NCBI RefSeq assembly: GCF_024298965.1
Contig: NZ_CP085193.1
Span: 2,666,001-2,730,000, forward strand
DNA from: Streptomyces rapamycinicus NRRL 5491
GTDB taxonomy: Bacteria; Actinomycetota; Actinomycetes; Streptomycetales; Streptomycetaceae
DNA length: 64,000 bases
Direction of reading: 5' to 3'
Shown here: positions 1 to 64,000 of the stretch, in pieces
How positions within the stretch are numbered: the first letter of the stretch is position 1
Layout: each line of letters begins with the position of its first letter
Made by a program: the position numbers and the translations under genes
The notes under the pieces: model-generated
What the model was told of the DNA's origin: nothing
Databases searched by the model: none
Seen by the model: only the letters and a program-made list of their open reading frames with translations

Positions 1-2
1 AG

Positions 3-239
3 CGCGCCATCCAGGACGCCGAGGAAACGGAGTGGCGGCGGACCAACCCCGAGGCGCGGGCGCGCGCCGCGGGGCTCACCGGCCAGCTCCAGGACGCCGT
101 CGACAAGCTGCGGTCCCAGATCGACGCGGCCCGCGCGGCGGGGAACAATGCGAAGGCCGACAAGCTCTCCAAGGAGCTCGAGGGCCGGCAGGCGCTGCTG
201 GACCAGGCGCTGAAGGGCCTCCAGGAGTTCGGCGGCTGA
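3..239 (+). CDS. DUF349 domain protein, C-terminal part
   Basis: Open from the left edge of the window, so the 5' part is missing. The visible 78 residues are Arg/Ala/Glu/Gln-rich and predicted to be a long helix (heptad-like stretch RSQIDAARAAGNNAKADKL), ending LKGLQEFGG before TGA at 237-239. This is what the C-terminus of Streptomyces DUF349 coiled-coil proteins encoded next to relA looks like. The family is made of charged helical repeats with no established biochemical role. It converges on relA across a strong hairpin. The family call rests on context and composition because only the tail is visible. Confidence 0.7.
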   Translation, partial: RAIQDAEETEWRRTNPEARARAAGLTGQLQDAVDKLRSQIDAARAAGNNAKADKLSKELEGRQALLDQALKGLQEFGG

Positions 240-259
240 GCGCGCGCTGATCCGCGTAC

Positions 260-297
260 GGCGGCGGCCCCGGTGCGAAGGCACCGGGGCCGCCGCC
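260..297. terminator. Bidirectional terminator between the DUF349 gene and relA
   Basis: A perfect 17-bp inverted repeat (260-276 with 281-297) closes on a GAAG tetraloop. It lies 21 bp after the stop of the plus-strand gene and before the end of minus-strand relA, so it can serve both. Confidence 0.85.
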
Positions 298-305
298 GTC
301 ATGTG

Positions 306-350
306 CTCAGCGGGCGCGGATCTCCTCAGCGGGCCTCAGCGGACGCGTTC

Positions 351-363
<13 letters not shown>
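306..363. repeat. Degenerate copies of the relA stop-codon region
   Basis: CTCAGCGGRC occurs four times, at 306, 325, 335 and 350. The copy at 350 contains the relA stop codon (TCA on this strand at 351-353); the other three lie just downstream of the gene. Confidence 0.7.
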
Positions 364-2882
<2,519 letters not shown>

Positions 2883-2996
2883 GAGCACTCCTAGCGGTCC
2901 GGACCCGAAAAGGTCGGGCTGCCATGGTATCGATCCCGCCACTCCGCTTGCCTCTCGACCGCCAAGCCGGGCATGCCGGGGCCTGGGGCGGCATGG

Positions 2997-3036
2997 CGGA
3001 GGGCGGGGACCCGCGGTTGCGCGTCCCCGCCCTCCG
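2997..3036 (-). terminator. Terminator downstream of apt
   Basis: A 14-bp perfect inverted repeat (2997-3010 with 3023-3036) with a 12-nt loop lies between the end of apt and the start of relA. relA therefore probably has its own promoter between about 2883 and 2996. Confidence 0.75.
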
Positions 3037-3074
3037 GCAGTTCTCCCGGCCCGGTGTACGGGCCCGTAAGCCCG

Positions 3075-3100
3075 GCTCAGACCGTGAGCTCAGACCGTGA
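3075..3100. repeat. 13-bp tandem duplication spanning the apt stop codon
   Basis: GCTCAGACCGTGA occurs twice head to tail (3075-3087 and 3088-3100). The right copy holds the apt stop codon (TCA at 3090-3092); the left copy is beyond the gene end. Confidence 0.8.
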
Positions 3101-3686
3101 TCAGGGCCTCGAGCGGGGCGCTGTCGAGCGAGCCCAGCAGCCGGTCGCGGCCGGCGAGGAAGCCGAGCTCCAGCAGCACGGCGACCCCGGCGATCCGGGC
3201 GCCGGCCCGCCGGATGAGCCGCAGGGACGCCTCGGCGGTGCCGCCGGTGGCCAGCACGTCGTCGATCACCAGCACCCGGTCGCCGGGCTCCAGCGCGTCG
3301 GCGTGTATCTCGATCTCGGCGGTGCCGTACTCCAGCTCGTAACGCTGGGCGAGCGTCGCCCCGGGGAGCTTGCCGGCCTTGCGGACCGGTACGAAGCCGA
3401 TTCCGGCGCGCACGGCGGCCGGGGCGGCGAGGATGAAGCCGCGCGCCTCCAGGCCCACCACCTTGTCCGCCCGGTGCCGGAGGCACAGCTCGGCGAGCGC
3501 CTCGGTGAGCGCGCCGAAGGCCGCGGCGTCGGCGAGCAGCGGGGTGATGTCCTTGAACATCACCCCGGGCTTGGGGTAGTCCGGCACGTCCTGGATGCGG
3601 CTGAGCAGCAGCGTGCGCAGCTCCTCGGCGGAGGCCCCGCCGAATCCGTCCGGGCTGCCCGCCGTGGTCTCCGTCGTCTCCGTCAT
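3090..3686 (-). CDS. apt: Adenine phosphoribosyltransferase
   Basis: Converts adenine plus PRPP to AMP and pyrophosphate in purine salvage. 198 aa, slightly longer than the usual ~180 because of a Thr/Glu/Ser-rich N-terminal tail. Type I PRTase features: YPKPGVMFKDITPLL near residues 37-51 and the PRPP loop VLVIDDVLATGGT near 141-153. The ATG lies 16 bp after the secF stop with a GGAG-type ribosome site, consistent with cotranscription secD-secF-apt followed by relA. The neighbourhood links purine nucleotide supply with ppGpp synthesis, as in other actinobacteria. Confidence 0.96.
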   Translation of the reverse strand: MTETTETTAGSPDGFGGASAEELRTLLLSRIQDVPDYPKPGVMFKDITPLLADAAAFGALTEALAELCLRHRADKVVGLEARGFILAAPAAVRAGIGFVPVRKAGKLPGATLAQRYELEYGTAEIEIHADALEPGDRVLVIDDVLATGGTAEASLRLIRRAGARIAGVAVLLELGFLAGRDRLLGSLDSAPLEALITV

Positions 3687-3702
3687 CTCTCAGCTCCCCC
3701 GC

Positions 3703-4824
3703 TCATCGCCGCTTGCCCGACGGCCGGCCGCGCCCCCGGTTGCGGGAGGCGGGCTGGCGACGCTGACCGACGACTCCGGAGGGGGCCGCGGCGGCGTCCT
3801 CCAGGGCGGGAGCGTCGTCCTCCTCGGAGGCCGAGTCGGCCGTCTCGGCCTTGGCGGCCGCGGCACGCTTGGCCTTCACCCGCTTGGCCAGCGCCTTCAT
3901 CCTCGGGTCGCGCCCCTTGAAATCGGCGACCAGCGGGGTCGCGATGAAGATCGAGGAGTACGCACCGGCGGCGAGGCCGACGAAGAGCGCCAGGGAGATG
4001 TCGTTGAGCATGCCCGCGCCGAGCAGACCGCCGCCGATGAACAGCAGGGCGCCGACCGGCAGCAGCGCCACGATCGTGGTGTTGATGGACCGCACCAGGG
4101 TCGAATTGAGGCTGCGGTTGGCGATCTCGCCGTAGGTGAAGCGGGTCTGCTTGGTGATGTCCTTGGACGCTTCCTTGAGACCGTCGAAGACCACGACGGT
4201 GTCGTAGAGCGAATAACCGAGGATCGTCAGCAGACCGATCACGGTGCCCGGGGTGACCTCGAAGCCGACCAGCGCGTAGACACCGACCGTGATGGTGAGG
4301 TCGTGGATCAGGGCGATCAGGGCGGCCAGCGCCATCCGCCACTCGAAGGCGATGGCGAGATAGATCACCACCAGCACCATGAAGATCGCCAGACCCTGCC
4401 AGGCCTTGCTGGCGATCTGCTCGCCCCAGCTCGGCCCGACCAGCTGGGTGTCGATCTTGCTGGTCTTGACGCCCAGCTCCTTGGCGAGCTCCTCCTGGAC
4501 CGGCAGCGCCTCCTTGGTGCCCAGCTCGCTGATCTGGATCCGCACGCCGCCCCGGCCGAGCTCCTGGACGACGACGGTGTGGCCGCCGGACGCGTCCTCT
4601 GCCGTCTGGCGCAGGTCGGAGGCCGAGACCTTGCTGTTCGGGGTGGTGAAGACCGCGCCGCCGGAGAACTCGATGCCCATGTTCAGGCCGCGCACCGCCA
4701 GGCCCACGATGGCCGTGATGGTGATCAGTATCGAGATGCCGTACCAGAGCTTCCGCTTGCCGACGAAGTCGTAGCCGACCTCGCCTCGGTAGAGCCTGGC
4801 GCCGAGAGTGCCGAGTCGCGACAT
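3703..4824 (-). CDS. secF: Protein translocase subunit SecF
   Basis: Membrane component of SecDF-YajC, which uses the proton motive force to finish protein translocation after SecA/SecYEG. 373 aa. An N-terminal transmembrane segment (LWYGISILITITAIVGLAV) is followed by the first periplasmic-type domain with GIEFSGGAVF, then a five-helix block containing the family-typical TVGVYALVGFEVTPGTVIGLLTILGYSLYDTVVVFD region (quoted only to locate it in the protein; key residues are the Gly-Tyr-Ser-x-x-Asp-Thr-Val-Val-x-Asp string). The tail is long, basic and disordered, ending RGRGRPSGKRR. The ATG follows the secD stop by a single base, so the two are translationally coupled. Confidence 0.96.
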   Translation of the reverse strand: MSRLGTLGARLYRGEVGYDFVGKRKLWYGISILITITAIVGLAVRGLNMGIEFSGGAVFTTPNSKVSASDLRQTAEDASGGHTVVVQELGRGGVRIQISELGTKEALPVQEELAKELGVKTSKIDTQLVGPSWGEQIASKAWQGLAIFMVLVVIYLAIAFEWRMALAALIALIHDLTITVGVYALVGFEVTPGTVIGLLTILGYSLYDTVVVFDGLKEASKDITKQTRFTYGEIANRSLNSTLVRSINTTIVALLPVGALLFIGGGLLGAGMLNDISLALFVGLAAGAYSSIFIATPLVADFKGRDPRMKALAKRVKAKRAAAAKAETADSASEEDDAPALEDAAAAPSGVVGQRRQPASRNRGRGRPSGKRR

Positions 4825-4825
4825 C

Positions 4826-6622
4826 TCACGCCTCCTTCGTGTCGGCGGGGCCGGGGGCGGCGGGACGGCGACGGCGCAGCGGCGGCGTGACCCCGAGGCG
4901 CTTGGGGTCCAGTCCGGACCACGAATGGCCGTTCCCGAAGAACGGACGGCGGGCGAGGATCGTCATCAGCGGCTTGGTGAAGAGGAACACCACGGCGACG
5001 TCGAGCAGCGTGGTGAGCCCCAGGGTGAAGGCGAAGCCCTGCACCTTGCCGACGGTGACGATGTAGAGCACCGCGGCGGCCAGGAAGGACACGAAGTCGG
5101 ACACCAGGATGGTGCGCCGGGCCCGCGGCCAGCCGCGCTCGACGGCGGGACGCAGCGAGCGGCCCTCCCGGATCTCGTCGCGGATCCGTTCGAAGTAGAC
5201 GATGAACGAGTCCGCGGTGATACCGATGGCCACGATCGCGCCGCAGACCGCCGGGAGGTTCAGCGCGAAGCCGATGCCCGGGCCGAGCAGCACCATGATC
5301 GTGTACGTCAGGATCGCGGAGACGCCGAGGCTGGCCATGGCCACGAGGGCGAGCCCGCGGTAGTAGACGACCAGGTAGATCACGACGAGCGCGAGGCCGA
5401 TGGCACCGGCGATCAGACCGGCGTCCAGCTGCTCACCGCCGAGCGCGGCGGAGACGGTGGTCTCGTCGGCGATGTCGAAGGACAGCGGGAGCGCGCCGAA
5501 GGACAGCACGTTGGCCAGGTCCTCGGAGCTCTGCTGGGTGAAGCCGCCGGAGATGGTGGCCCGGCCGCCGGTGATGGCGCCCTGGGTGACCTCGGGGTCG
5601 GAGACGACCTCGCCGTCCAGGGCGATCGCGAAGCGGTTCTGCGGGGACTGCTGCTTGGTCAGCTCGCCGGTGGTCTTGGCGAACTTCTTGGAGCCCTTGC
5701 TGTTGAAGTCGAGCTGGACGATCCAGCCCGCCCCGTTCTGGCTCTCGAAGACCGACGAGGCGTCGTCCACGTCGGTGCCCTCGACCTCGGAGGGGCCGAG
5801 GACGAACTTGGCGTCGCCCTTCTGGCTGCAGGCCAGCACCTGGTCGGTCGGCTTGGCGTTGGCCGCCTTCTCGGCCGCCGCGGCGCGTCCGGCCTTGGTG
5901 GTGCAGTCCAGCTTCGCGAACTGCTTGGCCAGCTCTTCCTGGTCGCTGGAGCCCGACGGGCTCTTGGACGGGTCGGGCTTCGGGGTCTTCGACGGCGAGG
6001 GGCTCCCGCTGGGCTTCTCGTCGGCCTTCAGGCCCTTGGAGAGGGCCCGCCCCTGGGTGCTGGGGCTGGCGGAGGAGGATGCGGAGGCCGATGACGAGGC
6101 CGACGGCGTGCCGGACGGCTTGCCGCCCTTGTCGTCGCCCTTGTCCTGGCCCTTGCCGCTGGCGCTGGCCGACGGGCTGGGGGTGGAGTTGGGCTTCTCG
6201 GGGGTCTTCTGGCCGCTGGTGGTCGTGACCACCGGCCGGAAGTAGAGCTGGGCGGTGGTGCCGACCTGCTGCCGGGCCTGCTTCGCGTTCGTCCCCTTGG
6301 GGATGTTCACGATGATGTGCTTCTCGCCCTGCGTCTGGACCTCGGCCTCGGACACACCCAGACCGTTGACCCGCCGCTCGATGATCCCCACGGCGGTGTT
6401 CATGTTGTCCGTGTTGATCGCGTTGGGCTTGCCCGGTTGGTTCTTGGCCTCCAGCGTGAAGCTGGTGCCGCCCGCGAGATCGATGCCCAGTCGCGGCGTG
6501 GTGTGCCCGGAGACGAACATGCCTCCGGTCAGCGCCGCGATGGCGATCAGGATGACGGCCAAGGGGCGCCCTGGCCTGCCCTGTGACCCGGAGGACCTGC
6601 GGCCCTTCTTCGGTGCTGCCAC
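4826..6622 (-). CDS. secD: Protein translocase subunit SecD
   Basis: Partner of SecF in the SecDF complex. About 598 aa with a GTG start at 6620-6622 (AAPKKGRRSSG N-terminus as in other streptomycetes, AGGGAG upstream); the frame is open to 6655. First membrane helix near residues 24-42, then the long extracytoplasmic P1 region and a C-terminal five-helix block with VVYYRGLALVAMASLGVSA and GITADSFIVYFERIRDEIREG. Between the two halves of P1 (roughly residues 150-255) lies a Ser/Pro/Lys/Gly-rich low-complexity insert rich in SPSPSKTPKPDPSKSPSGSS-like sequence, exposed outside the membrane if topology is normal. Confidence 0.96.
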   Translation of the reverse strand: MAAPKKGRRSSGSQGRPGRPLAVILIAIAALTGGMFVSGHTTPRLGIDLAGGTSFTLEAKNQPGKPNAINTDNMNTAVGIIERRVNGLGVSEAEVQTQGEKHIIVNIPKGTNAKQARQQVGTTAQLYFRPVVTTTSGQKTPEKPNSTPSPSASASGKGQDKGDDKGGKPSGTPSASSSASASSSASPSTQGRALSKGLKADEKPSGSPSPSKTPKPDPSKSPSGSSDQEELAKQFAKLDCTTKAGRAAAAEKAANAKPTDQVLACSQKGDAKFVLGPSEVEGTDVDDASSVFESQNGAGWIVQLDFNSKGSKKFAKTTGELTKQQSPQNRFAIALDGEVVSDPEVTQGAITGGRATISGGFTQQSSEDLANVLSFGALPLSFDIADETTVSAALGGEQLDAGLIAGAIGLALVVIYLVVYYRGLALVAMASLGVSAILTYTIMVLLGPGIGFALNLPAVCGAIVAIGITADSFIVYFERIRDEIREGRSLRPAVERGWPRARRTILVSDFVSFLAAAVLYIVTVGKVQGFAFTLGLTTLLDVAVVFLFTKPLMTILARRPFFGNGHSWSGLDPKRLGVTPPLRRRRPAAPGPADTKEA

Positions 6623-6721
6623 CTTCTCGTATCTCCCTGTCCAACCGCCCCGCATCGGGTGTGCGCGGGGCGGCCACGAAGTCTTGTGGGGACAAGCCCC
6701 CGCCGGAGCCTAGACCGTCCA

Positions 6722-6762
6722 GGGAACCGCGGCGCACCGATCGAGGGCGCGCCGCGGTTCCC
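6722..6762 (-). terminator. Terminator between yajC and secD
   Basis: A 14-bp perfect inverted repeat (6722-6735 with 6749-6762) starts 12 bp after the yajC stop codon. It could separate yajC from secDF or act as an attenuator within the string. Confidence 0.7.
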
Positions 6763-6773
6763 GGATGACGGAC

Positions 6774-7334
6774 TTACTTCGCGTCGGTGCCGCCGTCCCG
6801 CTTGTCGTCCTCGGAGGTGCCCGCCGCGGCGGCGGCGTCGTCCTTGCCGAGGTCGATCTTCTTGACGTCCGTCTCCCCGGCCTCGTCGCCCGCCTCGTCG
6901 GCCGCGTCGGCCTTCTCGGCCGCGTCGTCGTCGACCTTGTCGGTCTTCTCGAGCCCGACCTTGTCGGCGGACGAGTCGGCGTCGGCGGCCTCGGTCAGCG
7001 AGGAGGCGTCGTCGGGAACGACAGGGGTGTCGGCGGCGTCCTCGTCGGGGTCGATGCCGTGCACCACGCGGTTGTACTCGTCGTCCGGCAGGACGGCTCC
7101 CACCGCGTTCTTCGCGTAGATCGCGTGCACGCCGGGGGCCACCTCGAGGAGGACCGTGTCGTCGTGGACCTCCTTGACCGTCGCGTACATGCCGCCGATG
7201 GTCCGCACGCCGGAGCCCGGCTGCATCTCATTGCGCATCGACTGGGCCTGGCGCTGCTTGTTCTTGGCCGAACGCGTCATCAGGAACATGGCCCCGATAA
7301 GCACGATGAACGGCAGGAGAGTCACGATATTCAC
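6774..7334 (-). CDS. yajC: Preprotein translocase subunit YajC
   Basis: Small accessory subunit of the Sec holotranslocon. 186 aa, GTG start, AGGAA upstream. One N-terminal membrane helix (IVTLLPFIVLIGAMFLMTR) is followed by the conserved soluble part with MQPGSGVRTIGGMYATV and the beta-rich VLLEVAPGVHAIYAKNAVG. The last ~85 residues are an acidic Asp/Ala/Glu/Lys-rich disordered tail, longer than in E. coli YajC (110 aa) but common in actinobacteria. Position between ruvB and secDF is the usual bacterial order. Confidence 0.94.
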   Translation of the reverse strand: MNIVTLLPFIVLIGAMFLMTRSAKNKQRQAQSMRNEMQPGSGVRTIGGMYATVKEVHDDTVLLEVAPGVHAIYAKNAVGAVLPDDEYNRVVHGIDPDEDAADTPVVPDDASSLTEAADADSSADKVGLEKTDKVDDDAAEKADAADEAGDEAGETDVKKIDLGKDDAAAAAGTSEDDKRDGGTDAK

Positions 7335-7599
7335 GGGACGGAAATTCCTTCACACGACCGCGGGGAGCGGCCTGGTCTACGGGGGTGGGTATACCGCACA
7401 GTGAGCGGACGGCATACGGACGGCATCGGCGGAGTCTAAGCGAGCCCACGCCAATGGAACAACGCCCGGCGCGGTACCGGGGTTCCTGACCCCGCCATTA
7501 TTGGTCCTCTACGCCATGATGCAGGGTAAGCGGGCGCTTATGCCTTGCCGCGGCCCATCCGGCCCGTCATGGCACGTCACGCGCCATCCTGCCGCGCCC

Positions 7600-7629
7600 C
7601 CGGCTCATCATGTCCCGGCTCATCATGTC
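7600..7629. repeat. 15-bp tandem duplication spanning the ruvB stop codon
   Basis: CCGGCTCATCATGTC occurs at 7600-7614 and 7615-7629. The ruvB stop (TCA at 7623-7625) lies in the right copy. The period is a multiple of three, so the left copy repeats a stop in the same frame. Confidence 0.8.
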
Positions 7630-8711
7630 TCGAAGAGGCCCGCCTGACCACCGGCGGCGGTCTGCGGCGGTGGGGTGAGCCCCATATGCGCCCAGGCCGC
7701 CGGGGTACCGATCCGCCCCCGGGGGGTACGGGCCAGCAACCCCTCCCGGACCAGGAAGGGCTCGGCGACCTCCTCCACCGTCTCACGCTCCTCCCCCACC
7801 GCGACCGCGAGGGTCGACAGGCCCACCGGCCCGCCGCCGAACAGCTTGAGCAGGGCGCTGAGCACCGCCCGGTCCAGCCGGTCCAGGCCGCGCTCGTCCA
7901 CGTCGTAGACGGCCAGGGCGCTGGCGGCGATCTCGCGGGTGATCACGCCGTCCGCCTTGACCTGGGCGTAGTCACGCACCCGGCGCAGCAGCCGGTTGGA
8001 GATCCGGGGGGTGCCGCGGGAGCGGCCCGCGATCTCGGACGCGCCCTCGGGGTCGATGGTCACGTCGAGCAGCCCGGCGGAGCGGTGGATGACCCGCTCC
8101 AGCTCGGCCGGGGCGTAGAACTCCATATGGCCGGTGAAGCCGAAGCGGTCGCGCAGCGGGGGCGGCAGCAGCCCGGCCCGGGTGGTGGCGCCGACCAGCG
8201 TGAACGGCGGCAGCTCCAGCGGGATGGCGGTGGCCCCGGGCCCCTTGCCGACGATGACGTCGACGCGGAAGTCCTCCATCGCCATGTAGAGCATCTCCTC
8301 GGCGGGCCGGGACATCCGGTGGATCTCGTCGAGGAAGAGCACCTCGCCCTCGGTGAGGGAGGAGAGGATCGCGGCCAGATCGCCGGCGTGCTGGATGGCG
8401 GGGCCGGAGGTGATCCGGATCGGGGCGCCCATCTCGGCGGCGATGATCATGGAGAGTGTGGTCTTGCCCAGTCCGGGCGCGCCGGAGAGCAGCACATGGT
8501 CGGCGGTGCCGCCGCGCTGCCGGGCCGCCTTGAGCACCAGGTCCAGCTGTTCGCGGACCCGCTCCTGCCCGACGAACTCGCCGAGGTCCTGGGGGCGCAG
8601 CGCGGCCTCCACCGCCTGGTCGTCGCCGTCCGCGTCGGCGCCCACCAGCCTGCCGCCCGCGCCGGACGGGGCGTCGTCGGCGGTGGCCGGAGGGGTCTCG
8701 TCCCAGTTCAC
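7623..8711 (-). CDS. ruvB: Holliday junction DNA helicase RuvB
   Basis: AAA+ motor that, with RuvA, drives branch migration of Holliday junctions in recombinational repair. 362 aa, GTG start. Short acidic N-terminal extension, then [20 protein letters not shown], Walker [12 protein letters not shown], Walker [10 protein letters not shown], sensor region [10 protein letters not shown], arginine finger region LRDRFGF, and a C-terminal winged helix with [13 protein letters not shown]. It is 67 bp downstream of ruvA in a ruvC-ruvA-ruvB operon. Confidence 0.97.
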
Positions 8712-8778
8712 TGCGTTTCGCCTCGCGATGTCGTCTTCGGTGGTGCCGCCGGTCGCGGCCTGCCGCGGCCGCGGTGGC

Positions 8779-9399
8779 TCACCGTGTGCGGTTCAGGGTC
8801 TGCAGGGCGGCCCGCAGCAGCTGAGCCACCTGGGGCGTACCGCCCGCCGCCACCGTTTCCTCGGCCCGCGGGGTGACGGCGGCGACCGCCTCGTCCGCCT
8901 CGCGGGTGGCGTAGCCGAGGCCGACCAGCGCGGTGTGCAGCTGATCGCTCCAGCCGGGGGCGGCCGCCGAGCGGGCGCCGGGCACGGCGGAGCCGAGCGG
9001 CTCGCCGAGCCGGTCCTTGAGCTCCAGCAGCAGCCGCTGCGCCCCCTTCTTGCCGATGCCGGGGACGGCGGTGAGCGCCTTCTCGTCCCCGGTGGACACC
9101 GCGAGCCGCAGCGCGTCCGGGGAGTGCACGGCCAGCATGGCCTGGGCCAGCCGGGGGCCGACCCCGCTGGCGGTCTGGAGCAGTTCGAAGGCCTGGCGCT
9201 CGTCGTCGTCGGCGAAGCCGTAGAGGGTCAGCGAATCCTCACGGACGACGAGGGAGGTGGCCAGCCGGGCCTGCTGTCCGACGCGCAGTCCGGCCAGGGT
9301 GGCCGGGGTGCACTGGACCGCCATCCCGACCCCGCCGACCTCGATCACGGCGGTGTCCGGGGCGACGGCCGCCACCGGACCGGAGACGAACGCGATCAT
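8779..9399 (-). CDS. ruvA: Holliday junction branch migration protein RuvA
   Basis: Tetramer that binds four-way junctions and loads RuvB. 206 aa. N-terminal OB fold ([25 protein letters not shown]), tandem helix-hairpin-helix region with [16 protein letters not shown] and [20 protein letters not shown], and a C-terminal three-helix domain ([18 protein letters not shown]) that contacts RuvB. The ATG at 9397-9399 overlaps the ruvC stop as ATGA, so ruvC and ruvA are translationally coupled. Confidence 0.97.
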
Positions 9400-10055
9400 G
9401 AGGTACGGCCTTTCGTGGTACGCGCGCTGCTCGGGGTGCCGGCGGGGCTCGTCGGGCGGGCGGGACTCGGGGTGCGGGTGGGGTCCGTGGTGCGGGCGGA
9501 GTTTGTGGTGCGGGCGGAGTTTGTGGTGCGGGCGGAGTTTGTGGTGCGGTGGGCGGCGACGGCCTGCTGGAGGCGGTTGGTCGCGGGGGCCCGCCAGATA
9601 TGGCAGATGGCGAGCGCCAGCGCGTCCGCGGCATCGGCCGGTTTGGGCGGTGCGTCCAGCCGCAGCAGCCGGGTCACCATCGAGCCGACCTGCGCCTTGT
9701 CGGCGCGCCCGGATCCGGTGACGGCGGCCTTGACCTCGCTGGGGGTGTGCAGCGCGACCGGCAGCCCGCGGCGGGCCGCGCACAGCATGGCGACGGCGCT
9801 GGCCTGCGCGGTGCCCATGACGGTACGGACGTTGTGCTGGCTGAACACCCGCTCCACGGCGACGCATTCGGGCCGGTGGGCGTCCAGCCACTGCTCGATG
9901 CCGCGCTCGATGAGGACGAGCCGGTCGGCGGTCGCGGTATCCGCCCCGGTCCGTATGACGCCGACGCCGAGCATCCGCAGCGGGCGGCCCGCGACCCCCT
10001 CGACCACGCCGACGCCGCACCTGGTCAGCCCCGGGTCCACGCCCAGCACACGCAC
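9396..10055 (-). CDS. ruvC: Crossover junction endodeoxyribonuclease RuvC
   Basis: Resolvase that nicks Holliday junctions symmetrically. 219 aa, GTG start, GGGAGGGG upstream. RNase H-like fold with the first catalytic Asp in [14 protein letters not shown], Glu in [14 protein letters not shown], and the C-terminal acidic pair in [12 protein letters not shown]. The core ends near residue 165. The remaining ~50 residues are a low-complexity tail with NSARTT repeated three times, encoded by an 18-bp tandem repeat. Typical RuvC proteins are ~165-185 aa, so this tail is an add-on. Confidence 0.96.
9487..9540. repeat. Three perfect 18-bp tandem repeats inside ruvC
   Basis: The unit GTGGTGCGGGCGGAGTTT occurs at 9487, 9505 and 9523, with a 9-bp partial copy at 9541. 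It is in frame and encodes three copies of the hexapeptide NSARTT in the C-terminal tail of RuvC. Confidence 0.95.
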
Positions 10056-10138
10056 CGCGCCCCTCCCCTCACCGCGCTTCGGTCATCTGTTCCTGCGCAG
10101 GCTAGCGGCTGCCGCCGACAACGCCCGCGGACAACGCC

Positions 10139-10173
10139 GACGGGCCGGTGGGGTGCTGCCCCGCCGGCCCGTC
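10139..10173 (-). terminator. Terminator between yebC and ruvC
   Basis: A 15-bp stem (10139-10153 with 10159-10173, one G-T pair) with a 5-nt loop lies 34 bp after the yebC stop, suggesting that ruvCAB also has a separate promoter. Confidence 0.75.
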
Positions 10174-10206
10174 CCTGTCGTCGTCGACCGCCGTGCCGAT
10201 CCGCCG

Positions 10207-10959
10207 TCAGGCGTCCACCTTGGCCATGACCTCGTCGGAGACGTCGAAGTTGGCGAAGACGTTCTGCACGTCGTCGCTGTCCTCGAGAGCGTCGATCAGC
10301 TTGAAGATCTTGCGCGCGGCGTCTTCCTCGAGCTGGACCTGCATCGTGGGCACGAAGTTGGCATCGGCCGAGTCGTAGTCGATGCCCGCCTCCTGGAGGG
10401 CGGTGCGGACCGCGACCAGGTCGGTGGCCTCGCTGATGACCTCGAAGGACTCACCGAGGTCGTTGACCTCCTCGGCGCCCGCGTCCAGGACCGCGCCCAG
10501 CACGTCGTCCTCGGTGAGCTCCCCCTTGGGGACGATGACGACGCCCTTGCGGTTGAACAGGTACGACACGGAGCCCGGGTCGGCCATCGAGCCGCCGTTG
10601 CGCGTCATCGCGACGCGGACGTCGGAGGCGGCGCGGTTGCGGTTGTCGGTCAGACACTCGATGAGGACGGCCACGCCGTTGGGGCCGTAGCCCTCGTACA
10701 TGATCGTCTCGTACTCGGCGCCACCGGCCTCGAGACCGGCACCACGCTTGACCGCGCTGTCGATGTTCTTGTTCGGAACCGAACTCTTCTTCGCCTTCTG
10801 GATGGCGTCGAAGAGCGTCGGGTTGCCCTCCGGATCGGCACCGCCCATCCGGGCCGCGACCTCGACGTTCTTGATCAGCTTCGCGAAGAGCTTGCCGCGC
10901 TTGGCATCGATCACGGCCTTCTTGTGCTTCGTCGTAGCCCATTTAGAGTGGCCGGACAT
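10207..10959 (-). CDS. yebC: YebC/PmpR family protein
   Basis: Member of the YebC/TACO1 family, described as transcriptional regulators or, more recently, as factors easing translation of difficult sequences. 250 aa, the standard length. The signature N-terminus [28 protein letters not shown] is intact (family hallmark residues Gly-His-Ser-Lys-Trp and the Lys-Arg-Gly-Lys box), as are [23 protein letters not shown] and the C-terminal AFxxDxxD-like end. AGGAG lies 9 bp before the ATG. Its place between pdxT and ruvC is the common actinobacterial order. Confidence 0.95.
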
Positions 10960-11064
10960 CCGCCTGTCTCCTTCGCGTAACCCATTGCTGTACGAACGCC
11001 TGAGATCCTACCGGGACAGGCCCGGCCTGCGGCGAGGTCTCCCGCCACCATCCTCCGCCGACGG

Positions 11065-11685
11065 TTACGCGCGCCGCACCATCTCGACGAAGAGCCGGTG
11101 CACCCGGTGGTCCCCGGTCAGCTCGGGGTGGAACGAGGTCGCCAGGACCTTGCCCTGCCGTACGGCGACGGTGTGCCCGTCGAACGTCGCGAGCACCTCG
11201 GCACCGCCGCCCACGGACTCGACCCACGGTGCGCGGATGAAGACCCCCTCGACCGGGCCGTCGTCGATGCCCTGGATGTCGACCTCGGCCTCGAAGGACT
11301 CGTTCTGACGGCCGAAGGCGTTACGGCGCACGATCATGTCGATGCCGCCGATGGTCTCCTGGTCGTCCCGGCCGTCGAGGATCTTGTCCGCGAGCATGAT
11401 CATGCCCGCGCACGTACCGTACACCGGCATCCCGGCCCTGACCCGCTCGCGCAGCGGTTCCAGCAGCCCGAAGATGATCGCGAGCTTGGACATGGTGGTC
11501 GACTCGCCCCCGGGGATCACCAGGGCCGCGACCTCGGCGAGCTCCTCGGGCCTGCGGACCTGCCGGGGGGTGGCCCCGGCCGCGGTGAGCGCGGCGAGAT
11601 GCTCGCGGACATCGCCCTGGAGGGCGAGCACACCGATCACGGGGGCGTCGGCGGTGGACGTTGCCGGTGTGGACGACGTAGTCAC
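11065..11685 (-). CDS. pdxT: Glutaminase subunit of PLP synthase
   Basis: Hydrolyses glutamine and channels ammonia to PdxS for pyridoxal 5'-phosphate synthesis. About 206 aa with a GTG start at 11683-11685; the frame is open to 11745, but the extra 20 residues resemble nothing in the family. Class I amidotransferase motifs: [14 protein letters not shown], oxyanion region [14 protein letters not shown], nucleophile Cys in [12 protein letters not shown], and catalytic His/Glu in [13 protein letters not shown]. It follows pdxS with ~90 bp between them and is presumably cotranscribed. Confidence 0.95.
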
Positions 11686-11776
11686 GGAAGCGAAGACCTC
11701 TCGAACGTCAGGGGCACCACGCGCCGGGCCGCCGGGCCGGGACACGTGGTGCCATGTGGTGCCGTACGGACGCCTG

Positions 11777-12697
11777 TTACCAGCCGCGGCTGGCGTAGCG
11801 CTCGGACTCGGGGAGGGTGTCGCAGTTGATGCCGACCATGGCCTCGCCGAGGTTCCGGGACGCCTCCGCGATGACCTTGGGGTCGTCGTAGAAGGTGGTG
11901 GCCTTCACGATCGCGGCGGCGCGCTTGGCCGGGTCGCCCGACTTGAAGATGCCGGAGCCCACGAAGACGCCCTCGGCGCCGAGCTGGCGCATCAGCGCGG
12001 CGTCGGCCGGGGTGGCGACGCCACCGGCGGAGAACAGCACGACCGGCAGCTTGCCGGTCTGCGCGATCTCGGCGACCAGCTCGTACGGGGCGCGGATCTC
12101 CTTGGCGGCCGCGTAGAGCTCATGGTTGTCCAGGCCGCGCAGCCGGGCGATCTCGCCCTTGATCTGACGCAGGTGGCGCACGGCCTCGACGACGTTGCCG
12201 GTACCGGCCTCGCCCTTGGAACGGATCATGGCCGCACCCTCGGCGATCCGGCGCAGCGCCTCGCCCAGGTTGGTGGCTCCGCAGACGAACGGGGTGGTGA
12301 AGGACCACTTGTCGCTGTGGTTGACCTCGTCGGCGGGGGTGAGCACCTCGGACTCGTCGATGTAGTCGACGCCGAGCGACTGCAGCACCTGCGCCTCGAC
12401 GAAGTGGCCGATCCGCGACTTGGCCATCACCGGGATGGAGACGGCGCCGATGATGCCCTCGATCATGTCCGGGTCGGACATCCGGGCCACGCCGCCGTCC
12501 TTACGGATGTCGGCCGGCACCCGCTCGAGGGCCATGACCGCGACGGCTCCGGCGTCCTCGGCGACCTTGGCCTGCTCGGGGGTGACGACGTCCATGATCA
12601 CGCCACCCTTGAGCTGCTCGGCCATACCGCGCTTGACGCGGGCGGTGCCGGTCGCGGGGGCGTCGGAGTTGGACGTGCTGGCGGGCGTGATGGACAC
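11777..12697 (-). CDS. pdxS: PLP synthase subunit PdxS
   Basis: Forms the dodecameric synthase making pyridoxal 5'-phosphate from ribose 5-phosphate, glyceraldehyde 3-phosphate and PdxT-derived ammonia. 306 aa, GTG start, GAGGTC upstream. Highly conserved segments: [23 protein letters not shown] with the substrate-binding Asp, [32 protein letters not shown], the catalytic Lys in [19 protein letters not shown] (split here only to mark the position), [14 protein letters not shown], and [12 protein letters not shown]. The C-terminal tail ending YASRGW is normal. Confidence 0.97.
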
Positions 12698-12773
12698 GGT
12701 TTGACCTCACTCGATAATGAAAAGTGCGATGAGCCCATCGTAGGGCCGTTCGATACCGGTACATGACCCGGCC

Positions 12774-12786
12774 ATCTGGTCCAGAT
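12774..12786. promoter_or_regulatory. Palindrome upstream of pdxS, candidate PdxR-type operator
   Basis: ATCTGGTCCAGAT is a perfect palindrome with a single central base, 77 bp upstream of the pdxS start. Actinobacterial pdxST is commonly controlled by MocR-type PdxR proteins. No pdxR gene lies in this window, so the assignment is inferred from position and symmetry. Confidence 0.35.
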
Positions 12787-12924
12787 CACGAGCGTGTGTG
12801 CTACACGAATGACAAAACCGCGTCGGGGCGGGGATCGGCAAGGGCCAATCAAAGGCCGGTGGCTCGAAGCGACCGGTGAATCCTCGGTACGCGAGGGGCG
12901 ACCGCCCCCTCGGCACAGAGCTCC

Positions 12925-13482
12925 TCAGCGCTCGGCTTCCTCGGTGCCCGGTACCCGCCCCAGCGCCGCCGGGGGCTCGTCGTCCATCTCGAAGGCGAGC
13001 GGAAACGGAGCGTGGCCCGCCAGCCGGAACCAGCGCACCATCCGATGGCGGCGCAGCGCCCGCGCCGCCCGCACCGCGTCGTTGTGGAACCGCCGGGCCA
13101 TCGGCACCCGCCGCACCGACTCCGTGAGCTCCCCCAGCGCGTCCTCACCGCCCGGCGCCTCCCGTACCGCCTCGGCCTGCGCGCTGGCCTCGAAGACGGC
13201 CCGCAGCGCCTGGCTCAGCTCGCTCTCGGCGACCTCGCGGTGCTCCTCCTCGGACTGCCGGGCGGCGTGCGCGGCCTGGTACAGCACGATCGAGGCGGCG
13301 GGGTCGAGCACTCCGGCGGTGGCCAGCTCCTGGGCGACGGAGGCACGCCGCAGCAGCTGCGCGTCCAGCGCGGCCCGCGCCGCGTCCAGACGGCTGTGCA
13401 GCCGGTCGAGGCGTCCCGCGGTCCAGCTCAGATAGACGGCGACGACGACCAGTACGACCGCGATCCAGATCAAGGTGCTCAC
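12925..13482 (-). CDS. LemA-like membrane protein
   Basis: 185 aa, GTG start. One N-terminal membrane helix (MSTLIWIAVVLVVVAVYLSW) is followed by a long, mostly helical, charged domain. Two segments resemble LemA family landmarks: RLDRLHSRLDAARAALDAQLLRR after the helix, and ARRFHNDAVRAARALRRHRMVRWFRLAG near the end (the ARxFYNDAV-type motif), followed by APFPLAFEMDD. LemA proteins have an exposed N-terminus and a cytoplasmic helical bundle; their function is unknown. It lies upstream of pdxS and downstream of pimA on the same strand. Confidence 0.75.
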   Translation of the reverse strand: MSTLIWIAVVLVVVAVYLSWTAGRLDRLHSRLDAARAALDAQLLRRASVAQELATAGVLDPAASIVLYQAAHAARQSEEEHREVAESELSQALRAVFEASAQAEAVREAPGGEDALGELTESVRRVPMARRFHNDAVRAARALRRHRMVRWFRLAGHAPFPLAFEMDDEPPAALGRVPGTEEAER

Positions 13483-13583
13483 GGCCCGCCACGCTACCGC
13501 CTGCCGCCCCCGGAGTCCGGGGTGGAGCCCTCAGCCGGGACCGCCGCGCGCGGCGGTGTGAGGCCCCTCCTGGCGGGTCCTGA

Positions 13584-13714
13584 GCAGGTCGGAGGAAGTC
13601 CGCTGCGGTTCGCGCGGGGCTGTGTCGATGTGCGGCTCCGCCGCGCGGGCGCGACCAGCCACGACGGCGCCGCGGCCGACCGACGGCCCATCGCGACACT
13701 TCCAGCGGAGCGCT
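13584..13714. repeat. Dispersed repeat, family A, copy 1
   Basis: About 130 bp from GCAGGTCGGAGGAAGTCCGC to CCAGCGGAGCGCT. A second copy at 63178-63324 keeps the same ends and the core GGCTCCGCC, and carries a ~14-bp hairpin insertion absent here. This copy fills the pimA-to-LemA gap and touches the pimA stop codon. A reverse-oriented core fragment (GCGGCGGAGCCGCATATCG) lies near 48897. It has no coding capacity of its own. Confidence 0.8.
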
Positions 13715-14874
13715 CAGTCCCTGGCGAGCCCCAGCCGCGCCCACAGCCGCGTACGGTCGTCGGCGGCCACCGACGCCGCCCCGTCCGTCACCGTCTCGTA
13801 GACCGCGAGGATGTCCGCCCCCACCGTCGACCAGTCGAAGCGCCGTACGTGCCGGCTGCCCCGCTCCCGCAGTTCGGCCAGCCGCTTCTCGTCGCCCAGC
13901 AGCCGCACCGCGGCAGCGGCCAGGGCGTCCGCGTCCTCGTTGCTGAACAGCTCGCCCGCCGCTCCCCCGTCCAGCACCTGGGCGAACGCGTCCAGATCGC
14001 TGGCCAGGACCGCGGCCCCCGCCGACATGGCCTCGACGAGGATGATGCCGAAGCTCTCGCCGCCCGTATTGGGCGCGACGTAGACATCGACACTGCGCAG
14101 CAGCCGCGCCTTGTCCTCGTCGCTGACCATCCCCAGGAACTCCACGCTCTCCCGCAGCGGGGCGGGCAGATCGGCCACGGCCTCCTTCTCGTCACCGCGC
14201 CCGGCGATCAGCAGCCGCGCTCCCGGCCGGGCCTCGAAGATCTTCGGAAGGGCGCGCATCAGCACCGGCAGCCCCTTACGGGGCTCATCGATCCGGCCGA
14301 TGAAGCCGATCGTCTCCCCCCGCCACTCCTCCTTCGGCTCGGCGTCGGCGAAGAAGTCCACATCGACGCCGTTGGGGATGACCACCGCGTCCCCGCCGAG
14401 GTGTTCCACCAGCGTCCGGCGCGCGTACTCGCTCACCGCGATCCGCGCGCTGATCTTCTCCAGCGCCGGCTGCAGGATCGGATACGCGGCGATCATGGCC
14501 CGGGAGCGGGGATTGGAGGTGTGGAACGTCGCGACGATCGGCCCCTGGGCCGCCCAGCAGGCCAGCAGCCCCAGCGACGGCGAGGTGGGCTCGTGGATGT
14601 GGATGACGTCGAAGGCGCCGTCGTGCAGCCAGCGGCGCACCCGCGCGGCCGACAGGAACCCGAAGTTCAGCCGGGCCACCGAGCCGTTGTACGGCACCGG
14701 CACCGCGCGCCCGGCGGAGACCACGTACGGCGGCAGCGGCGTCTCGTCGTCCGCCGGGGCCAGCACGGAGACCTCGTGGCCGCGCCGGATCAGATGGTCG
14801 GCCAGGTCGCGGATGTGGAACTGGACGCCGCCTGGGACATCCCAGGAGTACGGGCAGACGATCCCGATCCTCAA
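13714..14874 (-). CDS. pimA: Phosphatidylinositol alpha-mannosyltransferase (PimA type)
   Basis: GT-B retaining glycosyltransferase (GT4) expected to transfer mannose from GDP-mannose to phosphatidylinositol on the inner face of the membrane. 386 aa, close to mycobacterial PimA. N-terminal acceptor domain with RIGIVCPYSWDVPGGVQFHI and VIHIHEPTSPSL; C-terminal donor domain with IGFIGRIDEPRKGLPVLMRA, the E-x7-E region ESFGIILVEAMSAGAAV and DLDAFAQVL. The first codon is TTG, overlapping the upstream acyltransferase stop as TTGA and preceded by GGAG at a 6-nt spacing. Order pgsA-acyltransferase-pimA matches the mycobacterial PIM operon. Confidence 0.9.
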   Translation of the reverse strand: MRIGIVCPYSWDVPGGVQFHIRDLADHLIRRGHEVSVLAPADDETPLPPYVVSAGRAVPVPYNGSVARLNFGFLSAARVRRWLHDGAFDVIHIHEPTSPSLGLLACWAAQGPIVATFHTSNPRSRAMIAAYPILQPALEKISARIAVSEYARRTLVEHLGGDAVVIPNGVDVDFFADAEPKEEWRGETIGFIGRIDEPRKGLPVLMRALPKIFEARPGARLLIAGRGDEKEAVADLPAPLRESVEFLGMVSDEDKARLLRSVDVYVAPNTGGESFGIILVEAMSAGAAVLASDLDAFAQVLDGGAAGELFSNEDADALAAAAVRLLGDEKRLAELRERGSRHVRRFDWSTVGADILAVYETVTDGAASVAADDRTRLWARLGLARD

Positions 14875-15824
14875 GGCTTCTCCATTTCAGGGCGTCCAGG
14901 GCCGCCGGGGCCCTCGGGACTTCCGGCGCTTCCGGGACCGCGATCCAGGTCCGCGAGCCACAGCCGCTGCAGCATGTGCCAGTCCTCCGGGTGCTCGGAG
15001 ATCCCCGAGGCGAAGGCGTCGGCCACCTCCTGGGTCATGACGGCGACCCGCTCCTCGCGGTTCCCGTCCCCGGGCGCCGCGACCGGCGGATGCACCCGCC
15101 CCCGCATCACCGGCGACTCGTCGTACCAGAGGGTCACCGGCAGCAGCAGGGCGCCGGTCTGCAGGGCGAGCGCGGCCGGCCCGGCCGGCATCTTCGCCCG
15201 CTCGCCGAAGAACGACACCTCCACGCCCGAGGCCGACAGATCGCGGTCGGCCACCAGGCACACCAGACCGCCCGCGCGCAGCCGCCGCGCCAGCGTCCCG
15301 AAGGCGCTCCCGCCCTGGTGCGGCAGCACCTCCATGCCCAGCCCCTCGCGGTAGGCCACGAACCGGTCGTACAGCGACTCCGGCTTCAGCCGCTCCGCGA
15401 CCGTGGTGAAGGGCACCCCCAGATGGGTGGTCACCCAGGCCCCGGCGAGGTCGTAGTTGCCCATGTGCGGCAGCGCCAGGACCACGCCCCGGCCCTCGGC
15501 GAGACCGTCCACCAGATAGTGCACGTCCTTGACGTCGAAGCCGCCCCGTATCCGCTCCGGGCTCCACGCCGGAAGCCGGAAGGACTCCATCCAGTAGCGC
15601 AGGTACGAGCGCATGCCCGCCCGCGACAGCTCGGCCAGCCGCCGGGGCGAGGCGTCCGGCACCACGCGCGCCAGATTGGCCTCCAGGCGCAGCACCCCCT
15701 TGCCGCGCCGCTTCCACGTCTGGTCGGCGATGCGCTGCCCGAGCGCCACGGCCACCGGCTCCGGGAGCTTCTTGACCACGCCCCAGCCGAGTCCGTACAG
15801 CGCGTCGGTCAGCCTCTCGTTCAC
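14871..15824 (-). CDS. Phosphatidylinositol mannoside acyltransferase
   Basis: Lysophospholipid-acyltransferase-like enzyme (LpxL/HtrB superfamily), the counterpart of mycobacterial Rv2611c/PatA, which acylates the mannose of PIM1. About 317 aa. The HX4D catalytic motif is visible as LPHMGNYDLAG, then KPESLYDRFVAYREGLGMEVLP and a basic VSFFGERAKMPAGPAALALQTGA region. A GTG at 15822-15824 overlaps the pgsA stop as GTGA; longer upstream frames are shadows of pgsA. Specific substrates are inferred from the operon. Confidence 0.88.
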   Translation of the reverse strand: MNERLTDALYGLGWGVVKKLPEPVAVALGQRIADQTWKRRGKGVLRLEANLARVVPDASPRRLAELSRAGMRSYLRYWMESFRLPAWSPERIRGGFDVKDVHYLVDGLAEGRGVVLALPHMGNYDLAGAWVTTHLGVPFTTVAERLKPESLYDRFVAYREGLGMEVLPHQGGSAFGTLARRLRAGGLVCLVADRDLSASGVEVSFFGERAKMPAGPAALALQTGALLLPVTLWYDESPVMRGRVHPPVAAPGDGNREERVAVMTQEVADAFASGISEHPEDWHMLQRLWLADLDRGPGSAGSPEGPGGPGRPEMEKP

Positions 15825-16489
15825 CGCGCCTCGCCCCCCTGGGGCACCGTCCGCTCCCCGGCGTCCGCCTCGGCGGCCTCCCGGCGCACCGTCACCACCC
15901 GCTGGACGAGGGTCACCGCGCTGCCGACGGCCACGATCCACAGCGCGATCGGGAGCAGGATGTCGATATGCGGCACGCCGAACTTGTGCAGCCCCGAGAA
16001 GCCGCACGCCACCAGCGAGATCACCAGCCGCTCGGCACGCTCCACCAGCCCGTTGACGTTCACCGGCAGGCCGATGCTCTCGCCGCGGGCCTTGGTGTAC
16101 GAGACCACCTGGCCGCTGGCGAGGCAGAAGATCGTCACCGCACACAGCACATTGTCGTCCCCGCGGCCCGCGTACCACAACGTCAGACCGCCGAAGATCG
16201 CGCCGTCGGCCACCCGGTCCAGCGTGGAGTCGAGGAACGCGCCCCAGCGGCTGGAGCGCCCCAGCTGCCGCGCCATATTGCCGTCGACCAGGTCGGAGAA
16301 GACGAACAGCGTGATGACGACGGTGCCCCAGAAGAACTCCCCCCGGGGGTAGAAGACCAGTGCGCCCGCGCACACGCCGGCGGTGCCGGTGAGGGTCACC
16401 GCGTCGGGGCTGACCCCGAGGCGGATCAGCAGGGCGGCGAACGGTGTGAGAACACGCGTGAAGAATGCACGCGCGTACTTGTTCAGCAT
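15821..16489 (-). CDS. pgsA: Phosphatidylinositol phosphate synthase (CDP-alcohol transferase)
   Basis: Integral membrane enzyme joining CDP-diacylglycerol and inositol 1-phosphate, the first step towards PI and PIMs. 222 aa with about six membrane helices. The CDP-alcohol phosphotransferase signature D-x2-D-G-x2-A-R-x8-G-x3-D-x3-D is complete in DLVDGNMARQLGR followed by WGAFLDSTLDRVAD. Called PgsA/PIP synthase from the adjacent pimA and acyltransferase; the signature alone does not fix the alcohol substrate. First gene of the downstream half of the split PIM operon. Confidence 0.9.
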   Translation of the reverse strand: MLNKYARAFFTRVLTPFAALLIRLGVSPDAVTLTGTAGVCAGALVFYPRGEFFWGTVVITLFVFSDLVDGNMARQLGRSSRWGAFLDSTLDRVADGAIFGGLTLWYAGRGDDNVLCAVTIFCLASGQVVSYTKARGESIGLPVNVNGLVERAERLVISLVACGFSGLHKFGVPHIDILLPIALWIVAVGSAVTLVQRVVTVRREAAEADAGERTVPQGGEAR

Positions 16490-16695
16490 GGCCTTCCCGG
16501 GGGGTCGAAACGGGCCGGGTGGTCAAGAGGCCACCGGCGCGCCCATCGTAGCCACGCCCCGGAGGGGCGCAGTGCACCTGTCGGACGGCTCCGCGACCCC
16601 GGGCGCGGTACGGCCGCATGTGTGACGTATGGACGCACCGTTACAGGGGTGGAAAGCTCGAAGTATCGCAAGGTGTCGACCGGGAGGCGAGACAC

Positions 16696-18903
16696 ATGGG
16701 CGACAAGACGAGTACACACCCAGGGGCCGCCGGAAGGGCAGCGGCGGCCGACCGGCCCAGCTCCCTGCGGAATGTGGTTCTGGTCGGCCACAGTGGGACC
16801 GGAAAGACGACGCTGGTGGAGGCCCTCGCACTGGCGACGGGCGCGGTCAACCGGGCGGGCAGGGTCGAGGACGGCGGCTGTCTCTCGGACTACGACGATA
16901 TCGAGCACCGGCAGCAGCGTTCGATCCAGCTGTCGCTGGTCCCCGTCGAATGGGGCGGGATGAAGATCAATCTCCTGGACACCCCGGGCTATGCCGATTT
17001 CGTCGGGGAACTCAGGGCCGGTCTGCGAGCGGCGGACGCGGCCCTTTTCGTTGTCTCGGCCGCCCAGGACGCCCTGGGCATCACCGGGGCCACCCGCATG
17101 ATCTGGGACGAGTGCGCCGCGGTCGGGATGCCGCGCGCCATCGTGATCACCCACCTCGAAGCCGCCCGCGCCAGCTTCGAGGAGATGACCGAGCTGTGCC
17201 GGGACAGCTTCGGCGGCGACGACCCCGACGCCGTGCTGCCGCTGTACCTGCCGCTGCGCGGCGAGCCGGGGCCGGACGGGCACGCCCCCGTGACCGGCCT
17301 CATCGGGCTGCTCACCCAGCGGGTCTTCGACTACTCCTCGGGGGTGCGCACCGAATCGCCGCCCCAGGAGGACCAGCTGCCGCTGGTCGAGGAGGCCCGC
17401 GGCCGGCTCATCGAGGGGATCATCGCCGAGAGCGAGGACGAGACCCTCATGGACCGCTATCTCGGCGGCGAGGAGATCGACGTCAAGACGCTGATCGAGG
17501 ACCTGGAGAAGGCCGTCGCACGCGGCAGCTTCCACCCCGTGCTGGCGGCGGCGCCCGCCACGGCGGGGTCCAAGCAGGGCCTGGGCACCATCGAACTGCT
17601 GGACCTGGTGACCGGCGGCTTCCCGTCCCCGCTGGAGCGCGAGACGCCCGACGTCACCACCCCGCAGGGCGCCGCACGCCCGCAGCTGAGCTGCGATCCG
17701 GACGGTCCGCTGGCCGCCGAGGTGGTCAAGACCTCCTCCGATCCGTACGTCGGCCGGATCTCCCTGGTTCGGGTCTTCTCCGGCACCCTCCGCCCCGACG
17801 AGACCGTCCATGTGTCCGGACACGGTCTGGAGGACCGCGGCCATGAGGACCACGACGTGGACGAGCGGGTCGGCGCCCTGTCCGCGCCCTTCGGCAAACA
17901 GCAGCGCACCCTCCCCCAGGCCATCGCGGGCGATCTGGCGTGCGTGGCCAAGCTGACCCGCGCCGAGACCGGGGACACCCTCTCGTCCAAGGACCAGCCG
18001 CTCCTGATGGAGCCCTGGCAGATGCCCGATCCGCTGCTGCCGGTGGCCATCCAGGCACACAGCAAACCGGACGAGGACAAGCTGTCGCTGGGCCTGTCCC
18101 GGCTGGTCGCCGAGGACCCGACGATGCGCCTGGAGCAGAACCCGGACACCCATCAGGTGGTGCTGTGGTGCCTGGGCGAGGCGCATATGGACGTCGCGCT
18201 GGAGCGGCTGCGCAGCCGGTACGGCGTCCAGGTGGACGCGGTGCCGTACAAGGTCTCGCTGCGCGAGACCTTCGGGGCGAAGTCGGCCGGCCGCGGCCGC
18301 CATGTCAAGCAGTCCGGCGGACACGGGCAGTACGCGATCTGCGAGATCGAGGTGGAGCCGCTGCCGGAGGGCTCGGGCATCGAGTTCGTGGACAAGGTCG
18401 TGGGCGGCGCGGTGCCCCGGCAGTTCATCCCGTCCGTCGAGAAGGGCGTGCGCGGCCAGGCCGCGCGCGGCGTCGCCGCCGGGTATCCCCTGGTCGATGT
18501 GCGGGTCACGCTGCTGGACGGCAAGGCGCACTCGGTGGACTCCTCCGACGCCGCCTTCCAGACGGCGGGCGCGCTCGCGCTGCGCGAGGCGGCCGCCGAC
18601 GCCCGGATCGACCTGCTGGAACCGGTGGTGGAAGTGGGCGTGCTGGTCTCGGACGACTATGTCGGCGCCGTCATGAGCGATCTGTCCGGCCGGCGCGGCC
18701 GGGTCGTCGGCACCGAACAGTCCGGCGGCGGACAGACCTTGATCAAGGCGGATGTGCCGGAGATCGAGATCGGTCGGTACGCGGTCGATCTGCGATCGCT
18801 TTCGCATGGCACGGGACGGTTCAGCCGCTCCTACGCCCGGCATGAGCCGATGCCCCACCAGCTGGCCGAGCGGATGCGCGAACAAGTCGCCGCGGAGGCG
18901 TAG
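16696..18903 (+). CDS. Elongation factor G-like protein (EF-G2)
   Basis: Paralogue of translocase EF-G. About 735 aa from the ATG at 16696 with GGGAGG upstream; the frame extends to 16618 without good start signals. All EF-G domains are recognisable: P-loop GHSGTGKTT (~31), G3 DTPGYADF (~95), domain II, then III-V ending SFAWHG-like DLRSLSHGTGRFSRSYARHEP. The G4 position reads ITHLEAAR instead of NKxD, so guanine specificity may be altered. Mycobacterial EF-G2 is reported to bind GTP without ribosome-stimulated hydrolysis (recalled). Plus strand, inserted between the two halves of the minus-strand PIM operon. Confidence 0.9.
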   Translation: MGDKTSTHPGAAGRAAAADRPSSLRNVVLVGHSGTGKTTLVEALALATGAVNRAGRVEDGGCLSDYDDIEHRQQRSIQLSLVPVEWGGMKINLLDTPGYADFVGELRAGLRAADAALFVVSAAQDALGITGATRMIWDECAAVGMPRAIVITHLEAARASFEEMTELCRDSFGGDDPDAVLPLYLPLRGEPGPDGHAPVTGLIGLLTQRVFDYSSGVRTESPPQEDQLPLVEEARGRLIEGIIAESEDETLMDRYLGGEEIDVKTLIEDLEKAVARGSFHPVLAAAPATAGSKQGLGTIELLDLVTGGFPSPLERETPDVTTPQGAARPQLSCDPDGPLAAEVVKTSSDPYVGRISLVRVFSGTLRPDETVHVSGHGLEDRGHEDHDVDERVGALSAPFGKQQRTLPQAIAGDLACVAKLTRAETGDTLSSKDQPLLMEPWQMPDPLLPVAIQAHSKPDEDKLSLGLSRLVAEDPTMRLEQNPDTHQVVLWCLGEAHMDVALERLRSRYGVQVDAVPYKVSLRETFGAKSAGRGRHVKQSGGHGQYAICEIEVEPLPEGSGIEFVDKVVGGAVPRQFIPSVEKGVRGQAARGVAAGYPLVDVRVTLLDGKAHSVDSSDAAFQTAGALALREAAADARIDLLEPVVEVGVLVSDDYVGAVMSDLSGRRGRVVGTEQSGGGQTLIKADVPEIEIGRYAVDLRSLSHGTGRFSRSYARHEPMPHQLAERMREQVAAEA

Positions 18904-18965
18904 TTCGCGGCACATCCGCGACGTAGTCCACGGCCATGTCACGGCCCGTCCGTGGCGTAAGTCAC

Positions 18966-19002
18966 GGCCCGCCCGCCCCAACCGCGCCGGGGCGGGCGGG
19001 CC
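18966..19002 (+). terminator. Terminator after the EF-G2 gene
   Basis: A 14-bp perfect G+C stem (18966-18979 with 18989-19002) lies 62 bp after the stop codon and is followed by CTTCG. Between stop and hairpin there are three degenerate copies of the stop region (GTAGTTCGCGG, GTAGTCCACGG, GTAAGTCACGG). Confidence 0.8.
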
Positions 19003-19160
19003 TTCGCCGTCGGCCGCCCACCGGCGGTTCCGCGGGCGGCTCCGCGGGCGGTCTTCTCCACGAGGGTTTTCCACAGGCCGCACACGCCCTGGCGACAGGC
19101 GGTGCACACCCCGGATACGCTGAGGTCGCAGCGCAAGAGCGTGCCGTATTGGGGGCGTTG

Positions 19161-20813
19161 GTGACGGACGGATTCGACTTCAGTCCCGGGGCGCAGGTTC
19201 CCCTGTCGGGAGCGGCGGGACAGACGGCGGCGACGCAGGCCCTGGCCTCGGCCGCCTACCGCGACGACCCCGTGGCAAAGTTGCTCGACGCCAATTCGGA
19301 GTGGACGGTCTCGGAGGTCAAGAAGCCGAGGATCTCGCTCTTCGAGCCGAACCTGGGCGAGGCGTTCGCGCGCGCCGTCCAGATGAGAATGCTCGGCGGC
19401 GGCCGGGGCCAGGTGATCCAGTCCTTCGGCATGGAGCCGCAGACGGTCGTCGAGCACTGTCTGGCCGCCAACCGCATCCGCAAGACCCGTGACGCCCGGC
19501 TCACCGCCGTCATGGTGATTTTCGGGCTGCTGTTCCTGCCCGGGACGCTGCTCTGGCTCGGCGTCTTCCAACTGCGCCGCTCGGTCGCCGGGGCCCAGGA
19601 CAAGCGGATGGGCGCACTCGGCACGGCGCTGCTGGTGGCGCTCGGCGTGATGGTCGTCATCTTCCTGATCAAGCTGCCCTTCGGGGGCTTCTGGGGGATA
19701 TACCTGCGCGGCGTCGTGGTCGCCCCGGTGATCGGCTGGTACATCGCCAAGCAGATCTGCGAGCGCACCGCCAAGGACCTCCGGGACTCCTGGGGCGGGC
19801 TGCTCTCCGGCGGCGGCGTCGGCGCCAAGGTGCCCGAGACGGTGCCCAACCACCCGGGCCAGACCGCCGCCGAGGAGCTGCGCAAGTCGCTCCACAAGCT
19901 CACCGCAGAGCAGTACAGCAATGTGGTGTTCTACGCCGGTCCCAAGGGCATATTGGGCATGGGCACCCGCTGGGGCAGCTGGCAGCTGGCCGAGGATTTG
20001 GTCTCGGCCGACCCCGACAAGGAGATCGACCCCTTCCGCAGCTGGGACGTCATACGGGCGATCCACGACCAGCTGCGCATGCTGGAGCGCACCCCGCTGC
20101 ACACCGGCGGCTTCCCCACCCCCTCCGTGCGCCACTGGGTGGTCTCGCCGATCGGCGAGGGAGCCAAGGCGGTCGAGCGCGGCGGCACCTCCGAGGAGGA
20201 GGGCTTCCAGATAAAGGGCGTCGAGCTCCAGCGGATCTGCGACCAGCAGCAGTTCGGCGCCGGTGACCGGCACTACCTGGGCGTGCAGTTCGTGCTCTGG
20301 GACGGCCAGTTGGTGATCACCCTGATGATCACGGTGACGCTGCTGCACAAGACGCTGCGGATCGAGGTCACCGGGCATGCGCTGGGGCCGGTGCACCCGC
20401 TGTTCACCAGCAAGCCCTCGGCACCCTCCAAGACGGTCGCCAAGACCTTCCGGTTCTGGGAGACCAAGTCCATCCCGCTGCCGCTGGTGAACGCGAAGGA
20501 GGTCGTGCGACTGACCGCGCGCGCCCCCTTCACCTGGTACCCGCCGATACTGGACCACCTCGGGGGCAAGCTGGTGCTGCCCGAGCCGTTCGGTCTGCGG
20601 CACGCCTGGGCGGACAAGCCCTGGCGGCACCGCTTCATGGCGGACGACGCGCTGCGCGCCGCGACCCCCGTGCTGCGGGTGGTCCATGAGGCGGCCATCG
20701 GGGTGCTCAAGAACCACGGCGTGGACACCGAGCGCTTCGGCAACCGCTCGCTGGCCCTCAGCGGCCAGGTCCAGGACGTGGCCCCGAAGAAGGCCGATCT
20801 GTACGACGCGTAA
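19161..20813 (+). CDS. Conserved membrane protein of unknown function
   Basis: About 550 aa, GTG start at 19161; a longer open frame reaches 18936 but overlaps the terminator. I do not recognise a named domain. Residues ~110-200 hold two to three membrane helices (MVIFGLLFLPGTLLWLGVF and MGALGTALLVALGVMVVIFLI then GVVVAPVIGWYIAKQIC). The N-terminal ~110 residues and the large C-terminal half look soluble; the latter contains EEGFQIKGVELQRICDQQQFGAGDRHYLG and a beta-rich stretch. It is downstream of EF-G2 on the same strand. Its stop region is triplicated at 15-bp intervals. Confidence 0.8.
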   Translation: MTDGFDFSPGAQVPLSGAAGQTAATQALASAAYRDDPVAKLLDANSEWTVSEVKKPRISLFEPNLGEAFARAVQMRMLGGGRGQVIQSFGMEPQTVVEHCLAANRIRKTRDARLTAVMVIFGLLFLPGTLLWLGVFQLRRSVAGAQDKRMGALGTALLVALGVMVVIFLIKLPFGGFWGIYLRGVVVAPVIGWYIAKQICERTAKDLRDSWGGLLSGGGVGAKVPETVPNHPGQTAAEELRKSLHKLTAEQYSNVVFYAGPKGILGMGTRWGSWQLAEDLVSADPDKEIDPFRSWDVIRAIHDQLRMLERTPLHTGGFPTPSVRHWVVSPIGEGAKAVERGGTSEEEGFQIKGVELQRICDQQQFGAGDRHYLGVQFVLWDGQLVITLMITVTLLHKTLRIEVTGHALGPVHPLFTSKPSAPSKTVAKTFRFWETKSIPLPLVNAKEVVRLTARAPFTWYPPILDHLGGKLVLPEPFGLRHAWADKPWRHRFMADDALRAATPVLRVVHEAAIGVLKNHGVDTERFGNRSLALSGQVQDVAPKKADLYDA

Positions 20814-20845
20814 GGACGCGACGCGTAAAGGCGCGACCCGTAAGG
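20805..20845. repeat. Three 15-bp units spanning the stop codon of the membrane protein gene
   Basis: GACGCGTAAGG (20805), GACGCGTAAAGG (20820) and GACCCGTAAGG (20835) recur with an exact 15-bp period. The first contains the stop codon TAA at 20811-20813; the others place two further in-frame TAA codons downstream. Confidence 0.85.
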
Positions 20846-20850
20846 CGAAC

Positions 20851-20898
20851 GCGAATGGGCCGGTCCCTGGCCACACGGCCGGGGCCCGGCCCATTCGC
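20851..20898. terminator. Bidirectional terminator between convergent genes
   Basis: GCGAATGGGCCGG (20851-20863) pairs with CCGGCCCATTCGC (20886-20898), with a further inner stem. It separates the plus-strand membrane protein gene from the minus-strand HIT gene. Confidence 0.8.
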
Positions 20899-20903
20899 GG
20901 CCG

Positions 20904-21458
20904 CTAGGCCCCCGGCTGGGGCCAGGCGTCGGCGAGCAACCGGCGGGTGTCGGCGAGGAGTTGCGGCAGCACCTTGGTCGTGCCGATCACGGGCATGAAG
21001 TTGGTGTCCCCGCCCCAGCGCGGCACCACATGCTGATGCAGATGCGCCGCGATTCCGGCGCCCGCCACGGTCCCCTGGTTCATGCCGATGTTGAAACCGT
21101 GCGCACCCGAGGCGGTACGCAGCGCGGTCATGGCGGCCTTGGTGTATTCCGCGAGCTCCACCGTCTCCTCGGCGGTGAGGTCGGTGTAGTCGGCGATGTG
21201 CCGGAACGGGACGACCATGAGATGGCCGCCGGTGTACGGATACAGATTGAGCACGGCGTACACGGACTCGCCGCGAGCGATGATCAAGCCGTCCTCGTCG
21301 GACTTCTCCGGAATGGAGCAGAACGGACAGCCATCGCCCGCGCCCGGGCCGGTCGGCTTGTTCTCCCCTTGGATGTAGGCCATCCGATGGGGCGTCCACA
21401 GGCGCTGGAACGCGTCAGGCGTCCCCACTCCGATCTGCTGTTCCGGCTCACTCGTCAT
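20904..21458 (-). CDS. HIT family protein, Ap4A phosphorylase-like
   Basis: Nucleotide hydrolase/transferase of the histidine triad family. About 184 aa (start ATG 21456-21458, MTSEPEQQ; another ATG lies 12 bp upstream). Contains a CPFC metal-type pair near residue 43, the core YPYTGGHLMVVPFRHIADY, Asn-x-Gly-x-Asn-Gln-Gly, and the triad HLHQHVVPRW near 139. The mycobacterial equivalent at the same place (between thrS and pgsA) is Rv2613c, reported as an Ap4A phosphorylase (recalled). Adjacent thrS makes the link attractive because aminoacyl-tRNA synthetases generate Ap4A. Confidence 0.9.
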   Translation of the reverse strand: MTSEPEQQIGVGTPDAFQRLWTPHRMAYIQGENKPTGPGAGDGCPFCSIPEKSDEDGLIIARGESVYAVLNLYPYTGGHLMVVPFRHIADYTDLTAEETVELAEYTKAAMTALRTASGAHGFNIGMNQGTVAGAGIAAHLHQHVVPRWGGDTNFMPVIGTTKVLPQLLADTRRLLADAWPQPGA

Positions 21459-21496
21459 GCGGGCCAGCATATTCGCCCCGCAGAGGTGAGGAAGAG

Positions 21497-21530
21497 CCGA
21501 GGGGCGGCCCTGGTCAGGGCCGCCCCTCGG
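21497..21530 (-). terminator. Terminator downstream of thrS
   Basis: A 15-bp perfect stem (21497-21511 with 21516-21530) with a GGTC loop lies 31 bp beyond the thrS stop and just before the HIT gene. Confidence 0.85.
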
Positions 21531-21561
21531 AATCCGGGCCTCCGTGGAGACCGCTGTTGGA

Positions 21562-23541
21562 TCAGACCTGGATCCGGCGCTCCACGGCGTCGGCGATCTC
21601 GGCCAGCGCCTGGTCGATCGGGATGCCGTTCTTCTGCGAGCCGTCCCGGTAGCGGAAGCTCACCGCGCCGTTCGCGACGTCGTCGTCACCGGCGATCACC
21701 ATGAACGGGATCTTGGACTTCTGGGCGTTCCTGATCTTCTTCTGCATCCGGTCCGAGGACGAGTCCACCTCCATCCGCAGCCCCTTCGTCTTGGCCTGCG
21801 CGGCGAACTCCTCCAGATACGGCACATGGGTGTCGCCGATCGGGATGCCGACCGCCTGGACCGGGGCGAGCCACACCGGGAAGGCGCCCGCGTAGTGCTC
21901 CAGCAGCACCGCGAAGAAGCGCTCGATCGAGCCGAAGAGCGCCCGGTGGATCATGACGGGCTGCTGGCGGGAGCCGTCCGCGGCGGTGTACTCCAGCTCG
22001 AACCGGGCCGGCTGGTTGAAGTCGACCTGGATGGTCGACATCTGCCAGGTGCGGCCGATCGCGTCCCGGGCCTGGACCGAGATCTTGGGGCCGTAGAAGG
22101 CCGCGCCGCCCGGATCCATGACCAGCTCCAGGCCCTGCTTCTCGGCGGCCTTGCGCAGCTCCTCGGTGGCCTCTTCCCACTGATCGTCGCTGCCCATGAA
22201 CTTGTCGGAGTCGTCCCGGGTGGACAGCTCCAGATAGAAGTCGCTCAGACCGTAGTCGCGGAGCAGGTCCAGCACGAAGGTGAGCAGATTGTCCAGCTCA
22301 TCGGCCATCTGCTCCTTGGTGCAGTAGATGTGCGAGTCGTCCTGGGTGAAGCCCCGGGCCCGGGTCAGGCCGTGGACGACGCCGGACTTCTCGTAGCGGT
22401 AGACCGTGCCGAACTCGAAGAGCCGCAGCGGCAGCTCGCGGTAGGACCGCCCGCGCGCCCGGAAGACCAGGTTGTGCATCGGGCAGTTCATGGCCTTGAG
22501 GTAGTAGTCCTGGCCCTCGAACTCCATGGGCGGGAACATGCCGTCCATGTAGTGCGGCAGATGGCCGGAGGTCTCGAAGAGCTTGGCCTTGGTGATGTGC
22601 GGGGTGTTGACGAACTCGTACCCCGCCTCCTCGTGGCGCTTGCGCGAGTACTGCTCCATCTCCTTGCGGATCACGCCGCCCTTGGGGTGGAACACCGCGA
22701 GGCCCGAGCCCAGCTCGTCGGGGAAGGAGAACAGGTCCAGCTCCGCGCCCAGCTTGCGGTGGTCGCGCTTCTCGGCCTCGGCGAGGAAGTCCAGGTACGC
22801 CTTCAGCTCGTCCTTGGTCGGCCAGGCGGTGCCGTAGATCCGCTGGAGCTGGGGGTTCTTCTCGCTGCCCCGCCAGTACGCGGCGGCGCTGCGCATCAGC
22901 TTGAAGGCCGGGATGTTCCGGGTGGTCGGCAGGTGCGGACCGCGGCACAGGTCCTTCCAGCACAGCTCGCCGGTCTTGGCGTCGAGGTTGTCGTAGATGG
23001 TCAGCTCGCCCGCGCCGACCTCGGCCGACGCCCCCTCGGCGGCGTCCGCGGCCGACCCCTTGAGCCCGATCAGCTCCAGCTTGTACGGCTCGGCGGACAG
23101 CTCCTCGCGCGCGTCCTCGTCGGTGACCGCGCGGCGGGAGAACCGCTGCCCCCGCTTCTGGATCTCCTGCATCTTCTTCTCGATGCGCTTGAGATCGTCC
23201 GGGTGGAACGGGGTCTCGACGTCGAAGTCGTAGTAGAAGCCGTCCTTGATCGGCGGGCCGATGCCCAGCTTCGCCTCCGGGAACAGCTCCTGCACCGCCT
23301 GGGCCATGACATGCGCGGTGGAGTGGCGGAGGATGTCCAGACCGTCCTGGCTGGTGATCTCCACCGGCTCGATCTCGTCACCCTCGGCCGGCTGGTACGC
23401 CAGGTCCTTGAGCTGCCCGCCCACGCGCACGGCGACGATCGAGCGGTCGCCGGTGAAGAGGTCCGCCGTCGTAGTGCCCGTGGCCACCACGCGTTCTTCC
23501 CGCTCGGAATCGCGTTGGATGATCACACGGACGTCTGACAC
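21562..23541 (-). CDS. thrS: Threonine--tRNA ligase
   Basis: Class II aminoacyl-tRNA synthetase. 659 aa, GTG start with AGGAGAG upstream. Domains: N-terminal TGS (~1-65); editing domain with the HxxxH element in [12 protein letters not shown] and [13 protein letters not shown]; catalytic core with [24 protein letters not shown] (motif 1 area), zinc-binding Cys/His in [10 protein letters not shown], motif 2 [21 protein letters not shown] (located, not a full quotation), motif 3 [16 protein letters not shown]; anticodon-binding domain from [15 protein letters not shown]. Editing residues are present. Confidence 0.97.
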
Positions 23542-23692
23542 CGGTCTCTCCTGACTGATGGATGGCTCCCCGCGGCGAATGCCGCGCAGCGTGAATCGTA
23601 CCGAGCCGACGGGCGGGACCGCGAAACGGCTGTGGACGCCGTCACCGCCCGGGGCGGCTCTCGCCCGACGCCATCACGGTCCCCGGCGGCGG

Positions 23693-24898
23693 TCAGGGGC
23701 CGCCGCCGCACGCCTCCTCGAAGAAGTCCAGGTTCTCCTGGAGCGACTTGACCAGCCGGTCCCGCTCGGCCTCGTCCACCTGGACCGGGGTGACACCGCC
23801 GGCCCCGCTGAGCCGCCGGAAGCCGCCGCTGCTCTCCAGCCGCCCGCGCACCCGGATCGGCAGCCCCACCAGATGAGCATGGCCGGCGATGCGGTAGTCC
23901 TCCTCGTCCAGGGTGATCCGCACCCGCGCGACCTCCGCCCCGGAGAGCACCCGCAGCCGCACGGTCCCGGGACCGCCGGGGCCGGTACGGCGCAGCCGCA
24001 CCACCGCGCCCGTGAGGCACACCGGTACGGACGGCTCATCCCGGACATAGCGGGCGCCCGCCTCCCTCAGCCCCGGGAGGTCACCGGGCGAGAACTCCAC
24101 TGGATCGGGCCGGGCGGCGAACCCCTGCGGCGGACCGGCGGCCGGTGACCACTCCAGCGCCACCCGCGCCCCTTCCGTGCCCTGGACCAGCGCGATCACC
24201 GCCTCGGTCAGCTCCCGGCTGGCCCCCGCCGCGACCGCCGCGTCATACGCCTCCATCCCGCCGGTCGTCCGGTGGTAGTCGGCGGCGTCCCGGAGGGCGT
24301 ACAGCGCGCGCAGCAGGGTGACGGCGGTGACGCGGCCGTCCTCCTCGACGGGGACGAAGACGGTCAGCTCACGGCCACCGGACTCGGCGCCCGGGGGCCC
24401 GGTCAGCACCCGCTCCAGGGACGCCTCGGCGGCGCGGCGGTGCCGGGCGCCGTAGTAGCCCGCGCGGCCGCGGGCGGCGAGCGCTCCGGCCAGCAGGGTG
24501 TCGCGGGCGGCGGCGCGCAGCCGCTCCTGCGCGGTCCAGGCGGAGGTGCCACCGGGGGATTCGGGCACCTCGCGCCGCCAGCGGATCTCGTCGCTGGGCA
24601 CGGCGAGGCCGGTGAGCACCTCGCGGGCGGAGGGCGCGGCGCTGCGGCTGAGCGCCATCAGCGCCTCGCCGAGCAGATCGCCGCTGTCGGGGAAGTCCCG
24701 GCTCTCGGGCACCAGCAGGCTGGTGGCGCCCGAGAGCCGGCCCGGCGGGGTCCAGCGGGCGTAACGCCCAGGGGCGCCACCGCGGCGGCGCCAGCCGTGC
24801 CGGGCGAGCAGGGCGCCGAGGACGGCCGGATCCACCTCGTCGGGGCGCGGGACCGACGAGGGTGCCGGGTCGTCCTGGGGCCATGGTCGGTCCATCAC
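23693..24898 (-). CDS. Uncharacterised protein paired with the DUF4365 gene
   Basis: 401 aa, no family recognised. The N-terminal ~290 residues are Arg/Ala-rich and mostly helical (LLARHGWRRRGGAPGRYARWTPPG, then AQERLRAAARDTLLAGALAARGRAGYYGARHRR). The last ~100 residues look like a small beta barrel: SVPVCLTGAVVRLRRTGPG, GTVRLRVLSGAEVARVRITL, HLVGLPIRVRGRLESSGGF, ending in an acidic helix LVKSLQENLDFFEEACGGGP. Start GTG (24896-24898) overlaps the upstream DUF4365 stop as GTGA, with an ATG as second codon. Tight coupling implies a joint function. Confidence 0.8.
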   Translation of the reverse strand: MMDRPWPQDDPAPSSVPRPDEVDPAVLGALLARHGWRRRGGAPGRYARWTPPGRLSGATSLLVPESRDFPDSGDLLGEALMALSRSAAPSAREVLTGLAVPSDEIRWRREVPESPGGTSAWTAQERLRAAARDTLLAGALAARGRAGYYGARHRRAAEASLERVLTGPPGAESGGRELTVFVPVEEDGRVTAVTLLRALYALRDAADYHRTTGGMEAYDAAVAAGASRELTEAVIALVQGTEGARVALEWSPAAGPPQGFAARPDPVEFSPGDLPGLREAGARYVRDEPSVPVCLTGAVVRLRRTGPGGPGTVRLRVLSGAEVARVRITLDEEDYRIAGHAHLVGLPIRVRGRLESSGGFRRLSGAGGVTPVQVDEAERDRLVKSLQENLDFFEEACGGGP

Positions 24899-25473
24899 GG
24901 TCTCCCTCCCGCCCCGACCCGGGTCATGATCTCGCAGAGCGCGCGGTCGTCGAAGATCCGCGAGGTCGGGATCCGCACGGTGGTCCGGCGGCGGCCCGTG
25001 ACCGCGTGGCCGGCCAGATTGATCCAGTAGCAGCAGTGGCGCAGGGACAGGCGGTCATGCCCGGCGCGCAGCCAGTCCTCCTGGCCGCGCGGCACGATCA
25101 TCACCACGAGGATCTTGTGCACGGAGACCGGGCTGCGGGCCAGCTTGACCAGGTGGTCGTTGTCGAGCGTGAAGGCGAAGGTCGGCCCCGGAGGGTCCGG
25201 TGCGATCTGGTACGTGGCCTTGAGCTGCACCTTGATGGTGACCTCGTCGTCCACGGCGTGGCCGGGGGCGCTGTGGCTGACGTGCCAGTCGATGCCGTGG
25301 TCGGGGAAGGGCTGGGCCAGTGAGCAGCCCGCTGCGGCGGCCACCGCGTGCAGATAGCCCACCTGAAGGGTCTCCATACAGGCGGTGGTGGCGATTTGGC
25401 CACGCACGGGAGGTGATCCGCTCAGGGCAAGGCCGCTCGCCGTCGGGGCCGGTTCGGGTGCTGCGAGCGTCAT
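24895..25473 (-). CDS. DUF4365 domain protein, nuclease-fold candidate
   Basis: 192 aa, ATG start with GGAAGG upstream. The segment GIDWHVSH ... DDEVTIKVQLKAT near residues 60-95 has the spacing of a PD-(D/E)xK-type active site with Asp, then Gln-x-Lys, which is how DUF4365 proteins are usually described. The rest contains FTLDNDHLVKLARSPVSVHKILVVMIVP, typical of the family's core. Whether it cuts DNA is not known. It overlaps the next gene by four bases. Such domains occur in defence-associated proteins, but here the pair sits in conserved housekeeping surroundings. Confidence 0.75.
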   Translation of the reverse strand: MTLAAPEPAPTASGLALSGSPPVRGQIATTACMETLQVGYLHAVAAAAGCSLAQPFPDHGIDWHVSHSAPGHAVDDEVTIKVQLKATYQIAPDPPGPTFAFTLDNDHLVKLARSPVSVHKILVVMIVPRGQEDWLRAGHDRLSLRHCCYWINLAGHAVTGRRRTTVRIPTSRIFDDRALCEIMTRVGAGGRP

Positions 25474-25633
25474 GTCCGTGACGCCTTCCGGTCGTCGCCG
25501 GCTTCGTACACCTGTGTTGTCTCCGCGTCAGGACCTCGGCAAACAGCGGCGGTTCGAGGTCCTCCCTCCGGGTATCACCTGGTCGGGGCGGGATCAGATG
25601 TCATCGAGGGGAAATGCACGAGGAGTTGAGGCC

Positions 25634-26359
25634 ATGCCGTCCTGGTTCGAAGGGCCGCTCGCCGCCTTTGACACGGAGACCACGGGTGTCGATGTCGAGC
25701 ATGACCGGATCGTATCGGCGGCCCTGGTGGTGCAGCGCGGGACCGGAAGTCTCCCGGAGGTCCGGCGCTGGCTGGTGAGTCCGGGGGTGCCGGTGCCGTC
25801 GGCGGCCACCGAGATACACGGTCTGACCGACGCTCATCTCCAGCGCCACGGCAGATGGCCGGCGCCGGTGGTGGACGAGGTGGCGCGGGCGATAGCGGAG
25901 CAGGTCACGCGGGGCACCCCGCTGGTGATCATGAACGCGCCGTTCGATCTGACCCTGCTGGACCGGGAGTTGAAGCGGCATCGCAACTCCAGCCTGGCGG
26001 GCTATCTTTCGCTGCGCTCGATGACCGTTCTGGATCCGCGGGTGCTGGACAAGCATCTGGACCGCTATCGCAAGGGCCGCCGCACCCTGATCGATCTGTG
26101 TGAGCACTACGGCGTGGAGCTGACCGGCGCGCATGACGCGGCGGCGGACGCGGCGGCCGCACTGCATGTCGTACGGGCGGTGGGCCGCCGGTTCGCCTCC
26201 CGCCTTGAGACCCTGACACCCGCCGAACTGCACGCGCGCCAGACGGTCTGGTACGCGGCGCAGGCCCGGGGGCTGCAGGCGTGGTTCGCGCTCAACGGCT
26301 CGGACGAGATCTGCGACCCGGCGTGGCCACTGCGTCCGGACCTTCCGGCCGCGGCCTGA
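25634..26359 (+). CDS. DnaQ-like 3'-5' exonuclease (DEDDh)
   Basis: 241 aa from ATG 25634 with AGGAG 8 bp upstream; the longer frame from 25385 overlaps the divergent DUF4365 gene. The three Exo motifs are visible: ExoI AAFDTETTGVD (residues ~11-21), ExoII NAPFDLTLLD, and ExoIII GAHDAAADAAAALHV with the His and Asp of a DEDDh active site. A stand-alone proofreading-type exonuclease; the polymerase or repair partner cannot be told from context. Its 3' end converges on the VOC gene. Confidence 0.92.
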   Translation: MPSWFEGPLAAFDTETTGVDVEHDRIVSAALVVQRGTGSLPEVRRWLVSPGVPVPSAATEIHGLTDAHLQRHGRWPAPVVDEVARAIAEQVTRGTPLVIMNAPFDLTLLDRELKRHRNSSLAGYLSLRSMTVLDPRVLDKHLDRYRKGRRTLIDLCEHYGVELTGAHDAAADAAAALHVVRAVGRRFASRLETLTPAELHARQTVWYAAQARGLQAWFALNGSDEICDPAWPLRPDLPAAA

Positions 26360-26384
26360 CGTACGAACTCGGCGCGCTTGACCG

Positions 26385-26462
26385 CTCAGGCCCGGCGCGC
26401 CTGACGTTCAGGCCCGGCCCGGCAGCTGGCTCCAGGCCCGGCGCCGGACGTTCAGGCCCGGC
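26385..26462. repeat. Copies of the VOC gene stop region
   Basis: The 16-mer GACGTTCAGGCCCGGC occurs at 26403-26418 and 26447-26462; shorter copies (CTCAGGCCCGGC, TCCAGGCCCGGC) lie at 26385 and 26431. The copy at 26447 contains the stop of the minus-strand VOC gene (TCA at 26452-26454). Confidence 0.8.
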
Positions 26463-26823
26463 GGAGCGAGAAGGGGTGGCCGGCCGGGTCGGAGTAGATC
26501 CGTATGTCGCGCAGGCCACCGTTGTTCTTGGTGTCCAGCGGCCGGGCGCCCAGGTCGACGACCTGGCGTTCCGCGGCGTCGACGTCCTCCACCAGCAGGT
26601 CCAGATGCGCCTGCTGGGAGTCGTCCGGCCGTGGCCAGCTCGGCGGGGCGAAGCCGTGGTCCCGCAGGAAGGCCATCCGCGACCCGCCGGGTGCGACGAT
26701 CTCGACTCGGTCCGGGGTGGTCAGCGGCTGGATCTCCGCGCCGAGCACCCGGGCGTAGAACTCGGCGAGCTCTTCGGGTTCGGCACAGTCCAAGGACAGT
26801 ACGGCTGCGGTCGCGACGGCCAT
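26452..26823 (-). CDS. VOC family (glyoxalase/bleomycin resistance fold) protein
   Basis: 123 aa, one complete VOC module of two beta-alpha-beta3 halves: LSLDCAEPEELAEFYARVLGAEI at the start, LDLLVEDVDAAERQVVDLGARPL in the middle and the family-typical ending IYSDPAGHPFSLRRA. Enzymatic role cannot be assigned; VOC proteins range from dioxygenases and lyases to antibiotic-binding proteins. GAGGGG precedes the ATG. Confidence 0.88.
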   Translation of the reverse strand: MAVATAAVLSLDCAEPEELAEFYARVLGAEIQPLTTPDRVEIVAPGGSRMAFLRDHGFAPPSWPRPDDSQQAHLDLLVEDVDAAERQVVDLGARPLDTKNNGGLRDIRIYSDPAGHPFSLRRA

Positions 26824-26896
26824 GAGTTCCCCTCCACATCGTCACCCACGGAAGCTTTATCCGGATACCCCGCTCCTGGCCGTACAAGCACACAAA

Positions 26897-26934
26897 CATG
26901 AGGCCGGGCCGCCTGCTGGCGGCCCGGCCTCATG
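26897..26934 (-). terminator. Terminator of tRNA-Val copy 1
   Basis: A 17-bp perfect stem (26897-26913 with 26918-26934) with a TGCT loop begins 3 bp after the encoded CCA end of the tRNA. Confidence 0.9.
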
Positions 26935-26937
26935 GGG

Positions 26938-27012
26938 TGGTGGGCGATACTGGGTTCGAACCAGTGACCTCTTCGGTGTGAACGAAGCGCTCTCCCACTG
27001 AGCTAATCGCCC
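26938..27012 (-). tRNA. tRNA-Val(CAC), copy 1
   Basis: A full cloverleaf reads on the minus strand: acceptor GGGCGAT/ATCGCCC, anticodon stem CTTCG/CGAAG with loop TTCACAC (anticodon CAC, Val GUG codons), T-loop TTCGAAC. The 72-nt body spans 26941-27012 and CCA is encoded at 26938-26940. Body identical to the copy at 34472-34543. A promoter-like TTGAAC (27077-27082) and TATTGT (27053-27058), 18 bp apart, lie upstream. Confidence 0.95.
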
Positions 27013-27078
27013 GGGTTGTTCTCTTCGGGATCTCCCCGGTGGAACGACCTGAACAATACAGGTCGCGGCGGGTTTGGT

Positions 27079-27588
27079 TCAAACCGCATTTCCGCCGGAG
27101 GGTCCGGAGGCCGGACCGGGCGGCGCCCCCGCCGGACCGGCGGGCCGCGCGGCGAGGTGCGCCCGCAGCCCCCGCAGCCCGGAGCGCATCATCAGGGCGT
27201 GGTTGACCCGGAAGACGGGGCGCCCGGGGAGCGCGAGACGGCGCAGCAGCGGCTTGCGGGCCACCACCTCCTGTTCGAAGAGGGCGCGGGTGCCGGTCCC
27301 CTGGGGCAGCACCGTCCAGCGCGCCCAGCCCTCCAGATCGCCCGCGAAGCCGATCTCCAGCACGCCGTCCGCCGGGTCCTGCCGTGCCTCGCTGACGATC
27401 AGCCGCAGGTCGTACGGGACGAGGGAGCGGAAGCGGGCGGCGCCGCTGCGCTCGTCGATCCGCCGGACCTCACGGACCTGGGGCCACCACCGCGGATAGT
27501 CGTCGCCGTTCGCCAGCACCGCGAAGACGGCGGCGGGCGGAGCGTCGAGGTCCCATCGGCTGCGGAAACGGTAATGGCACCAGTCCAT
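27079..27588 (-). CDS. SRPBCC family (START-like) protein
   Basis: 169 aa. Begins with YRFRSRWDLDAPPAAVFAVLANGDDYPRWWPQVREV, the usual opening of polyketide-cyclase/dehydrase-like SRPBCC proteins (Trp-x-x-Asp-Ala-Pro and Tyr-Pro-x-Trp-Trp). The middle forms the expected antiparallel sheet and a C-terminal helix (VNHALMMRSGLRGLRAHLAAR) closes the hydrophobic cavity. Ligand unknown. The Gly/Pro-rich tail is disordered. The stop codon overlaps the presumed -35 of the tRNA-Val promoter. Confidence 0.85.
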   Translation of the reverse strand: MDWCHYRFRSRWDLDAPPAAVFAVLANGDDYPRWWPQVREVRRIDERSGAARFRSLVPYDLRLIVSEARQDPADGVLEIGFAGDLEGWARWTVLPQGTGTRALFEQEVVARKPLLRRLALPGRPVFRVNHALMMRSGLRGLRAHLAARPAGPAGAPPGPASGPSGGNAV

Positions 27589-27620
27589 GCCCTCAGTCTG
27601 GTCCGGCCATCACGGCATGG

Positions 27621-30368
27621 CTAGCCCGGCAGCTTGTCGCCGACGAGCGCGAGGTTCTGGATCGCGGCGAGGCCGTACTGGGCGGTGGCGTTGGTGCTCA
27701 CCCAGGCCGCCTCGACGCCGGGCTCCAGCACGTCGGGGCCCTCCACCCGCACCGACTTCCAGCTGATGGTGGCATCCGGGTAGCCGTCGCCCTCGTGGTA
27801 TTCGGCGAACTTCTGCCAGGCGCGGGCGGCCAGCTTGTCGTCCTTCAGCTGGACGGCGGCGTAGGCGTCGAGCCGGGAGTGGCCCTGGACCAGGATCAGT
27901 GAGCCGAAGTCGGTGCCGTAGCGGGCCTTCTGCTCGGCCTTGGTGGCGTTGAAGTAGCGGCAGTAGTCCAGCCATGCCTCCTTGAACTTCGGCAGGTCGA
28001 TGAGGTCGATCACCTCGGCGCAGACCTCGACCAGGCCGAAGACCGCGGACAGATGGGAGACGCTGACCTTGGGCTGGTCGGCGATGGCGTACTTGCCGGT
28101 GTCGAGGTCGTACAGCCCGCTGCCCTGGACGAAGCCGTTGGGCTGGGCCGCGATGGTCTCCATGGTGGAGCGCAGCCGCGCCTCGGCCTTCTTCGCCTTC
28201 GGCCCGCGCCGCTCCCATTCGGTGAGCCAGGCCCCGGCGAGGCCGCTCCAGTCGGTGCCGAAGCCGATGTCCAGGGCGTGCGGATCGGGCTCGTAGTCGG
28301 GGTCGTCGCGGACCTTGCGCTGTGGATCGAGGACGAGGAAGGTCTCGTCGGAGTCGACGAGGGCGTGCATGATGTCGCCGATCCGCTCGTCCGCGGTGAG
28401 GAAGTAGTAGTAGCGGCGGTACAGGGCAGTGGAGATGCGCTGCTGTTTGGCGCTGTCGGCGAAGTGCTGGACGCCGTGCCGGGTGCCGAGCCCGGCCCAT
28501 TCGCCGAGGTGGTAGGCGTCGACCTCGCCGGTGTGCCGGGTCATGGATTCGGCGAAGCGGAAGATGTCGGAGCGGCCGGAGCGCAGATACGCCAGCCACA
28601 GCCACAGGTCGGGCGAGAGCTCGGAGTTGTCCCAGGCGTAGCCGCCGACGTCGTACCGCCACTGGTGCCGGTCGCCGTCGTAGGTGTGCATGATGTCGCC
28701 GTAGTCCCAGAAGCCGTACCAACGGCGCTGTTCGACCTGGCCCTTGTGGTAATCGAAGAGGAAGTCCAGCCGGTCCTCGACCTTCGCCCTGGCGGGGGTG
28801 GAGCGGTCGACGGGGGCGAAGAGGCCGCCGAAGACCTTGGCGCGGACCAGGTCGGCGGGTCCGGCGGCCAGTTGGGGCGGGGTGCGCACGGCTGCTGCCT
28901 GCCGGACGAGGGTGCCGGCGACGGGGGTGGCCGCGTTGGCCCAGAAGGTGAGTTCGCTGGTGCGGGCGATGCCGTACGGGGTGCCGAAGCCGGGCTCGTA
29001 GTCCTCGTAAGTGATCTCGAGGCCCTCGAGCTGTTCGGGGTAGGTGTCCTGGCCCATGCCGTCGTGGTAGAAGCGCAGGTCCATGGGCTGGGCCTCGGGG
29101 GACCAGAGCCACAGGGTGACCTCGGCCTCGGCCCCGGCGGCGCCGCGGATGTCCAGCTGGGCGGGGAACTTCTCCCAGAAGTCGCGCAGTCCGAAGGAGA
29201 GTCCGCCGCTGACGCCGCCGACGTAGCCGAAGCCGCCCGCGCGTCCGCCGCCGCCCGCGGCGATCCAGCCGTGGCCGGGCTCGGTGCGCTTGCGCAGGGT
29301 GAAGCCGTCGGCGGAGAGCTGGGAGAGGGTGTAGTCGCCCCAGGTGGGGATCAGGTGCAGCCGGGAGGTGACGCGCTGGTCCCAGCCGGCCGGGTCGGGC
29401 AGTTTCTCGCCCTTGACCTGGGCGGTGCGGACGCCCTCGCCGGGGTCGCGGCGCAGTCCGGTGACGCCCTTGACGGCCTCGGTGAGGAACCCCTTGCCCT
29501 CGCCCGCGATGCGGATGTGGCGGTCGTACGCCTCGTCGCGCATCGGCACGGCGAAGCGGACGCCGAGACCCCGGATGAAGTCTTTGTTCTGGTCGCCGTC
29601 GAACGTGATGGTGTGCACCATGCGGAAGGAGTCGGCGCCCGCGTAGAAGTAGAGCCGGACGCTGAAGGGGAGCCAGGCGCGGCGGCCCTTGCGGTGCTTG
29701 CCGTCGATGCGCACGACGGCACGGACGGGCCCCCTCTGCTCGACCTTCGCCCCGCTGATCTCACCGTCGAACCGCTCCCACTCGGCGCGGCCGTGGTCGC
29801 CGTCGTCCACGTCGCGCTGGCGGAGCAGGACCAGCCGGCCGTCGCGGGCGATCTCGGTGGAGCCGCGGGTGACGGAGCGTACGAGCTGCTCGCCGTCCTT
29901 ACCGATGACGGCCCTGATGACCCCGGTGTCGATGGTGATCCTGCCGCCGCTCTCGGAGACGGTGACCTTCTTGGCGGGCGCGGCGGGCGTGCCGGTGGTG
30001 AGCCGGTAGGAGCTGCCGGTGAGGCCCTCCCCCGCCGCGTGCGCGGTCCACTTCAGCGAGCCGTCGGGCCAGTAGGCGGTGGCCCAGGTCTGCAGGGGCA
30101 CGTGGGTGCCGTCGGCGGTGGTCAGCGCGAAGGTCCGGTTGCCGGGGTGGGTGCCCTTGGGCCAGGGGACGCCGAAGGTGGAGCCCGCGGCCGCGCCCAG
30201 GCCGCCGTCCTCCAGCCAGGTGATGTCCACGGGCTGGCCGACGGCCTTCCGGGCGGGGCTGTCGGCGGCGGCCTGCGGGGCGTTGTGGGCGAGCAGCCAG
30301 GAGAACGGCACGGCGGCGCCGGTGGCGGCCGCGGCCTTGAGAAGGTTGCGACGGGGGATCGGGGGCAT
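27621..30368 (-). CDS. Secreted exo-rhamnogalacturonan lyase-like protein (PL26/YetA type)
   Basis: 915 aa, start ATG 30366-30368 with AAGGTG upstream. A Tat signal is clear (RRNLLKAAAATGAAVPFSWLL then APQAAA), so it is exported folded. The mature N-terminus ITWLEDGGLGAAAGSTFGVPWPKG matches the opening of exo-rhamnogalacturonan lyases such as Penicillium PcRGLX (PL26), as do WPDGSLKWTAHA and the central RFYHDGMGQDTY. These enzymes release unsaturated galacturonosyl-rhamnose from pectin backbones. Family call by memory. The YesL-like gene, permeases and binding protein beside it resemble the Bacillus yes cluster for rhamnogalacturonan. Confidence 0.75.
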   Translation of the reverse strand: MPPIPRRNLLKAAAATGAAVPFSWLLAHNAPQAAADSPARKAVGQPVDITWLEDGGLGAAAGSTFGVPWPKGTHPGNRTFALTTADGTHVPLQTWATAYWPDGSLKWTAHAAGEGLTGSSYRLTTGTPAAPAKKVTVSESGGRITIDTGVIRAVIGKDGEQLVRSVTRGSTEIARDGRLVLLRQRDVDDGDHGRAEWERFDGEISGAKVEQRGPVRAVVRIDGKHRKGRRAWLPFSVRLYFYAGADSFRMVHTITFDGDQNKDFIRGLGVRFAVPMRDEAYDRHIRIAGEGKGFLTEAVKGVTGLRRDPGEGVRTAQVKGEKLPDPAGWDQRVTSRLHLIPTWGDYTLSQLSADGFTLRKRTEPGHGWIAAGGGGRAGGFGYVGGVSGGLSFGLRDFWEKFPAQLDIRGAAGAEAEVTLWLWSPEAQPMDLRFYHDGMGQDTYPEQLEGLEITYEDYEPGFGTPYGIARTSELTFWANAATPVAGTLVRQAAAVRTPPQLAAGPADLVRAKVFGGLFAPVDRSTPARAKVEDRLDFLFDYHKGQVEQRRWYGFWDYGDIMHTYDGDRHQWRYDVGGYAWDNSELSPDLWLWLAYLRSGRSDIFRFAESMTRHTGEVDAYHLGEWAGLGTRHGVQHFADSAKQQRISTALYRRYYYFLTADERIGDIMHALVDSDETFLVLDPQRKVRDDPDYEPDPHALDIGFGTDWSGLAGAWLTEWERRGPKAKKAEARLRSTMETIAAQPNGFVQGSGLYDLDTGKYAIADQPKVSVSHLSAVFGLVEVCAEVIDLIDLPKFKEAWLDYCRYFNATKAEQKARYGTDFGSLILVQGHSRLDAYAAVQLKDDKLAARAWQKFAEYHEGDGYPDATISWKSVRVEGPDVLEPGVEAAWVSTNATAQYGLAAIQNLALVGDKLPG

Positions 30369-30446
30369 GTCCGCTTCACCTTTCGTACGGGGACAGGTGC
30401 ATGACATGAGTCGGCAGAGAAGGCACCGGGGAGGGGCGGCGCCGGG

Positions 30447-31058
30447 TCAGCCGCGGGCGCGGCGCTCCACCGCGACCGCACAGCCCGCGAGAGCACCCAC
30501 GGCCGGGGCGATCAGCGGCAGCATCTGCCAGGCGGCCACGGCGAGTACTGCGAGCCCGCCGATGAGCAGCAGCGATCCGCCGGGGTCGGTGGCCACCCCC
30601 CGGCGTGCGGCGGTACGGGCGGCATCGGGCCAAGCGGTGCCGGGCCGCCGTAAGGCCGCCGTCCGCAGCCCGAGGACGACCACCGCGAGCAGACCCGCCA
30701 CGCTCACGGCGATGAGCGCGGGCCCGCCGGGCAGGGCCCCGGAGCGGGCCACCCGCAGATCGAAGCCGAACAGCGCGAGCGCCGCCCACCACAGCAGGGA
30801 GAACCGCCAGCCGCTCCGGGTCGCCTCCCGCAGCCCGGCCAGGAAGTCCCGCCAGGTGGACCGTTCACCGTCCAGGTGGCGGCCCAGGTGCGCACAGCCG
30901 GCGGCGAACGCGGGCAGCAGGGTGATCACCGGCAGGGCGGCGAGCACCACCCAGACGCCGGTCAGCAGGCATTCGGCGAACAGCGCGAAGCGCAGCGGGC
31001 CGTGCGCGGTACGCCGTACGGCGGCGTCTCCTCCGGCAGCTCCGATGGCTCGTCCCAT
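30447..31058 (-). CDS. DUF624/YesL-like membrane protein
   Basis: 203 aa with about five membrane helices (LTGVWVVLAALPVITLLPAFAAG, LLWWAALALFGFDL, ALIAVSVAGLLAVVVLGL, LLLIGGLAVLAVAAWQMLPLIA). The arrangement FAECLLTGVWVVLAALPVITLLPA followed by a charged H-L-G-R-H-L-D-G loop is like YesL/DUF624 proteins, encoded beside sugar ABC transporters in pectin clusters. Role unknown. The start codon is 7 bp after the permease stop, so it belongs to the operon. Confidence 0.75.
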   Translation of the reverse strand: MGRAIGAAGGDAAVRRTAHGPLRFALFAECLLTGVWVVLAALPVITLLPAFAAGCAHLGRHLDGERSTWRDFLAGLREATRSGWRFSLLWWAALALFGFDLRVARSGALPGGPALIAVSVAGLLAVVVLGLRTAALRRPGTAWPDAARTAARRGVATDPGGSLLLIGGLAVLAVAAWQMLPLIAPAVGALAGCAVAVERRARG

Positions 31059-31065
31059 GACGGCC

Positions 31066-31926
31066 TCAGCCCTTCAGCCCGGAAGTCGCCGCGCCCTCGA
31101 CCAGATAGCGCTGGAAGGCCAGGAAGAACAGCAGCACCGGCAGCAGGGCGACCATCGACATGGCGACCATGCCTCCGTAGTCGGCGACGGAGTCCTGGTC
31201 GATGAAGAGCTTCAGGCCCATCGAGACCGTGTACTTGTCCGGTTCGTTGAGGTAGAGCAGCGGTCCGATGAAGTCGTTCCAGGACCAGATGAAGGTGAAG
31301 ATCGCGCTGGTGATCAGGGCCGGGCGGCACAGCGGCAGCACGATGTTCCAGTAGATGCGCAGATGGCCACAGCCGTCCAGCCGGGCGGCCTCGTCCAGTT
31401 CCCGGGGCAGTCCGCGCATGAACTGCACCATCAGGAAGACGAAGAAGGCGTCCGCCGCCAGGTACTTGCCGAGCAGCAGCGGCACATACGTATTGATCAG
31501 GTCCAGCTTCTGGAACAGGATGTACTGCGGAATGATCAACACCTGGAACGGCAGCAGCAGGGTGGAGATCATGAGCGTGAACAGCGCGTTGCGCCCCGCG
31601 AAGCGGATCCTGGCAAAGGCGTAGGCAGCCAGTGAGCAGGAGAACAGCACGCCGATCACCGAACCGACGGCCAGCAGCAGCGAGTTGGTGAAGAAGGTCG
31701 AGATCGGCACGTCCGCGATGCCGTCGCTGAGCCGCCGGTAGTTGTCCGTGATCGGATCGGTGGGCAGCAACTGGAGGCTGCCGACGATCTGGTCACCGGG
31801 CTTGAACGAGCCGCCGATCACCCACACCACGGGGTAGAGGATCACCGCAAGCACGGCGAGCGCCCCCACATGCCAGATGACCGAGCGCACCCGCCACCGC
31901 CCGACCGCCGCCACAAATCCACTCAC
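31066..31926 (-). CDS. Carbohydrate ABC transporter permease (MalG/YesQ type)
   Basis: 286 aa, GTG start at 31924-31926 overlapping the previous permease stop (GTGA). Six membrane helices. The cytoplasmic EAA loop that contacts the ATPase is LDEAARLDGCGHLRIYWNIVLPLCRPAL, ending in the usual I-x-x-P-x-x-x-P pattern. C-terminus with YTVSMGLKLFI and FQRYLVEGAATSGLKG is typical of CUT1 MalG-like permeases. Partner of the upstream MalF-type permease. Confidence 0.9.
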   Translation of the reverse strand: MSGFVAAVGRWRVRSVIWHVGALAVLAVILYPVVWVIGGSFKPGDQIVGSLQLLPTDPITDNYRRLSDGIADVPISTFFTNSLLLAVGSVIGVLFSCSLAAYAFARIRFAGRNALFTLMISTLLLPFQVLIIPQYILFQKLDLINTYVPLLLGKYLAADAFFVFLMVQFMRGLPRELDEAARLDGCGHLRIYWNIVLPLCRPALITSAIFTFIWSWNDFIGPLLYLNEPDKYTVSMGLKLFIDQDSVADYGGMVAMSMVALLPVLLFFLAFQRYLVEGAATSGLKG

Positions 31927-32924
31927 CGGGCGTCCTCCTCGTAGTGCACCCAACCCCGCTGGGTCTTGAACAGCACGGCGGTCACCAGGCCGATGCCGAG
32001 CATCAGCATCCAGGCCATCGCGGCGGCGTAGCCCATGCGCAGATTGCGGAAGCCCTGCTCGTAGAGGTACCAGCCGTAAACCAGCAGGGAGTCGCCCGGT
32101 CCGCCGGTGTTGGTGCCCGACCCCGCGATCACCACCGCCGAGGTGAAGACCTGGAACGAGTGGATGAGCTCCAGCAGGAGGTTGAAGAAGAGCACCGGCG
32201 AGATCATCGGCAGGGTGATGGACCGGAACCGCCGCCAGCGGCCGGCGCCGTCCATCTCGGCGGCCTCGTACAGCTCGCTGGGCACCTGCTTCAGCCCGGC
32301 CAGGAAGATCACCATCGGCGCGCCGAACTGCCAGACGGTCAGGGTGACGAGGGTGGGCAGGGCCCAGTCCGGGTCGCCGATCCAGCCGCCGACGTCCCAT
32401 CCGAAGAGACTCATCGACTTGTCGACTATCGCATTGTCGTTGAAGATCGCCCGCCAGACGACGCCGATGCTCACACTGGCGCCGATGAGCGAGGGGGCGT
32501 AGAACGCCGAGCGGTAGAAGCCCTGACCCTTACGGGGTTTGACCAGCAGCAGCGCCACGGCGAGCGCCGCCGCCAGCTTCAGCGGGGTGCCGATCAGTAC
32601 GTACTTCAGCGTCACCTGGACCGAGGTCCACCAGCGGTCGTCCGCGAAGAGGTCCTGGAAGTTCTTGAACCCGATCCACCGGGGCGAGTCGAAGAGGTTG
32701 TAGTCGGTGAACGCCAGATAGAGCGAGACGAGCATCGGGCCGAGGGTGAGCAGCAGGATCCCGACGCACCAGGGCGTCAGGAAGAGATAGCCCGCGAGGG
32801 TTTCCCGGCGGCCCTGGCGCCGCCCCGCCGCCGGGGCGGGGCGGGCGCCGGGGGTGGCCTTCCCGGGGGTCGTCCCGCCGGGGGGCCGCACTCCGTCCGC
32901 CGCCCGCGTCGTGGTCGGTGTCAC
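31923..32924 (-). CDS. Carbohydrate ABC transporter permease (MalF/YesP type)
   Basis: About 333 aa. Start GTG 32922-32924 with AGGAG 8 bp upstream; a GTG at 32939 that overlaps the binding-protein stop is an alternative. After a Pro/Gly/Arg-rich cytoplasmic stretch come six helices starting LAGYLFLTPWCVGILLLTLGPM. EAA loop: LYEAAEMDGAGRWRRFRSITLPMISPV. No ATP-binding subunit is encoded nearby, as usual for Streptomyces sugar importers that share the MsiK ATPase. Confidence 0.9.
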   Translation of the reverse strand: MTPTTTRAADGVRPPGGTTPGKATPGARPAPAAGRRQGRRETLAGYLFLTPWCVGILLLTLGPMLVSLYLAFTDYNLFDSPRWIGFKNFQDLFADDRWWTSVQVTLKYVLIGTPLKLAAALAVALLLVKPRKGQGFYRSAFYAPSLIGASVSIGVVWRAIFNDNAIVDKSMSLFGWDVGGWIGDPDWALPTLVTLTVWQFGAPMVIFLAGLKQVPSELYEAAEMDGAGRWRRFRSITLPMISPVLFFNLLLELIHSFQVFTSAVVIAGSGTNTGGPGDSLLVYGWYLYEQGFRNLRMGYAAAMAWMLMLGIGLVTAVLFKTQRGWVHYEEDAR

Positions 32925-32935
32925 GGAAGCTCTCC

Positions 32936-34216
32936 TCACGAGCCGAGCGCGGACTCGGCCTCGCTGAAGAACTGGTCGACCGCCTTGCCCATCGAACTCT
33001 GCCCCAGCGCGACCTGGGTGTAGATCCTCAGGAAGGCGGCCTCGGCGACATCGGCGCCGGCCGGATGCGGGGTGATCGGCTCCAGCTTGGCGCTCACGCT
33101 CTTCTCATACGCGGCGATCTTGGCGTCGACGCCCTGGGGCCGGTAGGCGTCGTACTGGGCGGTGGTCGCCGGGATGCCGCGGTTGTAGCCCATGATCTTG
33201 CCCACCTCGGGGTCATGGGTCATGAAGTCGATGAACTGGGCGACTTCCTTGGGGTGCTGGGTGCGGGCGGAACCGCTGAGCATCAGCGAGGAGAGGTACT
33301 GGGCGGTGCGCTTGCCGTCCGTGGTCGGGATCGGCCCGAGGTCGAGGGTGGTCTTGGTCTCGGCGGCGAAGCGGACCAGGAAGTTGTCCCAGGTGAACTC
33401 GGAGGCCGACAGATCGGCGCTGATCGACGCCTTGGGCTTGGCCTGCTCGGACTTCTTGCCCGGCACCAGTTCATCGGCCTTGGCATGCTGCTGCCAGCGG
33501 CCCCACCACTCGGTGAGGTCGTCCTTGGTGAAGCCGAGCTTGTCGTCCTTGGTGAAGAACGCCTTGCCGTGCTGCCGCAGATACAGGTCGTAGAGGTACA
33601 TCACATTGGCGTTGTCGCTGGCGCCGTAGAGGGTGCCGTCGCTCTTGCGCACCTTCTTGGCGGCCGCGAAGAAGTCGTCCCAGGTCCATCCGTCCTTGAC
33701 GGTCACCCCGGCCTTCTGAAACGCGTCCGGGTTGTAGAAGAAGGCGAAGGTATTGGCGCCGACCGGCACTCCGAGGAGTTTGCCGTCGATATCCCCGGCC
33801 TTCTCCAGTCCGTCGCGGAATCCCTTCAGGCTGAGATTTCCGGCGTCGGCCTGACCGTTCAGATCCAGCAGCAGGTTCTTGTCGCCGTATTTGCGCAGGA
33901 AGGCGTAGGAGTTCTGGAAGACGTCCGGGGCGTTTCCGCCCGCGGCCTGGGTATTGAACTTGCTCCAGAAATCGGTGTATTCGGAGAAGTCCGTCTTGAC
34001 CTTGATGTTCGGATGTTCCTTCTCGAAGAGCTTGACCGTCTTCTGGATCAGCTCCGCGCGGTCCTTGGCGCCCCACCACGAGTAGCGGATGGTCACCTTG
34101 CCGTCCCCGGAACCGCTTCCCCCGCCGCAGCCGGTGGCCAGCAGCCCCAGTGCGGCCACCACGGCCGCGACCGCCCGGACCCCTCTCGCCCTCGCCGTCC
34201 ATCGCCCAGCACCCAT
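32936..34216 (-). CDS. Sugar-binding lipoprotein of the ABC importer
   Basis: 426 aa. Lipoprotein signal with lipobox LLATGC after a basic, hydrophobic leader, then a Gly/Ser linker. The mature part IRYSWWGAKDRAELIQKTVKLFEKEHPNIKVKTDF is the standard family 1 solute-binding opening, and NTQAAGGNAPDVFQ, WTWDDFFAAAKKV and IDFMTHDPEVGKIMG follow. By operon context the ligand is probably a rhamnogalacturonan oligosaccharide. First gene of the operon; GGGAGGGG precedes the ATG and operator-like palindromes lie upstream. Confidence 0.9.
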   Translation of the reverse strand: MGAGRWTARARGVRAVAAVVAALGLLATGCGGGSGSGDGKVTIRYSWWGAKDRAELIQKTVKLFEKEHPNIKVKTDFSEYTDFWSKFNTQAAGGNAPDVFQNSYAFLRKYGDKNLLLDLNGQADAGNLSLKGFRDGLEKAGDIDGKLLGVPVGANTFAFFYNPDAFQKAGVTVKDGWTWDDFFAAAKKVRKSDGTLYGASDNANVMYLYDLYLRQHGKAFFTKDDKLGFTKDDLTEWWGRWQQHAKADELVPGKKSEQAKPKASISADLSASEFTWDNFLVRFAAETKTTLDLGPIPTTDGKRTAQYLSSLMLSGSARTQHPKEVAQFIDFMTHDPEVGKIMGYNRGIPATTAQYDAYRPQGVDAKIAAYEKSVSAKLEPITPHPAGADVAEAAFLRIYTQVALGQSSMGKAVDQFFSEAESALGS

Positions 34217-34272
34217 GACACGCCCCTCCCGGGCAGGTCGTCCGACTGCCCCCGTTAGCTTGAAACGTTTTA

Positions 34273-34286
34273 GGCAAGCGCTTGCC
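34273..34286. promoter_or_regulatory. LacI-type operator palindrome 1
   Basis: GGCAAGCGCTTGCC is a perfect 14-bp palindrome with the LacI/GalR core AAGCGCTT, 57 bp upstream of the binding-protein start. An adjacent TTGAAACGTTTTA (34260-34272) is a second imperfect operator-like sequence. Confidence 0.6.
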
Positions 34287-34351
34287 GGGACAAGTTAGGG
34301 ACCAACGAGGCGTACGTCAACGGTTCGGACAGGATCACTCAGGATCGAGGT

Positions 34352-34376
34352 GAAGCGCTTCGACGAAAGCGCTTGG
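34352..34376. promoter_or_regulatory. Two further AAGCGCTT operator-like cores
   Basis: GAAGCGCTTC (34352-34361, perfect palindrome) and CGAAAGCGCTTGG (34364-34376) repeat the same eight-base core, 14 bp apart and about 80 bp upstream of palindrome 1. Together they suggest cooperative binding by a LacI-family repressor not encoded in this window. Confidence 0.5.
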
Positions 34377-34426
34377 CGGGCCGTGCCGACCACCCCGCAC
34401 ACAACACCTTCGGACATGCGGCAACA

Positions 34427-34464
34427 CCGAGGGCCCGGAAGGCAGATGCCTTCCGGGCCCTCGG
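34427..34464 (-). terminator. Terminator of tRNA-Val copy 2
   Basis: An 18-bp perfect inverted repeat (34427-34444 with 34447-34464) begins 7 bp beyond the tRNA 3' end. Confidence 0.88.
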
Positions 34465-34471
34465 TCCAGGG

Positions 34472-34543
34472 TGGGCGATACTGGGTTCGAACCAGTGACC
34501 TCTTCGGTGTGAACGAAGCGCTCTCCCACTGAGCTAATCGCCC
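34472..34543 (-). tRNA. tRNA-Val(CAC), copy 2
   Basis: 72-nt body identical base for base to 26941-27012, anticodon CAC. The three bases after the discriminator are CCC rather than CCA, so the CCA end must be added by the tRNA nucleotidyltransferase. Confidence 0.95.
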
Positions 34544-34609
34544 TGGCGCACGCCCAAGATTAGCGTATGCCGGACCGTGCTCATGACCAGTCCTACGACG
34601 CCGGGCCGC

Positions 34610-35065
34610 TCACTGCTCGATCTTCCACGGCATCACGACACCGAACTTCCACACATAGGCCGACACCGCCACGGCGCAGATCACCACCGCGATCGTGGTC
34701 AGTATGAGATTGCGCCTGCGCACCCTCGGGTCAAGGGCACGGTGCGCCGCCTCGGTGACCTTGCGCTTCGTCCAGGCAAGCACCAGCTGCGCCCAGACGA
34801 ACTCGGTCGCCCAGATCGCCATTCCGGCGAAGATCACCAGCCATCCCGGACCGGGCAGGGGCAGCAGAATGACGCCCAGGCCCACGACCCCGAGACCGAC
34901 GATGAACACGCCAACCTGCCAGCTCAGGTGGAGCGGGCGGGACCGCTTGATGAACCGCGGCGCCCGGGAGCCCCATACCGGCTCCTTCTTCGGCGCATCG
35001 CCCCCCGTCGCGACCTGGGGCCCCGTTTCGGCAGTCCCGTGCCGCCCGTCACTCTCCGCATTCAT
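34610..35065 (-). CDS. TIGR02611/PGPGW family membrane protein
   Basis: About 151 aa from ATG 35063-35065; the frame runs on to 35347 over the ssgB promoter region. A charged N-terminus is followed by two close helices (LSWQVGVFIVGLGVVGLGVILL, LVIFAGMAIWATEFVWAQLVL) joined by the PLPGPGWLVIFAG signature, and a third near the C-terminus (LILTTIAVVICAVAVSAYVW). The family is common in actinobacteria and uncharacterised. Divergent from ssgB. Confidence 0.85.
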   Translation of the reverse strand: MNAESDGRHGTAETGPQVATGGDAPKKEPVWGSRAPRFIKRSRPLHLSWQVGVFIVGLGVVGLGVILLPLPGPGWLVIFAGMAIWATEFVWAQLVLAWTKRKVTEAAHRALDPRVRRRNLILTTIAVVICAVAVSAYVWKFGVVMPWKIEQ

Positions 35066-35255
35066 GTGACCCAACTTACCTGATCGTTTGAAGTCACCGG
35101 AACGGCGGTAGTGGCCGGTCCGGAGCTGGGCCGCATGAGCTACCAGAAGAGCCGCAAAACGGTCAGAGGGGTTTACAACGGCACCGTAGGTGGCATGTCG
35201 ATTTCGCCGACGTGCGAATCCCCGAGCGCACACTGAGCGAAAGGCCCTGGCGCTT

Positions 35256-35669
35256 ATGAACACCACGGTCAGCTGCGAGCTGCACCTGCGCCTCGTTGTG
35301 TCGAGCGAATCCTCACTGCCTGTACCCGCGGGCCTGCGGTATGACACGGCCGACCCTTACGCCGTGCACGCCACCTTCCACACCGGAGCCGAAGAGACGG
35401 TCGAATGGGTGTTTGCCCGCGATCTTCTCGCCGAGGGTCTGCACCGGCCCACCGGCACCGGCGACGTCCGGGTGTGGCCGTCCCGCAGCCACGGCCAGGG
35501 AGTCGTCTGCATCGCCCTGAGCTCCCCGGAGGGGGAGGCACTGCTCGAAGCCCCGGCGCGGGCCCTGGAGTCGTTCCTGAAGCGAACCGACGCCGCGGTG
35601 CCACCCGGTACCGAACACCGCCATTTCGACCTCGACACAGAGCTCTCCCACATCCTGGCGGAGAGCTGA
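35256..35669 (+). CDS. ssgB: Sporulation-specific cell division activator SsgB
   Basis: 137 aa, the exact length I recall for S. coelicolor SsgB, starting MNTTVSCELHLRLVVSSESS and ending ELSHILAES. SsgB is the most conserved SsgA-like protein; with SsgA it localises FtsZ at future septation sites during sporulation. Landmarks: YDTADPYAVHATFHTG, VEWVFARDLLAEGL, GDVRVWPSRS and LEAPARALESFLKRT. Its presence is strong evidence for a sporulating, Streptomyces-like host. The last codons and stop recur imperfectly 18 bp downstream. Confidence 0.97.
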   Translation: MNTTVSCELHLRLVVSSESSLPVPAGLRYDTADPYAVHATFHTGAEETVEWVFARDLLAEGLHRPTGTGDVRVWPSRSHGQGVVCIALSSPEGEALLEAPARALESFLKRTDAAVPPGTEHRHFDLDTELSHILAES

Positions 35670-35687
35670 GACCCGGCGAGAGCTGAG
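35657..35687. repeat. Near-duplication of the ssgB stop region
   Basis: GGCGGAGAGCTGAG (35657-35670, containing the TGA stop) recurs as GGCGAGAGCTGAG (35675-35687), differing by one deleted base. Confidence 0.65.
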
Positions 35688-35967
35688 CGCTCGGCCGTCC
35701 GACTCGGGGAGACGGCGCGAGCCGGGGCGCGACCGCATCACGTACCGAAGATCCCGACCATGGCAATCCCGACAACGGCAGAGGCAGGCGACGGTGCCGT
35801 CGCCGCGGCAGCACCCGCGGTGACGGCACCGTCGTGTGACCGTCCGGCACCGTCGCATGACCGCCCGGGGCCGCTTGGTGAACGCCCGGGGCCCGGCAGG
35901 ACTAGAGTCGGGCAGATCGAGGGCAGCCCAGGGGCAGCCGCCGACCCAGCCGGCCAGGGAGCCAATC

Positions 35968-36537
35968 GTGCTGATCAACCACGACACCCGGTGCGCGCTC
36001 GACGCCGTCGTCGATCTGGTGAACACCGCGCCCGAGGGCGCGGACCGGGACGACCTCGCCGATGTCCCCGCACTGCGCCAATTCGTCGAGCGCAATGACA
36101 TCAGCGACATCGGCACGCTCGGGGAGCGCGACCTCACCGCGGTACGGGCCCTACGGGCCCGGTTCGCCGAGGTCTTCGCGGCGGCCGGGAACGAGGCCGC
36201 CGCCCGCCGCACCGCCGAACTGCTCAACGCGATGATCGCCGCGGCCGGCACCACGCCCCGGCTCACCGACCACGACGGCTACGACTGGCATGTGCACTAC
36301 TTCGCGCCCGGTGCCTCGCTGGCCGACCACCTCGCCGCCGACTGCGGGATGGCGCTGGCGTTCCTCGTGGTGGGGGGCGAGCGGGAGCGGCTGCGCCGCT
36401 GTGAGGCCCCGGACTGCCGCCACGCCTTCGTGGACCTGTCCCGCAACCGCTCCCGGCGCTACTGCGACAGCCGTACCTGCGGCAATCGGCTGCATGTCGC
36501 CGCGTACCGCGCCCGGCGCCGCGAGGCCGCGAGCTGA
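35968..36537 (+). CDS. CGNR zinc finger protein (ABATE domain)
   Basis: About 189 aa, GTG start at 35968 with AGGGAG 8 bp upstream. The N-terminal ABATE-type domain (ALDAVVDLVNT ... LTAVRALRARFAEVF) is followed by the C-terminal CGNR zinc finger RRCEAPDCRHAFVDLSRNRSRRYC then CGNRLHVAAYRARRR, with the four zinc-binding Cys in Cys-x4-Cys and Cys-x4-Cys pairs. Such proteins are proposed stress or ligand-responsive transcription regulators. TAGAGT at 35904-35909 could be a -10 box. Confidence 0.9.
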   Translation: MLINHDTRCALDAVVDLVNTAPEGADRDDLADVPALRQFVERNDISDIGTLGERDLTAVRALRARFAEVFAAAGNEAAARRTAELLNAMIAAAGTTPRLTDHDGYDWHVHYFAPGASLADHLAADCGMALAFLVVGGERERLRRCEAPDCRHAFVDLSRNRSRRYCDSRTCGNRLHVAAYRARRREAAS

Positions 36538-36570
36538 CCGTCCGCGGAGGGGGCCGGAGGCCGGGCGGGA

Positions 36571-36695
36571 CGCCTCACCACCGGTAGCCGGGCGGGGTTC
36601 CGTCCCATCCGCCGGTAGCCGGGCGGGGTTCCGTCTCACCATCGACAAGCGGTCACCCCGGGTAACCGGACGGGCCGTCGCCTCACCACCGGTAG
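36571..36695. repeat. Repeats downstream of the small membrane protein gene
   Basis: CGCCTCACCACCGGTAG occurs perfectly at 36571-36587 and 36679-36695; the latter encodes the C-terminal Tyr-Arg-Trp-stop of the small gene. Between them a 24-bp block beginning CCGGTAGCCGGGCGGGG occurs twice (36581-36604 and 36612-36635, period 31). Confidence 0.8.
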
Positions 36696-36856
36696 AGGTC
36701 GTGGACGGCGGTCACGAAGAGCAGGGTGCCGATGAACGCCAGGAACAGCATCAGCGGCGGCTGCGAGAGTGCGAAGAGACAGCCACGGGCCTCGTCGCTC
36801 GGCGGAACAGGGGGTCCTTCGATGGGGGATTGCTCCCCGGGCGGTGATTGCAACAT
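36683..36856 (-). CDS. Small single-pass membrane protein
   Basis: 57 aa, starting MLQSPPGEQSPIEGPPVPPSD and ending VTAVHDLYRWstop. The acidic, Pro-rich N-terminal half is followed by one hydrophobic helix (PPLMLFLAFIGTLLFVTAV) and a short polar tail, a pattern repeated in many small actinobacterial membrane proteins. The ATG at 36854-36856 has only a weak GCGAG upstream. Support comes from the clear helix and from the duplicated stop region that many genes in this window share. Confidence 0.55.
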   Translation of the reverse strand: MLQSPPGEQSPIEGPPVPPSDEARGCLFALSQPPLMLFLAFIGTLLFVTAVHDLYRW

Positions 36857-36891
36857 CTCGCGGAGATCATGACCCAGCCGTGAGCCCGCCT

Positions 36892-36921
36892 GCGACCGGT
36901 GATCGTTTTTTGATCGGTCGC
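36892..36921 (-). terminator. Terminator downstream of the 153-aa membrane protein gene
   Basis: GCGACCG-GT-GATC pairs with GATCGGTCGC (36912-36921) around a T-rich loop with a 2-nt bulge, directly after the stop at 36925. Confidence 0.65.
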
Positions 36922-36924
36922 TTG

Positions 36925-37386
36925 TCAGATCCCGTGCTTTTTGAGTATGGCCTCGATGTCGGAGAAGTCATCTGTGCCAGAGCTCGTTCCGCCCTTGGTC
37001 TTCGGCTTCGCCGAGGCCTTGACCCCGGTGGCTCCCCGGCCGGGCCCCAGAGCGGGTTCCGACGCCCCCGCGGACACCCCGCCGGCACGTTCGGCAGCTG
37101 CCGCCGCGCGGCGCTCCTTACGGGTGCCGCCGGAGCGGTGCTCGACCGCCCGCGTGATCATGAACAGCGCCCAGGAGAGGCCCAGCAGGCCGAAGCCCAG
37201 CCAGATGCTCGGCTTGAAGACCAGGTCGGTCAGCCAGTCCAGGATCCCGGTCATGGCCAGGCCCAGCGGGATCAGGGCGTAGGCGGCGATCCGCGTCGCC
37301 GCCAGGAACCGCTTGCGGTAGGCGGTCAGCCCGGCGATGCCCAGACCGGCCGCGGACAGCGCGGCGCAGATGGTGTCGGTCAGCAT
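36925..37386 (-). CDS. Membrane protein of unknown function
   Basis: 153 aa from ATG 37384-37386, preceded by GGGAGG at a 5-nt spacing; an ATG at 37422 in the same frame lacks a ribosome site. Three helices (TICAALSAAGLGIAGLTAY, IAAYALIPLGLAMTGILDWL, IWLGFGLLGLSWALFMI), then a long Arg/Ala/Gly-rich cytoplasmic tail ending in the distinctive DDFSDIEAILKKHGI, which looks like a short peptide ligand or interaction motif. Divergent from the dsbA-like gene. Confidence 0.8.
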   Translation of the reverse strand: MLTDTICAALSAAGLGIAGLTAYRKRFLAATRIAAYALIPLGLAMTGILDWLTDLVFKPSIWLGFGLLGLSWALFMITRAVEHRSGGTRKERRAAAAAERAGGVSAGASEPALGPGRGATGVKASAKPKTKGGTSSGTDDFSDIEAILKKHGI

Positions 37387-37519
37387 CGTTCCTCCCGCGA
37401 ACTGGGCTTCCGGTACGTCCATCGTGCACCCCGTAAGGCGGCCGGGGCCATGGCCCCGGCCCGGGATCAGGGACATCTCCGGGTAGGGAGCAGGGTCCGG
37501 GGGCTGGAAGACTGGCACC

Positions 37520-38035
37520 ATGAGCCACACCGACCCCTCCCCCCGTCCCGTGCTCGACGTCTGGTGCGAGCTGCAGTGCCCCGACTGCCGTACCGCCCTG
37601 GGCGATCTGCGCGCGCTGCGCGACCGCTTCCAGGACGCGCTGGACATACGGCTGCGCCACTTCCCGCTGGAGCGCCACCGGCATGCCCACGCGGCGGCCC
37701 AGGCGGCCGAGGAGGCCATCGCCCAGGGGCGCGGCTGGCCGTTCGTCGAAGCCGTCCTGGAGCGCACCGAGGAGCTCGGGACCCACGGTGAGCCGCTGCT
37801 GGTGGAGGTGGCCCGGGAACTGGGGCTGGACGCCGAGGAGATGGACACCGCGCTGGTCGACGGCCGGCACATCCTGATCGTGGACGCGGACCAGGCCGAG
37901 GGCAAGGCGATCGGGGTCACCGGCACCCCCACGTATGTGATCGGCGGCGAGCGGCTGGACGGCGGCAAGAGCCAGGAGGGGCTGCGGGAGCGCGTCGAGG
38001 AGATCGCCGCCCGCCTCGTCGCCGAGCGGTCCTGA
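37520..38035 (+). CDS. DsbA family (FrnE-like) thioredoxin-fold oxidoreductase
   Basis: 171 aa. Thioredoxin fold with helical insert: VLDVWCELQCPDCRTALGDL carries a CPDC redox pair near residue 20 plus an additional upstream Cys; LRHFPLERHRHAHAAAQAAEEA forms the helical domain; GVTGTPTYVIGGERLDG holds the cis-proline loop. No signal peptide, so it acts in the cytoplasm. Substrate unknown. The stop codon lies in the first of four 24-bp repeats. Confidence 0.88.
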   Translation: MSHTDPSPRPVLDVWCELQCPDCRTALGDLRALRDRFQDALDIRLRHFPLERHRHAHAAAQAAEEAIAQGRGWPFVEAVLERTEELGTHGEPLLVEVARELGLDAEEMDTALVDGRHILIVDADQAEGKAIGVTGTPTYVIGGERLDGGKSQEGLRERVEEIAARLVAERS

Positions 38036-38110
38036 AGCCCGGAGAGCCCGCGGTCCTGAGGCCGTCAACGCCCTCGGACCTGAGCCCCTGAAGGCCCTCG
38101 GACCAGGCCC
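38026..38110. repeat. Four degenerate 24-bp tandem units at the end of the dsbA-like gene
   Basis: Units start at 38026, 38050, 38074 and 38098 (last one partial) with GCGGTCCTGA, GCGGTCCTGA, TCGGACCTGA and TCGGACCAGG. The first contains the stop TGA at 38033-38035; the period keeps two more TGA codons in frame. The array fills the entire gap to the converging acetyltransferase gene. Confidence 0.85.
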
Positions 38111-38956
38111 TTACAGCAGTGGCTTGTAGAACTGGTACTCGATCGACTCGTAGCCCAGCGACTCGTACAGCCGCAGCGCCGGGGTGTTGCCGCCGAAGAC
38201 GTGCAGGCCCAGGCTGTGCGCCCCGTGCGCCAGGCTCGCGCGCTCGGCGGCCAGCATCAGGGTGCGGCCGTGTCCGTGGCCGCGGTGCTCCTCGGCGACC
38301 TCGACGGCGTAGACGTACGCCTCACCGCTCTCGGCGGCGTCGGGCTCCCCCTCGCGCAGCGCGATCCAGATGGTGCCCACGTCCGTGCCGCCGCGGGCGA
38401 GGACGCGCAGCAGGGCCGCGGGGGTGTCCGGGCCCTGCGGCAGCAGCGTCGCGTAGTCGGTGTCCGCCTTGGTGTCGGCCTGCTGCCGGGTGAGCCCGCG
38501 CGCGAGCAGATCGGCGACGTATCCGGCCCGCTCCTGGGCGTGCCACGCCGGGTAGTCGGCGTCCGTGAGGGGACGTATCGCGCTGCCCTCCGGCAGCTCG
38601 GGCGGGTCCGTGAGCCGCTTGACCATGTTGCGGCCGCGCTCGCGGTAGCCGAGTGCGGCCGTGAGCCCGAGGGCGGTCGTGGCCGACGCGGGGACGCTCA
38701 CCATCAGCTGCGTGCAGCCCCAGCCGCGCAGCACCTCCTCGGCGGCGAGCGCCGCGACCGTGCCACGCCCCCGGTGCCGGTCGGCCTCGTCGATGTGGAG
38801 CTGCTCGATGCGCCCGGCCGCCGGGCCCAGGCGGGCATCGGTGGCCAGGCGTACGGAGCCGACGGGGCGGCCGTTGACGCACACCTCGTACGCGCGGGCA
38901 CGCCCGCCGCCGTCGGTGTGCCGTTCGGGCGCGGTGGGCCGCAGGGTGGTGGTCAC
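38111..38956 (-). CDS. Tandem-GNAT N-acetyltransferase
   Basis: 281 aa with two acetyltransferase folds. The N-terminal half has IEQLHIDEADRHRGRGTVAALAAEE (an acetyl-CoA loop-like RHRGRGTVAA). The C-terminal half has VYAVEVAEEHRGHGHGRTLMLAAE with the canonical R-G-x-G-x-G/A loop, then LGLHVFGGNTPALRLYESLGYESI, the standard GNAT ending. Only the second half has the full set of motifs and is the more likely active domain. GTG start. Substrate unknown. Confidence 0.88.
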   Translation of the reverse strand: MTTTLRPTAPERHTDGGGRARAYEVCVNGRPVGSVRLATDARLGPAAGRIEQLHIDEADRHRGRGTVAALAAEEVLRGWGCTQLMVSVPASATTALGLTAALGYRERGRNMVKRLTDPPELPEGSAIRPLTDADYPAWHAQERAGYVADLLARGLTRQQADTKADTDYATLLPQGPDTPAALLRVLARGGTDVGTIWIALREGEPDAAESGEAYVYAVEVAEEHRGHGHGRTLMLAAERASLAHGAHSLGLHVFGGNTPALRLYESLGYESIEYQFYKPLL

Positions 38957-39045
38957 GAAGGTGTTCTACCGGCCCGCCGGGCGATCGTCACCCGTTTTCC
39001 GGCGCGGATCCGCCGCGACCGGCCGGTGAGGTCCCCCGGCTTGCC

Positions 39046-39157
39046 CGCTCACGGGTCACTGTCCCCGCCCACGCGCTCACGGGTCACTGCCCCCGCTCGC
39101 CGGTTCCGGGGTCGATGTCCGCGGCCACCCGTTCAGGGGTCGATGTCCGCGGCCGCC
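39046..39157. repeat. Four 28-bp tandem units at the end of pabC
   Basis: Units start at 39046, 39074, 39102 and 39130. Shared positions read G-TC--GGGTC--TG-CC--G. Units 1 and 2 share CGCTCACGGGTCACTG exactly; units 3 and 4 share GGGGTCGATGTCCGCGGCC exactly. Unit 4 holds the pabC stop (TCA at 39133-39135). Confidence 0.88.
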
Positions 39158-39960
39158 CGCTCAAGGAAGATCCGCAGGGCCTCGGCCGTGACCGGGCCGG
39201 GGGCGCCGGGCAGGGTGTGGCTGTCCACGCGGTGGACGGCCTGTACGTCGCGGGTCGTGGAGGTCACGAAGACCTCCTCGGCCCGGTACAGCGCGTCCAG
39301 CGGCAGATCGGTCTCCTTGGCGCCCACCCACTCCAGCACCAGGGCGCGGGTGATCCCGGCGAGGCAGCCGGAGGAGAGCGGCGGGGTGTGCAGTTGGCCG
39401 TCGAGGACCACGAAGACATTGGAGCCGGTGCCCTCGCAGAGCGCGCCGACCGTGTTGCCGAAGAGGGCCTCGGTGGCGTCGTGCTCGCGGGCGCGGGCGA
39501 GCGCGACCACGTTCTCGCCGTACGAGGTGGTCTTCAGTCCGGTGAGCGCCCCGCGCTCGTTGCGCGCCCAGGGGACGGTGACCACGGCCGTGGCGTCGGG
39601 CCTGCGGGACGCCTCGACCAGCGCGACGACCACGGTGGGCCCGGCCGTGCCCCGGTCGGAGCCGAGCGGTGAGATCCCTCCGGTGTAGGTGATCCTCAGC
39701 CGCCCGAACGCCACGGGGTGGGCCTTGAGCACCTCCTCGCAGCCCCGCCGCACCTCGTCCAGGTCCGGCTCGGGGAGCCCGAGGCCCGCGGCCGAGCGGG
39801 CCAGCCGCCGCAGATGGCGGGTGAGGGCGAACGCCCGCCCCTCGGTGACCTTGACGGTCTCGAAGACGCCGTCGCCGACCGTGAGCCCGTGGTCGAACAC
39901 GGACACCATGGCGCTGTCCGGGTCACAGAGGGATCCATCGAGCCAGATGGCCGGTTTCAT
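39133..39960 (-). CDS. pabC: Aminotransferase class IV, aminodeoxychorismate lyase-like
   Basis: 275 aa PLP enzyme. Start ATG 39958-39960 overlaps the pabB-like stop as ATGA. Features of class IV: SVFDHGLTVGDGVFETVKV, RLRITYTGGISPLGSD, the PLP Lys in GLKTTSYGENVVAL, EALFGNTVGALCEGTGSNVFVV, and TPPLSSGCLAGITR. Pairing with the chorismate-binding enzyme indicates 4-amino-4-deoxychorismate lyase, which gives p-aminobenzoate for folate. Class IV also contains branched-chain and D-amino acid aminotransferases, so the substrate rests on context. Confidence 0.88.
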   Translation of the reverse strand: MKPAIWLDGSLCDPDSAMVSVFDHGLTVGDGVFETVKVTEGRAFALTRHLRRLARSAAGLGLPEPDLDEVRRGCEEVLKAHPVAFGRLRITYTGGISPLGSDRGTAGPTVVVALVEASRRPDATAVVTVPWARNERGALTGLKTTSYGENVVALARAREHDATEALFGNTVGALCEGTGSNVFVVLDGQLHTPPLSSGCLAGITRALVLEWVGAKETDLPLDALYRAEEVFVTSTTRDVQAVHRVDSHTLPGAPGPVTAEALRIFLERAAADIDP

Positions 39961-41030
39961 CGCGTCGCCCTTCCCGTTGTCTGCCGTACACCCGTTGTCT
40001 GCTGTACACCCGACGCTACCGCGAGCAGCCGGGCGGCCTTGAGTTCCGTTTCGTCCCATTCGCGCTCCGAGTCCGAGCCCCATGTGATGCCCGCCCCGGT
40101 GCCGAACCGCAGCACGGTCCCGGCCGGGCCGCGGTCGATCCAGAAGGTCCGTATCCCGACCGCCAGCTCACCGGTGCCGCGGTCGGCGTCGACCCAGCCG
40201 ATACCGCCGCAGTACGGGCCGCGGGGCGCGGTCTCCAGCTCCTCGATGACGCGCAGCGCGCTGGACTTGGGCGCGCCGGTGACCGATCCGGGCGGGAAGG
40301 TGGCCGCGAGCAGTTCCGGCCAGCCGGTGCCGGGGGCGAGTGCGCCCCGCACCGTGGAGACGAGATGGACCAGACCGGGGTGCGGTTCGACCGCGCAGAG
40401 CGCCGGGACGGTCACCGAGCCGGTGGCGCAGACCCGGCCCAGGTCGTTGCGGACCAGGTCCACGATCATCACGTTCTCGGCGTGGTCCTTCTCCAGCAGG
40501 TCCTCGGGGCCGCGGCCGGTGCCCTTGATGGGGCCGGACTCCACGGTGCGGCCGGTGCGCCGCAGAAACAGCTCTGGTGACGCCGTGGCGACCTCCACCC
40601 CGTGGGCCGGCAGCCTTACGGTGCCCGCGTACGGGGCAGGGTTGCCCAGGGCCAGCAGCGCGGTCAGCGCGTCCACATCGGCCGCGGCGGGATCGGGCAG
40701 CGGCGCGGACAGCACCCGGCAGAGGTTGGCCTGGTAGACCTCACCGGCCGCGATCCGCCGCCGGATCTCGCGCACCCCCGCGGTGTAGGCGGTCCGGTCC
40801 AGTGACGAGGTCCACTCCCCCGCCGTGGGGCCGCGCCAGCCGCCGGGCGCGGGCGGCGGCACCGGCTCGGCCCGTACGTCCCCGAAGCGAGCGCAGACCA
40901 GACGGCCCTCGAAGTCCGCGACAACGGCCCAGAAACCCTGGGTTTCCAGGGCCGACGGGTCACTGGTGACATCCCGTAGACCGGTGGCGAGCAGGCCGCC
41001 GAAGCGGGCGAGCGGGGGTAGGTCGTGCAC
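39957..41030 (-). CDS. pabB: Chorismate-binding enzyme, aminodeoxychorismate synthase component I-like
   Basis: 357 aa, GTG start with no strong ribosome site. The family core is complete: AAGEVYQANLCRVL, SPELFLRR, PIKGTGRGPEDLLEKDHAENVMIVDLVRNDLGRV (key residues Pro-Ile-Lys-Gly-Thr and the Asn-Asp-Leu of the chorismate site), FPPGSVTGAPKSSALRVIEELE, and the C-terminal GAGITWGSDSEREWDETELKA. The PIKGT Lys is the nucleophile typical of PabB rather than TrpE. No amidotransferase gene is adjacent. The last residues repeat GVQQTT/GVRQTT, encoded by an 18-bp duplication at 39973-40008. Confidence 0.9.
   Translation of the reverse strand: MHDLPPLARFGGLLATGLRDVTSDPSALETQGFWAVVADFEGRLVCARFGDVRAEPVPPPAPGGWRGPTAGEWTSSLDRTAYTAGVREIRRRIAAGEVYQANLCRVLSAPLPDPAAADVDALTALLALGNPAPYAGTVRLPAHGVEVATASPELFLRRTGRTVESGPIKGTGRGPEDLLEKDHAENVMIVDLVRNDLGRVCATGSVTVPALCAVEPHPGLVHLVSTVRGALAPGTGWPELLAATFPPGSVTGAPKSSALRVIEELETAPRGPYCGGIGWVDADRGTGELAVGIRTFWIDRGPAGTVLRFGTGAGITWGSDSEREWDETELKAARLLAVASGVQQTTGVRQTTGRATR
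39973..40008. repeat. 18-bp tandem duplication in the 3' end of pabB
   Basis: CCCGTTGTCTGCCGTACA and CCCGTTGTCTGCTGTACA are adjacent (one mismatch) just before the pabB stop, adding a second copy of a six-residue C-terminal segment. Confidence 0.85.
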
Positions 41031-41116
41031 GGTTGCGAGTCTATGGTGCCCAGGTCAGGGCGGCCTCGGGAGGGAGTGCGGCGCGCGAGCAGGGCAGCAC
41101 GCTGCGGAAACGGAAT

Positions 41117-41144
41117 TTGAGCTGGCCCCGGAATCCGCTAGAGT
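41117..41144 (+). promoter_or_regulatory. Promoter of the tRNA array
   Basis: TTGAGC (41117-41122) and TAGAGT (41139-41144) with a 16-bp spacer resemble a housekeeping sigma promoter, 46 bp before tRNA-Gly. Confidence 0.55.
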
Positions 41145-41190
41145 TCAACACGTCGCCGGGACGCGGAAGCGCCCCGGAGAAACGACACCT

Positions 41191-41263
41191 GCGGACGTGG
41201 CTCAGTTGGTAGAGCATCACCTTGCCAAGGTGAGGGTCGCGAGTTCGAATCTCGTCGTCCGCT
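41191..41263 (+). tRNA. tRNA-Gly(GCC)
   Basis: 73-nt cloverleaf: acceptor GCGGACG/CGTCCGC, anticodon loop TTGCCAA between TCACC and GGTGA, T-loop TTCGAAT. No encoded CCA. First tRNA of a five-gene array. Confidence 0.96.
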
Positions 41264-41291
41264 CGGTGTGGGGGTTTCGACCCCCACGGCT

Positions 41292-41362
41292 GGTGGAGTG
41301 GCCGAGAGGCGAGGCAACGGCCTGCAAAGCCGTCTACACGGGTTCAAATCCCGTCTCCACCT
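41292..41362 (+). tRNA. tRNA-Cys(GCA)
   Basis: 71-nt cloverleaf: acceptor GGTGGAG/CTCCACC, anticodon loop CTGCAAA, T-loop TTCAAAT. No encoded CCA. It ends one base before the next tRNA. Confidence 0.95.
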
Positions 41363-41363
41363 C

Positions 41364-41435
41364 GGACGATTAGCTCAGCGGGAGAGCGCTTCCCTGACAC
41401 GGAAGAGGTCACTGGTTCAATCCCAGTATCGTCCA
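41364..41435 (+). tRNA. tRNA-Val(GAC), copy 1
   Basis: 72-nt cloverleaf: acceptor GGACGAT/ATCGTCC, anticodon loop CTGACAC between CTTCC and GGAAG, T-loop TTCAATC. Reads GUC/GUU. Confidence 0.95.
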
Positions 41436-41459
41436 CTCGGATCCTCGCGGATCCATCCC

Positions 41460-41531
41460 GCGCGATTAGCTCAGCGGGAGAGCGCTTCCCTGACACGGAA
41501 GAGGTCACTGGTTCAATCCCAGTATCGCGCA
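41460..41531 (+). tRNA. tRNA-Val(GAC), copy 2, altered acceptor stem
   Basis: Same body as copies 1 and 3, but the first acceptor bases are GCGCGAT paired with ATCGCGC instead of GGACGAT/ATCGTCC. Both strands of the stem changed together, so pairing is kept. Confidence 0.95.
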
Positions 41532-41542
41532 CGCAGTCCCGC

Positions 41543-41614
41543 GGACGATTAGCTCAGCGGGAGAGCGCTTCCCTGACACGGAAGAGGTCACTGGTTCAAT
41601 CCCAGTATCGTCCA
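41543..41614 (+). tRNA. tRNA-Val(GAC), copy 3
   Basis: Identical in sequence to copy 1 over the 72-nt body; last tRNA of the array. Confidence 0.95.
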
Positions 41615-41622
41615 CATCGATC

Positions 41623-41658
41623 GTCAGAGGGCCGGAGCGAAAGCTCCGGCCCTCTGAC
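41623..41658. terminator. Terminator of the tRNA array
   Basis: A 16-bp perfect stem (41623-41638 with 41643-41658) with a GAAA tetraloop is followed by GTTTCTC, 8 bp after the last tRNA. It can also serve the converging zinc-ribbon gene. Confidence 0.9.
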
Positions 41659-41680
41659 GTTTCTCCGGCCAGGAAGCTTC

Positions 41681-41962
41681 TCAGGACGAGAAGAGCATGT
41701 GCCCGAAGCCGCGCTTGTGGTGGCCGTGGTGGCCGCCGTGGTGCCCGTGCTGCGGGGCGCCCCACGCGGGTGCGGCCGGGTACGCCTGCGGAGCACCGGG
41801 CGGAGCGGGCGGCACCGCTTGCGTCCACTGCGACTCAAGGCGGGTCAGCGCCTCCAGCTCCCCGTAGTCCAGAAAGATCCCCCGGCAGCCGCTGCACTGC
41901 TCTATCTGCACGCCATTGCGGTTGTACGTGTGCATCGGCGCATGGCACTTGGGACACTGCAT
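41681..41962 (-). CDS. TFIIB-type zinc ribbon protein
   Basis: 93 aa. MQCPKCHAPMHTYNRNGVQIEQCSGCRGIFLDYGELEAL is a zf-TFIIB module with two Cys-x2-Cys zinc knuckles (CPKC, CSGC) and the typical G-x-F-L-D-x-G-E-L-E. The rest is Pro/Ala/Gly-rich with a His-rich stretch (HGHHGGHHGHHKRGFGH) that could bind extra metal. Function of this widespread small family is unknown. GAGGAG lies upstream of the ATG. Confidence 0.88.
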   Translation of the reverse strand: MQCPKCHAPMHTYNRNGVQIEQCSGCRGIFLDYGELEALTRLESQWTQAVPPAPPGAPQAYPAAPAWGAPQHGHHGGHHGHHKRGFGHMLFSS

Positions 41963-42039
41963 GGTCCGCTCAACTCCTCATGCTTCTGACAGAGCGCGCC
42001 GGAACATGCGTCCGGGCGCGTGGACTTCACCCTACGGCC

Positions 42040-43011
42040 TCATCCCGCGGCCTCCATGAAGTGGGCGATGCGGACGGACGCCTCCACCATCGCCTCCTCG
42101 GCCTCGTCCAACGCCCGTCCGGCGGCAGCCGCCTTGGCGAGCGCGAGCGCGGCGGTCTGGACGGTGAGGGCGCGGGCGGGCACGTCCAGCCGCGGCCAGG
42201 GATCGCGCTCCCCCACGGCGGAGCCGCCCGCGGCCCGGTACGCCCCCAGGAAGCGCTCCCAGTCCTCGGCGGCGAGCAGCCCGGCGGCGTACCAGGCGGC
42301 GGGGCGGGCGAGGTCCCAGGCCGGGTCGCCGAGGCCGAGGTCGTCGATGTCGATCAGTCGCCAGTCGGTGGCGCGGTGGCGGATGAGCTGGCCGAGGTGG
42401 AGATCGCCGTGGCAGAGCCTGTTGTCTTCGCTGCCCGCGTTGCCTTTGTCGCTTTCGTTGCCTCTGTTCATGTGATCCGTACGGTCCACGCCCCGCGCCC
42501 AGCCGGGCAGTCCGGCCCAGGCCCGCAGCACGGCCCGGGTGGCCGCGCCCTCGGGGAGCGCCGCCGCCCGTAGCCGGGCGATGGCGCGGGCCGCCTTGGC
42601 CGGGCCGCGCATCGCCGGGAGCGGGCCGGGCAGTTCGGCGACCGGGACGGAGTGCAGCCGGGCCAGCAGCCTCCCCGCCTCGGCCCAGGGGGCGGCGTCC
42701 GGCGCGTCGGGTGCCACGGGTTCGCCGTACGGCCAGAGGGTGACCTGCCGTCCGTCGGGCAGCGCTCCCATGGCGTCGACCGGCGGCAGCAGTATCTCCG
42801 CGCACCGGGGGTGGGCCGCGACGCCGAGCCGGACGGCCAGCTCGGCCGGGTCCGTGCCGGGCGGATGCGCCTTGGCGACGATGCGGCCGCACCGGACGAC
42901 GGTGCCGTCGGGCCGGTCGGCCAGGACGGTCACCTCGGCGGTGGCGTCGCGCCGGGCCCGGCGGAGGGCGGTGACGAGCTGCGCCGCGGTTTGGCTCACG
43001 GCTTCCCCCAT
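42040..43011 (-). CDS. Aminoglycoside phosphotransferase-family kinase
   Basis: 323 aa APH/choline kinase-like fold. The N-lobe is short; the catalytic loop LCHGDLHLGQLI (Brenner-like H-G-D-x4-N position here Gln) and metal-binding DIDDLGLGDPAWDLA are clear. A polar NRGNESDKGNAGSEDN stretch precedes the catalytic loop. Such genes in chromosomal contexts rarely give resistance; the substrate is unknown. Start ATG 43009-43011; a GTG 12 bp downstream with GGGGGA at proper spacing is a plausible alternative. Confidence 0.82.
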   Translation of the reverse strand: MGEAVSQTAAQLVTALRRARRDATAEVTVLADRPDGTVVRCGRIVAKAHPPGTDPAELAVRLGVAAHPRCAEILLPPVDAMGALPDGRQVTLWPYGEPVAPDAPDAAPWAEAGRLLARLHSVPVAELPGPLPAMRGPAKAARAIARLRAAALPEGAATRAVLRAWAGLPGWARGVDRTDHMNRGNESDKGNAGSEDNRLCHGDLHLGQLIRHRATDWRLIDIDDLGLGDPAWDLARPAAWYAAGLLAAEDWERFLGAYRAAGGSAVGERDPWPRLDVPARALTVQTAALALAKAAAAGRALDEAEEAMVEASVRIAHFMEAAG

Positions 43012-43122
43012 GTCATCGGCTGCCCCGGGATCGTAGCTCTTGCCGGGCGGGCCGCCGGGGCTCCGGCCCTCCTGATGTCGGGCGACACACCCGCGCGCGG
43101 ATCCGACGCTCCCCGCCTCTTA

Positions 43123-43154
43123 ATGGGTTACAAGTTTTGAACTCTGTAACCCAT
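43123..43154. promoter_or_regulatory. Operator-like inverted repeat upstream of the cyclase gene
   Basis: ATGGGTTACA (43123-43132) and TGTAACCCAT (43145-43154) form a perfect 10-bp inverted repeat with a 12-bp spacer, typical in size for a TetR dimer site. It precedes the cyclase-family gene whose operon includes a TetR regulator. Confidence 0.6.
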
Positions 43155-43173
43155 GGCGGTACGTTTCGACGCC

Positions 43174-44073
43174 ATGGACACACAACACACAGGAACCGGC
43201 GCGCCGGAGGACCTGCCGAGCAACTGGGGCCGGTGGGGCGAGGACGACGAGCGCGGCACGCTCAACCTCATCACCGGGGAAGCCCGGGCCAGGGGCGCCG
43301 CGGAGGCCCGCACCGGCCGGACGGTGTCACTCGCGCTCCCGATCCGGCCGACGCCGCTCATCAGCGGCCCCTTCGCGCCCTCCACCCAGGACGCCTCGCC
43401 GGTCCAGCAGATGATGGTGTACGTCGGCTCCCCGGCGCCCGCCACGGCGGATGTGATGCTGGTGACCAACCACCACCCGCGCTCGACGCACCTCGACGCG
43501 CTGGGGCACACGATCCGGGACGGACGGGTCTATCCGGGGCGGCCCGTGGAGGAGGCCGTGACCCCGGCCGGCGCCCGGCACGGCTCCACGGCGGCGTACG
43601 CCGCCGGGATCGCCACCCGGGGAATCCTGCTCGACCTGGCCGCCGACGGCCCACTGCCCAGCGGCCATGCGGTCACCTCACGGGACTTCGAGGCGGCCGA
43701 GGAGCGCCAGGGCGTACGGCTGGAGTCCGGTGACGCCCTGGTCGTCCGCTGCGGATGGCCCATGACACCCGACCCCGACCTGCCGATGCCGGGGATGAGC
43801 CTGGACGCGGTGCGCTGGATGCACCGGCGCGGTGTGTCGCTCTACGCGGGCGACATCGGCGACGCGCACCCCGCCCTGGACCCCGCCTGCCCCTTGCCGC
43901 TGCACCGGGTCGCCCTGCCGATGATGGGCCTGCCCCTGATCGACGCCGCCGAGGTGGACGAGCTCGCCGCCGTCTGCGCGGAGCTGGGCCGCTATGCTTT
44001 CCTGCTCACCGTGGCGCCGCCGCGTATCCACGGGCTGACCGGGGTGCCCGTCAACCCGCTCGCGCTCTTCTGA
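43174..44073 (+). CDS. Cyclase family protein (kynurenine formamidase-like hydrolase)
   Basis: About 299 aa metal-dependent hydrolase. The family signature H-x3-T-H-x-D is present in HHPRSTHLDALGH, with GRWGEDDERGTLNLIT at the N-terminus as in bacterial cyclase-like proteins and GDIGDAHPA near the middle. Substrate unknown: relatives hydrolyse N-formylkynurenine, isatin or lactams. An upstream ATG at 43153 lies within the operator-like repeat, so I favour the ATG at 43174; neither has a clear ribosome site. Confidence 0.85.
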   Translation: MDTQHTGTGAPEDLPSNWGRWGEDDERGTLNLITGEARARGAAEARTGRTVSLALPIRPTPLISGPFAPSTQDASPVQQMMVYVGSPAPATADVMLVTNHHPRSTHLDALGHTIRDGRVYPGRPVEEAVTPAGARHGSTAAYAAGIATRGILLDLAADGPLPSGHAVTSRDFEAAEERQGVRLESGDALVVRCGWPMTPDPDLPMPGMSLDAVRWMHRRGVSLYAGDIGDAHPALDPACPLPLHRVALPMMGLPLIDAAEVDELAAVCAELGRYAFLLTVAPPRIHGLTGVPVNPLALF

Positions 44074-44096
44074 CGAGCCACGAGGAGGAACTGGCA

Positions 44097-44171
44097 GTGA
44101 GGGAGCAGCCGGTGCCCGCCGCCGCAGCCGGGAGCCACGCGGTGCGGTTCGTACGGAACCGCGAGCACTGA
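44097..44171 (+). CDS. 24-codon ORF coupled to the TetR gene
   Basis: GTG at 44097 has a near-perfect AGGAGG ribosome site (44083-44088) and the ORF ends in TGA at 44169-44171, sharing its last base with the ATG of the TetR gene (TGATG). The predicted peptide is short and basic, ending RFVRNREH. No ribosome site serves the TetR start itself, so translation of this ORF probably delivers ribosomes to tetR. It could also be a gene remnant. Confidence 0.45.
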   Translation: MREQPVPAAAAGSHAVRFVRNREH

Positions 44172-44758
44172 TGCGATCCGGCCCCCTGGACGCCGAGACC
44201 ATCCTGACGGCCACCGAGGACGTGCTGCGCCGCCATGGACCGGCGAAGGCCACGGTGCTGGACGTGGCGCGGGCTCTGGGAGTCAGCCACGCCAGCGTCT
44301 ACCGCCACTTCCCGTCCAAGGCGGCCCTGCGCGAAGCCGTCACCCGGCGCTGGCTGGGCCGGGCGCGCGACCCCCTCGCGGCGGTCGCGTCCGACACCCG
44401 GCAGGCCCCGCCCGAGCGGCTCCGCACCTGGTTCACCACGCTCTTCACCGCCAAGCGGACCCTGCTGTCCGAGGACCCGGAGCTGTTCGCCACCTACCGG
44501 GTCCTGACGGCCGAGCACAGCAGCGCGGCCGCCGACCATGTGACCGACCTGATCGAGCAGCTGCGCGTCATCATCGCCGACGGCGTCACCAGCGGCGACT
44601 TCACCTCCCCCGACCCCACCGCGACGGCGCGAACCGTCTTCGCCGCCACCATGGCCTACCACCACCCCGCCCACGCCCCCGAATGGCAGACCCCCGGCTC
44701 CGAGGCCGCCCTGCAGTCCATCTGCACCTTGCTCATCGACGGCCTGCGCCCGCGCTGA
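44171..44758 (+). CDS. TetR family transcriptional regulator
   Basis: 195 aa. N-terminal helix-turn-helix domain ILTATEDVLRRHGPAKATVLDVARALGVSHASVYRHFPSKAALREAV (key recognition helix residues around Ser-His-Ala-Ser-Val-Tyr-Arg-His-Phe), then a helical ligand-binding domain. Third ORF of a cyclase-microORF-tetR unit. The inverted repeat before the cyclase gene is the natural candidate operator. Confidence 0.92.
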   Translation: MRSGPLDAETILTATEDVLRRHGPAKATVLDVARALGVSHASVYRHFPSKAALREAVTRRWLGRARDPLAAVASDTRQAPPERLRTWFTTLFTAKRTLLSEDPELFATYRVLTAEHSSAAADHVTDLIEQLRVIIADGVTSGDFTSPDPTATARTVFAATMAYHHPAHAPEWQTPGSEAALQSICTLLIDGLRPR

Positions 44759-44918
44759 TCAACCGTCTCCTCAGACCGGAGGGCTGGTCATAGGCGCTCG
44801 CGGGGATACGACATCACCCGTGAACGGCAAGGGTGCGGTCGCAGACCTGCCAGCCACCTCTTGATGAAACCTGCTGGGCTGATGGCGAACGCGCTGCCTC
44901 ATCACAGGACGGAACGCC

Positions 44919-46119
44919 ATGCCGATCACCACCACCGCTTCGGTCGACGGCCAACTCTCGCACCCTCGGGCCCCGCTGAAGGGGTGGCCGGCCGTGGTCT
45001 CGGTGATGCTGGGGATCTTCGCCATCGTCACCACCGAGATCCTGCCGATCGGTCTGCTGACCTCGATCTGATCCAGCTTCACCGTCTCGGACGGGATGGC
45101 CGGACTGATGATGACCATGCCCGGCTTCCTGGCGGCTATTCGCCGCTCCACTGGTCACCGCGGCCACGGCACGCCTCGACCGCCGACTGATGCTGTGCGC
45201 TTTCATGCTCCTGCTGGCATTGGCGAACTTCCTTGCCGCCGCGGCGCCCGACTACTGGCTCGTACTGACCTCTCGGATCATGGTGGGGATCACCATCGGT
45301 GGCTTCTGGTCGATCGGGGCGGGGTTGGCGGAACGACTGGTGCCGCCGGTCTCGGTCGGCAGGGCCACCGCTGTGATCTTCTCTGCCGTGCCGCTGGGAT
45401 CCGTTCTCGGCGTACCAGCCGGCACCCTCATCGGAGATCTCGCCGGATGGCGAACGGCCTTCACCGTCATGGGAGCCCTGGCGGTCGGCGTACTGGTCAT
45501 GCTGCTCCTGCTCGTGCCGCCGCTTCCGCCGATCCAGACCACACGGCTGGGCGTCCTCAACGGCATGCTCCACAGCGCCAGCATCCGCTTCGCGCTCATG
45601 CTGACGTTCCTTGTCGTGCTGGCTCACTTCGGCACGTACACCTACGTGACACCATTCCTGGAACAGGTCACTCATGTCGGCGATGGTCTGATCACTACGT
45701 TCTTGCTGCTCTACGGTGCGGCCGGCATCCTCGGCAACTTCCTGGGCGGCGCCTGGGTGGCCCGGTGTCCCCGGACCGTCCTCGGGCTCGCGGCCGGCCT
45801 GATCGCCGCGGCGACCCTCCTGCTTCCAGCGTTGGGCCGCTGGGACGCCGGCGCGGTGATACTGCTGATCGCGTGGGGCGTCGCGTACGGCGCCGTGCCG
45901 GTCGCGTCGCAGACCTGATTCGCCAAGGCGGCACCGCATGCCCCGGAAGCGGCATCGGTCCTGTTCACCGCCTCCTTTCAGGCCACGATCTCTATGGGGA
46001 CGCTCGTAGGGGGAGTCGTCCTGGACCGCAGCTCTCCGTCCGCGGTCATGGTGCTGGGTGGATGCACCGCGGTTCTCATGATCCTTACGCTGGGCGCGCT
46101 TCGCCGAACGCCTCACTGA
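44919..46119 (+). pseudogene. Broken MFS transporter gene
   Basis: Reads as a 12-helix major facilitator (N-terminus MPITTTASVDGQLSHPRAPL, then VSVMLGIFAIVTTEILPIGLL; GVPAGTLIGDLAGWRTAF is the typical MFS loop) but with three lesions: TGA at 45069-45071 after helix 1, a +1 shift near 45139 (one extra T in GCTATTCGCC restores the frame if removed), and TGA at 45916-45918 where Trp is expected before FAKAAPHAPEAAS. The frame continues to TGA at 46117-46119. Similar to chloramphenicol/arabinose efflux-type MFS. GC content is slightly lower than in neighbours. Confidence 0.88.
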
Positions 46120-46186
46120 TCCGGGCAGCCGGTACGCCCGCGGGAAGGGGCCCCGGCGGCGGCCCGAATGGGCCCAGAAAGGCGCG

Positions 46187-46218
46187 ATGCCCGGACAGCT
46201 CCCCAGCTGTCCGGGCAT
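46187..46218 (+). terminator. Terminator after the MFS pseudogene
   Basis: A 14-bp perfect stem (46187-46200 with 46205-46218) with a CCCC loop. A second, imperfect hairpin at 46268-46299 faces the converging small gene. Confidence 0.8.
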
Positions 46219-46302
46219 TCGTGCCGTCCGCCGCACCCCCGTCCCCACGGGGTTAATGGCCGGAAGTCCCCGGCCCGGGCCGCTCTCCCGGGCCCGGGGC
46301 GC

Positions 46303-46521
46303 TCAGCGCCCCAGCATTCCCGCCACGGACGACGCTTGTGTGACGACGGCATCCCAGCCGCCGAAGGTGATGGTCAGGAGAATGGCCATCGGCAGCACCA
46401 TCGCCGCCGCGACCAGAGGATGGCGGGTGCCGGTCTGCGGGCCGCCGAACGCGTCCACCACCGCGCTCACGGACCTGCGACGACCTGTTCCGATGACCGT
46501 GCGTCCAGCCGTGTCCGCCAT
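46303..46521 (-). CDS. Small membrane protein of unknown function
   Basis: 72 aa. A basic N-terminus (TGRTVIGTGRRRSVSAVVDAFG) precedes the sequence GGPQTGTRHPLVAAAMVLPMAILLTITFGGWDAVV, with one hydrophobic helix and a polar end ASSVAGMLGR. Strong ribosome site GGAGGAGGG 3 bp before CG-ATG. The lack of any homologous fold name means function is open; the PQTGTRHP segment looks conserved enough to be a useful search query. Confidence 0.75.
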   Translation of the reverse strand: MADTAGRTVIGTGRRRSVSAVVDAFGGPQTGTRHPLVAAAMVLPMAILLTITFGGWDAVVTQASSVAGMLGR

Positions 46522-46807
46522 CGTCCCTCCTCCGTCACATCTGGGGGCGGCGAGCGTCTGACCTCGGGGGACGAGTGCTGCGCCCGCCGCTTGACGACAA
46601 CATTAGGCGTGCGGCCCGGTCCTCGGCGTCATGCCTTCGTACCGATTGCCGGGCCTCCCGGAGGATGACCCCGGGAGGCGTCGACTACTCCCCTGGGTGG
46701 AGATGCGCCCTCACGCCTTGGGGTCTTCCCGGAGGGGACCGCGGAAGAGATCCCTCGGGAGGCCCTCCGGAGTCAGTGGAGTGTGCCCCTCCGAGCCTGT
46801 GCGGGCC
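46522..46807. other. Intergenic region, no gene supported
   Basis: 286 bp between two minus-strand genes. Contains several CCTCCCGGAGG/GGGAGG-type short inverted repeats but no ORF with plausible start signals or codon use. It must contain the promoter of the 72-aa protein gene; TAATGT (minus strand, near 46601-46606) is a possible -10. Confidence 0.5.
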
Positions 46808-47044
46808 CTACTCACCCTCCCCCTCCTCGCTCCGCGGCACCGGCTGCTCGACCAGGGCCAGGACCCGGTTGGCCATGAAGCGGGCCGTCCGCACCACCGA
46901 CCCATTACGGGTGACTTCGCTCACTTCCACCACCCCCCGCCGGACCGCCGTGTCGACCCTCCGGCCCGCCCTGGTGGCCACCACTTCATATGTCCGGGTC
47001 GTGTCCCCCGCGTCCACGACTATCTCCACACGATCACCCTTCAC
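46808..47044 (-). CDS. Small beta-rich protein of unknown function
   Basis: 78 aa with GTG start at 47042-47044 and AAGGGGG upstream; the frame continues to 47308 without better signals. The sequence KGDRVEIVVDAGDTTRTYEVVATRAGRRVDTAVRRGVVEVSEVTRNGSVVRTARFMANRVLALVEQP alternates strand-like segments (positions of interest: VEIVVD, YEVVAT, VVEVSEVT, VVRTARF) and may be a small SH3-like barrel. Divergent from the kinase gene across a foldback element. Confidence 0.65.
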   Translation of the reverse strand: MKGDRVEIVVDAGDTTRTYEVVATRAGRRVDTAVRRGVVEVSEVTRNGSVVRTARFMANRVLALVEQPVPRSEEGEGE

Positions 47045-47316
47045 GGTCTCAATCCCCCTTCTGAGACGGCCTTTTGAGATCACGCAGCAGCGGGCCCGAG
47101 CGCGGATTGCCACGTTTCCGGCCCACTTCTCCAGGATCTCAGGCACCACTGACAATCCATCGGCCGACGCATGCGCGGCCTCTCGGCGCGAGGGGCCGTC
47201 AATCCGTAAGCTGTGCACGTCAGACGGACGGCAACGGAACCACAGCGGCGAACCGGTGGCAGTTCGACGGCAAACGGCAAGCAGACGGCAGCGGATGGGG
47301 CTCCCCACCAGGGGTT
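47045..47316. other. Intergenic region upstream of the foldback element
   Basis: About 270 bp between the small beta-rich protein gene and foldback element B. Locally poorer in GC, with short repeats of GGCAAACGGCAAGCAGACGG type near 47260-47290. No gene supported. Confidence 0.5.
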
Positions 47317-47482
47317 TAGGGCCTGTCTGGAGTTGTGATCTGGATCAGGGAGCGGGGCGTGGTGCGTGCGATCGCAAGGCGCCGGAAGGCCCTCGTAGCG
47401 GAGCTACCAGGGCATTTCGACAACGCCGCGAGCGTGCGTGCCACGCCCCGCGAGCCCGGATCACAACTCCAGACAGGCCCTA
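47317..47482. repeat. Foldback element, family B, copy 1
   Basis: 166 bp, non-coding. Outer arms are a perfect 24-bp inverted repeat (47317-47340 with 47459-47482, from TAGGGCCTGTCTGG). A second arm pair GCGGGGCGTGG/CCACGCCCCGC is at 47352-47362 and 47441-47451. The centre is a hairpin, GTAGC-GGA-GCTAC (47395-47407), extended by GCCCT/AGGGC. The 80-bp centre is ~85% identical to copy 2 at 63326. It lies between divergent genes. Confidence 0.88.
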
Positions 47483-47513
47483 GGGGCCTCCCCACCGGAG
47501 GTAGGGGACGGAC

Positions 47514-48878
47514 ATGGCGATGATGCGGCTCCGGCGCGAGGACCCGCGTGTCGTCGGCTCCTTCCGCCTCCACCGGCGGCTCGGCGCGGGCGGCATGGGG
47601 GTGGTCTACCTCGGCTCCGACCGGCGCGGGCAGCGGGTGGCCCTGAAGGTGATCAGGCCGGACCTCGCGGAGGACCGGGAGTTCCGGTCCCGGTTCGCCC
47701 GGGAGGTCTCCGCCGCGCGGCGGATCCGGGGCGGCTGTACGGCCCGGCTGGTCGCCGCCGACCTGGAGGCCGACCGCCCCTGGTTCGCCACCCAGTACGT
47801 ACCGGGCCCCTCCCTCCACGACAAGGTGAACGAGGAGGGCCCGCTGCCCGCCGCCCAGGTCGCCTCGATCGGGTCGGCGCTGGCGGAGGGGCTGTTGGCG
47901 GTCCATGAGGCGGGGGTCGTCCACCGCGACCTCAAGCCTTCCAACATCCTGCTCTCGCCCAAGGGCCCGCGCATCATCGACTTCGGCATCGCCTGGGCGA
48001 CCGGGGCCAGCACCCTCACCCACGTGGGCACGGCGGTCGGCTCGCCCGGCTTCCTCGCGCCCGAGCAGGTGCGGGGCGCGGCGGTGACCCCGGCGACCGA
48101 CGTCTTCGCGCTGGGCGCCACCCTCGCGTACGCCTCGACGGCGGACTCGCCGTTCGGGCACGGCAGTTCCGAGGTGATGCTGTACCGGGTGGTCCATGAG
48201 GAGCCGCAGCTGCTGGGCGTCCCCGACGCCCTGGCGCCGCTGCTCCACGCCTGTCTGGCCAAGGACCCGGAGGACCGGCCGAGCACCCTGCAACTGTCGC
48301 TGCGGCTGAAGGAGATCGCGGCGCGCGAGGCGCACGGTCACGGCTCCGGTGCCGGGGGCTACGGCGGCGGGCAGGGCCGTCCCCCGGCGCGGCGCCCCGA
48401 GGCGTACGCCGACCAGCACACGGAGCGGCGCTCCGGCGGTACGCCCGCGCCGCGGAGCGGGCCCCCGTCCCCGCGGCCGGGAGCCAGTACGGGCGGGGGC
48501 TCGGGACGGCCCTCGGGGCGGAACACGCCCGCGCGCCCGGCTCAGCGCCGGGGTGGCCCGAGGCCGCCCGCGCGCACGGGGCGCCCGGCCCAGACCGTGC
48601 GCACCTCGCCGAACGGACGCCGCCCCAGCGGGCCCAACCGGCTGCTGCGGCAGCGGCTGACCGTGTTCGTCGTGGTGACGCTGCTGGTGGCGCTGGGGAT
48701 CGCGGCGGCGCAGGGCTGCCAGGGTCCGGCGAATGGGCTGGGCGGCGCGCCGCCCAGGCCGACGGAGTCGGTTTCGTCGGCGGCGCCGGGCTCGGTGGCG
48801 AACCCGGTGGAGGACCCGCCGGAGGACTCGCTGGCGGCCGAACCTGACGGTCGCCAGGGCGCGTCCGGCGGATCGTGA
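47514..48878 (+). CDS. Membrane-anchored Ser/Thr protein kinase
   Basis: 454 aa Hanks-type kinase. Gly-rich loop LGAGGMGVVYLG, VALKVI with the catalytic Lys, catalytic loop VVHRDLKPSNILL, DFG as IIDFGIAWA, activation segment THVGTAVGSPGFLAPEQV. The kinase domain ends near 275; then a Pro/Gly/Arg-rich linker of ~115 residues, a single membrane helix (LTVFVVVTLLVALGIAAAQG, ~385-405) and a ~50-residue extracytoplasmic tail. No PASTA repeats. It is therefore a PknB-like receptor without a recognised sensor domain. Confidence 0.93.
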   Translation: MAMMRLRREDPRVVGSFRLHRRLGAGGMGVVYLGSDRRGQRVALKVIRPDLAEDREFRSRFAREVSAARRIRGGCTARLVAADLEADRPWFATQYVPGPSLHDKVNEEGPLPAAQVASIGSALAEGLLAVHEAGVVHRDLKPSNILLSPKGPRIIDFGIAWATGASTLTHVGTAVGSPGFLAPEQVRGAAVTPATDVFALGATLAYASTADSPFGHGSSEVMLYRVVHEEPQLLGVPDALAPLLHACLAKDPEDRPSTLQLSLRLKEIAAREAHGHGSGAGGYGGGQGRPPARRPEAYADQHTERRSGGTPAPRSGPPSPRPGASTGGGSGRPSGRNTPARPAQRRGGPRPPARTGRPAQTVRTSPNGRRPSGPNRLLRQRLTVFVVVTLLVALGIAAAQGCQGPANGLGGAPPRPTESVSSAAPGSVANPVEDPPEDSLAAEPDGRQGASGGS

Positions 48879-48896
48879 CGCCTGCGGCGGGCCACG

Positions 48897-49140
48897 CGGC
48901 GGAGCCGCATATCGGTGCTTCCCCCTACCCGCCCCTTCCCACAACTGGGGCTCCGCCCCAGACCCCGCTCCTCAAACTCCCCCAGCTACCGCTGGGAGGT
49001 GCCCCCTGAGGGGCTGGAAGGCGGGGCTCCGCCCCAGCCCCCGGGGTCCAGGGGCCAGGGGTTCAGGGGCCAGGGGTTCAGACCCCCAGGGGTCAGGGGT
49101 CCAGACCCCCGGGGGGCCAGGGGCGAAGTCCCCCTGCCAC
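48897..49140. repeat. Dispersed repeat region, family C
   Basis: GC-rich, non-coding block between the convergent kinase and methyltransferase genes. It starts with a reverse fragment of repeat family A (GCGGCGGAGCCGCATATCG), followed by GGGGCTCCGCCCCA at 48947-48960 and again at 49023-49036 flanking CTCCCCCAGCTACCGCTGGGAG, then a tandem run of GGGGYCAGG-type units, including a perfect 15-bp duplication (49051-49065, 49066-49080). I recall closely similar sequence scattered through Streptomyces genomes. Confidence 0.75.
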
Positions 49141-49151
49141 GCGGCGGGCCG

Positions 49152-49970
49152 TCAGGGCCCCGGTCTGCCCGAGGTGACCGCGTAGAAGGCGACCGCCGCC
49201 GCCGCGCCCACGTTGAGGGAGTCCACGCCGTGGGCCATGGGGATCCGGACCCACTCGTCCGCGGCCATCAGCGCCTGGGTGGAGAGCCCGTCGCCCTCGG
49301 CGCCCAGCATCAGCGCGACCCGCTCCAGGCGGTGCGGGGCCGCGTCGTCGATGGTGGTGGCCTTCTCGTCGGGGGTCAGGGCGAGGATCTTGAAGCCCGC
49401 CTCCCGGACCGCCTCCAGGCCGCGCGGCCAGCTGTCCAGGCGGGCGTACGGCACGGAGAAGACGGCGCCCATGGAGACCTTGACCGAGCGCCGGTAGAGG
49501 GGGTCGGCGCAGTCCGGGGAGAGCAGCACGGCGTCCATGCCGAGGGCCGCCGCGCTGCGGAAGATGGCGCCGGTGTTGGTGTGGTCGTTGACGGACTCCA
49601 TGATGGCGACGCGCCGCGCGTCCGCCAGGATCGTCTCCGCGTCCGGCAGCGGTTTGCGCTGCATGGAGGCGAGGGCGCCGCGGTGGACGTGGTAGCCCGT
49701 CACGCGTTCGGCCAGTTCGGGGCTGACGGCGTAGACGGGGGCGGGGACGTCCTCGATCACGTCCCGCATCACATCGACCCACTTGGACGACAGCAGCATC
49801 GAGCGCATCTCGTAACCGGCGACCCGGGCGCGCCGGATCACCTTCTCGCCCTCGGCGATGAACAGGCCCTCGGCCGGCTCCCGCTTGCGTCGTAGCTCCA
49901 CATCGGTCAGACCCGTGTAGTCGCTCAGCCGCGGGTCGTCCGGATCATCGACGGTGATGAGATCAGCCAC
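49152..49970 (-). CDS. SpoU/TrmH family RNA methyltransferase
   Basis: 272 aa SPOUT enzyme expected to 2'-O-methylate rRNA or tRNA with S-adenosylmethionine. N-terminal substrate-binding part FIAEGEKVIRRARVAGYEMRSMLLS, then the trefoil-knot domain with motif 1 MESVNDHTNTGAIFRSAAALG, motif 2 LMLGAEGDGLSTQ and motif 3 IPMAHGVDSLNVGAAAAVAFYA. GTG start in a CACTTAAGTG palindrome (49968-49977), no ribosome site visible, so possibly leaderless. Target nucleotide cannot be told. Confidence 0.93.
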   Translation of the reverse strand: MADLITVDDPDDPRLSDYTGLTDVELRRKREPAEGLFIAEGEKVIRRARVAGYEMRSMLLSSKWVDVMRDVIEDVPAPVYAVSPELAERVTGYHVHRGALASMQRKPLPDAETILADARRVAIMESVNDHTNTGAIFRSAAALGMDAVLLSPDCADPLYRRSVKVSMGAVFSVPYARLDSWPRGLEAVREAGFKILALTPDEKATTIDDAAPHRLERVALMLGAEGDGLSTQALMAADEWVRIPMAHGVDSLNVGAAAAVAFYAVTSGRPGP

Positions 49971-50051
49971 TTAAGTGATACTGCCTTGTCCTGGATGCGG
50001 TGCCAATGAGCCCGACGTGATTAAGTTACCGGCGGTTACGTCCTGATGGCG

Positions 50052-51272
50052 TCACCGGTGGTCACGGGACGAGAGGGCGACGACCTCACCGATCACCACG
50101 ACCGCCGGGGGCCGTACGCCCTCGGCGGCGGCCTTCTCCCCGACGGTGGCCAGCGTCGCGTCCACCCGGCGCTGGGCCGGGGTGGTGCCCTCCTGGACCA
50201 CGGCGACGGGGGTGTCGGCGGCGCGGCCGTGGGCGACGAGGGTCGCGGCGATGGCGCCGATCTTCTCGACGGCCATGAGCAGCACCAGCGTGCCGCGCAG
50301 CCTCGCCAGCGCCGCCCAGTCCACCAGGGAGCTGGGGTCGTCGGGGGCGACATGGCCGCTGACCACCGTGAACTCATGTGCGACGCCCCGGTGGGTCACC
50401 GGGATCCCGGCCGCGCCCGGGACGCTGATGGAACTGGAGATGCCGGGCACGACGGTGCACGGGATCCCGGCCTCGGCGAGCGCCTCCGCCTCCTCCATGC
50501 CGCGTCCGAAGACGAAGGGGTCGCCGCCCTTGAGGCGGACCACCGACTTGCCCGCCTTGGCGTGCTCGATCAGCGCGTTGTTGATCGCCTCCTGGGCCAT
50601 GAAGCGGCCGTACGGGATCTTCGCCGCGTCGATCACCTCGACATGCGGGGGCAGTTCATCGAGCAGATCGCGCGGGCCGAGGCGGTCGGCCACCACCACG
50701 TCCGCCTCGGCGAGCAGGCGGCGGCCGCGCACGGTGATCAGGTCCGGATCGCCGGGCCCGCCGCCCACCAGCGCCACATGGGGGCCGCGGGTGCGGTGGC
50801 GGGGCGCGGCGAGGGTGCCGTCGCGCAGTCCCTCCACCACGGCGTCCCGTACGGCGGCGGAGCGGCGCGGGTCCTGTCCGGTGAGGACGGCGACGGTGAC
50901 GCCCTCGCTGCGTCCGGTGGCCGGGGTCCACGCGGAGGCGGCCTCGGCGTCGTCGCTGCGCACGCACCAGACGCGGCGCGCCTCGGCCTCGGCGGACGCG
51001 GCGGCGTTGGCCTCCGGGTCGTCGGTGGTGATCAGGACGTACCAGGCGCCCTCGAAGTCGCCCTCCTGGTAGCGGCGGCGCTCCCAGCGCACCTCCCCCG
51101 CCTCGGCCATGGCCTCGACGGAGGCCGTGGCGGACGGCGAGATCAGCAGGATGTCCGCACCGGCCGCTATCAGCGCGGGCAGCCGGCGCTGGGCAACCTG
51201 ACCAGCCCCGAGGACGACGACACGCCGCCCGGAAAGGCGCAGCCCGACCGGGTATGCGAAGTTTTCGGACAT
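50052..51272 (-). CDS. cobA: Uroporphyrinogen-III C-methyltransferase fused to precorrin-2 dehydrogenase
   Basis: 406 aa, CysG-like but with a short first domain. Residues 1-150: NAD-binding precorrin-2 dehydrogenase-type domain (RRVVVLGAGQVAQRRLPALIAAGADI). Residues ~165-400: SUMT with VALVGGGPGDPDLITVRG, RFMAQEAINNALIEHAKAG, VVRLKGGDPFVFGRGMEEAEAL, VVPGISSSISVPGAAGIPVTHRG. It makes precorrin-2 from uroporphyrinogen III for sirohaem and cobalamin. Located with cobT and cobL in a minus-strand cobalamin group. Confidence 0.94.
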   Translation of the reverse strand: MSENFAYPVGLRLSGRRVVVLGAGQVAQRRLPALIAAGADILLISPSATASVEAMAEAGEVRWERRRYQEGDFEGAWYVLITTDDPEANAAASAEAEARRVWCVRSDDAEAASAWTPATGRSEGVTVAVLTGQDPRRSAAVRDAVVEGLRDGTLAAPRHRTRGPHVALVGGGPGDPDLITVRGRRLLAEADVVVADRLGPRDLLDELPPHVEVIDAAKIPYGRFMAQEAINNALIEHAKAGKSVVRLKGGDPFVFGRGMEEAEALAEAGIPCTVVPGISSSISVPGAAGIPVTHRGVAHEFTVVSGHVAPDDPSSLVDWAALARLRGTLVLLMAVEKIGAIAATLVAHGRAADTPVAVVQEGTTPAQRRVDATLATVGEKAAAEGVRPPAVVVIGEVVALSSRDHR

Positions 51273-51343
51273 GGCGGTGCGCTCTCCTCGTGCGAAGCAA
51301 CGGCCGCTGCGGCGCTGGAGCGGCTGATCGTCTGTGGGGCGGG

Positions 51344-51373
51344 GCCCCCGCCGACACCCTACGCGGCGGGGGC
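51344..51373 (-). terminator. Terminator after cobT
   Basis: GCCCCCGCCG (51344-51353) pairs with CGGCGGGGGC (51364-51373) right after the cobT stop at 51379. Confidence 0.7.
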
Positions 51374-51378
51374 ACGCG

Positions 51379-54300
51379 TCAGTTCTTCTCCGTGACCCCC
51401 GCGGAGTCGAACGTGGCCACCTCGTGCATCGCCCGTGCCGCGCTCTGCACCACCGGGAGGGCGAGCAGCGCCCCGGTGCCCTCGCCGAGCCGCAGATCCA
51501 GGTCGACCAGGGGGCGCAGTCCCAGCTTGTTCAGGGCCGCCACATGGCCCGGCTCGGCGCTGCGGTGGCCCGCGATGCAGGCCGCCAGCACCTCGGGGGC
51601 GATGGCGCGGGCGACCAGCGCGGCGGCGCCCGCGCTCACCCCGTCCAGGATCACGGGCGTACGCAGCGAGGCGCCGCCCAGCAGCAGCCCGGCGATCGCG
51701 GCGTGCTCCAGGCCGCCGATCGCCGACAGGACGCCGATGGGGTCGGCCGGATCGGGCTGGTGCAGTTCGAGACCGCGCCGTACGACATCGATCTTGCGCG
51801 CGTGCATCTCGTCGTTGATGCCCGTGCCGCGCCCGGTCACCTCGGCCGGGTCGGCGCCGGTGTAGATGGAGACCAGGGCGGCCGACACGGTGGTGTTGGC
51901 GATTCCCATCTCCCCGGTGAGCAGCGCCTTGTTCCCGGCGGCCACCAGGTCACGGGCGGTCTCGATGCCCACCTCGATGGCGCGCAGCACCTCCTCGCGG
52001 GTGAGCGCGGGGCCGACGGTGAAGTCTCCGGTGCCCGCCCGCACCTTGCGCGGCAGCAGCCCGGGGGTGCTGGGCAGATCGCTCGCCACGCCGACGTCCA
52101 CGACGCACACCTCGGCGCCCACCTGACCGGCGAAGGCGTTGCAGACCGCGCCGCCGCCCAGGAAGTTGGCCACCATCTGGCTGGTGACCTCCTGCGGCCA
52201 GGCGGTGACGCCCTGTGCGTGCACCCCGTGGTCGCCCGCGAAGATCGCTACGGCCGCGGGCTCCGGGATCGGCGGCGGGCACTGCCGGGACAGCCCGCTC
52301 AGCTGGGCGGAGATGATCTCCAGCATGCCGAGCGCGCCGGACGGCTTGGTCATCCGCTTCTGCCGCTCCCACGCCTCGCCGAGCGCCTTGGCGTCCAGCG
52401 GGCGGATGCCCCGCAGGGTCTCCTGGAGCAGATTGTGCGGATCCCCGCCGGGCAGGGTGCGGCGGCCGTACGACTCCTCGTGGACCACCCAGGACAGCGG
52501 GCGGCGCTTGGACCACCCGGCCTTCATCAGCTCCGGCTCCTCCGGGAACTCGTCGACGTACCCGACGCACAGATACGCCACGACCTCCAGATGCTCGGGC
52601 AGCCCGAGCTCCCGCACCATCTCGCGCTCGTCGAAGAAGCTGACCCAGCCGACGCCGAGGCCCTCGGCGCGGGCGGCGAGCCACAGGTTCTCCACCGCGA
52701 GCGCGGAGGAGTACGGCGCCATCTGCGGCTGGGTGTGCCGGCCGAGGGTGTGGCGGCCGCCGCGGGTGGGGTCGGCGGTGACGACGATGTTGACCGGGGT
52801 CTCGAGGATGGCCTCGATCTTCAGTTCCTTGAACTGCTTGGCCCGGCCCTTGGGGAGGGACTTGGCGTACGCGTCCCGCTGGCGCACGGCCAGCTCGTGC
52901 ATGGCCCGCCGGGTCTCCTCCGAGCGGATCACGACGAAGTCCCACGGCTGGGAGTGCCCCACGCTGGGCGCGGTGTGCGCGGCCTCGAGGACGCGCAGCA
53001 GGACTTCGTGCGGGATGGGGTCGGGCCGGAAGCCGTTACGGATGTCCCGGCGCTCGCGCATCACGCGGTGGACGGCGGCGCGCTCGGCCTCGTCGTACCC
53101 CTCGGCGCGGGGGCCGATGGGGATGGGGACCGCCTCGGGCTCGAGCTCCGGCTCCGGCTCGGTTTCCGACTCGGGGTCCGGCTCCGCCGCGGATTCGGGG
53201 GCCGTCTCGGGGGTGGTGTCCTCGGGGGCCGTCTCGGGTTCCGATTCCGGCTCGGGCTCCGGCTCGGGGGCGACGGGCTCGGCGTCGGTGGCCTCGGAGG
53301 TGCTGGCGTCGGTTGCGCTGACATCGGTTGCGCTGACGTCGGTCTCCGTGGCTTCGGGGTCGGCGGCTTCCGCGTCCGTGGCCTCCGGTTCGGCGGTCTC
53401 GGCCTCGGGCCCGGGTTCGGGTTCCATCGCGCTGGCCTCGGGCCCGGCGGCGACCGGGGCGTCGGATTCCGGAGCACCGGCCTCCGGCTCCGTGGCGTCC
53501 TGCTCCGTGGCCCGGGTCTCGGGTTCGGTGGCCTCGGGCCCGGTGGCTTCGCCTTCGGGGGCCGCGGCCTCGGATTCGGCGGGCTGGGCCTCCGCCTCCG
53601 CTTCAGCCTCCGCCGTGGGCTCGGTGGCCTCCGTACCGGCCTCCGGCTCCGCCCCGGCCGCCGCTTCCGCCTCCGGCTCGGCGGGCGTCGCCTCGGCCTC
53701 GGCGGTCTCGGGCGCCTCCGCTTCGGGCGCTTGGCTCGCGGCGGCCTCGGCGTCCGGGGTGTCCGCCGCTTCGCCCTCGGGAGCCTGCTCCTCCGGTGGC
53801 GGCTCCTCAGCCACGGCCTCGGGGGCCTCCGACTCGGCGGCGGTCGGCTCGGCCTCCGGTGCGGCCGCCGTCTGCTCAGGCGCCGTCTGCTCAGGCGCCG
53901 TCTGCTCAGGCGCCGTCTGCTCAGGCGCCTCGGCCGCCGTCCGCTCCCCGGCGGGCTCCTCCGGCGTCACGGCCTCGGCCTCGGCCTCCGGTGCGGCCTC
54001 CGCCTCAGGTGCCCCCTCCGCCTCCGCCTCCGCCTCGGCAGGTGCCTCCTGCTGGGACGACTCGGCGGCGGCCGGTTCCTCGGCGGTGGACTCCTCGGGC
54101 TGAGGCGTCTCGTCGGCCACTATCGAGTGACCCGGGTCCACGGCGGTCCGCTCCACCGCTTCGACGGGCTGCTCAGGAAGTTGCTGAGCGGCCTCCTCGG
54201 CGGGTGCCTCCGCGGCGGGAGCGGGCGGCACCTCGATCGCGATCGGCTCATGGGCCAGCTGCGCCGGAATCTCCGGCGCGGCCCCCGCGACCGGAGCCGG

Positions 54301-55656
54301 GGCGGGCTGGGCCCCGGGCAATTCGGTGACCGGCTCGGTCTGGGCCTGCGCCGGGATGTCGACGACCTGCTCCTCGGCCACGGCGGCCTGCGCGGCGGGC
54401 TCCACGACGGGCGCCCCGGCCTGGGCCGGGATGGTCGCACCCGTCTGGTGCGGATCCACGGCGGCCGGATCCACATACCCCTGGTCCACATACCCCTGGT
54501 CCATCGGGACCGGCTGCGCCTCCGGCGCCACCGCCTCGGGCCCGGCGAACTGCTCGGGAGCGGGCTCCGCTCCGGGCACCTCCGCGATCTGGGGCCCCTC
54601 GGCCGGAACCCCCGTCTCCACGGGAACGGCCTGCTGCACCGGCGGCGTGGAGTCCCAGGCGTCCCCCGGCGGCGGGGCGTCGACGAGCTGTGAGAGGTCC
54701 GCGAGCTGGGGTCCGGGGAGCTGCCCCGGGTCGTCGGGCTGCGGGGTGAAGTACTGCGGCCCGGCGGCGTACTGGGGCGCGGTGGAGTAGTCCGCCGCCA
54801 GCGGCTGCTCGGGCATGACCGGCTGCTGCTCGGGCATGACCGGCTGCTGCTCGGGGACGAGGAACAGCTCAGGCGCCGCGAACGGCTGCTCGGGCATGAC
54901 GAACTGCTCGGGCCCGGCGAACGGCTGCTCGGCCATCCCGCCCTGCCCGATCATCCCGCCCTGCTCGGGCGCCGGGACGCCCTGCTGCGCCCCCGCCCCG
55001 TACTCCGGCTGCGGCTCGGGCAGCACCTCGGGCTGGGACGCGACCTGGTGCGGCACCTGGAGCTGCGGCTCCTGCACGGCCTGCGGGTCCGGGACCTCCG
55101 GGACGGCCTGCTGCTCGGGCGGGAACTGCTGCTCCTGCGGCTGGGGCTCCGGCTGGCGTACGGGCGCGGCGTGCCGACCCGCCGCCGGACCCCGGTCGGC
55201 GAGCGAACGCACCACGCCGTTGGAGGTGTCGGGCACCGGCGGGCCCATGTGGAGCGGCCGCCGGGCGGGGGCGGCGGGCGCCGCGTAAGCGGCCGGGGCG
55301 GGGGCCTGCTGCGGTACGGGCTGCTCCGCCACGGGCAGTGGCTCGGGCATCTGGGCCTCGGCGTACGCGGCGGGGTCGAGCACGCCCGCCTCGTACGCCC
55401 CGGTCTGGTACTGGGCCTGCTGCTCGCTCCAGGCGCCCTGGGCGCCCGGCATCAGCAGCAGGTCGTCCTCCTCGCCCGCGTGTTCGGAGCCGTCGGGGAA
55501 GGTGTAGGCGGCGCCGGGAGGGACACCGGGCTGCGGCTGTTCGATGTAACCGGCGTCGGCAGGCGGGGCGTGGACATCCGCCGGGTGCGGGTGTCCGAGT
55601 CGTCCGCCTGCGTTCTCCGGCAGTCCCTCGCCCGGGACCTGGCCGGTGTCGGTCAT
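51379..55656 (-). CDS. cobT: BluB-CobT fusion with a giant low-complexity N-terminus
   Basis: 1425 aa. Residues ~1-850 are Pro/Glu/Ala/Gln-rich and disordered (MPEQQPVMPEQQ, EQTAP units). Residues ~855-1060 form a BluB-type nitroreductase fold (VHRVMRERRDIRNGF, SVGHSQPWDFVVIRSEE) expected to make 5,6-dimethylbenzimidazole from FMNH2. Residues ~1075-1425 are CobT (TKPSGALGMLEIISAQLSGL, AIFAGDHGVHAQGVTAWPQEVT, LTGEMGIANTTVSAAL, ILDGVSAGAAALVA, HRSAEPGH), which activates dimethylbenzimidazole with nicotinate mononucleotide. Lower-ligand synthesis and activation are thus in one chain. Start ATG 55656 with GAGGGG. Confidence 0.92.
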   Translation of the reverse strand: MTDTGQVPGEGLPENAGGRLGHPHPADVHAPPADAGYIEQPQPGVPPGAAYTFPDGSEHAGEEDDLLLMPGAQGAWSEQQAQYQTGAYEAGVLDPAAYAEAQMPEPLPVAEQPVPQQAPAPAAYAAPAAPARRPLHMGPPVPDTSNGVVRSLADRGPAAGRHAAPVRQPEPQPQEQQFPPEQQAVPEVPDPQAVQEPQLQVPHQVASQPEVLPEPQPEYGAGAQQGVPAPEQGGMIGQGGMAEQPFAGPEQFVMPEQPFAAPELFLVPEQQPVMPEQQPVMPEQPLAADYSTAPQYAAGPQYFTPQPDDPGQLPGPQLADLSQLVDAPPPGDAWDSTPPVQQAVPVETGVPAEGPQIAEVPGAEPAPEQFAGPEAVAPEAQPVPMDQGYVDQGYVDPAAVDPHQTGATIPAQAGAPVVEPAAQAAVAEEQVVDIPAQAQTEPVTELPGAQPAPAPVAGAAPEIPAQLAHEPIAIEVPPAPAAEAPAEEAAQQLPEQPVEAVERTAVDPGHSIVADETPQPEESTAEEPAAAESSQQEAPAEAEAEAEGAPEAEAAPEAEAEAVTPEEPAGERTAAEAPEQTAPEQTAPEQTAPEQTAAAPEAEPTAAESEAPEAVAEEPPPEEQAPEGEAADTPDAEAAASQAPEAEAPETAEAEATPAEPEAEAAAGAEPEAGTEATEPTAEAEAEAEAQPAESEAAAPEGEATGPEATEPETRATEQDATEPEAGAPESDAPVAAGPEASAMEPEPGPEAETAEPEATDAEAADPEATETDVSATDVSATDASTSEATDAEPVAPEPEPEPESEPETAPEDTTPETAPESAAEPDPESETEPEPELEPEAVPIPIGPRAEGYDEAERAAVHRVMRERRDIRNGFRPDPIPHEVLLRVLEAAHTAPSVGHSQPWDFVVIRSEETRRAMHELAVRQRDAYAKSLPKGRAKQFKELKIEAILETPVNIVVTADPTRGGRHTLGRHTQPQMAPYSSALAVENLWLAARAEGLGVGWVSFFDEREMVRELGLPEHLEVVAYLCVGYVDEFPEEPELMKAGWSKRRPLSWVVHEESYGRRTLPGGDPHNLLQETLRGIRPLDAKALGEAWERQKRMTKPSGALGMLEIISAQLSGLSRQCPPPIPEPAAVAIFAGDHGVHAQGVTAWPQEVTSQMVANFLGGGAVCNAFAGQVGAEVCVVDVGVASDLPSTPGLLPRKVRAGTGDFTVGPALTREEVLRAIEVGIETARDLVAAGNKALLTGEMGIANTTVSAALVSIYTGADPAEVTGRGTGINDEMHARKIDVVRRGLELHQPDPADPIGVLSAIGGLEHAAIAGLLLGGASLRTPVILDGVSAGAAALVARAIAPEVLAACIAGHRSAEPGHVAALNKLGLRPLVDLDLRLGEGTGALLALPVVQSAARAMHEVATFDSAGVTEKN
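53870..53929. repeat. Four 15-bp tandem repeats in cobT
   Basis: GTCTGCTCAGGCGCC is repeated four times without error from 53870, encoding repeats of Glu-Gln-Thr-Ala-Pro in the low-complexity region. Other short in-frame repeats occur around 53298-53340 and 54808-54860. Confidence 0.9.
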
Positions 55657-55936
55657 GCGTACCCCTCGCCCATCGCTAGTGCTCCTTCCAACCGCCTACC
55701 GCCGAGAGCAAGCCCCCTGAGCAAGAACGAGCATGCGCCGTGCGCGGCACGTAGACACGCCCGAGGCTTGCCTACCGCGGCCCCGCCAAGGGAGGGGCAC
55801 ATTCCGGCCTTTGGCCAATAAAGCACCGAACGCCGGGCAGCGGTATAGGCAGTACAACGATCCGCCAGCCTACCCCGGGCGGTGCCCGGAGCAGGTCACC
55901 GGGGCGAAGCTCGGGGCGAACGTCACAAGGACAAAA

Positions 55937-57190
55937 TCACTGGTGCGGGCGGTGGCCGCACAGCATGAAGGCGACCGCGCGCTCCCGTTCGGTCCAGCCC
56001 CGCGTGTCCAGTTCGACGGATTGCGACAGCACGCATTCGACGGCGTAGCCGCCGTCCTCCAGCGCCGCGCCGATGGCCTCCGCCTCGTCCCGGGTCGCGG
56101 CCTGCGTGACGATGCGTTCGGGGCGGCGCGCGGCGCACGCGGCGACCACGGGCGCGCCCCCGCCGCCGATCCGCACCACGTCGGGCTCCGGCAGATCCTC
56201 CAGCACCTCGGGGGCGACGCCCTGGACCACCTGGAGCTGTACGGCGAAGCGGCGGGCCAGGGTGGCGGTGCGCTCGCAGGCGTCCGGATCGCGGTCGACG
56301 GCGATGACGGCGGCGCCGAACCCGGCGGTCTCGACGGCCGCCGCGCCACTGCCCGCCCCGATGTCCCAGACCAGGTCGCCCAGGCGGGGGCCGACGCGAG
56401 CGAGTTGGAGGGCGCGCAACTGCGGGGACTCGCTCTCGCTCAGCGCGGTCCCGTACGCGGGGCCGGGCAGCGCCCAGCCGCGGACGGTGCCCGGGTAGCC
56501 GGGCTCGCGTCCGGCGATCCAGCCGCCGCCCTGGAGCGCGCCGCGGCCGGCACCGGCCGACGAACCGCCGCGGACGGGCGCTATGCCGGAGCCCCCGATG
56601 ACGATGACGACGTTGGGGTCGCGCCAGGCGTGGTCGGCGGCCTTGTCGGAGGTCAGCACGGTGACCTGCTCGCGCTCGGTGCCCAGGGCCTCGCAGATGA
56701 CGAAGGTGCGGTGCACCGGGCCGAGCAGCAGCGCGAGTTCGGCGGGCCCCGCGCCGGGCGAGGTGAGGACGGCGACCTTGGTGTGGGCGCGGCAGACGTT
56801 GACCGCACGGCGCAGATCACGGCTGTGGGCGACGACGACCTGGGCGTCGTCCCAGGGCATCCCGGCCCGCGCGAAGGCGGTGGCGACGGAGGAGACGGCG
56901 GGGACGACCTCGACCTCGAGCCCGTGCTCGGGGGCGCGCAGGGCGCGGACGACACCGAAGAAGCCGGGGTCGCCGTCGGCCAGGACCACGGCGGAGCCGC
57001 GGTGCTGGGCGATCCTGCGGGCCGCGAGGTCCACGCTGCCGAGCCGGATCCGCTCGGCGCCGGGCGGGACTTCGGGCAGCGCCAGGTGATGGGCGGCGCC
57101 GGCCACGAGGGTGGCCGCGCCGAGGGCGGAGTGGGCCGCGTCCGTGAGCGGGGTGCCGTCCCAACCGATCACCGTGACGCGGTCGGCCAT
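55937..57190 (-). CDS. cobL: Precorrin-6Y C5,15-methyltransferase/decarboxylase
   Basis: 417 aa fusion of CbiE and CbiT. N-terminal CbiE part: VTVIGWDGTPL, VLADGDPGFFGVVRAL, VEVVPAVSSVATAFARAGMPWDDAQVV (position only), LTSPGAGPAELALLL. C-terminal CbiT part from ~250: AYGTALSESESPQLRALQLARVG, SAM motif LVWDIGAGSGAAAVETA, AVDRDPDACER, VVRIGGGGAPVVAA. Methylates C-5 and C-15 and removes the acetate carboxyl on ring C during corrin ring synthesis. RBS GGAGACAAGGA. Confidence 0.94.
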   Translation of the reverse strand: MADRVTVIGWDGTPLTDAAHSALGAATLVAGAAHHLALPEVPPGAERIRLGSVDLAARRIAQHRGSAVVLADGDPGFFGVVRALRAPEHGLEVEVVPAVSSVATAFARAGMPWDDAQVVVAHSRDLRRAVNVCRAHTKVAVLTSPGAGPAELALLLGPVHRTFVICEALGTEREQVTVLTSDKAADHAWRDPNVVIVIGGSGIAPVRGGSSAGAGRGALQGGGWIAGREPGYPGTVRGWALPGPAYGTALSESESPQLRALQLARVGPRLGDLVWDIGAGSGAAAVETAGFGAAVIAVDRDPDACERTATLARRFAVQLQVVQGVAPEVLEDLPEPDVVRIGGGGAPVVAACAARRPERIVTQAATRDEAEAIGAALEDGGYAVECVLSQSVELDTRGWTERERAVAFMLCGHRPHQ

Positions 57191-57485
57191 CGTCCTTGTC
57201 TCCCCTATGTGTGGCGGGTCGGGTCTGTCGGGTGCGTCGCGGTGGGGTGCGGATGCGCCGCGGTGTGGTGCCCGCGGGGCCCACGGGCGGGCCGCGGCCG
57301 GTGCGCCGCGGATGCGCGGGTCACGGCCCCGGACGCCGCCGAGGCGCGGGGGCTCGGCGCGGACAGAGAGTACCCCGGCTGGTCCGGACCGCAGGAGCGG
57401 GGGCGGGCGCTGGGGTGGTGCGCCGAGGGCGCGGACGGCGCGAATGCGCCGGATGTCCGCCCCGGCCGGGGCGCGGTCGGGGGTG
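57191..57485. other. Intergenic region between cobL and an acetyltransferase gene
   Basis: 295 bp of extreme GC content (CGCCGCGG-type repeats). From about 57310 to 57490 one plus-strand frame has coding-like third positions, but it has no start codon with a ribosome site and runs antisense into the next gene, so no gene is called. Confidence 0.4.
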
Positions 57486-58133
57486 TCAGCCCCAGTCGGA
57501 GTAGCTGGGGTAGACGCCGAAGCCGTCGGGCCCGGAGATCCGGTCGGGGGCGCCGTCGAGATCCTCGGCGAGCAGGCTCCAGACGATGAGGTCGGTGCGC
57601 AGATCGGTCCAGCCGCCGTCCTCCGTCTGGGTGCGGGCTATCCAGGCGTGGCGCAATACGCCCTCGCTGATGCAGCCGACCTTCTGGGCGACCTGCTGGG
57701 CGGCGGTGTTGCCGGCGGCGGTGCGCAGCTCCAGGCGCTCGAACTTCTGGTCCTGGAACAGCCAGCGGGCCACGGCCAGCACCGACTCCGAGGCATAGCC
57801 CTCACCGCGCGCCCAGTGGGCGACGATATAGCTGGCCTCGGTGGCCAGCAGCCGCCAGTCGGTATTGCGCAGATGCACGATGCCGACGAGTCGCTGGGTG
57901 AGGAATTCGGCGACCGCGAAGACGATTCCGCGGCCGGTGGTCCGTTCCGCCGGGGCGAGCCGCAGCGCCTGGTCGCGGGCGTCGGCGAGGTTGTACGGAT
58001 AGGGCGCCCGGGTCCAGGCGATGACGCTTTCGTCGTTCATCATGTCCGCGAGCGCGGGTATGTCCGCTTCCTCGAACGGGCGCAGCACCAGCCGTTCCGT
58101 GCTGATGGAGATGTCCGGGAAGGTGGATGTCAT
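57486..58133 (-). CDS. GNAT family N-acetyltransferase (RimJ/RimL type)
   Basis: 215 aa from ATG 58131-58133 with GGAG upstream; the frame continues to 58184. Begins ISTERLVLRPFEEADIPALADMMND, the standard opening of RimJ/RimL-like enzymes, with VGIVHLRNTDWRLLATEASYIVAHWARGEGYASESVLAV carrying the acetyl-CoA loop (Arg-Gly-Glu-Gly-Tyr-Ala) and LELRTAAGNTAAQQVAQKVGCISEGVLRHAW. Likely modifies an amino group on a small molecule or protein N-terminus; substrate unknown. Confidence 0.9.
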   Translation of the reverse strand: MTSTFPDISISTERLVLRPFEEADIPALADMMNDESVIAWTRAPYPYNLADARDQALRLAPAERTTGRGIVFAVAEFLTQRLVGIVHLRNTDWRLLATEASYIVAHWARGEGYASESVLAVARWLFQDQKFERLELRTAAGNTAAQQVAQKVGCISEGVLRHAWIARTQTEDGGWTDLRTDLIVWSLLAEDLDGAPDRISGPDGFGVYPSYSDWG

Positions 58134-58227
58134 GCGCCGCTCCGTAACCGGGGTGGTTGGCTGGGCCGTGGAAAGGCCCAGCATGCAGCATCACGCAGGG
58201 GAAATGCAGCACGGGGGGTGAATCGGA

Positions 58228-58264
58228 AGGCTCCGCATCCGGTTGTGGTCCGGATGCGGAGCCT
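58228..58264 (-). terminator. Terminator of the metNIQ operon
   Basis: A 15-bp perfect stem (58228-58242 with 58250-58264) with a TTGTGGT loop lies 67 bp after the metQ stop. Confidence 0.85.
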
Positions 58265-58330
58265 CGGGGGATCCGCCGGCGGGCGGGAAACGTTGGCGAA
58301 TTCGTTGCGGTGGTGACGGTGTGCCGCGGA

Positions 58331-59155
58331 TCAGAAGGACGGCAGCACGGAGCCCTGGTACTGGTCCTTGATGAACTTCTTCACCTGCGGGGAGGTGAGG
58401 AGCTTGGCCAGCTTCTTCACCCGCGGGTCGTCCTCGTTGCCCTTCTTCACGGCCAGGAAGTTGGCGTAAGGGTTGTTCTTGGGCGACTCGAGGATGATGG
58501 CGTCCTTGGCGGGCTTGAGGTGCGCCTCGATGGCGTAGTTGCCGTTGACGACCGCGGCGTCCACGTCGTCGAGCGACCGCGGCAGCTGGGCGGCCTCCAG
58601 TTCCTTGAACTTCAGGCCCTTGGGGTTGGCGGTGATGTCCTTGGGGGTGGCCTCGTTGCCGACGCCGCTCTTGAGCTTGATGACGCCGCCTGCGTCCAGC
58701 AGCTTCAGCGCGCGGGCCTCGTTGACCGTGTCGCTCGGGACGGCCACGGTGGCGCCCTTCTTGAGCTCGTCGGCCTTCTTCACCTTGTGCGAGTAGAGAC
58801 CGAGCGGTTCGAGGTGCACGGTGACGACGGGCACGATGTCGGTGCCCTTCTTCTTGTTGAAGTCGTCGAGGAACGGCTGGTTCTGGAAGTAGTTGGCACC
58901 GACCGAGCCGTCCTGGGTGGAGAGGTTCGGCGTGTTGTAGTCGGTGAACTCCTTCACCTCGAGCTTGAGGCCCGCCTTGTCGGCCAGGTGGTCCTTGACG
59001 TAGTTGAGGATCTCCGCGTGCGGGACGGGGCTCGCGGCGACGACCAGCGCGCCGTTCTTGTCGTCCGACGAACCCGGGGCGCCGCACGCGGCGGCACCGA
59101 GGGCGAGCGCTCCGGCGGCGAGGACGGTGGTGACGGTCTTTGTGGTGTTACGCAC
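58331..59155 (-). CDS. metQ: Methionine-binding lipoprotein MetQ (NLPA family)
   Basis: About 274 aa from GTG 59153-59155 with GAAAGG upstream. Lipoprotein signal with lipobox-like ALGAAAC, then SSDDKNGALVVAASPVPHAEILNYVKDHLADKAGLKLEV, the NLPA opening. FTDYNTPNLSTQDGSVGANYFQNQPFLDDF and VVTVHLEPLGLYSHKVKKADELKKGATVAVPSD follow with the conserved ligand region, and ending IKDQYQGSVLPSF. Binds methionine (or related sulphur amino acid) outside the membrane for MetNI. Confidence 0.94.
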   Translation of the reverse strand: MRNTTKTVTTVLAAGALALGAAACGAPGSSDDKNGALVVAASPVPHAEILNYVKDHLADKAGLKLEVKEFTDYNTPNLSTQDGSVGANYFQNQPFLDDFNKKKGTDIVPVVTVHLEPLGLYSHKVKKADELKKGATVAVPSDTVNEARALKLLDAGGVIKLKSGVGNEATPKDITANPKGLKFKELEAAQLPRSLDDVDAAVVNGNYAIEAHLKPAKDAIILESPKNNPYANFLAVKKGNEDDPRVKKLAKLLTSPQVKKFIKDQYQGSVLPSF

Positions 59156-59245
59156 GAAAAGTGCCTTTCTTCGGGGGCGCACGAATCCACCGCGGGTGCG
59201 GAAGCGGAATTCGGGCGAGCGGTACGGGGGGGAAGTGGTGGGGGC

Positions 59246-60028
59246 TCAGGGGACCTTGGTGGGCTCCACGGTCTCGATCTCGGCGGGCGCGGTCCGCTGC
59301 TCCGGCACGGGCTTCCCGGCCCGGGACGCGCCGCCGCGCAGCAGCACCAGCCGCGGGGCGGCCGAGGAGCGGCCGCGGTGCGACAGGCCGCGGGCGGCGA
59401 GATCGCCCGCGAACTGGATGATGGCGATGACCACCGCGAGGATGGCGACGGTGATCCACATCAGCTTGGTCTCGAACCGCAGGTAGCCGTAGCGGACGGC
59501 GAGGTCACCGAGGCCTCCGGCGCCGACCGTGCCGGCCATCGCGGAGTAGCCGATGAGCGCGACGATCGTGGTGGTCGCGCTGGAGATCAGCGACGGCAGC
59601 GACTCGGGCAGCAGCACCTTGTGGACGACCGTCCAGGTGGAGCCGCCCATCGACTGGACGGCCTCCACCAGCCCGCCGTCCACCTCGCGCACCGACGTCT
59701 CCACGAGCCGGGCGTAGAAGGGGATGGCGCCGATGGCCAGGGGCACGATGGCGGCCTCGGGGCCGATGGTGGTGCCGACGATCGCCCGGGTGAAGGAGAT
59801 CAGGGCGACCATCAGGATGATGAACGGCATCGAGCGGGCGATGTTGACGACCTGCCCGACGGCCTTGTTCACCACGACGTGTCGGAGCACTCCGCCGCGG
59901 TCGGTGAGGACCAGCAGCACGCCGAGCGGCAGTCCCCCGGCGACGGCGATCAGCGCCGACCAGCCGACCATGTAGAGGGTGTCCCAACACGCCTGCTCCA
60001 GCAGGGGCTCCATCTCGGACCAGGTCAC
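59246..60028 (-). CDS. metI: Methionine ABC transporter permease MetI
   Basis: 260 aa, GTG start overlapping the metN stop as GTGA. Five helices: YMVGWSALIAVAGGLPLGVLLV, NIARSMPFIILMVALISFT, VPLAIGAIPFYARLVE, STWTVVHKVLLPESLPSLISSATTTIVALIGYSAMAG (EAA-like coupling segment), and WITVAILAVVIAIIQFAGDLAAR. The C-terminal ~40 residues are an extra Arg/Pro/Glu-rich tail beyond the normal ~217 aa. Confidence 0.94.
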   Translation of the reverse strand: MTWSEMEPLLEQACWDTLYMVGWSALIAVAGGLPLGVLLVLTDRGGVLRHVVVNKAVGQVVNIARSMPFIILMVALISFTRAIVGTTIGPEAAIVPLAIGAIPFYARLVETSVREVDGGLVEAVQSMGGSTWTVVHKVLLPESLPSLISSATTTIVALIGYSAMAGTVGAGGLGDLAVRYGYLRFETKLMWITVAILAVVIAIIQFAGDLAARGLSHRGRSSAAPRLVLLRGGASRAGKPVPEQRTAPAEIETVEPTKVP

Positions 60029-61080
60029 TTGGCGCCCTCCTTGAGCAGCGGGGTCGGGTTCGCGCGCGGACCGTCGGCGATGGCCGCCACATCGACCTGG
60101 AGGCCCTGCTCCCGCAGGAAGCCGATCGGGACGACGTTCTCCTCGAACCGGCCGGGCAGCTCGATCCGCATCCGGCCGACCTGGTGGCCGCCGACGGTGT
60201 CCATGGCGGCGCCGAGGATCGAGATGTCGATGTTGTACGTACGGGACAGCTGGGAGATGACCGGCTTGGTGGCCGCCTCGCCCTGGAAGGTGACGTCCAC
60301 GACCGTGCGGTCCTCGCCCGAGGGCACCCCGCCGACCGGGAAGAGCTCCTGGGCCAGCTCCGAGCCGGGGGTGGCCAGCAGCTCGCTGACCTTGCCGGAC
60401 TCCACGATCCGCCCGTCGCGCATCAGCGCCGCCGAGTCGCAGATCCTCTTGACGACGTCCATCTCGTGGGTGATGAGCAGCACGGTCAGGCCCAGCTGCT
60501 CATTGAGGTCGCGCAGCAGTTGGAGGATCGAGCGGGTGGTCTCGGGGTCCAGCGCGGAGGTCGCCTCGTCCGAGAGCAGCACCTTTGGGTCGCCGGCGAG
60601 CGCGCGGGCGATGCCGACGCGCTGCTTCTGGCCGCCGGAGAGCTGTGCGGGGTACGCCTTCGCCTTGTCGGCGAGGCCCACCAGCTCCAGCAGCTCCAGG
60701 GCCTTGCGGGTGCGCTCCTTGCCGGAGACGCCGAGGATCTCCAGGGGCAGCTCGACGTTGTCCCGAACGGTGCGCGAGGAGAGCAGGTTGAAGTGCTGGA
60801 ACACCATGCCGACACGGCTGCGGGCCTGGCGCAGCGCGGAGCCCGCACGGTGGCCGCGCCCGGCCAGTGCGGTGAGGTCCTGGCCGGCCACGGTGACCGT
60901 GCCGGAGGTGGGGCGCTCCAGGAGGTTGACACAGCGGATGAGGGTGGACTTCCCGGCGCCGCTCTGGCCGACGACGCCGTACACCTCACCCTCGCGGACA
61001 TGCAGATCGACGCCGTCGAGGGCGGTTACCTCGCGGCCTCGTGAGCGGTAGACCTTGGTCAGGTCCGTGGTGGTGATCAC
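60025..61080 (-). CDS. metN: Methionine ABC transporter ATP-binding protein MetN
   Basis: About 351 aa with GTG start at 61078-61080; the frame is open to 61239 but without support. Walker A GVVGQSGAGKSTL, Q-loop VFQHFN, signature LSGGQKQRVGIARAL, Walker B VLLSDEATSALDP, H-loop LLITHEMDVV. The C-terminal ~100 residues are a NIL (ACT-like) domain (DVTFQGEAATKPVISQLSRTYNIDISILGAAMD region) that binds methionine and inhibits the transporter. A cysteine-rich leader ORF lies upstream. Confidence 0.95.
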   Translation of the reverse strand: MITTTDLTKVYRSRGREVTALDGVDLHVREGEVYGVVGQSGAGKSTLIRCVNLLERPTSGTVTVAGQDLTALAGRGHRAGSALRQARSRVGMVFQHFNLLSSRTVRDNVELPLEILGVSGKERTRKALELLELVGLADKAKAYPAQLSGGQKQRVGIARALAGDPKVLLSDEATSALDPETTRSILQLLRDLNEQLGLTVLLITHEMDVVKRICDSAALMRDGRIVESGKVSELLATPGSELAQELFPVGGVPSGEDRTVVDVTFQGEAATKPVISQLSRTYNIDISILGAAMDTVGGHQVGRMRIELPGRFEENVVPIGFLREQGLQVDVAAIADGPRANPTPLLKEGAK

Positions 61081-61290
61081 AGGGTTTCCGTCACTGTTGA
61101 GTGCGCGGCGGTTGGTTCCGCCGGGCACGGCTCGTTCATTTCGGAACGCGGCAGGGTGGACCCGAGGGCATGCCCGGTGTGTGGGCGCGGTTCGGGTTCC
61201 GGTGACGCGGGGCGGCGCGGTCCGGCGCGATGGACGCACGGATCCGGCTCAGCGGGTCTCGCTTCGGGGCGCGAGGCTCAGCGGGGGCCC

Positions 61291-61377
61291 TCAGCAGTCA
61301 CACATTCGACACCGACAACGAGCACCGGGCGTGGGGATCGCCTCGGTCGCAGGGATGCGGCAGCTCGTCGTGGTCAT
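61291..61377 (-). CDS. Cysteine-rich leader peptide upstream of metNIQ
   Basis: A 28-codon ORF, starting ATG-ACC-ACG-ACG (MTTTSCRIPATEA) and ending RCRCRMCDC then TGA at 61291-61293. Four of the last eight residues are Cys (codons TGT, TGT, TGC plus TGT at position 21 just before). It lies ~210 bp upstream of metN on the same strand. A -10-like TTTACT (61385-61390) sits 7 nt before the ATG and TTGATG (61410-61415) 19 bp further, so the transcript may be leaderless. Cys-rich leaders controlling sulphur genes are known in actinobacteria; I infer cysteine-responsive attenuation. Confidence 0.65.
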   Translation of the reverse strand: MTTTSCRIPATEAIPTPGARCRCRMCDC

Positions 61378-61384
61378 GGCTGCA

Positions 61385-61415
61385 AGTAAAACAGACACCG
61401 GCAGGGACCCATCAA
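61385..61415 (-). promoter_or_regulatory. Promoter candidate for the leader and metNIQ
   Basis: TTGATG (61410-61415, read on the minus strand) and TTTACT (61385-61390) with a 19-bp spacer, placing the expected transcription start at or next to the A of the leader ATG at 61377. Confidence 0.4.
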
Positions 61416-61481
61416 GGGCGTCCGTATAACGGACGGCGTTGCTCGGTCCGTGGACAGTCGGCGGGGTGGCCGGGACCCGGT

Positions 61482-62129
61482 TCAGACCCGGCAGGTGATC
61501 TCCACTCCCCCGTCGGAGACCTGTGCGGACACGGCCGACAGGTCCTCGACCACGACATCGGCGACCAGCTCGGCCCGGTCGGTCGTTGTGGCCAATGCCA
61601 CGGTCCGCATCCCGGCCGCGCGGCCCGCCGCGAGCCCGGCCGGGGCGTCCTCGAAGACCACACAGCGCGCCGGGTCGACTCCGAGCCGCTCGGCGGCCAG
61701 CAGGAACGGCTCGGGGTGGGGCTTGCCGCGGGTGATGTCATCGGCGCTGATCAACGTCCCGGGCCGGATCGCCACCTCCGTCAGACGGGCCTCGGCCAGC
61801 CCGCGGTAGGCGGAGGTGACCACGGCCCAGCGCCCGGCGGGCAGCCCCGCCAGCAGCTCGGCGGCGCCGGGGAGCAGCTTCACCCCGCCCGGTACGTCCG
61901 CCAGCTCCAGCTCGTCGATCCGCGCCCGGGCCCGCGCGGCGCGGTCGGCGGGGAGCAGGTCGGCGATGATGTCGTCGGCCGGGCGACCGTGCAGCTCGAC
62001 CCGGGCGAAGTCCTCCGCCGCGATCCCCTGCTCCTCGGCCCACCGGGTCCAGCAGCGATGCACCGAGTCCAGGGAGGAGACGAGGGTTCCGTCGTTGTCG
62101 AACAACAGCGCGTCAGCGGAGATCTTCAT
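61482..62129 (-). CDS. HAD-IA family phosphatase
   Basis: 215 aa. Motif I DALLFDNDGTLVSS (Asp nucleophile, second Asp acid/base), motif II VVTSAYRG with the Thr/Ser, motif III Lys in ITRGKPHPEPFLLAAERLGV, motif IV CVVFEDAPAGLAAGRAAGM. The helical cap between residues ~20 and 85 is of the type found in phosphoglycolate/sugar phosphatases such as DOG-type enzymes. Substrate unknown. Lies just upstream of the metNIQ leader on the same strand. Confidence 0.92.
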   Translation of the reverse strand: MKISADALLFDNDGTLVSSLDSVHRCWTRWAEEQGIAAEDFARVELHGRPADDIIADLLPADRAARARARIDELELADVPGGVKLLPGAAELLAGLPAGRWAVVTSAYRGLAEARLTEVAIRPGTLISADDITRGKPHPEPFLLAAERLGVDPARCVVFEDAPAGLAAGRAAGMRTVALATTTDRAELVADVVVEDLSAVSAQVSDGGVEITCRV

Positions 62130-62215
62130 GAGCCGCAGCGTACGTGGGGGTGGCGGAGGCCCCCGGGCGCGGGGCCGAGCGCAGTGCGGTGGGCCGGGCC
62201 GATTACCCTCGTCCC

Positions 62216-62281
62216 ATGCTTGTCACTCCCTGTGTGCGCCGCCGTCGGGTGCGCCGCCGCACCGCGCGGAGGTCCCGTTGA
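62216..62281 (+). CDS. 21-codon Arg-rich upstream ORF
   Basis: ATG at 62216, six bases after a -10-like TACCCT (62204-62209), suggests a leaderless start. The predicted peptide begins MLVTPC and is then mostly Arg. Its TGA (62279-62281) overlaps the TTG start of the next gene as TTGA, so the two are arranged for translational coupling. The downstream gene also has its own GGAGG, so the peptide may regulate rather than be needed. Confidence 0.4.
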   Translation: MLVTPCVRRRRVRRRTARRSR

Positions 62282-62646
62282 TCGACGCGCTGACGGTCGC
62301 GCTCGGTGTGACCGCGCTCCTCCTCGCCGCGTGGTGCGGCTTCGCCGCCTACCGGGACCAGCCGACCAAGGACTGGCACTTCATCGGCATGGCCGTGGTG
62401 GCCCTGCTGGCGATCGTGCAGCTGGTCATAGGGGTGGTGCGGCTGGCGGGCGGGGCCGACCCCCAGCAAGGTGTGGCCATCTTCGTGGCGTATCTCATCG
62501 GCTCGGCGCTCGCGGTGCCGATCGCGGCGTTCATGTCGCTGACGGAGCGGACCCGCTGGGGGTCGGCGACGGTCTCCGCGGCGGCCGTGGTGCTGGCCGT
62601 GCTCGAAGTGCGGCTCTACGACATCTGGGGAGGCGTCGGTGGCTGA
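62278..62646 (+). CDS. Small four-helix membrane protein
   Basis: 122 aa with TTG start at 62278 and GGAGG at a 5-nt spacing. Four helices: LTVALGVTALLLAAWCGFAAY, FIGMAVVALLAIVQLVIGVVRL, GVAIFVAYLIGSALAVPIAAFMS and a final SATVSAAAVVLAVLEVRLYDIWG. No domain name recognised. Its end overlaps the region before the next membrane protein gene, so they form a two-gene unit. Confidence 0.78.
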   Translation: MIDALTVALGVTALLLAAWCGFAAYRDQPTKDWHFIGMAVVALLAIVQLVIGVVRLAGGADPQQGVAIFVAYLIGSALAVPIAAFMSLTERTRWGSATVSAAAVVLAVLEVRLYDIWGGVGG

Positions 62647-62662
62647 ATCACGGGAGGCGTCG

Positions 62663-63139
62663 ATGACCGAGGACCAGGCGGCCGGGAAAGCAGCCGGGAA
62701 GGCGACCGGAAAGGCGGGGAAGGCGGCCGGAGAACCGGAATCCGCCGCGCGCACCGGGCTCGGTCAGGGCCCGGGGCGGCTGCTGGTGATGCTCTACGGG
62801 GTGTTCACGGTGGCCGCCGCGTCCCGCTCGGTCTACCAGCTGATCGCGCAGTACCAGGAGGCCCCGCTCGCCTACATCCTCTCGGCGGTCTCCGCCGCGG
62901 TGTACGCGTTCATCACGGTCTCGCTGGTGCGCGGCGGCGAGGGCGCCCGTAGGGCGGCGATGGTCTGCTGTGCGCTGGAGCTGCTGGGGGTGCTGACCGT
63001 GGGCACCTGGACCCTCGCGGACCCGTCGGCCTTCCCGGACCAGACGGTGTGGTCCGACTACGGGATGGGCTATCTGTTCATCCCGATCTTCCTGCCCGTC
63101 ACGGGCCTGCTGTGGCTCAGGAAGGCCCGCCGGGGCTGA
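62663..63139 (+). CDS. Membrane protein of unknown function
   Basis: 158 aa from ATG 62663 with GGGAGG 5 bp upstream; a GTG at 62639 in the same frame overlaps the previous gene by 8 bp. The N-terminal 40 residues are a low-complexity AGKAAGKATGKAGKAAG segment, then four helices (LLVMLYGVFTVAAASRSVYQL, YILSAVSAAVYAFITVSLV, AAMVCCALELLGVLTVGTW, MGYLFIPIFLPVTGLLWL). Function not recognised; the partner of the preceding gene. Confidence 0.78.
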   Translation: MTEDQAAGKAAGKATGKAGKAAGEPESAARTGLGQGPGRLLVMLYGVFTVAAASRSVYQLIAQYQEAPLAYILSAVSAAVYAFITVSLVRGGEGARRAAMVCCALELLGVLTVGTWTLADPSAFPDQTVWSDYGMGYLFIPIFLPVTGLLWLRKARRG

Positions 63140-63177
63140 CCCCGGCGGGCCCTGGGCCGCGTCCGCCCGCGGTCTAA

Positions 63178-63324
63178 GCAGGTCGGAGGAAGTCCGCTAT
63201 GGTTCGGCAGCGCCCCGAAGGGGCGCGGGGCTGCATCGATATGTGGCTCCGCCACGGGGCGCGACCGGCCACGACGGCGCCGCGGATGACCGACGACGCA
63301 TCGCGGCACATCCAGCGGAGCGCT
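63178..63324. repeat. Dispersed repeat, family A, copy 2
   Basis: From GCAGGTCGGAGGAAGTCCGC to CCAGCGGAGCGCT, colinear with copy 1 (13584-13714). It has an extra hairpin GCGCCCCGAAGGGGCGC (about 63210-63226) between the 5' block and GGGGCTG. It directly abuts foldback element B, so the 63140-63488 gap is filled by repeats. Confidence 0.82.
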
Positions 63325-63325
63325 T

Positions 63326-63489
63326 AGAGCCTGTGTCATATCCCCGGTCGGATCAGCGTGCGGCGTCTGGTGCGTGCGATCGCAAGGCGCCGGAGCGCCC
63401 TCGTGGCGGAGCCACTTGGGCGTTTCGGCAACGCGGCGAGCGTGCGTGCCAGACGCCGCACGCCCGGCCGGGGATATGACACAGGCTCT
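63326..63489. repeat. Foldback element, family B, copy 2
   Basis: 164 bp. Outer 22-bp perfect inverted arms (63326-63347 with 63468-63489, AGAGCCTGTGTCATATCCCC...) differ from those of copy 1 yet pair perfectly. Second arms CGTGCGGCGTCTGG/CCAGACGCCGCACG at 63357-63370 and 63449-63462. Central GTGGC-GGA-GCCAC (63403-63415) shows compensatory change relative to GTAGC/GCTAC in copy 1. The right arm touches the stop codon of the acetyltransferase gene. Confidence 0.88.
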
Positions 63490-63986
63490 TAGGCGCTGGC
63501 GGCGTACGCGGTGGCCGTGGCGTCCTTCTCCAGGGTGACCAGGCTCAGCCGGCGGTTGACCTCCTCGGTGCCCACCTGGGCGTAGCCGTAGCGGCGGTAC
63601 AGCCGCAGGTTGCCCTCGCTGCGGTGGCCGGTGAACAGGCGGTACCGCTTGGCGGCCCGCTCCTCGGAGAGCCGCTCCTCGATCGCCGCGAGCAGCCGTC
63701 CGCCCAGGCCGTGCCGCTGCATCCGGGGGTGGACGATCAGCTTGGCGATGGCGGCGGTCCCCTTGTCGTCGACGACCCCGCGGACCGAGCCGACGACCTC
63801 CGCGCCGAGCCGGGCGACGAGCACACAGCCCTCGCTCAGTTCGGCGCGCAGGTCGTCGAGCGACTGCGTCAGCGGTTCGATCGAGAAGTCGCCGTAGAGC
63901 TCCGCCTCGCCCTGATAACACAGATACTGCAGCTTCAGAATCTGCTCGGCGTCGTCCGCGGTCGCCGCGGAGATGGTCACGCTCAT
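63489..63986 (-). CDS. GNAT family N-acetyltransferase
   Basis: About 165 aa. ATG at 63984-63986 (MSVTISAATADDAEQILKLQ) chosen over an ATG 6 bp further; the upstream region leaves the window. Conserved elements: VARLGAEVVGSVRGVV, then IAKLIVHPRMQRHGLGGRLLAAIEERL with the acetyl-CoA loop Gln-Arg-His-Gly-Leu-Gly, and FTGHRSEGNLRLYRRYGYAQVG, the usual GNAT ending. Substrate unknown. Stop codon TAA overlaps the arm of foldback element B by one base. Confidence 0.9.
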   Translation of the reverse strand: MSVTISAATADDAEQILKLQYLCYQGEAELYGDFSIEPLTQSLDDLRAELSEGCVLVARLGAEVVGSVRGVVDDKGTAAIAKLIVHPRMQRHGLGGRLLAAIEERLSEERAAKRYRLFTGHRSEGNLRLYRRYGYAQVGTEEVNRRLSLVTLEKDATATAYAASA

Positions 63987-64000
63987 GCCCATGTGCGCAT

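Follow-up and report, generated by a model that had tools for sequence, protein, structure and literature searches.

A conserved leader peptide gene with overlapping RNA structure probably adjusts the MetNIQ importer to sulfur amino acid supply in Streptomyces

In Streptomyces rapamycinicus NRRL 5491, a tiny gene upstream of metNIQ probably tunes this importer to the availability of sulfur amino acids. It lies in the 64,000 nucleotide stretch of DNA analysed here (which we refer to as the window; NZ_CP085193.1, positions 2,666,001 to 2,730,000), and comparison across genomes indicates that this leader is real and conserved, is not a chance reading frame and looks translated. We favour, on balance, the reading that it is a ribosome-mediated attenuator on the metNIQ mRNA, sensing cysteine and perhaps also methionine.

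The leader is located between a HAD-type hydrolase gene (61482-62129) and the minus-strand genes metN, metI and metQ. It is a minus-strand open-reading frame of 28 codons plus stop (61291-61377, ATG at 61377, TGA stop at 61291-61293). It encodes the peptide MTTTSCRIPATEAIPTPGARCRCRMCDC, ends RCRCRMCDC-stop, is separated from the metN GTG (61080) by 210 nt and is homologous to metL of Streptomyces lividans; the earlier note on this DNA, made from the letters alone, had this frame, its tail and its distance of about 210 bp exactly right. The clustering of cysteines at the leader end, to which the same note drew attention, is unique in the window: among 375 ATG-initiated frames of 12-60 codons (nested starts counted), the leader alone has at least four Cys in its last nine residues. 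Codon tallies point to Cys21, Cys23, Arg24 (CGA), Met25, Cys26 and Cys28 (61294-61317, minus strand) as the presumed sensor codons. Before the ATG, a putative promoter block, GTCTGTTTTACT (61385-61396, minus strand), is kept across 110 loci, and a scan found no sigma-70 consensus there. The leaderless promoter that the earlier note thought probable agrees with the leaderless start reported for the S. lividans homologue, and nothing observed placed the start downstream of 61291, which that note had named as grounds for giving up its proposal.

The three downstream genes are, by family, predicted to form a methionine importer. The ATP-binding protein metN (60025-61080, minus strand) has TIGR02314 as its best NCBIfam match (E 7.5e-114, below the curated cut-off), the permease metI (59246-60028, minus strand) matches NF008049 above its cut-off, and the metQ-type lipoprotein (58331-59182, minus strand) matches PF03180 above cut-off, with the NCBIfam MetQ models below theirs. 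MetQ belongs to the NlpA/MetQ lipoprotein family, and the solved structures matched include methionine-binding proteins; the suggestion that MetNIQ imports cystine as well was not borne out, as nothing points to cystine. Imported methionine could feed cysteine via reverse transsulfuration, so a cysteine signal does not need cystine import. Elsewhere in the window, Rfam models mark five clustered tRNA genes, all on the plus strand (41191-41614).

A DNA search with region 61000-61420 gave matches in 192 of the 199 same-genus genomes, a count that includes the genome of the window, and the leader region was matched in 277 of 293 genomes of the order, the weakest of which may be chance matches. 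We read 147 leaders in the order, 110 of them via the DNA search (the 30 best-ranked loci and 80 picked down the listed ranking of same-genus matches) and 37 reached through MetN, these later loci being weak leader matches or from other genera. All 147 carry at least one Cys and at least one Met from residue 16 on, and in all 147 an in-frame CGA-AUG is followed by UGC, UGU or CGC; 33 of the 37 later loci were found by a script requiring Cys and RM, at no locus was there a candidate that failed this filter, and four leaders (L171, L174, L180 and L181) were located by the string CGAATG. In an unfiltered check set of 60 further loci (L111-L140 and L182-L211; 44 distinct leaders, in genomes partly already counted), tail Cys and Met and the in-frame CGA-AUG were present in all 60. 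The frame and its tail cysteines, on whose retention in relatives the earlier note had staked its proposal, are thus kept in 147/147 leaders and 60/60 further loci. The in-frame CGA-AUG (61303-61308 in the window, minus strand) is invariant although CGA is rare, and no supported helix accounts for it; in 32 long GC3-rich window ORFs CGA accounts for 2.4% of the codons for Arg, and 18 of 118 Cys codons are UGU.

Leader length departs from 28 codons in 12 of the 110 loci, with the tail in frame in all. Among the 98 leaders of equal length Arg24 and Met25 never vary, whilst Cys23 is kept in 93, Cys21 in 91, Met22 in 83 and Cys26 in 67, giving RCMCRMC as the majority tail by position. Taken singly, none of the Cys codons is invariant: Arg stands in place of Cys26 in 31 of the 98 and in place of Cys21 in seven, and Cys23 is replaced in five. 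The window's own tail has four Cys and one Met, Met22 having been replaced by Arg (CGG) in its lineage; the single Met codon remarked on earlier is therefore correct for the window, but is a lineage trait. The conserved peptide stretches are MTTTS, ATEA and TPGARC-C-RM, and codons 6, 8, 9, 14 and 15 vary freely.

The leader element and the metN gene go together. None of nine same-genus genomes with absent or marginal leader DNA has MetN at E ≤ 1e-60 (G022, G044, G110, G232, G270, G272, G312, G324 and G399, of which G232 and G324 had marginal matches; G008, G079, G112 and G145 lay outside the MetN search), and the leader is present in 37 of 37 assessable loci chosen by close MetN, a count that leaves out L166 and L173 at contig edges and the paralogues L150 and L151 of G397. 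The last genome has distant MetN paralogues only, with a different leader peptide before one of them, and G204, from another family of the order, gave no DNA match, yet has both MetN and the leader (L148).

Beyond the order, a Cys leader precedes metN in 24 of 31 loci of another family of the same class (f19), 20 of these leaders having been found with a Cys filter and four by their shared start. Five of the 24 have no Met after the start (L229, L230, L232, L236 and L237), four of which were recognised by the shared start and not by Cys, and Met without Cys occurs in none of the 24, in a search that favoured Cys. A degenerate leader without Cys (L243) is a counter-example, the sole candidate at L227 has a single Cys, and such a leader was not found before metN at L231, L238, L239, L242 and L244. 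In nine loci from other families, L249 has a similar peptide, L246 carries a known leader of a different type (cis_reg_atten), the candidates at L235 and L248 are uncertain (the filter-passing ORF of L235 is left out of the counts), L247 is too short to judge, and no leader was seen at L228, L245, L250 and L251. MetN homologues preceded by a different leader type occur at L150 (G397), L246 (G704) and L249 (G753), e.g. MRIPLMWRRVVDLRRVASSLCR, below the cut-off, or MSRNFGFTRRLAIDLRRHSSALCRWAALTN, above the NCBIfam cis_reg_atten cut-off. A second conserved small ORF lies closer to metN in six f19 loci (L216, L220, L221, L234, L239 and L242), ending LVLRRLSHLPFPPGTR-stop or near variants of it (MICPADTLVLRRLSHLPFPPGTR in L216, MTLSPLPDLILRRITHLPFPPGTR in L239 and L242, MITPGFVLRRLSHLPFHPGTR in L234), which makes it a possible stalling leader with Pro-Pro-Gly.

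Much of the conservation in the leader region is, as far as alignments can tell, that of RNA structure. Covariation points to a hairpin inside the ORF (H1; codons 10-19, 61322-61350, minus strand), with a bulged A that is conserved and a loop, at codons 14-15, that varies. The arms of H1 are the conserved stretches ATEA and TPGA, and the nearly invariant synonymous sites of codons 10-13 and 16-19 fit its pairing. In 79 distinct rows (L142, L143, L146-L149 and duplicates left out), 98.5% of cells are paired and 4 of 10 pairs show compensatory change, on which measure 0 of 500 shuffles was as good. Controls in which the helix was slid pair in 31-45%, one of them (slide -3) having a covariation score of 0.070, above the 0.056 of H1, and 32 of 500 shuffles had at least as many further pair types. 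In the f19 loci L212, L214, L215 and L216, direct reading shows a hairpin of different sequence at a like place.

After the stop, the CTCGC/GCGAG hairpin that the earlier note had picked out is present (hairpin B, CTCGC-GCCCCGAA-GCGAG, 61258-61275, minus strand) and conserved in sequence, its loop being nearly invariant, with 95.4% of cells paired in 74 distinct rows (nine loci and duplicates left out). A U-A to C-G change occurs in 4 of the 74 rows, at one pair only, a value as high in 2 of 500 shuffles; slid versions have as many doubly changed cells, and the number of covarying pairs was reached by 294 of 500 shuffles. Support for hairpin B is accordingly modest, and weaker than that for H1. 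Directly after the leader stop, GGGC (61287-61290, minus strand) could pair with GCCC of the B loop: of the 139 loci with the loop, 135 have GGGC and four have GGGT, and GGGC occurs in none of the eight loci, related genomes among them, that keep the ORF and have no B loop. Since the two occur together and are absent together, a GGGC:GCCC pseudoknot is suggested. Of 101 genomes searched with a strict pattern for the module, 88 have one match, two have two (G002 and G019, with one G019 match looking unrelated) and eleven have none; the reversed pattern gave a single match. In a sample of 394 from the class, the UGA form of the pattern turned up outside the genus in three f19 genomes, in each case directly after the metN leader (L212-L214), and in one chance-like match. 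Rfam covariance models gave no match up to E 10 in 61040-61460, in agreement with the previous remark that no SAM riboswitch is to be seen.

Several further folds were tried. It had been supposed that the hairpin might alternate with others; the competing helix CGAGGC (codons 11-13):GCCUCG (after the stop) is striking in L175 and L176, but as a general switch it was rejected: its covariation is not significant (196 of 2000 permutations do as well), and its core is disrupted in L045, L073 and L110, three loci in which compensatory change preserves hairpin B. RNAalifold gave a mean p of 0.68 to a long-range helix that pairs UGUCGA (codons 23-24) with UCGACA, ahead of the metN start, and also predicted an adjoining hairpin GUGCCCGGCG:CGCCGCGCAC; the helix was discarded too, because the leader variants are not compensated and the window has UCAACA. 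Helix H0 (codons 3-5:19-21) reaches a mean p of 0.95 in RNAalifold and is compensated in L142, but its overall support is weak (95 of 1000 permutations, with six loci shifted by one codon and four left out). The idea that a stalled ribosome releases the metN start found no support, the mean unpaired probability of the start being 0.389 in the free RNA, 0.448 with the ribosome at Cys23 and 0.446 with it at the stop, the last two not separated (Wilcoxon p 0.64). When 113 sequences were aligned jointly, the resulting fold was full of gaps and carries no claim. Repeats of CGCTGAGCC between leader stop and metN, listed in the earlier note as folding partners, do not generalise, as the second copy sits in poorly conserved sequence.

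No intrinsic terminator was found on the minus strand in a simple scan of 61000-61600, and the traits of a classical trp-type attenuator (intrinsic terminator, covarying alternative pairing) were not found at the window's leader. The spacer to metN is C-rich, which makes Rho-dependent attenuation a fitting candidate, with 61081-61257 (minus strand) as the candidate Rho-loading region by base composition. From stop to metN the whole spacer has 44% C and 29% G in the window and on average 45% C and 29% G across 110 loci, with C exceeding G in 110 of 110; its C-G difference in the window is 0.15, against a mean of 0.016 (sd 0.075) over 31 window upstream regions, two of which exceed the spacer. 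A strongly conserved block, CGCGCACTC(G/A)ACAGTGACGGAAA, with a predicted hairpin lies directly before the metN start (about 61085-61140 in the window, minus strand).

In the mechanism that we infer, as regards stalling and its geometry, the charged tRNA that is sensed, the pseudoknot and Rho, transcription would start at or beside the leader AUG and a ribosome would translate the 28 codons, its speed over the tail C-x-C-R-M-C reporting charged tRNA-Cys and, in Streptomyces and relatives, perhaps tRNA-Met too. A ribosome held on the tail would cover the 3' arm of H1, immediately upstream, and leave the post-stop GGGC free, whereas one that runs through would let H1 refold; metNIQ expression would change as a result, the most likely route being Rho-dependent termination within the C-rich spacer.

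Which amino acid is sensed bears directly on the published account of this leader. The earlier proposal of an attenuator responding to charged tRNA-Cys was right in that the element is real and Cys is kept in all 147 leaders, but Cys as the sole signal does not follow, because Met is kept at least as strictly in the order (CGA-AUG in 147 of 147). A sensor of methionine only, as published for metL, would have the AUG codons, above all CGA-AUG, holding the ribosome with the Cys codons as bystanders. It would suit an operon that is by family a methionine importer, it accords with the in-frame CGA-AUG in all 147 leaders and all 60 further loci, and the available text of PMC8079986, which names metL, points to Met and Thr; against this, every one of the 147 tails also has Cys, and the window's lineage has lost Met22 and has four tail Cys. 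The order cannot decide between the two, because both are kept there. The f19 leaders (20 of the 24 Cys-filtered, four found by start) have Cys, five of 24 without Met after the start and none with Met but without Cys, and for this reason we rank Cys as the primary signal and consider Met a likely second one in Streptomyces and its relatives. We regard a methionine-only sensor as unlikely, while still the alternative to be taken most seriously. A fuller version of the attenuator, in which the leader integrates tRNA-Cys and tRNA-Met, the in-ORF hairpin and post-stop pseudoknot gate Rho and the rare CGA sets the timing, is a speculation that we hold to be rather unlikely in all its parts; if true, it would be a new RNA-plus-leader family spanning at least two orders of its class.

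The extent of RNA structure raises the question of whether the peptide matters at all. Were the region mainly an RNA element (H1, B and the possible pseudoknot) binding a ligand, a protein or an RNA, the codons would be kept along with the RNA, and the nearly invariant synonymous sites that fit H1 and the almost invariant loop of hairpin B would be explained; but the frame survives changes in length, both AUG and stop are retained, eight of 147 loci keep the ORF without the B loop, and Rfam has no match up to E 10, so that we consider this improbable. The conserved peptide stretches could instead mark a nascent-chain arrest peptide, a reading to which we give very little credence, as many of the conserved residues coincide with paired positions or invariant synonymous sites and five codons (6, 8, 9, 14 and 15) vary freely. 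The attenuator sensing Cys, and perhaps Met, is thus the reading that we retain.

The leader was earlier taken for the only visible control of metNIQ, which no longer holds. An operator-like palindrome of NdgR-type form, GTCCGTTATACGGAC (61420-61434, minus strand), is conserved and centred about 50 nt before the leader ATG: GTCC-N7-GGAC occurs 40-85 nt upstream in 135 of 147 loci, where 0.3 would be expected by mononucleotide shuffling; in 122 of these loci it begins 56-58 nt before the ATG, and in the other 13 it lies close by. This form agrees with the S. coelicolor NdgR ChIP-seq motif, and NdgR has been linked to cysteine, methionine and leucine genes (PMC4340878); in the available text of that paper SCO1552 and SCO1553 turn up by term search, and SCO1559 does not. 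In the window genome, an IclR-family gene is divergent to leuC with no motif match between the two, and a loose match precedes a leuB-like gene, which scores below its family cut-off. A second, transcription-level input to metNIQ through the NdgR/IclR-type palindrome is likely, judging by the motif. Furthermore, metNIQ of S. coelicolor is reported to be induced by peroxide along with cysteine biosynthesis genes, in dependence on HbpS-SenS-SenR (PMC4991794); a SenR site was predicted before SCO1559, and the gel shifts named in the accessible part of that paper did not include SCO1559. A one-mismatch copy of the predicted SenR site lies between leader and metN in the window (61142-61156, minus strand), where matches with up to two mismatches number five in the whole window against 1.16 expected.

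If the attenuator reading is true, methionine import in Streptomyces would stand under the control of cysteine supply, which is consistent with the peroxide co-induction described for S. coelicolor in the accessible part of PMC4991794. The finding questions the published methionine-only reading of the leader, and offers a compact, testable element which is kept in most sampled genomes of the genus and whose RNA structure has no Rfam match.

The leader is already known, having been listed once, as metL (SLIV_29928) of S. lividans TK24, and is now better delimited. In the available text of PMC8079986 metL, MSTTSDRTPATEATTTPGARCMCRRMCAF, precedes metNIQ, a leaderless start is reported, the leader is read as a methionine attenuator, and several hairpins are described with no typical Rho-independent terminator; the printed peptide is matched letter for letter by the L104 and L105 leaders. 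As far as that account goes, the S. lividans and window leaders are the same element, with the same peptide pattern before metNIQ and no Rho-independent terminator in either, but metL was read as dependent on Met (and Thr), whereas the window tail has four Cys and one Met, and nothing is said there of H1 or hairpin B, of how the element is distributed or of the palindrome upstream of it. Among the papers listed by searches of the open-licence PMC literature, no other description of the leader was seen. Mycobacterial polycysteine leaderless ORFs are said to regulate downstream genes by cysteine availability (Canestrari et al. 2020, as cited in PMC13236596, PMC9094748 and PMC9031893). As these are described there, both they and the window leader are short ORFs with Cys codons, but the Cys codons of the window leader are interspersed with those for Arg and Met and are not contiguous (some relatives, L175 and L149 among them, do have Cys-Cys), and H1 inside the ORF and hairpin B after it set the window leader apart; searched against the NCBIfam leader models (Ms5788A, Ms4527A, cis_reg_atten), it matched no family at E up to 10. 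Leaders of Mycobacterium cys operons and of Bifidobacterium cbs, for which the available text of Seliverstov et al. 2005 (PMC1262725) gives Cys near the stop, no terminator hairpin and a weak suggestion of Rho, resemble the window leader in the position of Cys and in having no terminator, and belong to other genes in other organisms. Set beside these systems, the metNIQ leader is probably a variant of the leaderless Cys-leader attenuators, one in which structured RNA overlaps the ORF.
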